Below, in pieces: positions 1 to 44,343 of a stretch of 44,343 bases of DNA (its first letter is position 1; the number at the start of each line of letters is the position of its first letter). The stretch is taken from assembly GCF_001552675.1 (NCBI RefSeq), contig NZ_BCRQ01000019.1:1-44343 (forward strand), in the 5' to 3' direction. Source of the DNA: Alicyclobacillus sendaiensis NBRC 100866. Its GTDB lineage: Bacteria; Bacillota; Bacilli; Alicyclobacillales; Alicyclobacillaceae. The notes beneath the pieces are model-generated. The model was not told the DNA's origin, ran no database searches, and saw only the letters and a program-made list of their open reading frames with translations. The translations under genes and the position numbers were made by a program.

Positions 1-17
1 CAAGGGTCGCTCGGCAA

Positions 18-46
18 TTGACAGCGCGGGCCGAGCGTACTACAAT
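18..46 (+). promoter_or_regulatory. Sigma-A promoter of the ilv-leu operon
   Basis: TTGACA at 18-23 and TACAAT at 41-46 are separated by exactly 17 bases. Transcription would start near 53, leaving a leader of about 150 bases before ilvE. The leader has three small hairpins (about 80-98, 115-133 and 173-189). It lacks the TGGNACCGCG bulge of a T-box, so the control mechanism is not evident. Confidence 0.8.
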
Positions 47-204
47 GACGAGCAAGTCATCCAATTCGCGTGACAATTCGAGTGCTTCAGGCACTTGAGT
101 TGGCGGTCTTGTTTTGACGGAATATTTCGTCAATCGATCTTTGCCAACCGACGAAGACACGCGAGAGAGAAACTCGCCGACTGGGCGAGAGAGGGGCGTT
201 GGAC

Positions 205-1092
205 GTGGCATTACAGGTTTTTCTCGACGGCGAATTTGTCTCCAGCGACGCAGCCAGCGTGTCAGTGTTCGATCACGGCCTCCTTTATGGCGATGGCGTT
301 TTCGAAGGCATCCGCGCATACGACGGAAACGTATTCCGCCTCGGGCCGCACATCGATCGGCTCTTTCGGTCGGCCAAATCCATTCTCCTTGAGATTCCAT
401 ATACGCCAGAAGAGTTGACAGAACTCGTGTGCGAGACCGTTCGGCGCAATCACCTGTCTTCTGCGTATATCCGCCTCGTGGTCACGCGCGGCAGCGGAGA
501 CCTGGGGCTGAATCCATACAATTGCCCCAAGGCCCGCGTCTTCATCATCGCGGAGCAGCTCTCGATGTTTCCCAAGGCGCTCTACGAGCAGGGCATTCGC
601 GCCATCACGGCCGCGACGAGGCGCCCGCGAGGCGACGTGCTCAATCCGAAAATCAAGTCGCTGAACTACCTCAACAACATCCTGATCAAAATGGAAGCGA
701 TGCACGCGGGTGCCAACGAAGCGATTGTCCTGAACCATGAGGGCTACGTGGTGGAGGGGTCAGGCGAGAACATCTTTCTCGTGCGAGATGGCGTCCTCTT
801 CACGCCGCCGGCGTATCTCGGAGCGCTCGAAGGCATCACGCGTCAGGCGGTCATCGATTTGGCTCCTGCACTCGGCCTCGAGGTTCGGCAGGAGCCGTTC
901 ACCCAGCACGACGTGTACGTCGCCGATGAGGTGTTTCTCACGGGCACAGCGGCCGAAATTGTCCCGGTCGTCGAAGTGGACCGGCGCGTCATCGGTCAGG
1001 GCGTACCGGGGCCGGTGACGAAGCGGGTGCACGCCGCCTTCCAAGACATCGTGCGCGCGGACGGCGTGCGAATCGAGGGCGCCCGGGTCTGA
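205..1092 (+). CDS. ilvE: Branched-chain amino acid aminotransferase
   Basis: This fold-class IV PLP enzyme would transfer amino groups between glutamate and the 2-oxo acids of valine, leucine and isoleucine. The N-terminus (FLDGEFV), the RGSGDLGLNP segment and the Schiff-base lysine in KSLNYL (about residue 151) fit the family, as do the later EGSGENIF and EGITR motifs. An in-frame TTG lies at 199, but GTG at 205 sits 8 bases after GAGGGG (191-196), a better spacing, giving 295 residues, normal for the family. It is first in the ilv-leu operon. Aminodeoxychorismate lyase and D-amino acid aminotransferase share the fold, but the operon strongly favours IlvE. Confidence 0.93.
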   Translation: MALQVFLDGEFVSSDAASVSVFDHGLLYGDGVFEGIRAYDGNVFRLGPHIDRLFRSAKSILLEIPYTPEELTELVCETVRRNHLSSAYIRLVVTRGSGDLGLNPYNCPKARVFIIAEQLSMFPKALYEQGIRAITAATRRPRGDVLNPKIKSLNYLNNILIKMEAMHAGANEAIVLNHEGYVVEGSGENIFLVRDGVLFTPPAYLGALEGITRQAVIDLAPALGLEVRQEPFTQHDVYVADEVFLTGTAAEIVPVVEVDRRVIGQGVPGPVTKRVHAAFQDIVRADGVRIEGARV

Positions 1093-1145
1093 AATCGGCG
1101 GTGTTGCCCAGCGCGCGCTGCGCTCGGACGAGGGCGGCGCGTGAA

Positions 1146-1172
1146 CTCGCCGGACGAAAATCGTCCGGCGAG
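1146..1172 (+). other. Perfect 12-bp hairpin between ilvE and ilvD
   Basis: CTCGCCGGACGA at 1146-1157 is repeated as its reverse complement at 1161-1172 around an AAA loop. No T-run follows, so it is not an ordinary intrinsic terminator. In the mRNA it would be a very stable stem about 70 bases before ilvD, a plausible block to 3' decay or an RNase processing site. Confidence 0.75.
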
Positions 1173-1243
1173 ACGGTCACGTCAACACGAAAGACGCGGA
1201 GAAGACAGAGATAGACAAGGTTTTGCGAGGAGTGGCAAATCCA

Positions 1244-2917
1244 ATGAGAAGCGACATGATCAAAAAGGGCGTGGACCGGGCGCCCCACAGGGCCCTGCTT
1301 TATGCCACGGGTGTGAAACCCAGGGATCTGTCCAAACCGTTCATCGGCGTGTGTAACTCGTACGTCGACATCGTTCCGGGTCACGTTCATCTCCGCGAAT
1401 TTGCAGAAGTCGTGAAAGATGCCATTCGCCAGGCAGGCGGTGTCCCGTTCGAATTCAACACCATCGGCGTGGACGACGGGATCGCCATGGGGCACATCGG
1501 CATGCGGTATTCGCTCGCGAGCCGCGAGCTCATCGCCGACTCGGCCGAGACGATGATCAACGCCCACTGGTTTGACGGCGTCTTTTTCATTCCCAACTGT
1601 GACAAGATCACGCCTGGCATGCTCATGGCGGCGGTGCGCTGCAACGTGCCTGCGGTCTTTGTCTCCGGCGGTCCGATGGAAGCCGGCAGGTCGCGCACCG
1701 GTCGGCCGCTTTCCTTGAGCTCGGTCTTCGAGGGCGTGGGCCAGTACATGAGCGGGCAGATTTCGGAGGATGACCTGCTGGATCTGGAGCGGAACGCGTG
1801 CCCCACGTGCGGCTCGTGTTCGGGCATGTTCACCGCCAACTCCATGAACTGCATCATGGAGATGTTGGGAATTGCGCTCCCCGGCAATGGCACGCTGGTC
1901 GCCACGTCCAAGGAGCGCCACGAGCTCATCTATGAGGCCGCGAAGCACCTCATCCGCATGGTGGAGCAGGACATTCGGCCGCGCGACATTATCACCCGCG
2001 AAGCCATCGATGACGCGTTCGCGCTGGACATGGCCATGGGCGGATCGACCAACACCGTCCTGCACCTGATGGCCATCGCGCACGAGGCGGGCATCGACTA
2101 TTCCCTGAACGACATCAACGAAATTGCCAAAAGAGTGCCGTATCTCGCAAAGATAAGCCCTGCGTCCGAATACAGCATCCAGGACGTGCACCGCGCGGGT
2201 GGCGTCTCGGCGATCATTCGAGAGCTGTGCGAGCACACCGACGCGGTTCACCCGGATCGCATCACGGTGACGGGCAAGACGCTGTACGAACAGGTCAAGG
2301 ACGCGAAGATCCTCGACGAACGCGTTATTCGCCCGGCCTCCAACCCCTACAGCCGCGAAGGCGGCCTGTCCATCCTGTTTGGCAACCTCGCGCCGGACGG
2401 CGCGGTGCTGAAGGTGGGCGCGGTCGATCCCGACATCCAGCGGTTCGTCGGGCGCGCCATCTGCTTCAATTCGCAGGACGAGGCCATGGAAGGGATCAAC
2501 AGCGGGAAGGTGCAACCGGGCCACGTCGTGGTCATTCGCTACGAGGGGCCGAAGGGCGGGCCAGGGATGCCCGAGATGCTGGCGCCGACGTCGTCCATCG
2601 TGGGCCGGGGCCTCGGCCGCGAGGTCGCGCTCATCACCGATGGCCGCTTTTCGGGGGCCACGCGAGGGATCTGCGTCGGCCATATCTCGCCCGAGGCCGG
2701 CGTGGGCGGGCCGATTGCGCTCGTCGAGGATGGGGACGAGATTGAGATTGATATCCCGAATCGCACCATCACGCTGAAGGTGTCGGACGAGGAACTGGCG
2801 GCGCGTAGGGCGCGGTATCAACCGCCTGCGAAGGAAAAGCTGACGGGCTACCTCGCTCGGTATCAGAAGCTGGTCACGTCGGCGAACACCGGTGCCGTTC
2901 TGACGGTGGACGCATGA
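1244..2917 (+). CDS. ilvD: Dihydroxy-acid dehydratase
   Basis: IlvD converts 2,3-dihydroxy-isovalerate and its methylvalerate homologue to the 2-oxo acids that IlvE aminates. The protein (557 residues) shows the iron-sulfur cluster cysteines in PNCDKI and [11 protein letters not shown], plus the typical segments [18 protein letters not shown] and [11 protein letters not shown]. An in-frame TTG at 1223 exists, but ATG 1244 has GAGGAG about 11 bases upstream and gives the family N-terminus MRSDMIKKG. It is second in the operon, 150 bases after ilvE and 27 bases before ilvB. Confidence 0.97.
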
Positions 2918-2944
2918 GAACCCTTGTGGAGAGGAGGAAACGCG

Positions 2945-4684
2945 ATGCCTGGAATGTCGAAACCGGCAGATGACGAGACGCTGACGCGCTCGGGAGAAGG
3001 CGGAGCCATGTGGATGAAAGGTGCCGACATGGTCGTAGAAGCGCTGCGCCGCGAGCAGGTCGAGGTCATCTTCGGCTACCCGGGTGGGGCCGTGCTGCCG
3101 CTGTACGACGCGCTCTACCAATGTGGCATTCGACACGTGTTGACACGCCATGAGCAAGGTGCCATTCACGCTGCGGAGGGCTACGCTCGCGTAACGGGCA
3201 AGCCGGGCGTCGTGATCGCCACAAGCGGGCCTGGCGCCACCAACCTGGTCACCGGCTTGGCCGACGCGATGATGGACAGCATTCCGCTCGTGGCCATCAC
3301 CGGACAGGTGGCGAAGACCGTGATTGGCACCGACGCTTTTCAGGAGACGTCCATCATCGGCATCTCGACGCCCATCACCAAGCACAACTACCAGATTCGG
3401 CACGCGTCGGAAATTCCGAAAGTCTTCAAAGAGGCGTTCCACATCGCCAACTCGGGCCGCAAAGGGCCTGTGCTGATCGATATTCCCAAGGACGTGTCGG
3501 GGGAAGAGGCCTGGTTTGCCTATGACGATCCGCCGCAGTTGCCTGGGTATCAGCCGACCGTGGTGCCTCACCACATGCAGATTCGCAAGCTGATGCACGG
3601 CCTGCAACACGCCAAGCGGCCGGTGGTGCTGGCGGGCGCGGGCGTGCTCCACGCGCGGGCGACGGAAAAGCTGCTCGCGTTCGTGGAAAAGTACCAGCTT
3701 CCGGTGGTCCAGACGCTGCTCGGTCTCGGCAGCTTCCCGGCGTCTCATCCCCTCTGCTTGGGGATGGGCGGGATGCACGGCAGCGCGGCGGCCAACAAGG
3801 CGCTGTACGAGACGGATTTTCTGATCAACCTCGGCGCCCGCTTCGATGACCGGCTGACCGGCAAGTTGGAGCACTTCGCGCCGCAGGCGGTGGTGGCGCA
3901 CATCGACATCGATCCGGCCGAGATCGGCAAAAACGTGCCGACGGACATCCCCGTGGTGGGCGACGTCGGCGAGGCGCTCTCCATGATGTTGAGCATCGAC
4001 GTTCCGCCGCCGGACGCGGAGGCGTGGCGCGAGGAATTGCTGCAGGTCAAAAGGGAGCTTCCGTTCTGGTGGGTTCAGGATGGACCGCACATTAAGCCGC
4101 AGCGGCTCATCGCGGAAATCGCGCGGATCACCAAGGGTGACGTCGTCGTGACGACGGACGTCGGCCAGCACCAGATGTGGGCTGCGCAGTTCTTCCCGCT
4201 CAATCAGCCGGATCGGTGGGTGACATCCGGCGGACTTGGCACCATGGGGTTCGGCTTACCGGCTGCCATCGGCGCGCACTTCGGCCAGCCGGATAAGCTC
4301 GTGGTGGCCATCCTTGGCGACGCGGGGTTCCAGATGACGCTGCAGGAGCTCGCCGTGATTGGTGAGCATCAGTTGCCCATCAAGGTCGTGATCGTCAACA
4401 ACAGCGCGCTCGGCATGGTGAGGCAGTGGCAGGAGTTGTTCCACGGCGAGCGGTACTCAGAATCCCTGCTTCCGTGGCAGCCGGATTTCGTCAAGCTGGG
4501 CGAGGCGTACCGCATCCCGTCGGCGCGCGTGGAGCGGGACGAGGAGTTGAGCGCGAAGCTCGAGGCGTTTCTGCGGGAGCCCGGTCCGGGTCTCTTGGAG
4601 TGCGTCGTGGACCCGAACGAGAACGTGTACCCGATGGTCGCGCCGGGTGCAGGTATCCACCAGATGGTGGGGGTGAAGCCATGA
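2945..4684 (+). CDS. ilvB: Acetolactate synthase, large catalytic subunit
   Basis: This TPP enzyme condenses pyruvate with pyruvate or 2-oxobutyrate, the first common step to valine, leucine and isoleucine. Visible landmarks are the cofactor glutamate in HAAEGYAR, the ATSGPGATN segment, a central FAD-linked domain with LGARFDDR, and the TPP/Mg motif starting GDAGF and ending at IVNN. Length is 579 residues from ATG 2945, which has GAGGAGG 7-8 bases upstream; ATG 3008 is an alternative nearer the usual family N-terminus. Its stop overlaps the start of ilvN (ATGA), implying coupled translation with the regulatory subunit. Confidence 0.97.
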
Positions 4685-5211
4685 CGCCCGTCTTGTCGGT
4701 GCTGGTGCACAACAAACCTGGCGTGCTCAACCGCATCACGGCGCTTTTCATGCGCAAGGGGTTCAACATCCAGAGTCTGACCGTCTGCATCACGGAAAAC
4801 CCCGAGATTTCGCGCATGACCATCGTCATGAGCGACATGGACGAGGCTGCGCTGGAGCAGGTCATCAAGCAGCTTCACAAGCAGATCGACGTGCTGAAAG
4901 TGACGGATCTCACGGATCAGGCGAGGGTCGCGCGCGAGCTGGCACTCATCCGCGTGTCGAGCCCCATCGCGGAGCGGGCGGTCATCCATTCGCTCATCGA
5001 GCCTTTTCGGGCCAACATCGTCGACGTCGGGCGCGAGACGGTGACGGTGCAGGTGACTGGCGATGCGGAGAAGATCGACGCGCTCATCGCACTGCTCCGG
5101 CCGTACGGCATTCGCGAATTGGCGCGCACGGGGTTGACCGCGCTGCCGCGCGAAGCGGCATCCTCGGCGGATGCGAAGCGGTCCGGAGAGGCGCAGGTCC
5201 TTCACATTTAA
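4681..5211 (+). CDS. ilvN: Acetolactate synthase, small regulatory subunit
   Basis: The 176-residue protein starts with an ACT domain ([14 protein letters not shown]) that in the family binds valine and confers feedback inhibition. The C-terminal half matches the second conserved domain of long IlvN/IlvH proteins. It starts at ATG 4681, overlapping the ilvB stop by four bases, as expected for two subunits made in fixed ratio. The Firmicute name ilvH would be equally valid. Feedback by valine is family knowledge and is not shown by this sequence. Confidence 0.96.
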
Positions 5212-5224
5212 CGGTTCTGTCGCG

Positions 5225-5243
5225 GCGGGGCGCGAAGCCCCGC
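5225..5243 (+). other. Hairpin between ilvN and ilvC
   Basis: GCGGGGC at 5225-5231 pairs with GCCCCGC at 5237-5243 across the five-base loop GCGAA. No T-tract follows and ilvC begins about 70 bases on, so readthrough is expected. It is the second strong stem in an intergenic gap of this operon. Confidence 0.6.
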
Positions 5244-5257
5244 TGAGCACGCAGTAA

Positions 5258-6346
<1,089 letters not shown>

Positions 6347-6362
6347 TCGCGTCCATGCGCAC

Positions 6363-6388
6363 AAAGGCGGGCGCCTGCGCTCGCCTTT
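6363..6388 (+). other. Hairpin between ilvC and leuB
   Basis: AAAGGCG at 6363-6369 pairs with CGCCTTT at 6382-6388, and the stem continues inward through a G-U pair and GCG/CGC to a four-base loop. Only scattered Ts follow (CGCTTCTG). leuB begins 37 bases later. It may act as a partial terminator or an mRNA stability element dividing the ilv and leu parts of the transcript. Confidence 0.6.
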
Positions 6389-6425
6389 CGCTTCTGTAAC
6401 ATCCGAGTGGAAAGGGACGGATGGC

Positions 6426-7505
6426 ATGACAAAGAACATTGCAATCCTGCCGGGAGACGGCATCGGCCGCGAAGTCACCGCGGAGGCGGTCAAGCTGATC
6501 CAGGTGGTTGCCGCGAGCCGGGGTGAGACGTGGAATCTCGAGGAAGGCCTCATTGGCGGCAGCGCGCTGGACGCGACAGGATCGCCCTTGCCGGAAGAGA
6601 CGGTGCGGCTCTGCCGCGCGGCGGACGCCGTCTTGCTCGGCGCGGTCGGCGGGCCGAAGTGGGATCATCTCCCTGGCGACAAGCGCCCCGAGGCAGGGCT
6701 GCTCGGCATCCGCAAGGCGCTCGAGGTCTATGCGAACCTGCGGCCCATCCGCACCTGGCCTGGGCTGTTGCTCGCTTCCCCGCTCAAACCGGAGCTCGTG
6801 GAAGGTGTGGACTTCATCATTGTGCGCGAGCTGACGGGCGGTCTGTACTTCGGCGAGCCGAAGGCGCGCCTCGATGGCGGCGAGGCGGTGGTGGACACGC
6901 TTCATTACACGCGCGCCGAGATCCGCCGCGTCGTGAAGATGGCGTTCGAACTCGCGAAGGGTCGCCGGGGGCGGTTGACCTCGGTTGACAAGGCGAATGT
7001 GCTCGAGTCGAGCCGCGTGTGGCGCGAGGTGGTGGAGGAGGTCGCTCCCGACTACCCCGGCGTATCGGTCGAGCACTTGCTGGTGGACAACGCCGCCATG
7101 CAGATCATCACGCGGCCGAAGACGTTCGACGTGATCGTCACTGAGAACATGTTCGGCGATATCTTGTCCGACGAGGCGGCTGTCATCACGGGTTCCATCG
7201 GGATGCTGCCCTCCGCGAGCCTCGGCGAGGCCGGACCGGGCCTGTACGAGCCCGTGCACGGATCCGCGCCGGACATCGCGGGCCAAGGCCTCGCCAATCC
7301 GTTGGCGACGTTTTTGTCCGTGGCGCTCATGATGCGGCATTCGCTGCACCTTCCCGAGGCTGCGGACGCCATCGAACAGGCGGTGCACGGCGTGATTGAG
7401 CGGGGTATCCGCACGCGCGATCTCGCCAGACATGGCGAGGCGTTTGTCAAAACGGCGGAAGTCAGTGCCATGGTTTGCGAGGACGTGAAAAGGAGGCTCG
7501 GTTAA
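6426..7505 (+). CDS. leuB: 3-isopropylmalate dehydrogenase
   Basis: LeuB oxidises and decarboxylates 3-isopropylmalate with NAD. The protein opens with [11 protein letters not shown] and carries the substrate arginines in the R-E-L-T-G-G-L-Y segment. It also shows the metal-binding aspartates in [11 protein letters not shown] and the adenine-binding G-S-A-P-D-I-A region. Its 359 residues match the family. The start ATG 6426 has AAAGGGA 8 bases upstream. The stop overlaps the leuC start by one base (TAATG), so translation is probably coupled. Confidence 0.97.
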
Positions 7506-8920
7506 TGGGGAGGACCTTGTTTGAAAAAGTCTGGGATGCGCACGTGGTCAAGGAATTGCCGGACGGACAGACGCTTCTTTACATTGATTTGCACCTCGTC
7601 CACGAGGTGACGTCGCCCCAGGCGTTCGCCGGGCTCCGTTTCGCGGGGCGCAAGGTTCGCCGCCCCGAGTTGACGTTTGCCACCATGGATCACAACGTGC
7701 CGACGGTGAATCCCAAGGACGTCCGGGATGCCATTGCCCGCAAGCAGATTGAGACGCTCGAGCAGAACTGCCGCGAGTTTGGCGTCCAACTGGCTGGACT
7801 CGACAGCCCGTTCCAGGGGATTGTGCACGTCATCGGGCCGGAGCTTGGCCTGACCATGCCGGGGAAGACCATCGTCTGCGGGGACAGCCACACGTCGACG
7901 CACGGCGCCTTTGGCGCGCTCGCCTTTGGCATCGGCACGAGCGAAGTGGAGCACGTCCTCGCCACGCAATGCCTCTGGCAGAGCCGGCCGAAGACGATGC
8001 GCATTCAGCTGAACGGCGCGCTTCAACCCGGCGTCACCGCCAAGGACGTGATCTTGGGCCTCATTGCGAAGTACGGCGTGAATTTTGGCACGGGCCACGT
8101 GGTGGAGTACGCGGGAAGCCTGATTCCGCAGCTCAGCATGGAGCAGCGGATGACCATCTGCAACATGTCGATTGAGTTCGGCGCGCGGGCGGGCATGATG
8201 GCGCCGGACGAGACCACCATCGCGTACGTCCAGGGCCGGCGCTATGCGCCGAAAGGCGAGGACTGGGAGGCGTGCGTCGCCGAGTGGCGCGAACTGAAGT
8301 CCGATCTCGACGCCGTCTTCGACGTCGACGTGGTGTTCGACGTCCACGACCTCGAGCCGCAGGTCACTTGGGGAACCAATCCGGGTCAGGGGACCGGCAT
8401 CAGCGGGGTCGTGCCGGATCCAAAGGATGCGAAGTCCGAGGAGGAGGCGCTGGCCATCCGCCAGGCGCTCGAGTACATGGACCTGAAACCGGGAACCAAG
8501 ATTTCGGAGATCCCCATTCAACACGTCTTCATCGGCTCCTGCACCAATGCGCGCATCGAGGACCTGCGCCTGGCTGCGAGCATCGTCAAGGGCCGGCGCG
8601 TCGCGGACGGCGTGCGAGCGGTGGTGGTGCCGGGATCGAAACAGGTGAAGCAGCAGGCGGAGGCCGAAGGGCTCCACGAGATCTTTCTCGAAGCGGGCTT
8701 CGAGTGGCGCGAGCCCGGGTGCAGCGCGTGTCTCGGCATGAATCCCGACATCATTCCGGCCGGGGAGCGGTGCGCGTCGACGTCCAACCGGAACTTCGAA
8801 GGCCGCCAGGGGAAAGGTGCACGCACGCACCTCGTCAGCCCGGCCATGGCGGCGGCCGCGGCCATCGCGGGGCACTTCGTCGATGTCCGGGAATTGACCT
8901 CGGAAGGAGTGACGGCGTGA
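7505..8920 (+). CDS. leuC: 3-isopropylmalate dehydratase, large subunit
   Basis: LeuC and LeuD together isomerise 2-isopropylmalate to 3-isopropylmalate on a 4Fe-4S cluster. LeuC (471 residues) has the aconitase-family motifs [23 protein letters not shown] and the cluster cysteines in [11 protein letters not shown]. The start ATG 7505 overlaps the leuB stop, and its own stop overlaps leuD by one base (TGATG). The tight packing leuB-leuC-leuD suggests stoichiometric expression. Confidence 0.97.
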
Positions 8921-9528
8921 TGGAGCCTATCGTCAGGCACGAGGGCCTCGTGGTCTGTATGAACCGCGTGAACGTGGATACGGATCAAATCATTCCGAAG
9001 CAGTTCCTCAAGCGGATCGAGCGCGACGGATTCGGCGAGTTCCTGTTCTTCGACTGGCGGTACCTGCCGGACGGATCGCCCAATCCCGACTTCGAGCTCA
9101 ATCGGCCGGAGGCAAAAGGCGCCACCATCCTCTTGGTCGACGACAACTTCGGCTGCGGCTCCTCCCGCGAACACGCGGTGTGGGCGCTTCGCGACTATGG
9201 GTTTCGGGTCATCCTGGCCCCGTCGTTTGCCGATATCTTCTATAACAACTGCTTCAAAAACGGCCTCCTTCCCATTCGCATCCCGCGCGAGCTCTACAAG
9301 CAGCTCTCCGAGTCGCACGCGCGGGGCGAATGGCGCCGCATGACTGTGGATCTCGAGCAACAGACCGCCGCGACGGATCACGGCGTGACCTTCTCCTTCG
9401 AGATTGATCCGCACAAGCGGCACATGTTGCTCCACGGGCTTGACGACATCGGCATCACGCTTCAGTACGAGGACGAGATCGCCCGTTACGAAGCGTCGCG
9501 ACGCCCGTATCAGTTCGTCTACGCATAA
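8920..9528 (+). CDS. leuD: 3-isopropylmalate dehydratase, small subunit
   Basis: The 202-residue small subunit completes the isomerase. The swivel-domain motifs NRVNVDTDQIIPKQFL and DDNFGCGSSREHA are clear, and FADIFYNNCFKNGLLPI is typical of the bacterial LeuD type. It starts at ATG 8920, overlapping leuC, with GGAAGGAGT upstream. It is the last gene of the operon and is followed by a hairpin terminator. No leuA lies upstream or downstream in the window, although leuA normally precedes leuB in Bacillus-type operons. Confidence 0.97.
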   Translation: MEPIVRHEGLVVCMNRVNVDTDQIIPKQFLKRIERDGFGEFLFFDWRYLPDGSPNPDFELNRPEAKGATILLVDDNFGCGSSREHAVWALRDYGFRVILAPSFADIFYNNCFKNGLLPIRIPRELYKQLSESHARGEWRRMTVDLEQQTAATDHGVTFSFEIDPHKRHMLLHGLDDIGITLQYEDEIARYEASRRPYQFVYA

Positions 9529-9542
9529 CCAAAACGCCCGCT

Positions 9543-9579
9543 CGGCCGCTGGGGATGGCCCTCCAGCGGCCGTCTGTTT
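9543..9579 (+). terminator. Terminator of the ilv-leu operon
   Basis: CGGCCGCTGG (9543-9552) pairs perfectly with CCAGCGGCCG (9563-9572) around a ten-base loop and is followed by TCTGTTT. It sits 15 bases after the leuD stop. Confidence 0.8.
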
Positions 9580-9605
9580 GCGCGCGCCTCGCCCTGTGAT
9601 ACACT
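9578..9605 (+). promoter_or_regulatory. Probable promoter of the FolC-like gene, extended -10
   Basis: TTGCGC (9578-9583), 16 bases, then TACACT (9600-9605) preceded by TG one base upstream (TGATACACT). It lies just after the leu terminator and about 30 bases before the next start codon. Confidence 0.5.
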
Positions 9606-9633
9606 ACCCGCGGAGAGCGAGGGACATTCGTTC

Positions 9634-11031
9634 ATGACGTCAATTGCGGAACAAGTCACCGAGACGATTCGCTGGATCTTCTCGTCCTACAGCCAAGTGC
9701 CGCGGGAGAAACGGCAGGGGTTCGATCGCGACGTGCGACACCCTGAGTGGACGAGGCGCCTGCTCGACGCGATGGGTAGGCCGGACGAGCGCGTGTACAA
9801 CGTCGCTGTGACCGGGAGCAAGGGCAAGGGATCGCACGCCATCCTCACCGCCGCCATCCTCCAGCAGATGGGCGTGCGCGTCGGGCTGTTCACGAGCCCT
9901 CATTTGATCGACTTTCTCGAGCGGATCCGGCTGCAGGGCATGCCGATTCCGGAGGCGGACTTTGTGCGCGTCGGCGCCGCCGTCCGTGAGGCCGCGTCAG
10001 GACTCGCCGTGCCGCCCGATCAATATCTCGGTCCCGTCGGCCTCGTCGCCGCCATGGCGGCCGTGTGGTATGCGGAACAGGGCGTCGAGGCCGCTGTGTA
10101 CGAACTTGGCCGCGGCGCGCGTCACGACGACGTGAACCAGGTGGTGCACCGCGGGGCCATCGTCGCGCCCATCTTCGGTGAGCACCTGGACAGGCTGGGG
10201 CCGACTTGGGAAGATGTCGTGATCGCCAAAATGGGCATCTTGACGGACCACGCGGCGTGGGCGGCGCTGAGTGCGCAACCGCCGCTCTCGCGCAAGGTGA
10301 TGGCGCCGTTCTTGACGGCGTTTCGCGCCAGGGGCGGCGAGGTGATGGAGGTGGGGAGCGACGTCGAGTGGTCGCTGGATGGCGCGAGTGCCGAAGGGCG
10401 TGTGAAGGTCCGCGGGCTCGGGTTTACCGCGGACATCCGCGTGGACGAGCGCTTGGTTCCCTACGCGGACAACCTCGCAGCCTCCGCCGCGGCTGCGCAC
10501 CGCGTGTTGTGCGATCTCGGCCGGCCATCGCGCGAGTTGGCCGTCGACCTGCGAGGGCTCACGCTGATTGGGCGGCTTCAGCGAGTGCGGCGCGAGCCGG
10601 ACGTGGTGATTGATGGCGCGATTCACGGACTGAGCGCGGCGTACGTGCGGCGCTTCGCCGAGGCATGGCGCCTTGGGCGGGAGGGGCGCGGCCGCATTCA
10701 CCTCGTGCTGTCTCTGCCGGACGACAAGGACGCCGAAGGCGTTCTGCGAGAGCTTGGGCCCATGGCGCATCGCATCTTATTCACCGAAACCACCAACCCA
10801 GCGCTTCATTTCACGCGCGATTTGGTGTCGCTCGCGGCGGCGATGGGCTACGCCGCGTCCCGCGAGTCGAGCCCCCACGAAGCCATCGGCCAGGCGCTCG
10901 AAGCGGCGTCCCGGGACGATCTCGTCCTGCTCGTGGGCACGCAGTCGTTTGTCGGCGACGCGCTGCGCCACTTCGGCGTGCCGACGGGGCCCATTTGGAT
11001 GCACACTGGAGAGGATGAAGCGACGTGCTGA
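9634..11031 (+). CDS. Divergent FolC-like Mur-ligase family protein
   Basis: The 465-residue protein has the layout of folylpoly-gamma-glutamate/dihydrofolate synthases: an ATP loop near residue 61 (GSKGKGS where FolC has GTNGKGS), FTSPHL after it, a central ELGRGARHDDVN replacing the usual GLGGRLDATN, and a C-terminal ligase domain. The normal DH...EKAGI element is also altered (EHLDRL...AKMGI). These changes suggest a paralogue that adds an amino acid to a different acceptor. ATG 9634 has GAGGG about nine bases upstream. It overlaps the next gene by seven bases. Substrate unknown. Confidence 0.72.
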   Translation: MTSIAEQVTETIRWIFSSYSQVPREKRQGFDRDVRHPEWTRRLLDAMGRPDERVYNVAVTGSKGKGSHAILTAAILQQMGVRVGLFTSPHLIDFLERIRLQGMPIPEADFVRVGAAVREAASGLAVPPDQYLGPVGLVAAMAAVWYAEQGVEAAVYELGRGARHDDVNQVVHRGAIVAPIFGEHLDRLGPTWEDVVIAKMGILTDHAAWAALSAQPPLSRKVMAPFLTAFRARGGEVMEVGSDVEWSLDGASAEGRVKVRGLGFTADIRVDERLVPYADNLAASAAAAHRVLCDLGRPSRELAVDLRGLTLIGRLQRVRREPDVVIDGAIHGLSAAYVRRFAEAWRLGREGRGRIHLVLSLPDDKDAEGVLRELGPMAHRILFTETTNPALHFTRDLVSLAAAMGYAASRESSPHEAIGQALEAASRDDLVLLVGTQSFVGDALRHFGVPTGPIWMHTGEDEATC

Positions 11032-11582
11032 CGCAGCTGCTTCTCATCGCCCTCGGGATTGGACTTGACAACGGAGTGGCCGCCGTTGGCCTCGGCACTT
11101 CCGGGCTCAGCCGCCGCGAGCAGTGGCGCGTCGCGCTCATCTTCGCGGTCTTTGAGGCGTGGATGCCTGTCCTCGGCATCTTGGTGGGCCGCGAGGTCTC
11201 CAGCGTGCTGGGGCGAAGCGCGCACGTGGTCGGCGTGGGCATCTTGGCGCTTCTCGGCCTCTACAGTTTGTTGAAGCGGGGCGAGGTGGACGACGACATG
11301 GAGGCTGTCGAGCGCGCCAAGAGCCTCCAGATCATCCTGCTTGCCATCGCGCTTTCCATCGACAATCTGACCGTCGGATTCAGCCTCGGCGTGATGCGCG
11401 CCCCGCTCGCGTTCGCCGGTGTCGTGTTTGGCACCGTCAGTTTTCTTCTCACGGTGGCCGGGCTCGAGGCTGGTCGTTTCCTCGCCTCGCGCTTGGCGCA
11501 ATGGCCTGCGGAGCTGCCTGCGGAGCGGCTGACGGGCCTCGTGCTCCTCGCGGTCGCCGGCTGGATGGCCGCCATGGCATGA
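11025..11582 (+). CDS. MntP-like putative manganese efflux membrane protein
   Basis: The 185-residue protein has about six hydrophobic segments in two repeats. Each repeat carries a membrane aspartate in a matching motif, GLDNG near residue 15 and SIDNLTVGF near residue 113, as in the MntP family (DUF204). MntP exports Mn(II). The start is GTG 11025, inside the end of the FolC-like gene, with GGAGAGGA upstream, so the two genes form an operon. No yybP-ykoY manganese riboswitch is seen upstream. A related exporter of another ion is possible. Confidence 0.78.
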   Translation: MLTQLLLIALGIGLDNGVAAVGLGTSGLSRREQWRVALIFAVFEAWMPVLGILVGREVSSVLGRSAHVVGVGILALLGLYSLLKRGEVDDDMEAVERAKSLQIILLAIALSIDNLTVGFSLGVMRAPLAFAGVVFGTVSFLLTVAGLEAGRFLASRLAQWPAELPAERLTGLVLLAVAGWMAAMA

Positions 11583-11621
11583 CATCCCGCGTATCCTTGT
11601 CCTGCCGAAACTTGACGGTTT

Positions 11622-11649
11622 TTGAGCGCACCGACGGATGTAGTATAAT
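11622..11649 (+). promoter_or_regulatory. Sigma-A promoter of citrate synthase
   Basis: TTGAGC (11622-11627), 16 bases, then a perfect TATAAT (11644-11649). Start near 11656 gives an 80-base leader. Confidence 0.72.
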
Positions 11650-11674
11650 GACCGAGTACAAAATACGGCATTGG

Positions 11675-11713
11675 GCGATCTCGCTTTGACCCAGGGGATG
11701 CGGGCGAGATCGC
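11675..11713 (+). promoter_or_regulatory. 10-bp inverted repeat in the citrate synthase leader
   Basis: GCGATCTCGC (11675-11684) is repeated in inverted form at 11704-11713 with 19 bases between. It lies downstream of the start point and ends just before the ribosome site (GAGGAGG, 11721-11727). It could be a repressor operator or an RNA hairpin. No known citrate-synthase regulator site was recognised. Confidence 0.6.
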
Positions 11714-11735
11714 GAGGGATGAGGAGGTTCTGCTG

Positions 11736-12869
11736 ATGGCAGCGGAAACGACATTCAAAGCCGGACTGGAAGACGTGGTCTCCAACACGTCCGAAATCTG
11801 CTTCTTGGATGGGAAACAGGGGCGCCTTCTGTACTACGGGTATGACATCCACGATCTTGTCGACGGCGGCGCGTCGTTTGAGGAGGTCGTGTACCTTCTG
11901 TGGCACGGCGATCTGCCAAATCAGTCACAGCTGAAAGCGTTCACCGAGGAGTTGGCGCGCGAGCGCGCCCTGGCTGAACCTGTGCTCGACCTGTTGAAAC
12001 GGCTTCCGAAAGATGCAAACGCCATGGCCGTCCTGCGCACGGCAGTCTCGTTCCTCGGTTTGTACGATCCGGACGACGGCGACGAGAGCCTGGAAGCGAA
12101 CTACCGCAAAGCCGCTCGTCTCGTCGCGAAGATCCCGACCATCGTCACCTCGTTTGAGCGCATCCGCCAAGGACTGGACCCCGTGCAACCGGATCCTTCG
12201 CTGAGCGCCGCTGCGAACTTCTTCTATCTCCTCCGCGGCACGAAACCATCGGAATTCGAGGAGAAAGCCTTTAACACCGCACTCATTCTGCACGCAGACC
12301 ACGAATTGAACGCTTCGACGTTCTCGGCGCGCGTCACGGCAGGCACCCTTTCGGATATGTATTCTGCCATCACTTCGGCCATCGGGACGCTCAAAGGTCC
12401 TTTGCACGGCGGCGCCAACGAGCAAGTGATGCGCATGCTGCTCGAAATTGGCGAACCGAGCAAGGCCATTGCATGGATCGACGAGGCGCTCGCGCAGAAG
12501 AAGAAGATCATGGGCTTTGGTCACCGCGTGTACCGGACTGAAGACCCGCGCGCGACGCACCTTCGCGAACTCAGCAAAAAGGCGGGCGAGCTGAAGGGCG
12601 AAACCAAGTGGTTCGAGATGTCCCAGGCGATTGAAAAGCACATGCTCGAGGTCAAGGGGTTGCACGCAAACGTGGACTTCTACTCGGCGTCGCTCTACTA
12701 TTCGCTCGGCATCCCGACGCACCTGTATACGCCCATCTTCGCGTGCAGCCGCATCTCCGGTTGGACGGCCCACGTGCTCGAGCAGTACAAGAACAATCGC
12801 CTCATCCGCCCGCGGGCCGAGTACGTCGGACCGACGGACCGGAAGTTCGTCCCACTCAGCGAGCGCTGA
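11736..12869 (+). CDS. citZ: Citrate synthase
   Basis: Condenses acetyl-CoA and oxaloacetate at the entry of the TCA cycle. The 377-residue length is that of the short Gram-positive type. The three catalytic positions are visible: histidine in GPLHGGAN, histidine in MGFGHRVY and aspartate in HANVDFYS. ATG 11736 follows GAGGAGG by about eight bases. The gene is alone behind its own promoter; isocitrate dehydrogenase and malate dehydrogenase, which follow citZ in Bacillus, are absent. Sequence alone does not exclude 2-methylcitrate synthase activity, but no methylcitrate genes are adjacent. Confidence 0.92.
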   Translation: MAAETTFKAGLEDVVSNTSEICFLDGKQGRLLYYGYDIHDLVDGGASFEEVVYLLWHGDLPNQSQLKAFTEELARERALAEPVLDLLKRLPKDANAMAVLRTAVSFLGLYDPDDGDESLEANYRKAARLVAKIPTIVTSFERIRQGLDPVQPDPSLSAAANFFYLLRGTKPSEFEEKAFNTALILHADHELNASTFSARVTAGTLSDMYSAITSAIGTLKGPLHGGANEQVMRMLLEIGEPSKAIAWIDEALAQKKKIMGFGHRVYRTEDPRATHLRELSKKAGELKGETKWFEMSQAIEKHMLEVKGLHANVDFYSASLYYSLGIPTHLYTPIFACSRISGWTAHVLEQYKNNRLIRPRAEYVGPTDRKFVPLSER

Positions 12870-12893
12870 GCGCTGTCTTCCAAGATGTTTTGA

Positions 12894-12926
12894 TGAACGG
12901 CGTGCCGATATATGGCGCGCCGTTCA
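12894..12926 (+). other. Strong hairpin downstream of citrate synthase
   Basis: TGAACGGCG (12894-12902) pairs with CGCCGTTCA (12918-12926). The stem continues through a U-G pair and three more pairs to a seven-base loop, about 13 pairs in all. There is no T-tract on either strand. It lies 25 bases after the citrate synthase stop and may protect the 3' end or terminate inefficiently. The rest of 12927-13060 shows nothing clear. Confidence 0.55.
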
Positions 12927-13060
12927 CGCTTACAGGGCGGGCTTTGAGCGCGCTCTTGAGCGCTCGCCGACAGCGTACCAGGGCTTTCGCCCGCTGGCGC
13001 GAATTCGCAGCGCGCCGTCTCCTCTCCCGGGGCATGCTAAGGGCCAGGGAGGGATGGATC

Positions 13061-13279
13061 ATGGCAAGGAATCAGCGACTGCTGCTCGATGAAGCGTCGC
13101 GAGCACTGCAGGACATGAAGTACGAGATAGCGGGAGAACTCGGCATCACGCCCCCCGCGGACGGCTATTGGGGATTCGTCTCGTCATACGAGAACGGTTC
13201 CATCGGTGGCAGTATCACCAAACGACTCGTCCGTTATGCGCAGGAGCGGCTGGCGCAAGGCAACGTGGGATCGCCGTGA
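13061..13279 (+). CDS. Small acid-soluble spore protein, alpha/beta type
   Basis: This 72-residue DNA-binding protein coats spore DNA and protects it from UV and heat. KYEIAGELGI near residues 20-29 is the GPR protease recognition region that lets the protein be degraded at germination. GGSITKRLVRYAQ in the C-terminal half is the second conserved helix. ATG 13061 follows AGGGAGGGA. It marks the organism as an endospore former. A sigma-G promoter could not be placed convincingly. A terminator follows at once, so it is monocistronic. Confidence 0.95.
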   Translation: MARNQRLLLDEASRALQDMKYEIAGELGITPPADGYWGFVSSYENGSIGGSITKRLVRYAQERLAQGNVGSP

Positions 13280-13296
13280 CATTCGAACGCGAGATA

Positions 13297-13324
13297 GGCT
13301 GGGGCGCGGACCCCAGCCTTTTCC
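13297..13324 (+). terminator. Terminator of the spore protein gene
   Basis: GGCTGGGG (13297-13304) pairs with CCCCAGCC (13311-13318) around six bases, then TTTTCC. Confidence 0.85.
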
Positions 13325-13365
13325 GTGTCGACACGCCGACACCCCGCGGGTGCGGGGTGTCGGCG
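13325..13365. other. Palindrome and 14-bp hairpin between convergent genes
   Basis: GTGTCGACAC at 13325-13334 is a perfect ten-base palindrome. Immediately after it, CGCCGACACCCCGC (13334-13347) pairs with its full complement (13352-13365) around GGGT. Neither strand has a T-run. The stem lies 12 bases past the stop of the CBS gene on the minus strand and probably forms its 3' end. Confidence 0.6.
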
Positions 13366-13377
13366 AACCGATGAAGT

Positions 13378-13815
13378 TCAGTGGACGATGTTGTTCTGGG
13401 CTTCCGTGGGCGCGGAGATCTTGCTGAGCGCCGCGCCGGCTTCGTTCACGTGGATGTCGACGGTGGCGAGATCGCCAATCGACAAGATGCCGCACAGGTC
13501 GCCGCGCTCGTCCACGATGGGCAGACGCCGAATTTGATGCTGCGCCATGAGATCGGCAGCTTCGTGCGCGTCCATGTCAGGCCGGCCGGTGACGACCGCC
13601 TTGGTCATGCAGTCTTCGACTCGAGCGTCGCATTTGCCCTGCGCCACGGCCTTCAGCACGATGTCGCGATCGGTGACAATGCCCACGACGCGGCGATTCT
13701 CGCATACCGGGATAGACCCGCAGTTCTCGCGTTTCATCGCCTGAGCGGCTTTCTGGATGGAGTCGGTCGCCGAGCAGCACGCGACGTCCGTGGTCATGAT
13801 CTGCTGAACTTTCAT
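13378..13815 (-). CDS. Two-CBS-domain protein
   Basis: The 145-residue protein is two CBS motifs in tandem (about residues 5-60 and 70-130), each ending in the pattern G-I-V/L-S/T-x-x-D (VGIVTDRDI and CGILSIGDL). CBS pairs bind adenine nucleotides and sense energy state. Stand-alone proteins of this size resemble Bacillus YhcV and related general-stress proteins. ATG 13815 follows GAGGAGGG. There is no attached enzyme or transporter domain, so the partner is unknown. Confidence 0.88.
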   Translation of the reverse strand: MKVQQIMTTDVACCSATDSIQKAAQAMKRENCGSIPVCENRRVVGIVTDRDIVLKAVAQGKCDARVEDCMTKAVVTGRPDMDAHEAADLMAQHQIRRLPIVDERGDLCGILSIGDLATVDIHVNEAGAALSKISAPTEAQNNIVH

Positions 13816-13884
13816 GTGACGTCCCTCCTCGCTGTCATCGGTTCACACGCCGTAGTATGTCCCGCGAGCACCGTCGGCGAAGGG

Positions 13885-14277
13885 TCAGGCGGTGGTGGAT
13901 CGATGGGATTGGCGCCAGTCGAGCACCGCTTTGACAGCCGTGCCGATACCCCAGATGGCCACCAGTTGTCGGATCAGGAGGTCCAGGGGCTGCTGCGGGC
14001 CGATGGCGCGGACGACGAGAGCAGGGAGGCCCATCCAGGGTGACAGCGCCCATGCGAACGAGATGAGCCCGACGCACGCGAGCGCCAGAACGCTGGTCCG
14101 CGTGCGGCGGCGCGCAGCCCAGACGGCCCACACGCCGAGGCCGAGGTACAGATAAGCTTCCACAGGTGTGAATCGAAAATAGGCGCCGATGTCCCGGCTC
14201 AAGGTACCAGCTGCACCCAGGGCAGCGTATATCCACCCAATGATTCGACAAACCCATCTCGGTTTCAAGAAGGGCAC
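13885..14277 (-). CDS. Small membrane protein of unknown function
   Basis: About 130 residues with three to four hydrophobic helices (IIGWIYAALGAAG, YLYLGLGVWAVWAA, VLALACVGLISFAW, LIRQLVAIWGIG). The first in-frame start is GTG 14277, but TTG at 14268 has GAGGTG six bases upstream and may be the true start. It ends about 70 bases from the CBS gene start and could be transcribed with it. No function is recognised. Confidence 0.55.
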   Translation of the reverse strand: MPFLKPRWVCRIIGWIYAALGAAGTLSRDIGAYFRFTPVEAYLYLGLGVWAVWAARRRTRTSVLALACVGLISFAWALSPWMGLPALVVRAIGPQQPLDLLIRQLVAIWGIGTAVKAVLDWRQSHRSTTA

Positions 14278-14395
14278 CTCGCTTCATCCGTTTATTTCGA
14301 TGTGTATGCGGACCGGGACGAGGCCATGAGCTTCGATGTCCGTTCGAGCGCCCGTGTGGTATGTTAACTACGTGACTTGATCGGGAGGGGTGTCC

Positions 14396-15466
14396 TTGGC
14401 CATCTCGTCAGAACAGCGGAGAAGCCGGCGGATCGCCGCTGCCGTAGGGCTTGCGGTCGTCCTCGTGGCGCTCCTCGCGACTGGACTCGCCTTATGGCGA
14501 TCTCGGCACGCCTTGCCTGTCGTGCAGACCGCGACTGTTTCGCTCCAGCGCATCAAGCGCGTGACGCTCGCGTCAGGCACCGTAAGACCGGTGGCCCGTC
14601 AGATCGTGAATTTGGACAACCTGCCGGCGCCCGTCGAGCGCGTGCTGGTGCACGTGGGGCAGCGGGTGCAGGCAGGGCAACCGCTGATTCAGTTGAACAC
14701 GGCTTCTGCAAACGCCAGCGTGGAGGCGGCGAAATCGGCGCTCGCCGACGCGGAGTCGGCGTATCAGCGCGTGCTGGCGCAGTACAATCAGGCCCCGACG
14801 GCGCTTAAGGCGCTCTTTCTGCCGCAATTGAACGCGGCTTTGGCTTCGGTGGCGTCGGCGAGAAGCCAACTTGCCCAGGCGGAGGCGCAAGAGGCCCAGT
14901 TGACCATCACCGCGACCCTTTCCGGCGTGGTGCTCATCGCAAATCCGAATGGCGTCGACGCTGACGGCAACCCGACGCCGGTCGTCGAGGTGGTGAGCCC
15001 CGCCAAGGACGTCGTCATGGACTTGTCGGAGGTCGACGCCGCGCAGATCAAAGTGGGCATGACGGCGTCGATGCAGACGGACGCGTATCCCAATCAGACG
15101 TTTGCCGGGGTGGTGACGGCCATCGCGCCCTATGCAGAACTTTCCTCCAGTGGCGCTCCGGTCGTGAAAGTGACGGTCAAGCCGCGTGGCTCATTCCCGG
15201 TTCCCTACGGGTATCAGCTCACTTGTCGCATCCAAAGCCAATCCCCAGCGCCCGTGCCTGCCGTGCCCTACAGCGCCATTGTGCAGAACGGAACGGGCTA
15301 TGCGGTCTACGAGCTCAGAAACGGCCGAGTGTATCTGGTGCCGGTCAAGCTCGGCATGACGAGCGACACCGCGGTCCAGGTGCTTTCCGGGGTGTCGCCG
15401 GGCGATCGCGTCGTGGTGAATCCGCCGGACAATCTTGCGAGCGGAGAGGCCGTGCGCACGTCATGA
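14396..15466 (+). CDS. Membrane-fusion (MacA-like) efflux adaptor
   Basis: The 356-residue protein has an N-terminal membrane anchor (residues about 13-35), a biotinyl-lipoyl-like half-motif (VERVLVHVGQRVQAGQPLIQL), a coiled-coil rich in Ala, Glu and Gln, a beta-barrel domain and a C-terminal GVSPGDRVVV segment. This is the adaptor of MacAB-type ABC systems. In Firmicutes it bridges the membrane and cell wall. An in-frame GTG at 14390 lies within the ribosome site. TTG 14396 is five bases after GGGAGGGG and is preferred. It overlaps the ATPase gene by four bases (ATGA). Confidence 0.85.
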   Translation: MAISSEQRRSRRIAAAVGLAVVLVALLATGLALWRSRHALPVVQTATVSLQRIKRVTLASGTVRPVARQIVNLDNLPAPVERVLVHVGQRVQAGQPLIQLNTASANASVEAAKSALADAESAYQRVLAQYNQAPTALKALFLPQLNAALASVASARSQLAQAEAQEAQLTITATLSGVVLIANPNGVDADGNPTPVVEVVSPAKDVVMDLSEVDAAQIKVGMTASMQTDAYPNQTFAGVVTAIAPYAELSSSGAPVVKVTVKPRGSFPVPYGYQLTCRIQSQSPAPVPAVPYSAIVQNGTGYAVYELRNGRVYLVPVKLGMTSDTAVQVLSGVSPGDRVVVNPPDNLASGEAVRTS

Positions 15467-16149
15467 TTCGCCTCGTGGGTGTGACGAAGTCGTATACTGT
15501 GGGGGATCAGCTCGTCCCGGTGCTGAAGGGCATTCATCTCGAGGTCCACCCGGGGGAGTTCGTCGCGGTCATGGGGCCGTCGGGCAGTGGGAAGTCCACG
15601 CTCATGCACATCCTCGGGCTCCTGGACCGGCCGACGTCGGGTGACTATGAGCTGAACGGCGCGTCCGTGCTCCATCTGCCTTCGAACGAACTCGCTCGCC
15701 TCCGCAATCAGCACATCGGGTTCGTCTTTCAGAATTTTCACCTCATCCCGCGCATGTCCGCCGTGCGAAACGTGGAGCTTCCCATGGTGTACGCGGGCGT
15801 GCCTCGCAGCAAGCGGCGTGCGAGAGCCATGGAACTGCTCGAGATGGTCGGCATGGCGAACCGCGCGCACCACCTGCCGAATGAACTGTCGGGAGGTCAG
15901 CGGCAGCGCGTCGCCATCGCGCGCGCGCTGGCCAATGACCCTGCGGTGCTGCTCGCCGATGAACCCACGGGCGCGCTCGATCAGCAGACGGGTGGGGAGA
16001 TCCTCCGCATTCTGCAGGACCTCCACGCGGACGGCCGAACCGTCATGGTCATCACGCACGACCCGCGTGTCGCGCGAGCCGGTCAGCGCATCCTGCACAT
16101 GGTGGACGGCGAGATCGTCCGAGAGGAGGTGCCGGATGAACCTCGATGA
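15463..16149 (+). CDS. MacB-type ABC transporter ATPase
   Basis: The 228-residue ATPase has a Walker A (GPSGSGKS), Q-loop (FVFQNFHLIPR), signature (LSGGQRQR), Walker B (VLLADEPTGALD) and H-loop (ITHD). The sequence is typical of the LolD/MacB/FtsE class, which works mechanically on periplasmic or cell-wall partners. It starts at ATG 15463, overlapping the adaptor stop, and overlaps the permease by 14 bases. The three genes form one transporter for an unknown substrate, possibly a peptide, antibiotic or lipid. Confidence 0.95.
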   Translation: MIRLVGVTKSYTVGDQLVPVLKGIHLEVHPGEFVAVMGPSGSGKSTLMHILGLLDRPTSGDYELNGASVLHLPSNELARLRNQHIGFVFQNFHLIPRMSAVRNVELPMVYAGVPRSKRRARAMELLEMVGMANRAHHLPNELSGGQRQRVAIARALANDPAVLLADEPTGALDQQTGGEILRILQDLHADGRTVMVITHDPRVARAGQRILHMVDGEIVREEVPDEPR

Positions 16150-17344
16150 GATGCTCCGCATGGCCTTGGCCTCGCTCGCGGCCAACAAGACACGGGCATT
16201 CCTCACGATGCTCGGCATCTGGATTGGGGTGGCCTCCATTCTCGCCATTGTCGCCATCGGCAACGGCGGCAAAGCGCTCGTCATTGGGGAAATTTCAGGC
16301 GGAAACCAGTCCAACGTGATTCAAATTGTGCCGCGAGAGCTCGTCGCGCCTGGTTTGCCACAGCCCGGGCAGGTGCTTTCCATCGACGATTCCGATCTCG
16401 CCATCACCGCATCGTTCTCTGGCGTGGAGAGCGTCAACGAGACCTTCTACGGCACGGCCGTGGTGCAGAGCGGAGACAAGTCGGACAATGTGACGCTCTT
16501 CGCCGGTCCGGCGGATTTGGACCGCCTCGCCCGCTTTGTCGTCGTCCGCGGCCATATGTTCACCGCGGAGGACGTCTTGTCTCACGGCAACGTCGCGGTC
16601 ATCAGCCAGTCGCTCGCGAATAAGCTGTTTGGGAGCGGAAATCCACTCGGCGCGATCATCACCTTGTCCGGCGTGCCGCTCGAAGTCATCGGCGTTGCGC
16701 AGCCGGAGCAGGCGAGCCTGTACTCGCTGGTGATGGGGAGTGACAATCTGTACATACCCGACACCACGTGCGAAGATATTTTCCCGAATTGGACAGCGTC
16801 TGAGATGGATGTCGTCGTGCAGCCGGGCGTCGACGTCCAGAGCCTCGCGAACCGCATCGTGTTGGCGCTCAACATCCATGCGGGCGATCCCACGGCCTTC
16901 ATCGACTCGTCAGGTCTCGCCGCGAGTGTTGCGGCCTTGGTTGGAAAGGTGACCACCATCTTGACCGCCGTGATTGGCGCGGTGGCGGGAATCGCGCTGC
17001 TCGTGGGTGGCGTTGGCGTGATGAACATCATGCTGGTGTCGGTCACCGAGCGGACGCAGGAGATTGGAATTCGCGTGTCGCTCGGTGCCAGGAAACGTGA
17101 CATCGTGCTCCAATTTCTTGTGGAGTCGATGGTCATCACGTCGATGGGAGGCGTCGCCGGGATTGCGACGGGGGTTGTGGTGAGCGCTGCCCTGCGGGCG
17201 CTGACCGGCATTCCGGCCTTCGTGCCGTGGACGGTCGGCGCGCTGGCGTTCGTCTTCTCAGCGGCCATCGGCGTGGTGTGCGGGCTGTATCCGGCGGCGA
17301 AGGCGGCGAATCTCCATCCGGTTGACGCCCTGCGGTACGAATAA
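16136..17344 (+). CDS. MacB-like ABC transporter permease
   Basis: The 402-residue protein has a first membrane helix in TRAFLTMLGIWIGVASILAI, a large extracellular MacB_PCD domain (about residues 45-270), and three helices in the C-terminal FtsX domain with GGVGVMNIMLVSVTERTQEIGIR and YPAAKAANLHPVDALRYE. This is the MacB permease architecture without its own ATPase. ATG 16136 lies inside the ATPase gene with GAGAGGAGG upstream. No terminator is visible after it. Confidence 0.92.
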   Translation: MNLDEMLRMALASLAANKTRAFLTMLGIWIGVASILAIVAIGNGGKALVIGEISGGNQSNVIQIVPRELVAPGLPQPGQVLSIDDSDLAITASFSGVESVNETFYGTAVVQSGDKSDNVTLFAGPADLDRLARFVVVRGHMFTAEDVLSHGNVAVISQSLANKLFGSGNPLGAIITLSGVPLEVIGVAQPEQASLYSLVMGSDNLYIPDTTCEDIFPNWTASEMDVVVQPGVDVQSLANRIVLALNIHAGDPTAFIDSSGLAASVAALVGKVTTILTAVIGAVAGIALLVGGVGVMNIMLVSVTERTQEIGIRVSLGARKRDIVLQFLVESMVITSMGGVAGIATGVVVSAALRALTGIPAFVPWTVGALAFVFSAAIGVVCGLYPAAKAANLHPVDALRYE

Positions 17345-17365
17345 TACGAATAAGTTGCGCGCTGT

Positions 17366-17394
17366 TTGTACCTATTTGGGCTGTCCAGTATACT
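17366..17394 (+). promoter_or_regulatory. Sigma-A promoter of the glycosyltransferase operon
   Basis: TTGTAC (17366-17371), 17 bases, TATACT (17389-17394). Transcription would begin near 17401, about 55 bases before the next start codon. Confidence 0.72.
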
Positions 17395-17454
17395 GAGGGC
17401 AGAGAGTGTGAAGATAGGCGACATCGAGGTTGTGCTTGATAAGGATGGTTGCGG

Positions 17455-17760
17455 ATGCGCTTGGGGTTGAACATCGAGTACGACGGAAAAAATTATGATG
17501 TGCTTGAACTGCCGAATGAGGCTTTTGTGTGCCTTTTGCCATGCATGACGCCTGAGCAGTACAATCGGATCAATCGGCGCTTTGAAGACGTTTGGCCGGA
17601 CGTGACGGTTCGGAGGAACCATATCCTCGCGTTCACGGCGGAGCGAGTTCATACGCCCGTCGATTACGTGTTTCTGTACCGAGGGCCGTTCTGGTTTGAT
17701 GAAGAGGACTTGGATCGGTACATTCAGGCGCACACCATGCAGGGTTACCGCCCCTGTTGA
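17455..17760 (+). CDS. Conserved-looking small protein of unknown function
   Basis: A 101-residue, charged and aromatic-rich protein without signal peptide or membrane segment (starts MRLGLNIEYDGKNYDVLELP). ATG 17455 follows AAGGATGG by six bases; a TTG start at 17449 is possible. It is first behind a good promoter and 19 bases before the glycosyltransferase, so the two are probably co-transcribed. No family was recognised. Confidence 0.6.
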   Translation: MRLGLNIEYDGKNYDVLELPNEAFVCLLPCMTPEQYNRINRRFEDVWPDVTVRRNHILAFTAERVHTPVDYVFLYRGPFWFDEEDLDRYIQAHTMQGYRPC

Positions 17761-17779
17761 GAGAGTTGGAGGAAATCGG

Positions 17780-18934
17780 TTGGCTTCGGAGCGCACCGTG
17801 ATCGTATTTTTTGCCGGGAACGAAGTGGGCGGCGCTGCGACGCACCTCGTGACGTGGGCGAAGGCGCTGAAGGGCGGACAGGTCGACTACCACTATCGTT
17901 TTGTCAGCTTGGGGGATGGGCCGCTCGCGGGCGAGCTGCGGCAAATGGGCATGTTGCACGGCGCGGTCGCCGGGACGGTCGGCGCCATTCGCGATTTGGC
18001 TCGCGTGCTCCGACGCGAGCGCGCGTGGATTCTCCATTCCCACGGGCCCCGCATGAACCTGATCGCATCGTTTGCCGCATCCAGCGCGGGGGTCATCTGG
18101 ACCGCAACGATTCACAGCCATCCTCGATATGACTTCGAGGGGCACCCCTTGAAAGCTGCCCTCTTTCCGAGCCTTCATCTGTGGCGCCTATCCCGAGCGC
18201 GCGGCCTGTTTGTGGTCCAACCCGCGCTGGGAGACGCCCTTCCCTGTCGGACCATCCTGGAGGTTCCCAACGCCTTCTATCCGATTCCGCCGCGGACTTC
18301 GCGTGACGTATGCGCGGCGGAATGGCGGCATCGGTTAGGTTTGAACCCAGAAACGAAACTCATCGGTATTGCGGCTCGGCTCGATCCCGTCAAGCAAATT
18401 GACGTCGCCATCGCTGCTCTGGCACGTCTCTCAGACCTGGACGTCCACCTGCTTGTGGCAGGCGACGGGCGAGATCGCGCGAGATTAGAGGCGGCGGCGG
18501 AGGCCAGTGGCGTGCGATCACGGGTTCATTTCCTTGGACATCTGCAGGATGTGCGGGACTTGTATTGCGCCATCGATGTTCACGTTCTGCCGTCGAAGAG
18601 CGAAGGAGCGCCCACCTCGATGTTGGAGGCCGGCTATTACGGTGCCGCGAACATCGGGTCGGATGTGCCGGGCATTCGGCGTATGCTGCTCGACGGCGAG
18701 GCGGGGGTCCTCGTGCCGCCCGGCGATGCCGAGGCCCTCGCGCGTGCCCTGCGCCAAATGCTCACGGACGCCGCTCTGCGGGCGTCGTATGTCGAACGGT
18801 TTGAGCGGCTTGTGTTGCCACGCTACACCCCGGAGCGCATGGTCGTGGCGTACGAGCGCGGCTACACGGTGCTCGAAGAAGATGCGGTGAGAAGCGGCTG
18901 GCGGCTCCCGGCGAATCCTGAACAGACGAGGTGA
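17780..18934 (+). CDS. GT4-family glycosyltransferase
   Basis: The 384-residue protein has two Rossmann halves: an N-terminal glycine-rich stretch (FFAGNEVGGAATH), a donor-domain start LIGIAARLDPVKQID, and the GT4 EX7E signature region SKSEGAPTSMLEAG. Retaining GT4 enzymes move sugars from nucleotide-sugar donors onto lipids or polysaccharides. TTG 17780 has GGAGG about seven bases upstream and starts the first beta strand cleanly. No membrane segment is evident. Acceptor unknown; cell-envelope glycolipid or exopolysaccharide is a reasonable guess. Confidence 0.88.
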   Translation: MASERTVIVFFAGNEVGGAATHLVTWAKALKGGQVDYHYRFVSLGDGPLAGELRQMGMLHGAVAGTVGAIRDLARVLRRERAWILHSHGPRMNLIASFAASSAGVIWTATIHSHPRYDFEGHPLKAALFPSLHLWRLSRARGLFVVQPALGDALPCRTILEVPNAFYPIPPRTSRDVCAAEWRHRLGLNPETKLIGIAARLDPVKQIDVAIAALARLSDLDVHLLVAGDGRDRARLEAAAEASGVRSRVHFLGHLQDVRDLYCAIDVHVLPSKSEGAPTSMLEAGYYGAANIGSDVPGIRRMLLDGEAGVLVPPGDAEALARALRQMLTDAALRASYVERFERLVLPRYTPERMVVAYERGYTVLEEDAVRSGWRLPANPEQTR

Positions 18935-18941
18935 ATCCATC

Positions 18942-19643
18942 ATGTGGCGACGGCGGCGCGTATGGCGCGTTCGCTTCTTACCTCCGACACCTTACGGCGA
19001 TCCCGCCCCTGCTGGGTGGACCTTTCTGACCGTCACGGTGTTGTGGTACCTCATCGTCGAGACCATCACGGGCCGGTCGACGTTCGGCCTGCTGCGCGCA
19101 GGCGCGCTGTATCCGCCGCTCGTGGGGCACGGACAGTGGTTTCGCGTCCTCAGTACCATGTTCGTCCACGTGAGCCTCTGGCACATCCTCGTGAATATGG
19201 TCTCGCTGTGGACGTTGTTTGTAGTGGAACAGGCGCTGTCGACGCCGGTGTTCATCGCGCTGTACGTCATCTCGGGCGCCGTCGGCAGCTTGCTGACGCT
19301 CCCTATTTCGCCGGACCAAGTCTCGGCCGGCGCGTCCGGGGCCATCTTCGGCCTCTTCGGCGCGATGCTTGCGCTCGCCTTGATGGGGATGTTTCCGCCA
19401 TATGTCCGCAACCAGTTGCTGATGGTCCTTGCGATCAACGTCGTGATCGACATCATGAATCTGGGAACCATCGGCTGGATGGCGCACTTGGGCGGGCTCG
19501 CCACCGGGATGGCCTTGACCTACGCATTTGCCAGATGGCTTCGGAACCCACGGTTTTGGACGGTCCTGGCCTGGATCTGCAGCTTGGCCTGTGGATTCAG
19601 CCTGGTGTGGGATCTGGCGACGCCGTTGCCACTGTCCTGGTGA
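18942..19643 (+). CDS. Rhomboid-family intramembrane serine protease
   Basis: The 233-residue protein has about six membrane helices. The catalytic serine lies in GASG (Ser132) and the catalytic histidine in MAHLGG (His182). The HILVNMVSLW helix supplies the oxyanion asparagine (Asn85), so all active-site residues are present. It cleaves substrates inside the membrane; the target is unknown. ATG 18942 follows GACGAGGTG and is seven bases after the glycosyltransferase, so it belongs to that operon. No terminator is visible before the speD promoter. Confidence 0.93.
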   Translation: MWRRRRVWRVRFLPPTPYGDPAPAGWTFLTVTVLWYLIVETITGRSTFGLLRAGALYPPLVGHGQWFRVLSTMFVHVSLWHILVNMVSLWTLFVVEQALSTPVFIALYVISGAVGSLLTLPISPDQVSAGASGAIFGLFGAMLALALMGMFPPYVRNQLLMVLAINVVIDIMNLGTIGWMAHLGGLATGMALTYAFARWLRNPRFWTVLAWICSLACGFSLVWDLATPLPLSW

Positions 19644-19659
19644 GGCATTCAATTCCTGA

Positions 19660-19688
19660 TTGCAAATTGTCTAGGGAGGCCGTATACT
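19660..19688 (+). promoter_or_regulatory. Sigma-A promoter of speD
   Basis: TTGCAA (19660-19665), 17 bases, TATACT (19683-19688). Start near 19695 leaves an unusually long leader of about 200 bases. Confidence 0.72.
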
Positions 19689-19694
19689 ACTCAT

Positions 19695-19893
19695 CGTAGT
19701 GTTGACCTGTCGGACGGCGCATGATGTCCACGTGCGCCATGGCGAGTGCAGTCAACTGCAAATGGAAGAGGACTTACACTTAAAGGGTTAGGACCTCTGA
19801 GGACTAACTTTCCCCCGTGGTGTAAGTGCGATTCCACATGCCTTTTTCTTCAGAACGGCATGGCCGATTTGTTTGCAAAGGGGGACTTTTTTC
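19695..19893 (+). ncRNA. Structured speD leader, candidate cis-regulatory RNA
   Basis: Several complementary segments lie in a row: GTTGAC (19701-19706) with GTCAAC (19751-19756), enclosing GGCGCA (19716-19721) with TGCGCC (19733-19738). TGCAGT (19747-19752) pairs with ACTGCA (19755-19760) and competes with the first helix. ACTTACAC (19772-19779) pairs with GTGTAAGT (19820-19827), enclosing a TTAG/CTAA hairpin. CATGCC (19837-19842) pairs with GGCATG (19857-19862) just before the ribosome site. AGAGG (19767-19771) can alternatively pair with CCTCT (19794-19798). Mutually exclusive helices before a biosynthetic gene look switch-like. It does not match the SAM, preQ1, guanidine or cobalamin riboswitch patterns I know. 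Confidence 0.45.
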
Positions 19894-20277
19894 ATGGACA
19901 CGATGGGGCGTCACGTCATTGCAGAGCTTTGGGAGTGTGATCCGGAGCGTCTGAACGACGTTCACGGGATCGAGCGCGCCATGGTGACCGCGGCCTTAGA
20001 GGCGGGCGCGGAGGTTCGCGAGGTTGCGTTCCACAAGTTCGCGCCGCAGGGCGTCAGCGGCGTCGTCATCATTTCGGAGTCACATCTCACGATTCACAGC
20101 TTTCCCGAGCATGGCTACGCGAGCATCGATGTGTACACCTGCGGGGATCGCATCGATCCGAATGTGGCGTGCGACTACATCACGAAGTACCTGGGCGCGA
20201 AGCGCCTTGAAGCAATAGAGCTTCCTCGCGGCGTAGGCCAGATACAGGTGCACGATGTGAAGGTGCGCGCGCTCTAA
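19894..20277 (+). CDS. speD: S-adenosylmethionine decarboxylase proenzyme, class 1B
   Basis: SpeD makes decarboxylated SAM, the aminopropyl donor for spermidine. The proenzyme (127 residues) cleaves itself between Glu62 and Ser63 in the motif [12 protein letters not shown], turning the serine into the pyruvoyl cofactor. His68 and Cys83 match the processing and catalytic residues of the short bacterial type. ATG 19894 follows AAAGGGGGA by about eight bases; an in-frame TTG at 19873 lacks a ribosome site. It is monocistronic, behind a long structured leader; speE is not in the window. Confidence 0.96.
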
Positions 20278-20302
20278 CGGAGGAGAGTGCCGCTCGGCAA
20301 TC

Positions 20303-20364
20303 GGGGCGCCGATCCATCGGCGCCCCCGCGCGTGTCTGGGGCGCGAAGTGGGCGCCCTTTTATT
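20303..20364 (+). terminator. Double hairpin after speD; second is a terminator
   Basis: GGGGCGCCGAT (20303-20313) pairs with ATCGGCGCCCC (20316-20326), but no T-run follows. A second stem, GGGCGC (20339-20344) with GCGCCC (20352-20357), is followed by TTTTATT. The second overlaps the last codons of the convergent minus-strand gene. Confidence 0.7.
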
Positions 20365-20842
20365 CGTTCCGGCTCGGAACCGGTGCGCCTGCGAAAACGC
20401 GCTCGTGGTGTGTCGGAATGCGTCGATCCAGTAGGATATTGCCGTTGCCCGCGTCCACGATGACGAGATATTTGTCCTCGTCGTCGCGCGCAATAGCCAT
20501 GTATACCAAGTTTGTGCGGATGTTGCGGAGCTGGATGTCCTCGATTTTGCAGCCCGGATGTTCCGCCATGACCGATTTGCGTGCCTGCGCCTCGGTGCAT
20601 TTTGCATACTTTTGCAGTTTCTTGGTGTACGCGTCGTGGCTCGCCTGATAGGCCTCGCGAAGCGTCTCGCGCGAGACCTGCACACTGGAATGGATCTCGA
20701 ACTGGTGAGAAGGCCCGTTGACGGGGGCGTTCGGTTCCGCCGATTCGACGGCTGGAGCAGCAAGAATGCGTGCGGGCGCTTGCCACCACCCGGTCGATAG
20801 AAGGCAGGCTGCCGCGGCTGCGGTGAGGAACCATCGTTTCAT
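20360..20842 (-). CDS. Secreted PepSY-like protein
   Basis: The 160-residue protein starts MKRWFLTAAAAACLLSTG, a standard Sec signal peptide, with likely cleavage after an Ala in ARILAAPA. After a polar linker, the C-terminal half (AEHPGCKIEDIQLRNIRTN, then YLVIVDAGNGNILLD) resembles a PepSY repeat, a fold that often acts as a peptidase inhibitor or small extracellular regulator. ATG 20842 has AAAGGAG at good spacing; GTG 20851 overlaps that site. Convergent with speD. The PepSY call is by pattern only. Confidence 0.7.
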   Translation of the reverse strand: MKRWFLTAAAAACLLSTGWWQAPARILAAPAVESAEPNAPVNGPSHQFEIHSSVQVSRETLREAYQASHDAYTKKLQKYAKCTEAQARKSVMAEHPGCKIEDIQLRNIRTNLVYMAIARDDEDKYLVIVDAGNGNILLDRRIPTHHERVFAGAPVPSRNE

Positions 20843-20977
20843 GGGGCTCACTCCTTTGCGTGACTTGAGCTGTCGAAATTAGCATGTCCAATGCCAACGT
20901 GAACATGCATATTATGGAATTTTTGCTGCGCGCCGCATGACGGATCCGACCACGAGTTAAAAAACGCAAATACATAC

Positions 20978-21006
20978 TTGCGCGATGGCCGAACACAATG
21001 TATAAT
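20978..21006 (+). promoter_or_regulatory. Sigma-A promoter of the tRNA cluster
   Basis: TTGCGC (20978-20983), 17 bases, TATAAT (21001-21006). Seventeen bases later the first tRNA begins. Confidence 0.82.
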
Positions 21007-21022
21007 CTATCTCGTGCGTTGC

Positions 21023-21097
21023 GGGGCCGTAGCTCAAGGGGAGAGCACTACGCTGGCAGCGTAGGGGTTGTGGGTTCGAGTCCCATCGGCTCCACCA
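21023..21097 (+). tRNA. tRNA-Ala (GGC)
   Basis: Acceptor stem GGGGCCG/CGGCTCC with encoded CCA. The anticodon stem CTACG/CGTAG holds loop CTGGCAG, anticodon GGC. The T-loop TTCGAGT is present. First of four tRNAs in one transcript. Confidence 0.97.
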
Positions 21098-21110
21098 TAT
21101 GGTACACGGC

Positions 21111-21186
<76 letters not shown>

Positions 21187-21191
21187 CCCAT

Positions 21192-21266
21192 GCGGAAGTA
21201 GCTCAGGGGTAGAGCATCGCCTTGCCAAGGCGAGGGCCGCGGGTTCGAATCCCGTCTTCCGCTCCA
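21192..21266 (+). tRNA. tRNA-Gly (GCC)
   Basis: Acceptor stem GCGGAAG/CTTCCGC, discriminator T, encoded CCA. The anticodon stem TCGCC/GGCGA holds loop TTGCCAA, anticodon GCC. The T-loop TTCGAAT is present. Five bases after tRNA-Phe. Confidence 0.97.
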
Positions 21267-21324
21267 GGGCATTCGCTGCAGGACCCGGGCGGGGCGAGTC
21301 TCCGTCCGGGTTGCGCAGCCTCAA

Positions 21325-21398
<74 letters not shown>

Positions 21399-21417
21399 GT
21401 TGAAAAAGCTTGTTGTG

Positions 21418-21451
21418 ACGCGGCTCGCGAGATCTTCGCGGCCGCGTTTTT
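21418..21451 (+). terminator. Terminator of the tRNA cluster
   Basis: ACGCGG (21418-21423) pairs with CCGCGT (21442-21447), with an inner CGCGA/TCGCG helix, then TTTTT. Confidence 0.8.
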
Positions 21452-21520
21452 CGTTCCCGGCATGTTCACACCTCCAGCCCCACGACGCAACGCGATTTGG
21501 CGTCGCCCGCGTGATCGTTG

Positions 21521-21529
21521 TGCTATAAT
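21521..21529 (+). promoter_or_regulatory. Extended -10 promoter of the Nudix gene
   Basis: TGCTATAAT gives TG, one base, then TATAAT (21524-21529). No good -35 at 17 bases; TTGGCG lies at a 20-base spacing. Confidence 0.5.
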
Positions 21530-21582
21530 CTTTTCTGTGATTTTTGAATCCTTGTGCTGACGTGGTTGTAGGAGGGGTATCG

Positions 21583-22137
21583 TTGCGGCGACACCTGTGG
21601 ACCGTTCTCTCCGAGCGAGTCGCGTATCAAAATCCATGGATCCGGGTGATGGAGTACGACGTCCTTCGCCCAGACGGGCAGCCCGGCCTCTACGGTGTCG
21701 TCGACGCGGGGCATAACGCGGGCGTCGTGGCGGTGGATGACCAACAACGCGTGGCGCTGCTCCGCGAGTTCGTGTTTCCGGTCGACAGGTTCCTGTGGCA
21801 GATTCCGAGCGGCCAGTTTCGCGAGGAAGGGCCAGAGATGGCCGCTGCGCGGGAACTTCGGGAGGAGACCGGCATTGCCGCGCGTTCGTGGACGCCGCTC
21901 GGAATGGCGCACCTGAGCGCGGGCATCTCGACGCAGGAGACGCATTTGTTTCTCGCGCAAGATTTGTCCTTCGGGAAAGCGGAGCGTGAGCCTACCGAGA
22001 CGATGACTATGGCATGGGTTCCTTTGGAAGACGCGGTTGAGATGTGCCTGCGAGGCGAAATCACGGATGCCGTGAGTGTGGTTGGGCTATTGAAGGCGTT
22101 CCTGTGGATGGAGCAACACGGTCTGAAACGAGGGTGA
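21583..22137 (+). CDS. Nudix hydrolase, ADP-ribose pyrophosphatase-like
   Basis: The 184-residue protein contains a complete Nudix box, G-x5-E-x7-REL-x-EE-x-G, in the segment from GQFREEGPE to ARELREETGI. The VFPVDRFLWQIPSG region before it is typical of ADP-ribose and sugar-nucleotide pyrophosphatases. TTG 21583 is preferred because GGAGGGG lies six bases upstream; the longer frame from 21544 has no ribosome site. It is four bases before phhB, forming a two-gene operon. Exact substrate uncertain. Confidence 0.88.
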   Translation: MRRHLWTVLSERVAYQNPWIRVMEYDVLRPDGQPGLYGVVDAGHNAGVVAVDDQQRVALLREFVFPVDRFLWQIPSGQFREEGPEMAAARELREETGIAARSWTPLGMAHLSAGISTQETHLFLAQDLSFGKAEREPTETMTMAWVPLEDAVEMCLRGEITDAVSVVGLLKAFLWMEQHGLKRG

Positions 22138-22141
22138 GAGG

Positions 22142-22435
22142 ATGAAATTGTCGGAGGACGAGATCGAGCGGAGGCTCGCGGAATTGCCTGGATGGCAGCG
22201 CGAGGAGCAATTCATCCGCAAGCGGTTCGGGTTTGCATCGTTCCCAGAAGCCGTGGCGTTCGTGAATCGCGTGGCGGAAATCGCGGAACGCCGAAACCAT
22301 CACCCGTTCATTTCCATCGACTACAAGTACGTGACCCTGCGCTTCACGACTTGGCACGCCGGTGGTTTGACATCTGAGGATTTTGACGAGGCCAAGGAGA
22401 TCGAAGGACTCTACACCTCGAGAGAGGCGACGTGA
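22142..22435 (+). CDS. phhB: Pterin-4a-carbinolamine dehydratase
   Basis: The 97-residue protein has the family core ERRNHHPFISIDYKYV with the catalytic histidines, followed by TTWHAGGLT. It dehydrates 4a-hydroxytetrahydrobiopterin formed by aromatic amino acid hydroxylases; some bacterial members instead support molybdopterin or folate metabolism. ATG 22142 follows GAGAGG closely, four bases after the Nudix stop. No phenylalanine hydroxylase is in the window, so its partner reaction is unknown here. Confidence 0.92.
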   Translation: MKLSEDEIERRLAELPGWQREEQFIRKRFGFASFPEAVAFVNRVAEIAERRNHHPFISIDYKYVTLRFTTWHAGGLTSEDFDEAKEIEGLYTSREAT

Positions 22436-22455
22436 GAGCGCAGAGCGCCGTCACG

Positions 22456-22650
22456 TCATTTTAGCCGCAAAATCTTGGCGCCTGGGTTTTGCGGAGCCGG
22501 GGGCTTGGGACCCAGTGCCGCGGCCATGTCATCGGTGACCTCCTTCAGCGCTTCATAGCAGTGCTCCATCGGCACGGAGGAATCCCACATGACGTCGCAA
22601 TGGCCGTCCTCATATACAATCACGCTGATCACGTATTGAATGTCGCTCAT
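22456..22650 (-). CDS. Small acidic protein of unknown function
   Basis: A 64-residue protein (starts MSDIQYVISVIVYEDGHCDVMW) with a compact beta-rich start and a proline-rich tail. ATG 22650 has GAAAGGAG at proper spacing, which supports real translation. It faces phhB and is divergent from the sugar isomerase gene. A possible promoter on the minus strand is TTTCAC, 17 bases, TACAAT (complement of 22693-22721). No family recognised. Confidence 0.65.
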   Translation of the reverse strand: MSDIQYVISVIVYEDGHCDVMWDSSVPMEHCYEALKEVTDDMAAALGPKPPAPQNPGAKILRLK

Positions 22651-22715
22651 CGCAAATCTCCTTTCGTCCGCCGGGCGTGATGGTTTAAATTCATTGTACC
22701 CTGCGGAGGACCAAA

Positions 22716-23561
22716 GTGAAACTGGCGCACGCCGAGGGAACGTGCGCGGCTAGCAAGCGCTTACGAGGGGGGAGTGGCGTGCTGTTAGGGTGCTATGTGG
22801 GGCCTCGAGAGTTGCGCTTTGTCCGCGACGCCGGGTTTGACTACGCGGAACTGAACGCGAAGGTAACAAACCCAAGCAAGTCGGACGCGGAATGGCAGAC
22901 GATTCGCGACGAGTTGTTGCGGAATCAGGTTCCGCTGCTCGCGTTCAATCGCCTGTTTCCGCCGGACATGCCCATCGTCGGTCCGGCGGTGGATATGGAC
23001 GAGATCGCGCGCTATCTGGATGTTGCGTTCGCCCGAATGGCCGATCTCGGCGGCCAACATGTGGGCTTCGGGGCGGGGAAAAACAGGCGCGTGCCTGACG
23101 GGTTTCCGCAGGAAGAGGCGCGCGCGCAACTGGCCCGGGTGGTGCGGATGGCGGGCGATCTCGCCGCTCGGTACGGGATGTGGGTTCACTTCGAGTTTTT
23201 CAACCGCGCGGAGACGAATCTCATCAACACGGTGGAAGAAGCGGTGTCCTTTGTGCAAGAGCTTGGTCACCCTCGCGTTGATTTGCTCGTCGATTTTTAT
23301 CACCTCGTGCAAAATGGCGAGCCCGTCCGTGAACTCCATCGAGCGCGTGGGCGCATCGGTTACGTGCACGTTGCGGACGAAGAGCGCAAGTGGCCGGGCA
23401 GCGGATCGCTTCCCGTCCGGGAATGGTTTGCGGCGCTTCGGGAGATCGGCTACCAAGGCCCCATCTCCATCGAGTGCAACTTTGAAGACCCGGTCCCCGA
23501 ACTGAGGCAGGCTGGGGAAGCCATTCGCAGGCTCAGTTATTTGGGCGGCGGAGGGCGATAA
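22716..23561 (+). CDS. Sugar phosphate isomerase/epimerase (xylose isomerase-like TIM barrel)
   Basis: The 281-residue protein has the AP-endonuclease-2/xylose-isomerase-like fold. Metal-site residues appear in WVHFEFFNR (glutamate), LLVDFYHL (Asp, His), YVHVADEE (His, Asp) and ISIECNF (glutamate). Enzymes of this fold isomerise or epimerise keto sugars or inositol derivatives. GTG 22716 has a clear GGAGG six bases upstream; GTG 22779 gives a more usual N-terminus and also has GGGGGGAG. It is first in a likely sugar-use cluster. Substrate unknown. Confidence 0.85.
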   Translation: MKLAHAEGTCAASKRLRGGSGVLLGCYVGPRELRFVRDAGFDYAELNAKVTNPSKSDAEWQTIRDELLRNQVPLLAFNRLFPPDMPIVGPAVDMDEIARYLDVAFARMADLGGQHVGFGAGKNRRVPDGFPQEEARAQLARVVRMAGDLAARYGMWVHFEFFNRAETNLINTVEEAVSFVQELGHPRVDLLVDFYHLVQNGEPVRELHRARGRIGYVHVADEERKWPGSGSLPVREWFAALREIGYQGPISIECNFEDPVPELRQAGEAIRRLSYLGGGGR

Positions 23562-23652
23562 CGCGGCAACGGCGGTGTCCTCGCCGAGGCCCGCCGCGGC
23601 CTATGAACTCGAGCACGCATGGCGAGACCTTGTTCAGAGGAGGACGTTAAGG

Positions 23653-24570
23653 ATGCGAACGATGAAACTCGGTTGCACGCACCTAGAGGTGCCCGTCGTC
23701 GGCATTGGCTGTATGCGCATTGATCGCCTCAGTCAGTCGGAAGCCGAGCGATACATCCAGACGGCGCTTGAACTTGGCGCGAATTTTTTCGATCACGCGG
23801 ACATCTACGGTGGCGGGGAGTGCGAGGCGAAGTTCGCCGAGGCCATTCACATGAACGACGACGTGCGCGAGCGGATCATCCTGCAGTCGAAGTGTGGCAT
23901 TCGCAAAGGGATGTACGACTTTTCAAAAGAACACATTTTAGAGGCCGTCGACGGGAGCCTGCGCCGCCTTCGCACCGATTACCTCGACGTGCTCCTCTTG
24001 CACCGACCGGATGCGCTTGTTGAACCCGAAGAAGTGGCCGAGGCGTTTGAAATTCTGCAGACGACCGGCAAGGTTCGATATTTCGGCGTGTCTAATCATA
24101 AACCGATGCAAATTGAGCTGCTGAGAAAGTATGTCCACCAGCCGATTGTGGCCAATCAATTGCAACTGAGCATCACGAATGCGACGATGATCGCGCAGGG
24201 CATGAACCTGAACATGGGGAACGAATGGGCGGTCGATCGCGACGAGAGTGTTCTCGACTATTGCCGGATCCATGACATCACGATTCAGCCGTGGTCCCCG
24301 TTCCTGTACGGTTTCTTCGAAGGGGTGTTCTTGGACAATCCGAAGTTTCCCGAGTTGAATCAGAAGCTGGATGAGATCGCGTCGCGGTACGGCGTGTCGA
24401 ACGTCACCATCGCCATCGCTTGGCTGCTGCGCCATCCGGCAAAGATGCAGCCCATCATTGGGACCATGAACGTGGACCGCCTGCGCGCGTCTTGTCAAGC
24501 GGCGGACATTCAGCTGACGAGGCAGGAGTGGTACGAGATCTACCTCGCGGCGGGTTATCAGCTGCCCTGA
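23653..24570 (+). CDS. Aldo/keto reductase (YdhF-like)
   Basis: This 305-residue NADPH-dependent oxidoreductase has the catalytic tetrad Asp/Tyr/Lys/His region visible as FFDHADIYGGG, LQSKCGI and LLLHRPD, and the cofactor-binding end TMNVDRL. Length and GIGCMRIDRL start resemble the YdhF group. ATG 23653 follows AGAGGAGG by nine bases; ATG 23662 is possible. It follows the sugar isomerase by about 90 bases and ends at a strong terminator, so the two form one unit. Confidence 0.92.
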   Translation: MRTMKLGCTHLEVPVVGIGCMRIDRLSQSEAERYIQTALELGANFFDHADIYGGGECEAKFAEAIHMNDDVRERIILQSKCGIRKGMYDFSKEHILEAVDGSLRRLRTDYLDVLLLHRPDALVEPEEVAEAFEILQTTGKVRYFGVSNHKPMQIELLRKYVHQPIVANQLQLSITNATMIAQGMNLNMGNEWAVDRDESVLDYCRIHDITIQPWSPFLYGFFEGVFLDNPKFPELNQKLDEIASRYGVSNVTIAIAWLLRHPAKMQPIIGTMNVDRLRASCQAADIQLTRQEWYEIYLAAGYQLP

Positions 24571-24588
24571 TGGAGGGCGGGCGAGGAC

Positions 24589-24620
24589 GAGGATCGGCGC
24601 GCAGGCCGGTCCTCTTTTTA
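24589..24620 (+). terminator. Terminator after the aldo/keto reductase
   Basis: GAGGATCGGC (24589-24598) pairs with GCCGGTCCTC (24605-24614) with one U-G pair, then TTTTTA. Confidence 0.88.
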
Positions 24621-24718
24621 TTTGAGCTATCAACCATCTTGATTTGGGCGATCCGTTCAAAAAGGGGATCCGCCTTGCGTTCACGCCTTTTCAAACGTGC
24701 TCAACTCGCGATCTTCGC

Positions 24719-24747
24719 TTGTCTTTCTTTGTCCAAATTGCTATATT
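24719..24747 (+). promoter_or_regulatory. Sigma-A promoter of the symporter operon
   Basis: TTGTCT (24719-24724), 17 bases, TATATT (24742-24747). Start near 24754 gives a leader of about 190 bases. Confidence 0.72.
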
Positions 24748-24753
24748 CGGAGG

Positions 24754-24930
24754 CGGTCACGCGATAGCGGCAGCGCTGTACACGTCTTCACGCAGGTGGC
24801 GATGCAGGCCCAGCACATGAGCCGCTACCTCCGGGCGCATACTGACCGTGTGCGCGTCCTCCGGCGGGATGTGGTCACGAGTGCATGTAAGCGACTTGAA
24901 ATCGCTATCGGTCCAAACCCTGATTTGTAG
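24754..24930 (+). ncRNA. Structured leader of the symporter gene, candidate regulatory RNA
   Basis: Complementary blocks are TAGCGGC (24765-24771) with GCCGCTA (24821-24827), CGGTCA (24754-24759) with TGACCG (24843-24848), and a strong local hairpin GCGCATAC/GTGTGCGC (24835-24855, one U-G pair). CGATAGCG (24762-24769) can instead pair with CGCTATCG (24903-24910) next to the ribosome site, excluding the first helix. This is switch-like architecture. A 42-codon reading frame (24803-24930) also crosses the leader and stops inside the symporter ribosome site, so a leader peptide is an alternative explanation. No known riboswitch class was recognised. Confidence 0.4.
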
Positions 24931-24942
24931 GAGGTGCATCGG

Positions 24943-26556
24943 GTGCACGCGCTATTTCACGCGAACGCCGTGGACTACATCATCATCCTGGTCTACTTCG
25001 CCTTCGTCCTCGGTGTCGGATTCGTCCTTCGCAACCGCGTTCGCACTGGTGAGGATTTCTTTTTGTCCGGCCGATCCATTCCGGCCTGGATCACGGGCCT
25101 GGCCTTTCTGTCCGCCAACCTTGGCGCGCTCGAAATTCTGGGCATGACCGCGAGCGGCGCCGAATACGGCATGCTCACGACTCACTTTTACTGGATCGGC
25201 GCGATCCCGGCTATGCTGTTTCTCGGCCTGTACATGATGCCGTTTTACTACGTGTCGAAGGTGCGCTCGGTGCCGGAGTTCTTGAAACTGCGGTACAATG
25301 AAGCGACCCGCGCGCTCAATGCCATCGCGTTTGCCGTGATGACCGTCTTGACGTCGGGCATCAGCCTGTACTCCATGGCTCTGATCTTCCAGATCCTGAT
25401 TGGTTGGTCGTTTGATACCAGCATTCTCGTGTCTGCACTCGTGGTGTTGATCTACGTGGCGCTCGGCGGTCTGACCTCCTCCATTTTCAACGAGGTCGTC
25501 CAGTTTTTCTTGATTTGGGCTGGCTTGCTTCCCATTCCGCTCATCGGCTTGCACAGTCTGGGCGGCTGGCAAGGCATGATGTCTCGGTTGCCCGCGGGCT
25601 TCGGACATCTCTGGGCGAACCTCGGCTCGCCGTCGCACAACCCGATGGGGATTGGCTGGCTTGGCGTGGTGCTCGGGCTGGGATTTGTGCTCTCTTTCGG
25701 ATACTGGACGACGGACTTTCTCGTCGTGCAGCGCACGTTGGCAGCTAAGGACTTGCGCGCCGCCCAATTGACGCCGATCTACGCGGCGTTCTTCAAAATG
25801 ATTGTGCCGATCCTGGTCATCATCCCGGGGCTCATCGCGCTCGCCATCTTTCCGAAGATCGGCCATTCGCCGAACATGAGCTACAATCTGGCGCTTCCGT
25901 TGCTCATTGCGAAGTATTATCCGCCTGGCATGCTCGGGCTTGGACTCACGGCCATGCTCGCAAGCTTCATGAGCGGTATGGCGGGCAATGTCACGGCGTT
26001 CACGACCGTTTGGACGTATGACATCTACCAGGCGTACATCAAGAAGGATGCCTCGGACAAGCACTACGTGAATATGGGACGCTGGGCGGTCGTGGTAGGC
26101 GTCATCATCAGCATCGGTACGGCCTACTTCGCGGCCGGTTTCCCGAGCGTGATGGACTACATGCAGACGTTGTTCTCGTTCTTCAATGCGCCGCTGTTCG
26201 CCACGTTCTTGTTGGGGATGTTCTGGAAGAAAACGACGCCGTGGGGCGGATTCTGGGGCCTGCTCGCCGGTATCGTCGGTGCCTTCGCCCTGTACTTCTT
26301 CCTGCCCGCGCATATGTTCTCGAGCCCGGATGCGGGGAACTTCTGGCGCGCCTGGTGGGCGTGGGTCATCACGGTCGTCGTCACGGTTCTGGTCAGCCTC
26401 GTGACGAAGGGCAAGCGTCCCGAAGAGCTGGAGGGCCTTGTGTACGGCCTCAGCAAACGGCCTGACTACAGCGGCTATCCCTGGTACAAACGCCCGGGTT
26501 ATTTGGCAGCCCTTGTGTTCGTGATCCTGGTGGGCCTGAATATCGCGTTCTGGTGA
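24943..26556 (+). CDS. Sodium:solute symporter (SSS/SLC5 family)
   Basis: The 537-residue membrane protein has about 14 hydrophobic helices. It opens with DYIIILVYFAFVLGVGF and DFFLSGRSIPAW, the standard SSS start, and carries the family region GFGYWTTDFLVVQR-like (here LSFGYWTTDF) and AMLASFMSGMAGNV near the middle. The family uses a sodium or proton gradient to import sugars, amino acids or other organics; the nearby sugar enzymes suggest a sugar or polyol. GTG 24943 follows TAGGAGG by eight bases. A small membrane gene follows directly. Confidence 0.92.
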   Translation: MHALFHANAVDYIIILVYFAFVLGVGFVLRNRVRTGEDFFLSGRSIPAWITGLAFLSANLGALEILGMTASGAEYGMLTTHFYWIGAIPAMLFLGLYMMPFYYVSKVRSVPEFLKLRYNEATRALNAIAFAVMTVLTSGISLYSMALIFQILIGWSFDTSILVSALVVLIYVALGGLTSSIFNEVVQFFLIWAGLLPIPLIGLHSLGGWQGMMSRLPAGFGHLWANLGSPSHNPMGIGWLGVVLGLGFVLSFGYWTTDFLVVQRTLAAKDLRAAQLTPIYAAFFKMIVPILVIIPGLIALAIFPKIGHSPNMSYNLALPLLIAKYYPPGMLGLGLTAMLASFMSGMAGNVTAFTTVWTYDIYQAYIKKDASDKHYVNMGRWAVVVGVIISIGTAYFAAGFPSVMDYMQTLFSFFNAPLFATFLLGMFWKKTTPWGGFWGLLAGIVGAFALYFFLPAHMFSSPDAGNFWRAWWAWVITVVVTVLVSLVTKGKRPEELEGLVYGLSKRPDYSGYPWYKRPGYLAALVFVILVGLNIAFW

Positions 26557-26581
26557 TCCATCCCGGGGAGATGATGAGAAA

Positions 26582-26779
26582 ATGAATCGCTTTTTGGACC
26601 TTCGGTTCATGATCAGTGTGCTGTTTATCGTGTACGGCGTCGTGCTCGGCTTGTACGGCGCCGTGGCGGATCCGCATACGCCGAGTCTCCATCTCAACAT
26701 CGACTTATGGTGGGGCGTCGTCTGCCTCGTGTTTGGGATTGTATTTCTCATCGCATCGCTGGCCAAGCCCAGCGAGTGA
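26582..26779 (+). CDS. Small two-helix membrane protein next to the symporter
   Basis: The 65-residue protein has two hydrophobic helices (about residues 9-28 and 43-61) around a short polar loop ([12 protein letters not shown]). ATG 26582 lies 25 bases after the symporter stop, with GGGGAGATGA upstream, and a terminator follows. It is probably an accessory subunit, in the way small proteins pair with other sodium symporters, but no function is established. Confidence 0.75.
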
Positions 26780-26806
26780 CGCCGCGGACCCCACAGAACG
26801 ACCCAT

Positions 26807-26835
26807 GGGCAGCCGGCCTCATCCGGCTGCCCTTC
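26807..26835 (+). terminator. Terminator of the symporter operon
   Basis: GGGCAGCCGG (26807-26816) pairs perfectly with CCGGCTGCCC (26823-26832) around six bases, then TTC. The T-tract is short. Confidence 0.62.
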
Positions 26836-26877
26836 GCATGTTCAGGCCTCATTGCGTGGCTTCTGGGACTTCGTGTC

Positions 26878-26906
26878 TTGGTCACGAGACGGGGTTTGGG
26901 TATCAT
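26878..26906 (+). promoter_or_regulatory. Promoter of the ThuA-like gene
   Basis: TTGGTC (26878-26883), 17 bases, TATCAT (26901-26906), about 30 bases before the start codon. Confidence 0.6.
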
Positions 26907-26937
26907 GGGTAGGGTATCGTTCAAGGGAGGGCTTTCG

Positions 26938-27660
26938 TTGAACACCATCCGAGTGACTGTCTGGAACGAGTTCCGCCACGAACAACGCGATGAAGTCGTC
27001 CGCGACGTGTATCCAAACGGTATTCACGCGGCGATTGCGAAACCGCTGTCCGACGCGGGCATGCAGGTGCGCATCGCCACACTGGACGAACCGGAGCATG
27101 GGCTGACCGAGGCCGTGCTGAACCAAACCGACGTGCTGGTGTGGTGGGGGCATGTCGCGCATCACGAGGTGCAGGACGACATTGTGGACCGCGTCGTGAA
27201 CCGCGTTCACGCGGGCATGGGGCTCGTGGTGCTCCATTCCGGGCACTTCTCGAAGGTATTTCGGCGCCTCATGGGCACATCGTGCGACCTGCGCTGGCGG
27301 GAAGAAGACGAGAAGGAACGGCTATTTGTGATTGATCCGACGCACCCCATTGCGGAGGGACTGCCGCCCTACTTCGAGCTCCCCAAAGAGGAGACCTACG
27401 GAGAACATTTCGACATCCCGGTTCCGGACGAGATCGTGTTCTTATCGTGGTTTTCAGGGGGTGACGTCTTCCGCTCCGGCGTCACATTTCGGAGAGGGTT
27501 AGGTAAAATTTTCTACTTCAGACCTGGACATGAGACATATCCCACGTATCACGATTCGAACATCCAGCGGGTGATTGTGAACGCTTGTCGGTGGGCGGCG
27601 CCGAGCCGAGGTCCCGTCCCCGCGTACGGCCATGCGCCAAGCCCCGAGGGTGCTCAATGA
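26938..27660 (+). CDS. ThuA-like protein (class I glutamine amidotransferase-like fold)
   Basis: The 240-residue protein matches the ThuA pattern: [10 protein letters not shown] start, [35 protein letters not shown] and [14 protein letters not shown] near the end. ThuA of rhizobia acts in trehalose use as a keto-disaccharide-processing protein; related genes sit in many sugar-catabolic clusters. TTG 26938 has AAGGGAGG seven bases upstream. The frame is open further upstream without a ribosome site. It is followed at 17 bases by arsB. Confidence 0.85.
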
Positions 27661-27677
27661 GGAGATGAAGGATAGAC

Positions 27678-28982
27678 GTGGCTCTCATCGCGCTGGCCAT
27701 TTTTCTCGCCACGTTGGTGCTTGTGGTGTGGCGCCCTTGGGGGGTGCCGGTGGGCTGGAGCGCGCTTTTCGGCGCGCTCTTGGCTCTCGCGGCCGGAGTG
27801 GTGCGGATCCAGGACGTGTGGACCGTCTGGAACATCGTCTGGGACGCGACCCTCACGTTTGTGGGAATTCTCATCGTGTCGAGCGTCCTCGACGCGTCGG
27901 GGTTCTTTGAGTGGGCAGCGTTGACCATCGCTCACCGAGCCAGAGGGCGTGGTCGGCTTGCGTTCGTCTTGATCTTGGCCCTCGGTTTCATGGTTTCCGC
28001 GTTTTTTTCGAACGACGGAGCTGCCCTCATTCTCACGCCCATCGTGCTCGAGAAAATGAAAAAGTTGCAGTTCTCGGCGCGGGAGATGGTCCCGTTTCTG
28101 CTCGCCGGCGGATTCATCGCAGATTCCACGTCCATTCCGCTCATCATCAGCAATCTGGTCAACATCATTTCCGCGGACTACTACCACCTGGGCTTTCTGC
28201 GGTACGCGCTGCGCATGCTCGTGCCGGATCTCGTCTCCTTTGGGGCGAGTCTTTGCGTCACCTATCTCTATTTTCGCCGCGACATTCCGTCGTCCTACGA
28301 CGTTGCGGCGTTGCCGGATCCGGCGAGTGCCATCCGCGATCGGACCATGTTCAAATTTTCATGGTGGATGCTCGGCGTCATGGCGTTAGGCTACGTCACG
28401 AGCGAGATCGCGCACGTTCCGGTGTCTGCCGTGGAGGGCGTGATCGCCATCGCGTTCCTTCTGGCCGGCTGGCGCACCCGAACGGCCGACCCACGGCGCG
28501 TCCTTCGCGAAGCGCCGTGGTCGATTGTCGTATTCTCCGTCGGCATGTATCTCGTGGTGTACGGGCTGGAGCGCGCGCATCTGACGGACTGGTTCACCCG
28601 CCTGGTGCAAACGACATCGCACGCGGGCCTGTTTTGGGCCGTGATGGTCATGGGCGTCGTCTCCGCGTGTCTGTCGTGCGTGACGAACAACCTTCCCAGC
28701 GTGATGCTCGGGCTCCTGGCGATTCAGCACACGGGATTGCCCGTCTCCGACCAGGTGGCTCTCGCGCTGGCCAACGTGGTCGGGTGCGATCTCGGCCCCA
28801 AAATGACGCCCATCGGTTCGCTCGCCACCTTGTTATGGTTGCACGTGTTGGAGTCGCGCGGCGTGCGCATCACGGTCTCCTCTTTTATGCGCGCTGGACT
28901 TGTCTTCACGTGGCCCACGCTGTTGAGCGTCCTGGCGAGCATGTACGGTTGGCTGTGGGTGGTCCGCCACCTATTTGGATGA
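27678..28982 (+). CDS. arsB: Arsenite efflux pump membrane protein ArsB
   Basis: The 434-residue protein has about 12 helices and keeps the hallmark ArsB segments FFSNDGAALILTPIV, GGFIADSTSIPLIISNLVNI, APWSIVVFSVGMYLVVYGL, TNNLPSVMLGLL and NVVGCDLGPKMTPIGSLATLLWLHVL almost residue for residue. It extrudes As(III) or Sb(III) using the proton gradient. GTG 27678 has GGAGATGAAGGA upstream. No arsR, arsC or arsA is nearby; co-transcription with a ThuA-like gene is odd. The gene ends 12 bases inside the convergent aldo/keto reductase. Confidence 0.93.
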   Translation: MALIALAIFLATLVLVVWRPWGVPVGWSALFGALLALAAGVVRIQDVWTVWNIVWDATLTFVGILIVSSVLDASGFFEWAALTIAHRARGRGRLAFVLILALGFMVSAFFSNDGAALILTPIVLEKMKKLQFSAREMVPFLLAGGFIADSTSIPLIISNLVNIISADYYHLGFLRYALRMLVPDLVSFGASLCVTYLYFRRDIPSSYDVAALPDPASAIRDRTMFKFSWWMLGVMALGYVTSEIAHVPVSAVEGVIAIAFLLAGWRTRTADPRRVLREAPWSIVVFSVGMYLVVYGLERAHLTDWFTRLVQTTSHAGLFWAVMVMGVVSACLSCVTNNLPSVMLGLLAIQHTGLPVSDQVALALANVVGCDLGPKMTPIGSLATLLWLHVLESRGVRITVSSFMRAGLVFTWPTLLSVLASMYGWLWVVRHLFG

Positions 28983-29915
28983 CGAGGACGGCCCGTCAAT
29001 TTGCGCCAGAACGCTGCGGCTCACCTCATCCAGTTCGCGGAGCTCATCCTCGTCCAAGCGGAGGTCCACCGCGCGTACGTTATCTTCCAGGTGCGCGATG
29101 TTTTGGGTTCCAACAATGGCGCTTGTGATCCCTGGTTGGTGGAGAATCCACGCGATGGCCACCTCTGCGCTCGTCACACCGTACCGATCGGCAATGGTTT
29201 TCACGTGCTGCACGAGCGGTGCCTCGGCTTCCAGATGTTCAGGCTTGAACAGGCGCCGGCCCTGGCGAAAGTCGTTGGGAGACAGCTTCAAACCGCCAAG
29301 GTGATAAGCTCCTGTCAGGATTCCCTTTGCCACGGACGAGTACGTGAGCACGCCGATCCCGTGTTCTCGGCAGTAGGGAAGCACATCGGTTTCGATACGC
29401 CGTTCCAAGAGACTGTACTCGGGTTGGATACAGTCGACGCGCGTGTAGTTCATGGCCTCCTCAAGGAGCTCCCGGGAGAAATTCGAGACGGCGACGCTGC
29501 GAATGACCCCTTGATCTCGCAAGTCAGCAAAGGTGGTCATCGTCTCCGAAAGGGGGATATCGCGATTCGGCCAATGGACGTAATAGATGTCGATATAGTC
29601 CGTTCTCAGGCGCTTCAGGCTCTGTTCCACAGAGCGAAGGATATCATCTCGCCGCAGATGGCCGGGTGAAACCTTCGTGGCGATCACGCAATCTTTTCGA
29701 ACACCTTCGAGCGCTACGCCCACGATTTCTTCGGAATGGCCTTGTCCGTAACCCTCGGCCGTGTCAAACGACTGAATCCCGAGTTCATAAGCGCGCTGCA
29801 GCGCCCGAATGTTGACCTCGTCGTCTTTCTTTTCCCATTGTCCTCCGCCGAGTTCCCAGCATCCAAACGTGATCTCGGAGACGAGAATGCCATTGGACAA
29901 CTGACGATACTTCAT
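28971..29915 (-). CDS. Aldo/keto reductase, YhdN/IolS-like
   Basis: The 314-residue enzyme opens with MKYRQLSNGILVSEITFGCWELGG and carries the catalytic residues in SFDTAEGYGQGHSE (Asp, Tyr), VIATKV (Lys) and YYVHWPN (His). The cofactor end GTQNIAHLEDNV is present. It resembles the Bacillus IolS/YhdN group. ATG 29915 follows AGAGGAGG. Its 3' end overlaps arsB by 12 bases. A cre-like palindrome lies just upstream at 29942-29955, hinting at catabolite control. Confidence 0.92.
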   Translation of the reverse strand: MKYRQLSNGILVSEITFGCWELGGGQWEKKDDEVNIRALQRAYELGIQSFDTAEGYGQGHSEEIVGVALEGVRKDCVIATKVSPGHLRRDDILRSVEQSLKRLRTDYIDIYYVHWPNRDIPLSETMTTFADLRDQGVIRSVAVSNFSRELLEEAMNYTRVDCIQPEYSLLERRIETDVLPYCREHGIGVLTYSSVAKGILTGAYHLGGLKLSPNDFRQGRRLFKPEHLEAEAPLVQHVKTIADRYGVTSAEVAIAWILHQPGITSAIVGTQNIAHLEDNVRAVDLRLDEDELRELDEVSRSVLAQIDGPSSSSK

Positions 29916-30133
29916 GGGGCTTCCTCCTCTGGCGTGGTATCATCAAACGTTTTCAACAAAAACAATTGGAATCCTTCTTCCACATATTCCAACGTTCAAT
30001 TCCGGCGCGTAAGTGCACAGGTCTCGGGGTTCGGGCTCGCAGTTCTAGCAATTTTCAAGGGATATGGCTTAGACTGAAGTTGCGAAGGACCGAAACGTAG
30101 GAGAAACGTCGTGCGAAGGGGATGTGAAAGACC
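29916..30133. other. Divergent intergenic region with a cre-like site
   Basis: Between the aldo/keto reductase and the peptidase gene. The 14 bases at 29942-29955 contain AAACGTTT and end in TTCA, matching 12 of 14 positions of a loose cre (CcpA) pattern. No confident -35/-10 pair was found for either gene. Confidence 0.3.
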
Positions 30134-31228
30134 ATGGGGGCAACGAAGCGCGCTTTTCGGCGGCCGCGCCGCGGGCGCTGGATGGCGGCCCTCGTGCTGA
30201 TGGGGGGCGTCGGCGCGGCTTGGACGTATGTTCATGCGGTCGGCGGCGCATCTGAAAAGGCGAGCGGCGTGTATTTGACCAGCGAAGCGAGCCTGCCGTC
30301 GGGAACACAGACCTCCGAGAACTGGGGCGGATACATCGATACGCCGGCCGGATCGCAAGGCTACACCAGTATCACGGGCGCGTGGACGGTGCCGAGCATC
30401 ACCGGCCGCGAGGGCGCGATGGCGGCACAGTGGATAGGGCTGGGCGGCGTGCAAACCCAGGATCTGCTGCAGATTGGGACGCTCGAACAGGTGGAAAACG
30501 GACAGACGCAGGTCCAGGTCTTCTGGGAAAAGCTTCCCAACGCCGCGAACACCGTGATGACCATCCCTGTGGGCTCGAAGGTCTGGGCGGCAATTCAGCA
30601 GCAGAGCGCATCCACGTGGGAGCTGACGCTGCGAGCCGTTACGCCGTCGGGCCAAACCTTATCCAAGACCATCACGGTGACGCTCTCGAATGGATATGCG
30701 GAGAACATCGGCACCTCTGCGGAGTGGATCAGCGAGGATCCCTCGACGATGCGGGGCGGATTGTATCCTCTTGCCAATGCCGGCGCGGTTCAGTTCACGG
30801 ACGCAACGGTGAACGGAGAGCCCTTGGCTGCGTCCTCGAATCAAGTGCAGCCTGTGGCCATGGTGGACCGTTTTGGGAATGTGGTCATTGCGCCGTCTTC
30901 GATTGGAACGGATGGGGAATCGTTCACGACAACCACGTATTTGGACGGCACAACGACGTCGTGGCCGGGATCGAGCGGATGGAGGAATGCAAGCGGTCCA
31001 TCGAGCGTGTGGCCCGGGACGTCGCATTTCCCCTTCCCGAGGGGACAGGGCGGGGGCGTGGGCACCGGAAACGGGTGGCCAAGCCAGACCACATGGTCGA
31101 TTTCGATTCCAGGAGATGGCGCGGGGTGGACGCAGTGGATCTGGCCCACGGGTCATCACCACTGGTCCATCGACATCCCGATGGGCAATGGAACGAGCAT
31201 CGCGGTTCAGCTCTCTTGGGGCTGGTGA
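30134..31228 (+). CDS. Secreted peptidase of family G1 (eqolisin, pepstatin-insensitive)
   Basis: The 364-residue preproprotein has an arginine-rich start followed by a hydrophobic signal segment (about 17-36). The catalytic pair of the family is present: Gln99 in AAQWIGLGG and Glu197 in SAEWISEDPS. The SENWGGYIDTP start of the mature domain is also typical. These enzymes work at very acid pH, fitting an acidophile. The catalytic domain ends near residue 272. A further 90 residues, rich in Trp, Gly, Ser and Pro with a HHHW motif, form an extra C-terminal region. ATG 30134 has GAAGGGGATG upstream. Monocistronic. Confidence 0.93.
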   Translation: MGATKRAFRRPRRGRWMAALVLMGGVGAAWTYVHAVGGASEKASGVYLTSEASLPSGTQTSENWGGYIDTPAGSQGYTSITGAWTVPSITGREGAMAAQWIGLGGVQTQDLLQIGTLEQVENGQTQVQVFWEKLPNAANTVMTIPVGSKVWAAIQQQSASTWELTLRAVTPSGQTLSKTITVTLSNGYAENIGTSAEWISEDPSTMRGGLYPLANAGAVQFTDATVNGEPLAASSNQVQPVAMVDRFGNVVIAPSSIGTDGESFTTTTYLDGTTTSWPGSSGWRNASGPSSVWPGTSHFPFPRGQGGGVGTGNGWPSQTTWSISIPGDGAGWTQWIWPTGHHHWSIDIPMGNGTSIAVQLSWGW

Positions 31229-31236
31229 CAAACATA

Positions 31237-31266
31237 AAGGGCGGCTCGAGGAGCCGCCCTTCTTCT
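31237..31266. terminator. Bidirectional terminator
   Basis: AAGGGCGGCTC (31237-31247) pairs perfectly with GAGCCGCCCTT (31251-31261). TTCTTCT follows on the plus strand, and TTTATGTTTG on the minus strand. It serves the G1 peptidase and the convergent membrane gene. Confidence 0.85.
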
Positions 31267-31283
31267 AACCTCGGTTTGTCTTC

Positions 31284-31595
31284 TCACGACGGTTGCTCGC
31301 GCATGTCGAAAAACAGCGCGATGGTCGCCGCGATGAAAAACACGATGCCCGGCGGGAGATAGGACCATTTGGCGAAGATAAACCCGAGAACGCCGCACGC
31401 GTACAGCAGGATGCCCGCAGTTTTGGGGTGGCGGCGAGCAAACAGGGAAACCGCGATGCCCAACGCAGAGACGGCGATGGCGCCGTACGCATGCCAGTCC
31501 GCGTTTGGCGTATAACCTTGTTGGGAAACCACGTCGAGCAGCGTCTCCAACACGCCGATCATGCCGGCCACAATGCCTAGCAACATCGTGATCAT
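31284..31595 (-). CDS. Small four-helix membrane protein
   Basis: The 103-residue protein has four hydrophobic helices (about 2-20, 37-52, 58-75 and 79-95) and little else. It resembles DUF4064-type membrane proteins in layout, by pattern only. ATG 31595 has GTGAGGAG upstream. It lies about 65 bases downstream of the cold-shock gene terminator and could be expressed by readthrough. No function known. Confidence 0.68.
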   Translation of the reverse strand: MITMLLGIVAGMIGVLETLLDVVSQQGYTPNADWHAYGAIAVSALGIAVSLFARRHPKTAGILLYACGVLGFIFAKWSYLPPGIVFFIAATIALFFDMREQPS

Positions 31596-31660
31596 CGGCT
31601 CATTCTCCTCACTTCTCGCCTCTCGGGACGAGCCAGCTGGGCGATGCCTTCATGATGACA

Positions 31661-31692
31661 TAAAAAAAGCCCATGTCGCAACATGGGCTTTT
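31661..31692. terminator. Terminator of the cold-shock gene
   Basis: AAAAGCCCATGT (31665-31676) pairs with ACATGGGCTTTT (31681-31692) around CGCA. On the minus strand seven Ts follow. Confidence 0.92.
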
Positions 31693-31702
31693 GAGCGACC
31701 GA

Positions 31703-31903
31703 TTAATATTTCACGACATTCGCTGCCTGCGGACCCTTCGGCCCCTCAACGATGTCGAACGTCACGCGTTGTCCTTCGTCCAGCGTCTTGAAGCCGTGGC
31801 CCTGGATGGCACTGTAGTGCACGAACACGTCGTCCCCGTTCTCCACCTGAATGAAACCGTAGCCCTTCTCCGAGTTGAACCACTTGACCGTACCTTCGTA
31901 CAT
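31703..31903 (-). CDS. Cold-shock protein (CspA/CspB family)
   Basis: The 66-residue protein is one OB-fold cold-shock domain with both RNA-binding motifs, KGYGFI and VFVHYSAI. It melts RNA structure and acts as a transcription antiterminator in the cold. ATG 31903 has GGAGG seven bases upstream; a longer start at ATG 31918 would swallow that site. It has a consensus promoter, a leader of about 150 bases as usual for csp genes, and a strong terminator. Confidence 0.97.
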
Positions 31904-31976
31904 CCGAAATTCCTCCATGGTGCTTACCAGAAGCACTTGCTTTAGATTCCGAACTCCTGTGCGCTGACGCTGAACG

Positions 31977-32020
31977 AAAAAGCCAGCCACCCGACCCGTT
32001 GAGGCCGAACGACCGGCTTC
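31977..32020 (-). promoter_or_regulatory. Terminator-like hairpin in the csp leader
   Basis: On the minus strand AAGCCGG (complement of 32013-32019) pairs with CTGGCTT (complement of 31980-31986, one G-U pair), followed by more Ts. It is inside the untranslated leader, so it could attenuate transcription or form part of a cold-responsive structure. Confidence 0.4.
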
Positions 32021-32062
32021 AAAGATCCAGACTTCCATCGTATGGAGTTCGGTGTTGAGGCT

Positions 32063-32090
32063 ATTATACACCCTGCGTTCGGGATGTCAA
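32063..32090 (-). promoter_or_regulatory. Sigma-A promoter of the cold-shock gene
   Basis: On the minus strand TTGACA (32090-32085), 16 bases, TATAAT (32068-32063), both perfect. Confidence 0.88.
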
Positions 32091-32227
32091 GCGTCTTGGG
32101 CAAAAAGCTTGAGCAGAGGGACGCGCACCGGTATCCCAGGTGGATCGGTTGTCAATCACTGCGCGGATGACAGCTGGCGCATGATCGGCAGACTAAGCGT
32201 GAAACTCGATTGGAGGAGGGACCGCAT

Positions 32228-32449
32228 ATGAAGGTCGACGTGAAGTGTACCGTCGCGAATTGTCTCTTTTGGCATGAAGGTAATGAGTGCGCGGCTCCAT
32301 CCATCGTGGTGTCCGTGGGTGGGCACGGGACATCCTTCCGGGAAGAGTTTGGCCGCGAGTTCGCGGTGTCTGCGCCGGAGACTCAGGCGCGATCGTCCGC
32401 GGAAACGTGTTGCGAGACGTTCAGGCCGAGGTCTCGTTCGAATCCCTGA
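32228..32449 (+). CDS. DUF1540-type cysteine-rich small protein
   Basis: The 73-residue protein begins MKVDVKCTVANCLFW and continues HEGNECAAPSIVVSV, the cysteine pattern of DUF1540 proteins, which are common in sporulating Firmicutes and may bind metal. ATG 32228 follows GGAGGAGGGA by about eight bases. The C-terminal third (AETCCETFRPR) is polar. A weak promoter candidate is TTGAGC (32109-32114), 17 bases, TATCCC. Function unknown. Confidence 0.78.
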   Translation: MKVDVKCTVANCLFWHEGNECAAPSIVVSVGGHGTSFREEFGREFAVSAPETQARSSAETCCETFRPRSRSNP

Positions 32450-32542
32450 CAGGCGACACGCGGACACGCGCTCGAGTATAATGGGATGCGGAGACTGGGT
32501 GGACCTCCCTCGCAGATGCGGGGGAGGCTGGAGGATGACCGG

Positions 32543-33898
32543 GTGACGCGCCTATACGAGTTGTGCGAACGCTTGGTGGCAGAGATGCGCGTGTGGCAAG
32601 TGGCGTATGCCACCTTCTTTGCGGCGTTCGCGACATTCGCCAATCTGTTTGATGGCGGTCAGGTGTTGTGGATTGCAGAGGTGTATCTCGGGCTCAGCGT
32701 CCTGAGCTTGGTGATTGTACTTCCCTCCCTTCGGCGCGCGCTGTTCTGCACGTGGGATCCGTTGCGATCTCGCCTCTTGCTTCGCCGTCCCCTTGCGCGC
32801 GCGGCGACGCGATGCTATCTGTACGTCTTGACCCCCTTTGCATTCTTGGGTTGCTTGGAATTGACTGCCGATGCCGCGAGCAGCGTGTTGCGGTTCAACC
32901 TAAGCAACGTCGCGTCCCATGTGACGTGGGTAGACTACGCAGTAAGCCTGGTGGCCGGCCTCGAAGAGATCTGGCGCTGGAGTTGCGTAATTGCCGTGAT
33001 CGCCCTGATCCGCCTTCTGTTCCGCCGGGTGTGGGACGCCCCGGGGGCGCGTATCTCCGGACTGGCCATCGCGATGTTGCTCAGCGCCCTGGCCTTCGGG
33101 AGTGGACACATCCTCGAGTTTACGCATGAACGCCTGCAAGCGTGGTACATGTTCAGTTGTTTGGGTTTGATCTTGGCCATCATGGCCATCATCACGGGGC
33201 GTATTGTGCTTGTCATGTGCGTGCACAGCTTGTACGACGCGTGGGTGACGTGGCTTTCCACGCAGAACGGGCTTGTCACCCAGGCGTTCGCCCTCGCTTC
33301 GATCATCGCGTTTTTGGTCTGGCTCGGCGTTGTGCTCCTGCGCCGTCAATTCGGCTTTCGCCCGCCCGACGCTGTTCGCGTCCCCGTATCTCTCATTGAG
33401 GTTAGCACCAGGCACTTGTTGGCGTTCCAACGGGAGCGGGAACAGATTTCGCGCGTGTTTCATCGGCGCGTCTACTGTTCGATCCGGCACATTGGGACGA
33501 CCACCATCGAGGGCGCGATCGCAAACGACGCCATCGACGTGTTGGTCCTCTTGCGTCGGCCCGTTTTGCACAAGGAAGAGTGGCGCGCGCTCGAGCAATG
33601 TGGCTACCGATTTTGCGGGAATGCCGGCGTAAAGGGACGCTTGTTTTGGGTGCGCGAAGGGGATGACTCGTGGCCTGCTGTCCATTTGCAGATCGCGAAA
33701 TCGGGCAACCGATATACACGAGCTTCCATCGCCTGGACGAGGTGGCTTCAGACGCACCAGGATGCTTTGCACCGCTGGGAATCTCACAAGGAGCGATGGG
33801 TCCATCGGTTTCATCGCGGGAACTTGGATGAATACATGGAGGGGAAACGGACGGTTTATGCAGAGTGGCGTCGCAAACAGCTTTCGCGATGGAGGTGA
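32543..33898 (+). CDS. CPBP/CAAX-protease-like membrane protein fused to a GrpB-like domain
   Basis: The 451-residue protein has about eight helices in residues 15-266. These carry the CPBP (Abi) intramembrane protease motifs: a glutamate pair in GLEEIWRW (141-142; EExxR rather than EExxxR), FGSGH (Phe185, His189) and HSLYD (His228, Asp232). Residues about 282-445 look like a degenerate GrpB/UPF0157 nucleotidyltransferase-fold domain: RHIGTTTIEG replaces HIGSTSVPG, followed by AIDVLVLL, HLQIAKSG and WLQTHQDALHRWESHK. GTG 32543 has GGAGGA seven bases upstream. TATAAT at 32477-32482 lacks a good -35. The DUF1003 gene starts five bases after the stop. I know of no such fusion. Confidence 0.75.
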   Translation: MTRLYELCERLVAEMRVWQVAYATFFAAFATFANLFDGGQVLWIAEVYLGLSVLSLVIVLPSLRRALFCTWDPLRSRLLLRRPLARAATRCYLYVLTPFAFLGCLELTADAASSVLRFNLSNVASHVTWVDYAVSLVAGLEEIWRWSCVIAVIALIRLLFRRVWDAPGARISGLAIAMLLSALAFGSGHILEFTHERLQAWYMFSCLGLILAIMAIITGRIVLVMCVHSLYDAWVTWLSTQNGLVTQAFALASIIAFLVWLGVVLLRRQFGFRPPDAVRVPVSLIEVSTRHLLAFQREREQISRVFHRRVYCSIRHIGTTTIEGAIANDAIDVLVLLRRPVLHKEEWRALEQCGYRFCGNAGVKGRLFWVREGDDSWPAVHLQIAKSGNRYTRASIAWTRWLQTHQDALHRWESHKERWVHRFHRGNLDEYMEGKRTVYAEWRRKQLSRWR

Positions 33899-33903
33899 GT
33901 CGC

Positions 33904-34563
33904 ATGGCGAAGCGGTATTACTACGTGTACACGGATCGCGATGATGACGACAATGCCAACCTGGAAGGGTTTGATATTCCCATTAACGAGGGCGACGCCA
34001 AGCGGATTGCTCGGCTGGTCAACCTGTATGAAGAGAATATCCTGTCCATGTTGGACGAGGAGTATCAGCGCAAGACAAAATGGTCAGACAAGCTTGCGGA
34101 TCGCATAGCTTCTTTTGGGGGAAGTTGGACGTTCATCATCATCTTTGCGTCCCTGCTGGTAGCGTGGATGGTGTGGAATGCGGCGCCGGGTACGCAGAAA
34201 TTTCACTTCGATCCGCCTCCGTTCATTCTCTTGAATCTGTGTCTATCGTTCTTGGCCGCCTTCCAGGCTCCCATCATCATGATGAGCCAGAATCGGCAGG
34301 CTGCTCGGGACAAACATGAGGCCATCATCGACTTCGCAATTAACTACAAGGCCGAACAGGAAATCGATGATATGCAGAGTCACTTGCACCGAATCGAAGG
34401 GAAATTGCTGCAACTGGAGCGCCTGTTGAAGCGCTTGGACGCCGCTGTGTTGCAGCAGCAGAACATGAGTTTGAATGCGCCGCATCGGGCGGCCGGTGGT
34501 GACCCGAAGACCGAAGAAGGAACTGAAAACAAGATGAAGAATTCAGAACAAGAACACACTTGA
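33904..34563 (+). CDS. DUF1003 membrane protein
   Basis: The 219-residue protein has the DUF1003 core: GSWTFIIIFASLL, FDPPPFILLNLCLSFLAAFQAPIIMMSQNRQAARDKHEA and NYKAEQEI, with two membrane helices. A preceding charged region and a C-terminal coiled coil (IDDMQSHLHRIEGKLLQLERLLKRLD) suggest oligomerisation. ATG 33904 has GGAGGTGAG upstream. The gene begins five bases after the CPBP-GrpB gene and is surely co-transcribed. DUF1003 proteins have been linked to membrane stress and metal tolerance, but the role here is unknown. Confidence 0.9.
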   Translation: MAKRYYYVYTDRDDDDNANLEGFDIPINEGDAKRIARLVNLYEENILSMLDEEYQRKTKWSDKLADRIASFGGSWTFIIIFASLLVAWMVWNAAPGTQKFHFDPPPFILLNLCLSFLAAFQAPIIMMSQNRQAARDKHEAIIDFAINYKAEQEIDDMQSHLHRIEGKLLQLERLLKRLDAAVLQQQNMSLNAPHRAAGGDPKTEEGTENKMKNSEQEHT

Positions 34564-34887
34564 GTCCAAAGGGCGGGATGGGCATGGACCCTTCCACCAC
34601 GGGGCGGCCATTCGACGAAGCGGTCTGGGACCTGGTGATGGCTTTGGAACCTTTGCTTGAGCGCCGCCGTTCGACGGAAGCGGCTGTGCAGGATTTATGG
34701 GGCGTGTGGGAACGTCTCTCTCCGCTTTCCGCTTCCGTTCGTGAAAGCAGTCAGGGTGCTCCACTGCGCAGACCCAAGGGTTCGAGCCCCATCGCTAAGC
34801 GACAGAGGCGCAAACGGTCGCATTTTATTGAACCGCTTGGAATATTTGATCTTCATTGGCAATGCGCTCGCCGGTTCCAAACCGGGC
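34564..34887 (+). other. Gap with a doubtful reading frame before tRNA-Leu
   Basis: A frame from ATG 34578 (MGMDPSTTGRPFDEAVWDLV) looks protein-like for about 60 codons, with helical leucine- and glutamate-rich text, and has AAAGGGCGGG upstream. It then becomes basic and runs without a stop through the tRNA promoter and the tRNA gene. It may be the 5' part of a decayed gene. Nothing else is seen here. Confidence 0.3.
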
Positions 34888-34916
34888 TTGCGGATTTTCT
34901 CGGAGCGTTGGATAAT
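34888..34916 (+). promoter_or_regulatory. Sigma-A promoter of tRNA-Leu
   Basis: TTGCGG (34888-34893), 17 bases, GATAAT (34911-34916), 19 bases before the tRNA. Confidence 0.72.
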
Positions 34917-34935
34917 GGAGGTATGTTGCGCATAC

Positions 34936-35022
34936 GTCGGGATGGCGGAACAGGCAGACGCAGCAGACTTAAAATCTGCTGGGGGTATCCCCGTGCGGGT
35001 TCGAGTCCCGCTCCCGGCACCA
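34936..35022 (+). tRNA. tRNA-Leu (TAA)
   Basis: An 87-base class II tRNA with acceptor stem GTCGGGA/TCCCGGC and encoded CCA. The anticodon stem GCAGA/TCTGC holds loop CTTAAAA, anticodon TAA. The long variable arm GGGGGTATCCCC and T-loop TTCGAGT are present. Confidence 0.97.
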
Positions 35023-35034
35023 CAGTGGTGACGA

Positions 35035-35068
35035 GGGTTCCTGGGTTTTCTGGGAGCCCGTTTTGTTT
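35035..35068 (+). terminator. Terminator of tRNA-Leu
   Basis: GGGTTCC (35035-35041) pairs with GGAGCCC (35053-35059, one U-G pair), followed by GTTTTGTTT. Confidence 0.75.
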
Positions 35069-35110
35069 CTTGCAAGCGCCGACTTCTTTCAACCTTCTTT
35101 CGTTTGTTTA

Positions 35111-35785
35111 TCAAAATTTCCTGCCGTCACCGGCGGAGCCGTCGGAACCCTGGATCTTCATGTCTCGGCGGCGCGCCAGACGTTCGCGGACCATTTGCAT
35201 GGCGATCGCGTCATCCAAATATCCTGTGGGAAACAGATAATCCGGGATGGCGTCCGTAGCGAGCAGGAAGTACAGGATGCCGCTGGCCAAGATCCACCGC
35301 TCATCCTCAGGCGTGTCGGGGCGTGTGAATTGATCGTAGATCTCGTCGAGATCGTGCAGGAAATCTCCGACGCCTTGAATTTGTCCTCGCTTGATGGGGT
35401 ACTTTTCCGCGATGAGTTGCTGGCCCTCGTCCGTTTGCGCGTATGCCTCATATTTTTCGAGTTCTCGCTCGATCTCGCCCCTCAGCGCAGACCAGTTCTC
35501 GATGCCGAGGTACTCGAGCAGTGCATTCATTGACGAATGATCGTCGCGCTCGCTGAATCCGGTGGATGCGTTGTTGAGCGTAAGTCCTGCAGCTTCTGCC
35601 AGCGCGATGGCAGGCACGCCGAGTACGTCCGCAATGCGCCGAAGGTAGTCCAAGTTGACTCTCTGTTTCCCGGCGATCATTTTTGAAATGGTGCTGACGC
35701 TGATGCCCGTGGCGGTGGCCAGCTGGCGCATGGACATGGAACGGCGTCTCAGCAAAGATTTCACCGTTTCTTCTAACTGCCCCAT
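35111..35785 (-). CDS. XRE-family regulator fused to a DUF1232 domain
   Basis: The 224-residue protein has an N-terminal helix-turn-helix (residues about 8-60: MRQLATATGISVSTISKMIAGK). A linker with an acidic helix follows, then a DUF1232/YkvA-like segment near residue 165 (ILASGILYFLLATDAIPDYLFPTGYLDDA). YkvA domains are usually membrane-associated, so a DNA-binding protein tethered or responding to the membrane is possible. ATG 35785 has GAGGGTGAAGCAGG upstream. It is divergent from the first Nramp-like gene, 180 bases away, which is a candidate target. Confidence 0.8.
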   Translation of the reverse strand: MGQLEETVKSLLRRRSMSMRQLATATGISVSTISKMIAGKQRVNLDYLRRIADVLGVPAIALAEAAGLTLNNASTGFSERDDHSSMNALLEYLGIENWSALRGEIERELEKYEAYAQTDEGQQLIAEKYPIKRGQIQGVGDFLHDLDEIYDQFTRPDTPEDERWILASGILYFLLATDAIPDYLFPTGYLDDAIAMQMVRERLARRRDMKIQGSDGSAGDGRKF

Positions 35786-35964
35786 CCTGCTTCACCCTCA
35801 TCCATTCCATGAAGGAAAGATGTGTTGTCGGCGTTTCGCGAGTTTCGAATTTCGCAACGGACGGCATCACCCGATGTTTCCCCTGTGCATAGGATACGTC
35901 GGCAGATACCTCAATGGACCACTCCATCAAATCGGATGGGGAGTGAGCAGGGGGGTTGGCGGGT

Positions 35965-37293
35965 ATGGAGATGAGTTCTGCAACATCGCAAGCTCAGGCG
36001 AGATCGGATGCGCCGTCGAAACTTCAGGAGATCTCCGCAGCGAGTGCCAACAAGGGATTGAAAAGGTTCTTGTGGTCTTTCTGGGTGCTCTTGGGCCCTG
36101 GCTTTCTTGCTGCCCTCGCGGACAATGACGCGGGCGGCGTCATCTCGTACACGGCCACGGGCGTCCAATTTGGGATTGGGCTGTTCGTCCCCTTGGTGCT
36201 GTGCCTGTCGGTCCTCACGTTCACCGTCCAGGAGATGAGCATGCGACTCAGCGCCGTGACGCAGGAAGGATTTTCGCGACTCGCGTGGCGGAGATACGGC
36301 AGATTTTGGGGATTGTATCACGTGACGACGCTCGCCTTCGAGAATCTGTTGACGCTCATGACGGAGTTCATCGGCATGTCGGCTGGGCTTGCGATGCTCG
36401 GAATCCCCATGTGGGTAGCCGATCTCCTCTGCTTGATCTTCGTGATCTCGTTCGTCGTATTCACGGGCTACTACACAAAAGAACGCATCGCCCTCGTCAT
36501 CGGCGGGTTGAACATCGTCTTTCTCGTCGTGGCCGCCATGACGCATCCGAGCCTCGCGGCCCTGGGGAAGGCGTTCGCGACGTGGAACGTTCCCGCCTCG
36601 CTCCGGGACGGCGTGATCTGGTTTGTCATCGCCACGGTGGGCAACGCGATCGCGCCTTGGATGATCTTCTTCCAGGGCAGCGGCGCCATTGACAAAGGGG
36701 TCAGCGCTCGCGATATTCGATTGGGCAGAATCGACACGGCTTTCGGCTGCCTGATGCAGGCCGTGATCGCTGCGGCCATCATCGTCTGTGGAGCGTCGCT
36801 ATATGGTCATCTCCACAACGTGGCGAGTCTGAGTCCGGCGGATATCATCGGGGGACTCCGGCAAACCGTGGGGCGATTGGGTGCGACGCTCTTTGGCATC
36901 GGCCTGTTTGACGCAGGTTTCTTGGCTGCCATCACGGTGTCACTCTCGTCTTCCTGGAGCATTGCGGAACTGTTCGGCTGGTCCAACAGCCTCAATGACA
37001 AAGTACGGCAAGCGCCCAAATTCTATGCCATCTACGCGGGCAGTTTGGTGATAGCGGCGGCTGCCATCTTGATTCCGCACATGCCGCTCAACCTGATTTC
37101 CATCGTGACGCAGGTCATCGGGGGCGTGTTGATGACGCCGCTCCTCATTTTTCTGGTTGTGATGACGAGTGACAAGGAGCTGATGGGGCCGTATCGCACG
37201 AAACGGTGGGGGCGCATATGGGGCTGGGCGATGGTTGCCCTGCTCATCGCGTTGACGTTCGCCACGCTGCTTCAGACCGTTCTCCAGGCGTGA
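35965..37293 (+). CDS. Nramp-related divalent metal transporter 1
   Basis: The 442-residue protein has 11 likely helices. The SLC11 metal-site motifs are altered: helix 1 reads ALADNDAGG (53-58) where Nramp has DPGN, and helix 6 reads AIAPWMIFF (230-233) where Nramp has MPHN. Loss of the helix-6 methionine is the mark of Nramp-related magnesium transporters. ATG 35965 has AGGGGGG about nine bases upstream; ATG 35971 and TTG 35956 are alternatives. No M-box precedes this copy, unlike the next gene. It is divergent from the XRE-DUF1232 gene. Confidence 0.88.
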   Translation: MEMSSATSQAQARSDAPSKLQEISAASANKGLKRFLWSFWVLLGPGFLAALADNDAGGVISYTATGVQFGIGLFVPLVLCLSVLTFTVQEMSMRLSAVTQEGFSRLAWRRYGRFWGLYHVTTLAFENLLTLMTEFIGMSAGLAMLGIPMWVADLLCLIFVISFVVFTGYYTKERIALVIGGLNIVFLVVAAMTHPSLAALGKAFATWNVPASLRDGVIWFVIATVGNAIAPWMIFFQGSGAIDKGVSARDIRLGRIDTAFGCLMQAVIAAAIIVCGASLYGHLHNVASLSPADIIGGLRQTVGRLGATLFGIGLFDAGFLAAITVSLSSSWSIAELFGWSNSLNDKVRQAPKFYAIYAGSLVIAAAAILIPHMPLNLISIVTQVIGGVLMTPLLIFLVVMTSDKELMGPYRTKRWGRIWGWAMVALLIALTFATLLQTVLQA

Positions 37294-37388
37294 TTGGACC
37301 TCCGCCATGAAGATGGCAGCCGTAGCCTCCGGAAACGTGCGCAACAAAAAAGGTTTCAGGGAGAACGCGTTCTTGACCCTCAGAACCC
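37294..37388 (+). other. Interval between the first transporter and the M-box promoter
   Basis: A short GCCAT/ATGGC hairpin (about 37305-37318) is present but without a T-tract. No terminator or gene is seen. Confidence 0.4.
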
Positions 37389-37417
37389 TTGACAGATGGG
37401 ACGGTCAATGATACAAA
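37389..37417 (+). promoter_or_regulatory. Sigma-A promoter of the M-box transcript
   Basis: A perfect TTGACA (37389-37394), 17 bases, TACAAA (37412-37417) with TG one base upstream of the -10. Start near 37424. Confidence 0.75.
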
Positions 37418-37502
37418 GACAGAGGTATTGCGTTGGCCGGTGACGGGCATCCGCCCAGGCACCGCGCTGCGCGTGAAACATACCATAACTAGCGAAGATG
37501 CG

Positions 37503-37658
37503 TTCCTCGTTAGGCGAGGCTACTATACGAACACATGCCACTGCCCGGAAACGTGGAGACACGCCAATGGGTAGAACAGGTATGGCCGGCTTAAGGCTTT
37601 ACCTAACGTGGCTGGGTTTGCCCTACGTCGTATAGTGCCAAAGCTCAACCAGGGGGGA
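37503..37658 (+). promoter_or_regulatory. M-box (ykoK) magnesium riboswitch aptamer
   Basis: The conserved M-box blocks occur in order: TCGTTAGGCGAGGCT (37507-37521), ACTGCCCGGAAACG (37540-37553), ACGCCAATGGGT (37561-37572) with AACAGG, AAGGCTTTACC, GGCTGGGTTTGCCCTA, and GTGCCAAAGCTC (37635-37646). The long helix CTATACGA/TCGTATAG brackets the core. The closing helix can form between TTCCTC (37503-37508) and GGGGGA (37653-37658). In B. subtilis this RNA binds several Mg(II) ions and turns transcription off. Here it precedes an Nramp-related transporter. Confidence 0.96.
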
Positions 37659-37708
37659 TGTGCATAGGGTTGCGCCCGTGCCCCCTGGTCCGCCAGGGGG
37701 CTTTTCAT
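37648..37708 (+). terminator. M-box expression platform: antiterminator and terminator
   Basis: The terminator is GCCCCCTGG (37680-37688) with CCAGGGGGC (37693-37701), then TTTTC. The competing antiterminator is ACCAGGGGG (37648-37656) pairing perfectly with CCCCCTGGT (37681-37689). The same G-run also closes the aptamer. So high magnesium should form the aptamer and free the terminator (off), and low magnesium should form the antiterminator (on). Confidence 0.92.
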
Positions 37709-37744
37709 TGGGCCATGATGGAGACCGTGGAGGAGGTGATGGGT

Positions 37745-37924
37745 ATGGACAGTCCGTCGAGTAGTCGCTCCGTATGTGCGATGCATCGGCAGAGAGCTCG
37801 AATTGGAGTGGATTTCAAGGTATTGCATCATATTGGGGCGTGGGGACTTCCTGCCCATCGCCCGCCCAGGGGTGATTGTCATGGCTCGCAACACCAATGT
37901 GTACGCAACGAAGGATTTGCATGA
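37745..37924 (+). CDS. Upstream ORF overlapping the transporter start (candidate leader peptide)
   Basis: A 59-codon frame starting MDSPSSSRSVCAMHR lies downstream of the M-box terminator. Its ATG at 37745 is preceded by AGGAGGTGAT (37731-37740), a perfect complement to the end of 16S rRNA at ideal spacing. It ends at 37924, 44 bases inside the transporter gene and in another frame. It is rich in Arg, Ser, His and Pro (LPAHRPPRGD) and has no membrane segment. It may couple or tune translation of the transporter. Coding is inferred from the ribosome site alone. Confidence 0.5.
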   Translation: MDSPSSSRSVCAMHRQRARIGVDFKVLHHIGAWGLPAHRPPRGDCHGSQHQCVRNEGFA

Positions 37925-39227
37925 GCTGGAGCGTGAACTTCGCGCCAAAGATATGGCTCGGGTGGCCCGCCTCTACAACAAGCGCGGCTTTTGGGCGCGC
38001 CTGCGGCTCCTTTTGGTGCTGATCGGCCCTGGCGTGCTGACGATGATCGCCGACAACGACGCTGGCGGCGTCATCACGTATGCGCAGACGGGGGCCACGT
38101 ACGGGATTGGCTTCTTCATTCCTTCGCTCATCATCGCGGGGTTCATCGCGTATGTCGTGCAGGAGATGACCGTCCGGTTGGGCGCCGTCACGCGCCGGGG
38201 CCATGCCGAGATGATCTGGGGCCGATATGGCGCGTTCTGGGGCTGGTTTTCGCTGATCGATCTCGTCGTGGCCAACGTGCTCACGCTCGTGACGGAGTTC
38301 ATCGGGATCAAGATTGGCATGGGCGTCTTTGGGGTCCCGGGGTGGATTAGCGAAACCCTTGCGCTCGCCATCGACGTATTTGCACTGCTCGTCTTGCGGT
38401 ACTACACGTGGGAGCGCATCGCACTTTGGATTGCCGCGGGAAACCTCATCTTCATCCCGCTCATGTTTATGGCGAAGCCGCACTGGTCGGCTGTGGCGGA
38501 TGCGTTTGTGCGTTGGAACGTTCCCGGCGGGTTCACCGCTTCGTTCTTGTTCATCGTGTTGGCCAACTTCGGCACCACCATTGCGCCGTGGATGCTGTTC
38601 TTCCAGCAGTCGTCCGTGGTGGACAAAGGGCTCACGGAGCGAGACATCCGGCACGGTCAGCTGGATACGGCGCTCGGCACATTGGCGATGATTGTGGTGG
38701 CCTGCGCCATCATCGTGCTCACGGGCACGGTCATGCACGGCTCGCACGGCGTGAACCTGGACATCAGCGGCATTCTGAATCTGCTTGGCGCCAAGATTGG
38801 CCCGGTGGGTGAACGGTTGTTTGCGCTCGGGCTGGTGGAAGCCGGGCTCATCGCCGCTATCGCGTTGACGGCGAGCACGTCGTGGGCCATGGGCGAGGCC
38901 TTCCACTGGCCGAAGAGCATCAACATGCCGGCGCGCCTGGCGTGGAAGTTTTATGTGCCCGGCATCGCGAGCGCCGTGATTGCGGCCGGGATCGTGCTCA
39001 TTCCGCACGCGCCGCTGGGCTTCTTGAACATGATTGTACAGGTCATTGCGTCCATCTTTATGCCGGCCGCGCTCATGTTCCTGATGCTTCTGCTGAATGA
39101 CCGTGAGGTGATGGGCGATCACGTCAATCGCCCGTGGCAGAACATCTCCGGTTTCGCCATCATCGGGCTTTTGGTCGTGCTGAATGGCCTGTACGGGCTG
39201 ACGGTGATCTTCCCGAACTTGTTCTGA
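37881..39227 (+). CDS. Nramp-related magnesium transporter (NRMT-like) under M-box control
   Basis: The 448-residue protein has 11 likely helices. Helix 1 reads MIADNDAGG (58-63) and helix 6 TTIAPWMLFF (235-238), replacing the DPGN and MPHN motifs of manganese/iron Nramps. The helix-6 methionine that favours transition metals is Ala. Published M-box-controlled Nramp relatives of Clostridium transport Mg(II), so magnesium import is the likely role. ATG 37881 has AGGGGTGAT about eight bases upstream. The gene is followed after 13 bases by a small membrane protein. It is a paralogue of the gene at 35965. Confidence 0.92.
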   Translation: MARNTNVYATKDLHELERELRAKDMARVARLYNKRGFWARLRLLLVLIGPGVLTMIADNDAGGVITYAQTGATYGIGFFIPSLIIAGFIAYVVQEMTVRLGAVTRRGHAEMIWGRYGAFWGWFSLIDLVVANVLTLVTEFIGIKIGMGVFGVPGWISETLALAIDVFALLVLRYYTWERIALWIAAGNLIFIPLMFMAKPHWSAVADAFVRWNVPGGFTASFLFIVLANFGTTIAPWMLFFQQSSVVDKGLTERDIRHGQLDTALGTLAMIVVACAIIVLTGTVMHGSHGVNLDISGILNLLGAKIGPVGERLFALGLVEAGLIAAIALTASTSWAMGEAFHWPKSINMPARLAWKFYVPGIASAVIAAGIVLIPHAPLGFLNMIVQVIASIFMPAALMFLMLLLNDREVMGDHVNRPWQNISGFAIIGLLVVLNGLYGLTVIFPNLF

Positions 39228-39240
39228 GGAGGTGTGAGCG

Positions 39241-39420
39241 ATGAAGCGGAAGAACCACGCGATTGTCGACTGTGCGCCGAGAGCGCCCATCTCTCCCACG
39301 GAACCGCTGCCGCGCGCCGAGGTGAAGGGTTGGGTCAAGGCGGTGTTCTGGGGACTCCGGGTCTACATCGCCATCATGTTAGTGCTTGTCGTCATCGGCC
39401 TGGCGAAAGGGAGCTTCTGA
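39241..39420 (+). CDS. 59-residue single-span membrane protein after the magnesium transporter
   Basis: Starts MKRKNHAIVDCAPRAPISPT. A polar, proline-containing N-terminus of about 30 residues is followed by one membrane helix (VFWGLRVYIAIMLVLVVIGLA, split here as VFWGLRVYIA and IMLVLVVIGLA) and a short tail GSF. ATG 39241 has GAGGAGGTGTGAG upstream and lies 13 bases after the transporter stop; the terminator follows. The arrangement suggests a small subunit or stability factor for the transporter, like small proteins that bind other magnesium importers. No homologue recognised. Confidence 0.78.
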   Translation: MKRKNHAIVDCAPRAPISPTEPLPRAEVKGWVKAVFWGLRVYIAIMLVLVVIGLAKGSF

Positions 39421-39459
39421 GGCACCCCGAGACGCTTGTGTGAAGGAGAGGAGTCGCGA

Positions 39460-39480
39460 ATGCGGCCACACAGTCTATAG
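39460..39480 (+). other. Six-codon ORF with strong ribosome site
   Basis: ATG CGG CCA CAC AGT CTA TAG follows GGAGAGGAG (39445-39453) by six bases and abuts the terminator stem. It could be the relic of a deleted gene or a ribosome-placement element. Confidence 0.35.
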
Positions 39481-39521
39481 GCCTGCTTCCCGAGAGCGAG
39501 GCAAGGGAAGCAGGCCTTTTC
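39479..39521 (+). terminator. Terminator of the magnesium transporter operon
   Basis: AGGCCTGCTTCCC (39479-39491) pairs perfectly with GGGAAGCAGGCCT (39505-39517), then TTTTC. Confidence 0.9.
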
Positions 39522-39528
39522 ACACGCG

Positions 39529-39657
39529 CTACAGTCCTTTGTGGCGGATTCGTTCGCGACGTTCACCGGCGCGGGCCCTTGACCCTGCGCCGTACAGGAC
39601 GGCGGAGCGGGCTGCGAGTACGGCACCGACGGCGGCTGCGCCTAAGATCCACTTCAT
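39529..39657 (-). CDS. 42-residue membrane/secreted small protein
   Basis: Starts MKWILGAAAVGAVLAARSAVLY, one hydrophobic segment, followed by a basic tail (RARAGERRERIRHKGL). ATG 39657 has GAGGAGG seven bases upstream, strong support for translation. The tail favours a membrane-anchored topology over secretion. It is convergent with the magnesium operon. No function recognised. Confidence 0.62.
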   Translation of the reverse strand: MKWILGAAAVGAVLAARSAVLYGAGSRARAGERRERIRHKGL

Positions 39658-39889
39658 CGCTTGGACCTCCTCGCTACGTGCCCATGATGTCCACAAGTTT
39701 CCCCAGGGACACATCGTTTCCCCGAGGCAAACTTTTGTTGTAGGCTATGCGTTCAAAGCGCGGGCTGTGCTGGCTGTGGGCTATGTGCCGTCGCCGCAAC
39801 TTGTGAAACGCACTGGATTTCGAGCGTTCTTCAAGCTGGGCGTGGTATTGTGAAACTGCGGAACCCCCCTGAAACCCCCTAAACATCCT

Positions 39890-39920
39890 GGGCCACCGCA
39901 CACGCGGTGGCCCCTTTTTT
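39890..39920 (+). terminator. Orphan intrinsic terminator
   Basis: A perfect 10-bp GC-rich stem with a four-base loop, followed by CTTTTTT. There is no annotated plus-strand gene upstream within 370 bases. Confidence 0.75.
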
Positions 39921-40054
39921 CGCTTTCTCACGTTCGCCGATGCATTTCTTTGTCCTGCTCTGTCGCGCGACGTCACAAAAATTCAATGGACTTTCAAGCG
40001 AAAATGCGTATGCTACATATTGAACCCTTCCATTCCCCCTGGGTTTCATTGCGG

Positions 40055-40086
40055 CCGCCGTGGCAATACGGCGGTTCTTTCTTTTC
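40055..40086 (+). terminator. Second orphan terminator-like hairpin
   Basis: CCGCCGT/ACGGCGG with a six-base loop, then TTCTTTCTTTTC. It lies just past the end of the convergent permease gene. Confidence 0.55.
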
Positions 40087-41271
40087 TCACGATGCTGTGC
40101 GATCGGGCAGCAGCCAGTAGATCATGAGGCCGGCGACCGTCGCGATGGCGATCCCGTTTTGAGGCGCGCCAATCCCGATGATGAAAATGACCGCGACCAC
40201 AATGAGGTTCTTCGTCTTCGTCAGGTCCACCTTGGCCTCGATCATGTGCCGGATGCCCATCGCCGCGATCATCCCGTACAGCAGGATGCCAACACCCCCC
40301 ACCACGGCGGGCGGGATGGACTGAATCACCGCGCTCACCTTTCCCACAAGTCCCAGAAGAATGGCGATCACGGCCGCCCCTTGAATGATGCGGCTGGAGT
40401 AGTTGCGCGTCATCGCGAGCACGCCTAGGTTCTCCGCGTAGGTCGTCTCCGCGGGTCCGCCGAGCAGCGCCGAAATCAGCGTCGCGAGGCCGTTGCCAAA
40501 CAGGATGGTGCTAAACCCCGGGTCGCGCGTGACGTCGCGATCGATGATCTCATTCAGGACGAACATGTGACCGAGATCCTCCACCATCGTGACGAGCGCG
40601 ATGGGCGCCATGCTCGCCACGGCGGCCAGGCTCCACGCCGGGGCATGGAAGGTGGGGAACTCGATCCACTTCGCCTGTGCGGCGGCTTGTCCGACATGCA
40701 CCAGGCCACGGGCCAAGGCGTACACGTATCCGACGACGATGCCCGCAAGGATGGGAATGATTCGCAAGGCCCGGGGGCCTGCGATGGCACACGCGACGGC
40801 GGCGGCCAGCGTCACGATGGCCACGTCCCAGTGGGTTGACGCGTCGACCGTGACGGCTGTCGTGGCCAGCGACAGTCCGATAATCGAAACGACAGGGCCC
40901 ACCACGACGGAGGGAATGGCGCGGCGGACGCGATCGAATCCTACGGCGCGGACGATGAGGGCAAAGACGAAGTACACGATGGACACGCTCACGAGCCCTG
41001 TGACCGCTTGCTGGGGCGCGTGATGGCGCGTGACGTAGAGCGTGAGCGGTGCAATGAAGGCGAAGGAAGAGCCCAGGTACGCGGGAACCTTGCCGCGTGT
41101 CACGGCATGGAACATGAGCGTCCCAAGGCCGCTCGCCACGAGTGTCGCGCCAGGGCTCAAGCCAGTCAAAATCGGCACCAGCACTGTCGCACCGAACATC
41201 GCAAACACGTGCTGGACAGATAGCGGAAGCTTTCGCAGGACAGCGCTCAATGGAATGACCTCCTGTGACAT
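40087..41271 (-). CDS. uraA: Uracil permease (NCS2 family)
   Basis: The 394-residue membrane protein has the NCS2 start LSVQHVFAMFGATVLVPILTGL and the substrate region GGPAETTYAENLGVLAMTRNYS, which contains the glutamate that contacts uracil in UraA. The glutamate in MVEDLGHMFVLNEI is the other conserved one. It imports uracil with protons for salvage. ATG 41271 gives the normal N-terminus MSQEVIPLSAVL; only AGAGG is seen upstream. It has its own promoter and no pyr leader, so pyrimidine attenuation is not evident. Confidence 0.93.
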   Translation of the reverse strand: MSQEVIPLSAVLRKLPLSVQHVFAMFGATVLVPILTGLSPGATLVASGLGTLMFHAVTRGKVPAYLGSSFAFIAPLTLYVTRHHAPQQAVTGLVSVSIVYFVFALIVRAVGFDRVRRAIPSVVVGPVVSIIGLSLATTAVTVDASTHWDVAIVTLAAAVACAIAGPRALRIIPILAGIVVGYVYALARGLVHVGQAAAQAKWIEFPTFHAPAWSLAAVASMAPIALVTMVEDLGHMFVLNEIIDRDVTRDPGFSTILFGNGLATLISALLGGPAETTYAENLGVLAMTRNYSSRIIQGAAVIAILLGLVGKVSAVIQSIPPAVVGGVGILLYGMIAAMGIRHMIEAKVDLTKTKNLIVVAVIFIIGIGAPQNGIAIATVAGLMIYWLLPDRTAS

Positions 41272-41310
41272 GGATGCGTGGCCTCTGCATGTGCGGAGCG
41301 ATTCGTGGCA

Positions 41311-41339
41311 AGTATAACCACGATCTCGCCAAAACTCAA
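41311..41339 (-). promoter_or_regulatory. Sigma-A promoter of uraA
   Basis: On the minus strand TTGAGT (41339-41334), 17 bases, TATACT (41316-41311). The -35 abuts the ribosome site of the divergent lipoprotein gene. Confidence 0.72.
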
Positions 41340-41353
41340 AGGAGTGTGATCGC

Positions 41354-41608
41354 GTGCGCTTGGCAGTCGTGGGGCTATCCCTGTTGGTGGCGGTCGCCGT
41401 CGCAGGATGCGACACCGTCAGTGAGCGCGGCGGCAACTTCATTGGGGAGAGCGCGAATCAGTCCGTGAACGGTTCATCGATTGCCTCCGGGACGAATCGG
41501 ACCGATCTCGGCAATCGAGCGTTGGGAAATCACAGTGCAGAGACCGGCAATGTGGTCGGGGGAAGTCAGCACCAACCTACGAGCGACGGCAGTTCGCCGC
41601 ACGGTTAG
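41354..41608 (+). CDS. Small lipoprotein
   Basis: The 84-residue protein has a signal peptide with lipobox (LLVAVAVAGC, Cys19 lipidated). The mature part is polar and rich in Asn, Gly and Ser (GESANQSVNGSSIASGTNRT, then GNRALGNHSAE), with a loose repeat feel. GTG 41354 has GGAGTGTGAT upstream. It is divergent from uraA with little room for a promoter. Function unknown. Confidence 0.72.
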   Translation: MRLAVVGLSLLVAVAVAGCDTVSERGGNFIGESANQSVNGSSIASGTNRTDLGNRALGNHSAETGNVVGGSQHQPTSDGSSPHG

Positions 41609-41626
41609 GCGACGAACCCGGGCAGG

Positions 41627-41654
41627 CCCCGCCCAGACCTGACGGTGGGCGGGG
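41627..41654. other. GC-rich hairpin between convergent genes
   Basis: CCCCGCCC (41627-41634) pairs with GGGCGGGG (41647-41654). No T-tract on either strand. It probably forms the shared 3' end of the lipoprotein and SDR genes. Confidence 0.5.
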
Positions 41655-41661
41655 AATGGCT

Positions 41662-42387
41662 TTACTGCGGGTTGGTCATGATGAGCGTCGCGGATTTCAG
41701 CAGCACGCGATTCGGCAGGCGGAGCGCATCGACCACGAGCTCGGCCACGTCTTCGGGCTGCATCTGATGATCTTCGTCTCCCAGCTTGAGTCCCACGCTG
41801 CGCGCCAGATCCGTGTTCACGGTGCTCGGCAAGAGCGCGATGACGCGAATGTTGTGCTTTCGCACCTCGTACATCAGCGATTCCGTGAAGCCGAGCAGGC
41901 CAAACTTGGATGCCGAATAGGCCGACGTCGTGGCGGATCCCTTCTCGCCCGCCGTCGAGCTGATGTTGATGATGTGACCGCGGTTGCGTTCGATCATGTG
42001 AGGCAACAGGGCACGCGTCGCGTAGTACGTCCCGAGCAAGTTCACCCGGATGATCTGCTCCCATTGCTCCACGGGCATGTCGACCACGGTGCCAAAGCTT
42101 GCCGTGCCGGCGTTGTTGACCAAGACATCGACGGAGCCCAATTGCTCCTTCAGGTGGTGGATGGCCGCCTCAATGGACGCGCGGTCGGCGACGTCGGCGG
42201 GGTGCGTGTAGACGGAAACGCCGTACGCACTTCGAATGGCATCGGCTGCCATACGCAGATCGCTCTCCGTGCGGGCGATGAGCCCTAGGTTCACACCTTC
42301 TTTTGCGAGATGCTCGGCGATGGCCTTGCCGATGCCCTTTCCAGCGCCCGTGACGATGGCGTTCCACCCTTTGAGAGACTGTGCCAT
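41662..42387 (-). CDS. Short-chain dehydrogenase/reductase (3-oxoacyl-ACP reductase-like)
   Basis: The 241-residue classical SDR has the NAD(P) motif TGAGKGIG near residue 13, NNAG near residue 91, the catalytic serine in NISSTAG and the YSASK pair. It resembles the FabG/YkvO-like group of Firmicutes; the substrate cannot be told. ATG 42387 has GAGGAGGG upstream. It is monocistronic behind a good promoter, not in a fatty-acid cluster, so a role in lipid synthesis is doubtful. Confidence 0.9.
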   Translation of the reverse strand: MAQSLKGWNAIVTGAGKGIGKAIAEHLAKEGVNLGLIARTESDLRMAADAIRSAYGVSVYTHPADVADRASIEAAIHHLKEQLGSVDVLVNNAGTASFGTVVDMPVEQWEQIIRVNLLGTYYATRALLPHMIERNRGHIINISSTAGEKGSATTSAYSASKFGLLGFTESLMYEVRKHNIRVIALLPSTVNTDLARSVGLKLGDEDHQMQPEDVAELVVDALRLPNRVLLKSATLIMTNPQ

Positions 42388-42436
42388 GTCCGATTCCCTC
42401 CTCTACATATGTACCTCTGTACCTCGGCGCGACCTC

Positions 42437-42465
42437 ATTATAGAAGATCCGTTAGCTGCTTTCAA
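42437..42465 (-). promoter_or_regulatory. Sigma-A promoter of the SDR gene
   Basis: On the minus strand TTGAAA (42465-42460), 17 bases, TATAAT (42442-42437). Confidence 0.8.
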
Positions 42466-42504
42466 AAAGGCAGTCTCAGATGTGCCTTCTCCTCGTGTCA
42501 ACGC

Positions 42505-42533
42505 TTGCACCCTCGAAGCGCATGTGACATACA
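42505..42533 (+). promoter_or_regulatory. Promoter of the holin-like gene
   Basis: TTGCAC (42505-42510), 17 bases, CATACA (42528-42533), with TG one base before the -10. Confidence 0.5.
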
Positions 42534-42561
42534 CGAGAACATGCAAAGGGGGTGAAGCGCA

Positions 42562-42924
42562 ATGAAGGTCTGGAATGCGTTGATCCAACTGGTTCAGACC
42601 AAGCGGCTAAGTACACTCATCATCGGCTTGTTGGCGTCAGCCAAGCTCATCACGGATGCACTCGGCCTTCCTTTCATCACGGATCCTGAAATCAACGCCA
42701 TCGCCAACGCGGTGGCGTCCGTCGTCACCGTGATCGCCATCTTCATGACGCACAGCAAAGCGGCGTCTGGGGCGTCGGGTTCGGCATCAAGCGGCGGAGG
42801 AGCGGGCGGCGGATCGAGCGGTTCGGCGGCGGATTCCGCGGCGAGCACCGCCACCGAGGCCGCTCGTCCTACTCAGTCGCCCCAACAGGCGTCCGATGGA
42901 TTCGCGCGTCCCCCGGGAGCGTGA
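42562..42924 (+). CDS. Holin-like small membrane protein with low-complexity tail
   Basis: The 120-residue protein has two hydrophobic stretches (LSTLIIGLLASAKLITDALG and IANAVASVVTVIAIFMT) separated by a short polar loop, resembling phage holin-type proteins. The last 50 residues are almost only Gly, Ala, Ser and Thr. ATG 42562 has AAAGGGGGTGAAG upstream. No phage genes are near, so it is either a stray holin relative or an unrelated host protein. Confidence 0.62.
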   Translation: MKVWNALIQLVQTKRLSTLIIGLLASAKLITDALGLPFITDPEINAIANAVASVVTVIAIFMTHSKAASGASGSASSGGGAGGGSSGSAADSAASTATEAARPTQSPQQASDGFARPPGA

Positions 42925-42988
42925 CGTGCACTGCGCGGCGCGCGTCTGGTAGAATCGAAGGGCATCGCTAGGCCTGGAGGAATGCGAA

Positions 42989-43432
42989 ATGCCAGAGCGC
43001 GTCGTCACCACGCTTGAAGTCCGTTGGGGTGAGTGCGATCCGGCCGGAATCGTGTATCACCCGTCGTACATCGACTGGTTTTCGATTGCCCGGATGCACT
43101 TTCTGAAAGAAAACGGCATCCGTTACATGAACGATTTTCACGATCGCGGCGTCACGGTTGTCGTGACGGACGTCGGTTGCCACTACCGAAAGGCACTGCG
43201 CGCTGAGGACGTGGTGCGCGTGACGGCGGGCCTCGTCGAGATGACTCGAGCGCGGCTTGCGTTCCGCTATGAGGTCACCGATGCGCAGGGCGAGTTGTGC
43301 GCATGGGGCGAGACTCGCCACGCGTTTGTCGATCGCGACACGTTGCGCCCGGTGAATCTCGCGAAGTTTGCGCCAGAGCTCTGGAGGCGCTTGGCGGCGC
43401 TGCCTGTGATGCCGACGGATTCGCTGGCGTGA
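42989..43432 (+). CDS. Hot-dog-fold acyl-CoA thioesterase (4HBT/YbgC-like)
   Basis: The 147-residue protein contains the 4-hydroxybenzoyl-CoA thioesterase motif RWGECDPAGIVYHPSYIDWF, with the catalytic aspartate in CDPAG, and later VGCHYRKALRAEDVV. It would hydrolyse an acyl-CoA or aryl-CoA thioester; substrate unknown. ATG 42989 has GGAGGAATG upstream. An extended -10 (TGGTAGAAT, 42947-42955) may serve as promoter. Confidence 0.9.
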   Translation: MPERVVTTLEVRWGECDPAGIVYHPSYIDWFSIARMHFLKENGIRYMNDFHDRGVTVVVTDVGCHYRKALRAEDVVRVTAGLVEMTRARLAFRYEVTDAQGELCAWGETRHAFVDRDTLRPVNLAKFAPELWRRLAALPVMPTDSLA

Positions 43433-43442
43433 CCGCAAGACA

Positions 43443-43479
43443 AGGGGTGCGGGATCCCCATCCGGATTTCCGCACCCCT
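43443..43479. terminator. Hairpin between convergent thioesterase and heme-oxygenase-fold genes
   Basis: AGGGGTGCGG (43443-43452) pairs perfectly with CCGCACCCCT (43470-43479). T-tracts are weak on both sides, so termination is inferred mainly from position. Confidence 0.55.
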
Positions 43480-43506
43480 GCTTCGTGTCACGTGTTTTGT
43501 CCCCGC

Positions 43507-44232
43507 TCACAGGGACATCATTTCATCGTGTAACTCTTCATACATCCTCGCCTCCGAGAGCGCGATGTATCGCCCTGTCTCGTACATGTCGGCGAGATCG
43601 CGCGGAGACGTGAAGGTCTCGAGGATTTGTTTGCAGAGCTGATAATGGCGCGGCTCGTGCTCGTCGGCGTGAACCTCCCAGAAAAGCGTGTTTACAGCTC
43701 CGCGCCGTTGGTAATGGGGATGGCGAAACCCTTCGCCAATGCGAGCCATCACTTGACCGGCGAATAGTTCGGATCCGAGTCCGACCGCGGCCATGGCCTT
43801 GAGCGGCGTGGCCTGTCGAAAGAATTGAATGAACGTCTCGATGGCCGTCTCCACGGCCTTCGACATCGGCACGTGCGGGATGCCGTGTTCGTCCAACTTC
43901 GCGTCGGGTGCGACGGTGCGCAGAAAGGTGAGGTAAAGCTTTTCGTGTGCCCGGCCCGGTTCGCCTCGGCCAGCCTCGTCCCAGAGGTTGTCTGCGATAG
44001 GCACCCACCAAGCGTCGATAGGTGGCATGGCGGCAATGGCAGCGCCGAGCACGCGCGGGAAATGACGGCTGTAGTAGCCATATTGGAGGGCGAAGTGCCG
44101 AAGCTGATCTTCCCGATATCCGCCGCTGCAAAGGGTCTTGAGAAACCGCCCTTCGAAGAAATGATGTTGGACGAGTTCAAGCATCGCCTTCTCCACGTCC
44201 GCGTAACAAGAAAATTCGAGTTGTGTCGTCAC
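43507..44232 (-). CDS. Heme-oxygenase-fold protein (TenA/PqqC/CADD-like)
   Basis: The 241-residue helical protein has the pattern of iron-containing redox enzymes: HHFFEGRFLKTL, a YGYYSRHFPRVLGAA segment, DNLWDEAGRGE...H as one metal-ligand set and NTLFWEVHADEHEPRH as the other. Relatives include PqqC and CADD, the self-sacrificing p-aminobenzoate synthase of chlamydiae. GTG 44232 has AAGGAGG six bases upstream; the longer frame to 44277 lacks a ribosome site. No PQQ or folate genes are adjacent, so the reaction is unknown. Confidence 0.82.
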   Translation of the reverse strand: MTTQLEFSCYADVEKAMLELVQHHFFEGRFLKTLCSGGYREDQLRHFALQYGYYSRHFPRVLGAAIAAMPPIDAWWVPIADNLWDEAGRGEPGRAHEKLYLTFLRTVAPDAKLDEHGIPHVPMSKAVETAIETFIQFFRQATPLKAMAAVGLGSELFAGQVMARIGEGFRHPHYQRRGAVNTLFWEVHADEHEPRHYQLCKQILETFTSPRDLADMYETGRYIALSEARMYEELHDEMMSL

Positions 44233-44299
44233 CAGGGTCCTCCTTCTCGCGGTTGCCATCCGGTGCGGCGCCGCCATGGCGGCGCGTGCGACGCGTCGA

Positions 44300-44329
44300 T
44301 AGCATACGAGAATCGCCGCGGCGCGATCA
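44300..44329 (-). promoter_or_regulatory. Possible promoter of the heme-oxygenase-fold gene
   Basis: On the minus strand TTGATC (44329-44324), 18 bases, TATGCT (44305-44300). Confidence 0.5.
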
Positions 44330-44343
44330 ACTCCTGCGATGGA

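Follow-up and report, generated by a model that had tools for sequence, protein, structure and literature searches.

An M-box-controlled NRMT operon of Alicyclobacillus sendaiensis and a conserved single-span protein encoded beside the transporter

Introduction

In Clostridium acetobutylicum, the NrmT genes Ca_c0685 and Ca_c3329 have been reported to be controlled by M-box riboswitches (Shin et al. 2014, PMC4072509); NrmT was expressed there in a Bacillus subtilis strain deficient in Mg2+ transport. According to that published description, from which the C. acetobutylicum side of our comparison is taken, an M-box and a terminator lie 5′ of the Nramp-related gene, for which Mg2+ import is predicted, and the usual additional gene encodes a homolog of the MgtE N-terminal domain, a frequent context of NrmT rather than a defining one. 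The structurally solved relative EleNRMT (PDB 7qia; Ramanadane et al. 2022, PMC8806188) is described with 11 spans, a DxxG-TxxA site and APW in helix 6; in such published accounts, an NRMT is presented as a single-protein transporter. Small membrane proteins linked to Mg2+ transporters are known from other systems: MgtS and MgtU are reported to shield MgtA and MgtB from FtsH, while MgtR promotes degradation (PMC13209247, PMC10710835). Additionally, Rv1805A of Mycobacterium tuberculosis is described as a conserved small ORF that separates an M-box from the main gene (PMC12810186).

We analysed a 44,343-nt stretch of Alicyclobacillus sendaiensis NBRC 100866 (assembly GCF_001552675.1, contig NZ_BCRQ01000019.1, positions 1 to 44,343, forward strand; hereafter, the window), in which an earlier note had described a complete magnesium-regulated operon. 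The operon is real, and its M-box and NRMT arrangement is already known from the NrmT genes, as the note had stated. Nevertheless, in place of the usual MgtE N-terminal domain gene, which had no match in the window at E 1e-4, the operon encodes a 59-residue single-span protein, conserved and without a family name, which is the new part of the system. This protein resembles MgtS, MgtU and MgtR by description only, and its neighbour is an NRMT, whereas theirs are P-type ATPases. Likewise, by description, Rv1805A belongs to a translational platform with Rho, whereas the small upstream ORF of the window is preceded by an intrinsic terminator.

Operon layout and the riboswitch switch

The features of the locus are as follows.

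35956..37293, + strand: NRMT-like paralog of group C (PF01566; best PDB match 7qia; motif, tree, Rfam scan)
37389..37417, + strand: promoter (by eye; motifs recur in Alicyclobacillus leaders)
37499..37663, + strand: M-box Mg riboswitch aptamer (RF00380, 158.8 bits, model positions 1-169)
37649..37688, + strand: antiterminator, 37649-37656 with 37681-37688 (sequence, constrained folding)
37680..37705, + strand: intrinsic terminator sharing the G-run (pattern match at 37680-37701, folding; a like stem seen by eye in 7 aligned leaders)
37745..37924, + strand: leader ORF (uORF), 59 aa, beginning MDSPSSSR (Shine-Dalgarno sequence, recurrence in leaders)
37881..39227, + strand: NRMT transporter of group A, 448 aa (PF01566, 217.9 bits; EleNRMT 7qia, E 8.3e-56)
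39241..39420, + strand: 59-aa single-span protein, LRxY helix family (80/80 loci, profile scans, dN/dS)
39480..39520, + strand: closing intrinsic terminator (stem 39480-39516, -28.1 kcal/mol, TTTT after the stem)

All of the parts named in the earlier note, including the transporter and the closing terminator, were recovered, but its account of a complete operon had left out the NRMT-like gene directly upstream. This paralog carries the group-C site DNDAGG / GNAIAPW; no small partner was found for it, nor an M-box of its own in the Rfam scan.

The promoter, absent from the output of a consensus promoter scan, is legible by eye as TTGACA at 37389-37394, a 17-nt spacer and an extended -10 element, TGATACAAA, ending at 37417; TTGACA and TGnTACAA are kept in 6 of 7 Alicyclobacillus leaders, the window counted. 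Our analysis established the riboswitch and the anatomy of its switch. The RF00380 covariance model, proposed in the earlier note as a check, matched the whole aptamer without truncation, at a score far above the gathering score of 44, and this match was the only one in the genome. Based on predicted folding, the G-run common to P1, the antiterminator and the terminator makes the expression platform exclusive with P1. The full-length RNA is predicted to fold as P1 plus terminator (-93.0 kcal/mol, versus -89.8 kcal/mol with the antiterminator enforced), and the predicted minimum of an RNA ending at the terminator loop is the antiterminator (-83.1 kcal/mol), in agreement with the shared G-run read previously. 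When M-box and NRMT positions were compared in 30 genomes, all 16 M-boxes, one per genome, were located just 5′ of a group-A NRMT.

The transporter and its substrate

The transporter site, DNDAGG / GTTIAPW, contains the DxxG of helix 1 and the TxxA/T of helix 6 by which the NRMT motif is defined in PMC8806188. The nearest solved Nramp is EleNRMT, the next match having an E of 3.8e-17, and the model of a homolog (L037) superposed on 7qia_A with Z 46.5 over 393 residues at 3.0 Å and 30% identity. Translation most likely starts at ATG 37881, although there is also a GTG in frame 9 nt ahead of it. An identity as a canonical MntH, the Mn2+ Nramp, was rejected (115.1 bits against the NCBIfam cut-off of 430; DPGN and MPH motifs absent).

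Mg2+ is the probable substrate. The earlier note had argued for it from the riboswitch together with the loss of the helix-6 Met. The riboswitch part of this argument stands; the Met loss alone is no argument for Mg2+, because EcoDMT M235A is reported to keep Mn transport and gain Ca, and the EcoDMT triple mutant still showed no Mg uptake (eLife 2022, PMC8806188). The case is better made from the site as a whole and from the riboswitch. Even so, an Acidobacterium NrmT that lacks an M-box is reported to have acted as a probable importer of Mn (PMC4072509, section 11). In the genome of the window, neither MgtE nor CorA had a match, and no MgtA match was over the cut-off.

A conserved small protein linked to group-A NRMTs

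The small ORF, preceded by GGAGGTG, encodes a single-span protein whose support now extends much beyond that given in the earlier note. A small gene lies directly 3′ of the NRMT in all 80 loci considered (the best 80 of 550; they come from archaea as well as several phyla of bacteria, and many are close kin), at a gap of 8-265 nt (median 29.5). R40, Y42 and M46 are invariant among 55 aligned members, and the protein is under purifying selection, with dN of 0.10-0.14 against dS of 0.44-1.06 in four comparisons. No curated Pfam or NCBIfam model exceeded its cut-off for the 8 members tested, the single PDB match (E 0.33) was not credible, and nothing on a small NRMT partner was found in the titles, abstract starts and passages of open-licence papers; the protein thus appears unstudied, as the note had suspected.

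The linkage is nearly exclusive. In 30 genomes, 50 of 52 profile matches had an Nramp-family gene no more than about 400 nt away. Relatives adjoined an NRMT sequence in 10 of 11 matches from 398 genomes of the window's phylum (the window counted; eight genomes had matches, at least three of which seem already counted elsewhere), in 8/8 matches from 243 genomes of the phylum to which the Thermoplasmata MAG G089 belongs, and in 5/5 plasmid records. The pair is also kept in the 14 genomes, out of the 30, in which no M-box was found; for some genomes the M-box search scored a subset of the candidates. Gene order is reversed at locus L133, where the small gene comes first and shares 4 nt with the start of the transporter gene. 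The small gene was not found in 9 of 15 same-genus genomes, and a Citrobacter three-gene stretch had no match in E. coli genomes.

Additionally, a like helix is fused to the NRMT C-terminus in four relatives, with clear profile support in L114/L157; L212, L213 and L214 were called by motif and position, their profile scores being weak or nil. These fusions hold one more hydrophobic span ahead of the helix.

The helix is not common to all NRMTs: it is missing from 13 group-C genes and from 21 of 21 EleNRMT-type loci examined, all of which carry an MgtE_N/CBS gene instead. Since EleNRMT itself, placed outside groups A-C in a quick tree, was solved with 11 spans, the NRMT fold works without the helix. 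Conversely, MgtE_N had no match (E 1e-4, flanks up to 5 kb) in the 80 group-A loci from the best 80 of 550.

Proposed placement and role of the helix

We favour the small protein as a dedicated one-helix subunit of this NRMT lineage, at a probability of about 0.62. The locus would then be a Mg2+-starvation operon of an acid-loving Alicyclobacillus. At low Mg2+, the M-box would stay open, the antiterminator would form and RNA polymerase would read into the NRMT and the small gene; at high Mg2+, P1 would close and the terminator would form. The protein, probably N-in/C-out in the membrane, would use its F-W-x-L-R-x-Y-I-x-x-M face to pack against the 11-helix transporter, and could be needed for assembly, stability or gating. 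Physical contact with the NRMT is an indirect inference.

A rather unlikely alternative is that the helix corresponds to transmembrane helix 12 of the Nramp fold, split off as a separate protein and oriented N-out/C-in. Two AlphaFold read-through models place it at the site of TM12 of 12-span Nramps, a pose that would therefore be N-out, and their alignments to EcoDMT, NRAMP1 and DMT1, which we take to have 12 spans, extend into the helix. Alignments to EleNRMT and to DraNramp, ScaDMT and BfraNramp, presumably 11-span proteins, stop short of it, except for 6d91 in the second model. Nevertheless, the pose may be skewed by the tethers, about 40 and 75 residues long, and by training on 12-span Nramps, and no PDB Nramp matches the helix in sequence. 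The N side carries more positive charge than the C side in 75 of 80 group-A members and in 19 of 20 additional ones, and in none of them is the C side the more positive. This charge bias and the extra span of the fusions both conflict with the N-out orientation of the models.

Regulation of transporter turnover or activity, by analogy with MgtS/MgtU and MgtR, would make the small protein something other than a standing subunit. We consider this unlikely, slightly more so than a detached TM12; single-span regulators of Mg transporters are described (PMC13209247, PMC10710835) and co-expression from a single M-box operon is compatible with such a role, but a constitutive partner would more typically show what is seen here, namely near-exclusive linkage in bacteria and archaea, fusion and, in one case, a reversed gene order. 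That the small gene is an ordinary conserved operon neighbour of unrelated function is very improbable: neighbours can co-transfer, and two of the matches in the 30 genomes have no Nramp gene beside them (L130/L158 in G064, among MFS, PLD and fumarase genes outside any NRMT operon, and L131 in G080, without the LRxY motif), but the gene is rarely alone, is fused to the NRMT in L114 and probably in three further relatives, and precedes the transporter in L133.

We see about even odds for a wider reading, in which much of the NRMT superfamily is heteromeric, with a one-helix LRxY subunit that is either made as a separate protein (types A, B and a third type) or joined to the transporter C-terminus behind an extra span, and EleNRMT-type transporters have an MgtE_N/CBS partner instead. 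A few members would carry both, so that the two partner modules would have been swapped or combined in the course of evolution. In acidophiles without MgtE and CorA, the main Mg2+ importer would then be a two-part one under the genome's only M-box, which suggests that some acidophiles in two domains depend on an NRMT importer instead of MgtE or CorA. A conserved partner helix would change NRMT assays by calling for co-expression, might explain the poor expression or transport of some NRMTs, and offers a defined interface for testing the assembly or gating of a LeuT-fold Mg2+ carrier.

The upstream leader ORF

The uORF is best read from ATG 37745, behind a strong Shine-Dalgarno sequence (37732-37738), and overlaps the NRMT start by 44 nt. 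Of the earlier note's claim for an overlapping upstream ORF, the start motif and Shine-Dalgarno sequence held up, as both recur, whereas constraint along the body is weak or absent. The uORF is present in 7/7 Alicyclobacillus leaders, the window counted, and a [MLV][DE]-x-G/D-P start with a strong Shine-Dalgarno sequence recurs in further leaders.

MgtL, with its leader peptide and ribosome destabilisation, is a precedent for reading the uORF as a second Mg2+ sensor downstream of the M-box, in which an acidic-proline leader peptide would destabilise ribosomes at low Mg2+. We regard this as improbable, a little less credible than the regulator reading of the small protein. The starts seen behind strong Shine-Dalgarno sequences between terminator and transporter (MDSPSSSR, MESGPS, VDIGPS, MDAGPS, MDDGPS, LDSDPG) are consistent with it, as is the report of a conserved uORF under M-box control in M. 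tuberculosis (PMC12810186). A scan filtered for Shine-Dalgarno sequences, however, found no such start in the archaeal loci or in most Sulfobacillus-like ones, and the start motif may in part mark an RNA element. Conservation as a protein over the full length was ruled out by dN/dS of 0.8 and 1.8 (0.18/0.22 and 0.28/0.16 in two comparisons), and a different frame of the region seems more constrained. Within the motif itself, the D/E and P codons of 8 leaders vary at the third base only.

A small protein family encoded beside NRMT

The operon comprises the following elements, the transporter being an Nramp-related Mg transporter (NRMT):

37499-37663, M-box riboswitch
37680-37701, terminator
37745-37924, + strand, upstream ORF (uORF)
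37881-39227, + strand, NRMT
39241-39420, + strand, small partner gene (59 residues, one hydrophobic span)

Comparison of the small gene with four close relatives (dN 0.10-0.14, dS 0.44-1.06) indicates that it encodes a protein under selection. Among the best 80 of 550 loci from the genome scan, all 80 have a small homolog (77 detected by tblastn and three by reading the downstream frames), whose start lies 8-265 nt (median 29.5) from the transporter stop. Named hosts of these 80 loci include Alicyclobacillus, Sulfobacillus, Ferroacidibacillus, Acidithiobacillus and Acidiphilium; MAG loci also come from Actinomycetes, Deltaproteobacteria, Thermoplasmata and Micrarchaeota, as named in the records. 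Going by these names, we take most hosts to be acidophiles. R40, Y42 and M46 are invariant in 55 aligned members, and no Pfam or NCBIfam model exceeded its cut-off for the eight members searched. Past the closing terminator, a 61-aa ORF (39529-39714, - strand) gave a sub-threshold LapA_dom match (E 0.015).

The earlier note had described the 59-residue protein as apparently unstudied; in agreement, our search of open-licence papers found no publication describing a small partner for NRMT. The new points would be the partner family, its linkage and fusion to NRMT, and its alternation with MgtE_N, the partner role itself being predicted from sequence.

Linkage of the small gene to NRMT

A profile search of 30 genomes gave 52 matches, 50 of which adjoin an Nramp-family gene; those located elsewhere are L130/L158 and L131. 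Across 398 genomes of the window's phylum, 11 matches were found in eight genomes, the window's included; ten adjoin NRMT, and the eleventh is weak and lies inside a 338-aa ORF. Since at least three of these eight genomes look shared with our other scans (same contig numbers and places), this result does not count as fully independent. The phylum to which the Thermoplasmata MAG G089 belongs (243 genomes) gave eight matches, all beside an NRMT sequence; one of them is the degenerate pair L205, in which the NRMT match is fragmentary, a TAG interrupts the small gene and both genes look degenerate.

Searches of 72,556 plasmids retrieved three records with the window protein and two with a third type of partner carrying the LRxY helix motif. 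All five matches adjoin NRMT, and their small genes are annotated as "hypothetical protein" in three records and unannotated in two. The plasmid loci L208, L209 and L216 carry a group-A NRMT (see below) with the small gene in Acidithiobacillus caldus and two Acidiphilium species; on the A. cryptum plasmid, an MgtC/SapB family gene follows the pair. In L210 (2831-2998) and L211, on conjugative plasmids of Citrobacter freundii and Serratia marcescens, an unannotated third-type LRxY ORF lies between NRMT and an MgtE_N/CBS gene. At locus L133 the gene order is reversed: the small gene comes first, with a 4-nt overlap into the start of the transporter. An Acidithiobacillus ferrivorans NRMT copy (L104, 5001-6317) contains one in-frame TGA, reflecting either a pseudogene or a sequencing error.

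NRMT groups and their partner modules

A quick tree of NRMT relatives (85 rows, with SH-aLRT as the sole support measure and long branches flagged) sorts them by site motif into groups A, B and C, with EleNRMT (7qia) outside. Group A (GTT[IV]APW) has the small partner, and one clade holds 43 of its 45 rows, L115 and L116 standing apart. Group B (ENDAPS / GAT[IV]TPW, 16 rows) has a second-type LRxY partner of its own, and group C (GNAxAPW and similar, 13 rows) has none. The group B loci L117-L129, L133, L138 and L140 have the helix-1 motif DxxS and, in helix 6, AxxT, the pattern that PMC8806188 gives for helix 6 of plant NRAT aluminium transporters.

The window gene directly upstream of the M-box operon (35956-37293, + strand) belongs to group C and has NxxA in place of TxxA in helix 6; no small partner was found for it, and the window contains no MgtE_N match. 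At L034, L035 and L038, the group-A gene is likewise preceded by an NRMT-like gene.

When EleNRMT was searched against 249 genomes of the phylum of genome G076, 22 matches exceeded 300 bits, and loci were obtained for 21 (L159-L179). None of these 21 loci has a small homolog, and all have an MgtE_N/CBS gene beside the transporter. A single tblastn query at E 1e-4, with flanks of up to 5 kb, found this gene in none of the 80 group-A loci (the best 80 of 550). The third-type helix and the MgtE_N gene occur together at L206, L207, L210 and L211, and the MgtE_N gene is also present at the fused loci L213 and L214. In this sample, therefore, NRMTs of these lineages are accompanied by one or other partner module, in some cases by both, and those of group C by neither.

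Fusion, orientation and possible contact of the helix

At L114/L157, L212, L213 and L214, the transporter has a C-terminal extension ending in the LRxY helix. The L114 extension has one additional hydrophobic span ahead of this helix, and the L114 tail matched the combined profile at 1.4e-7 in a single-sequence search and at 4e-6 within the full protein. The tails of L212, L213 and L214 resemble that of L114; the profile scores of L212 (E 0.71) and L214 (E 4.6) from the larger set are weak and L213 is not among the matches listed, so these three fusions rest on motif and position. A similar gene at L215 is split over two frames.

Positive residues are commoner on the N side of the helix in 75 of the 80 group-A members (best 80 of 550) and equal in the rest; 20 additional members, mostly second-type but with the orphan L130 among them, show the same excess in 19 cases and equality in one. 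No member has fewer on the N side. This bias suggests an N-in/C-out helix, in line with the extra span seen in the fusions. AlphaFold models of two natural read-through chains, L037 (tether of ~40 residues, pTM 0.85, helix pLDDT ~80-85) and L067 (~75 residues, 0.82, ~90), point the other way: alignments of EcoDMT, NRAMP1 and DMT1 to them extend into the helix, which would mean N-out. Alignments of EleNRMT, DraNramp, ScaDMT and BfraNramp end at TM11, except 6d91 in the L067 model. From the models we take only the hint that the helix could lie packed against the transporter.

The transporter and its likely substrate

The window NRMT, 97% identical to that of A. mali, matches Pfam Nramp (217.9 bits) and falls below the NCBIfam MntH cut-off (115.1 vs 430 bits). 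Its best solved-structure match is EleNRMT (E 8.3e-56; next 3.8e-17), and its site, DNDAGG / GTTIAPW, corresponds to the DxxG-TxxA NRMT signature given in PMC8806188. The window genome has no MgtE or CorA match and nothing over the MgtA (TIGR01524) cut-off; among 18 genomes tested, MgtE, CorA and MgtA (over cut-off) matched in 0, 6 and 0, respectively. Together with the M-box, these features make Mg2+ transport likely, though inferred. PMC4072509 describes a related NrmT that lacks an M-box and whose behaviour made it a probable Mn2+ importer; NRMT under M-box control is already known from the same paper.

The M-box and the leader

The Rfam RF00380 search called for by the earlier note returned a full M-box (158.8 bits), the only one found in the window genome. 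The proposed sharing of one G-run by antiterminator and terminator also holds: the G-run of the P1 strand (37649-37656) is able to base-pair with 37681-37688, inside the terminator. In predicted folding, the antiterminator is the minimum for RNA ending at the terminator loop (-83.1 kcal/mol), and closed P1 plus terminator is favoured in the full RNA (-93.0 vs -89.8 kcal/mol), which would fit an OFF switch at high Mg2+. Among the candidates scored, which for some genomes were part of the total, 16 of the 30 genomes holding homologous loci have an M-box match, one per genome; all 16 sit just upstream of a group-A NRMT.

The uORF, preceded by a strong SD, begins at ATG 37745 and shares 44 nt with the start of the transporter gene; all seven Alicyclobacillus leaders, window included, have it. 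Its start resembles those in other leaders (MESGPS, VDIGPS, MDIGPL, LDSGPG, MDAGPS, LDSDPG, MDDGPS), with D/E and P codons differing only at the third base in eight leaders. Taken as a whole, it shows weak constraint (dN/dS 0.18/0.22 and 0.28/0.16 in two comparisons), and the transporter frame looks more constrained there than its own; the uORF would at best be a leader peptide. DNA at 37834-37880, just upstream of the assigned transporter start, is conserved in most of the seven leaders, and this conservation, with the more constrained transporter frame, makes an earlier start possible; against it, L035 has an in-frame stop in the corresponding stretch. A palindrome, AGAACGCGTTCT (37362-37373), sits immediately 5' of the -35 box; six leaders keep it as AGAACGYNTTCT and A. 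montanus as AAAGCGCTTTCT, and it is perhaps an operator.
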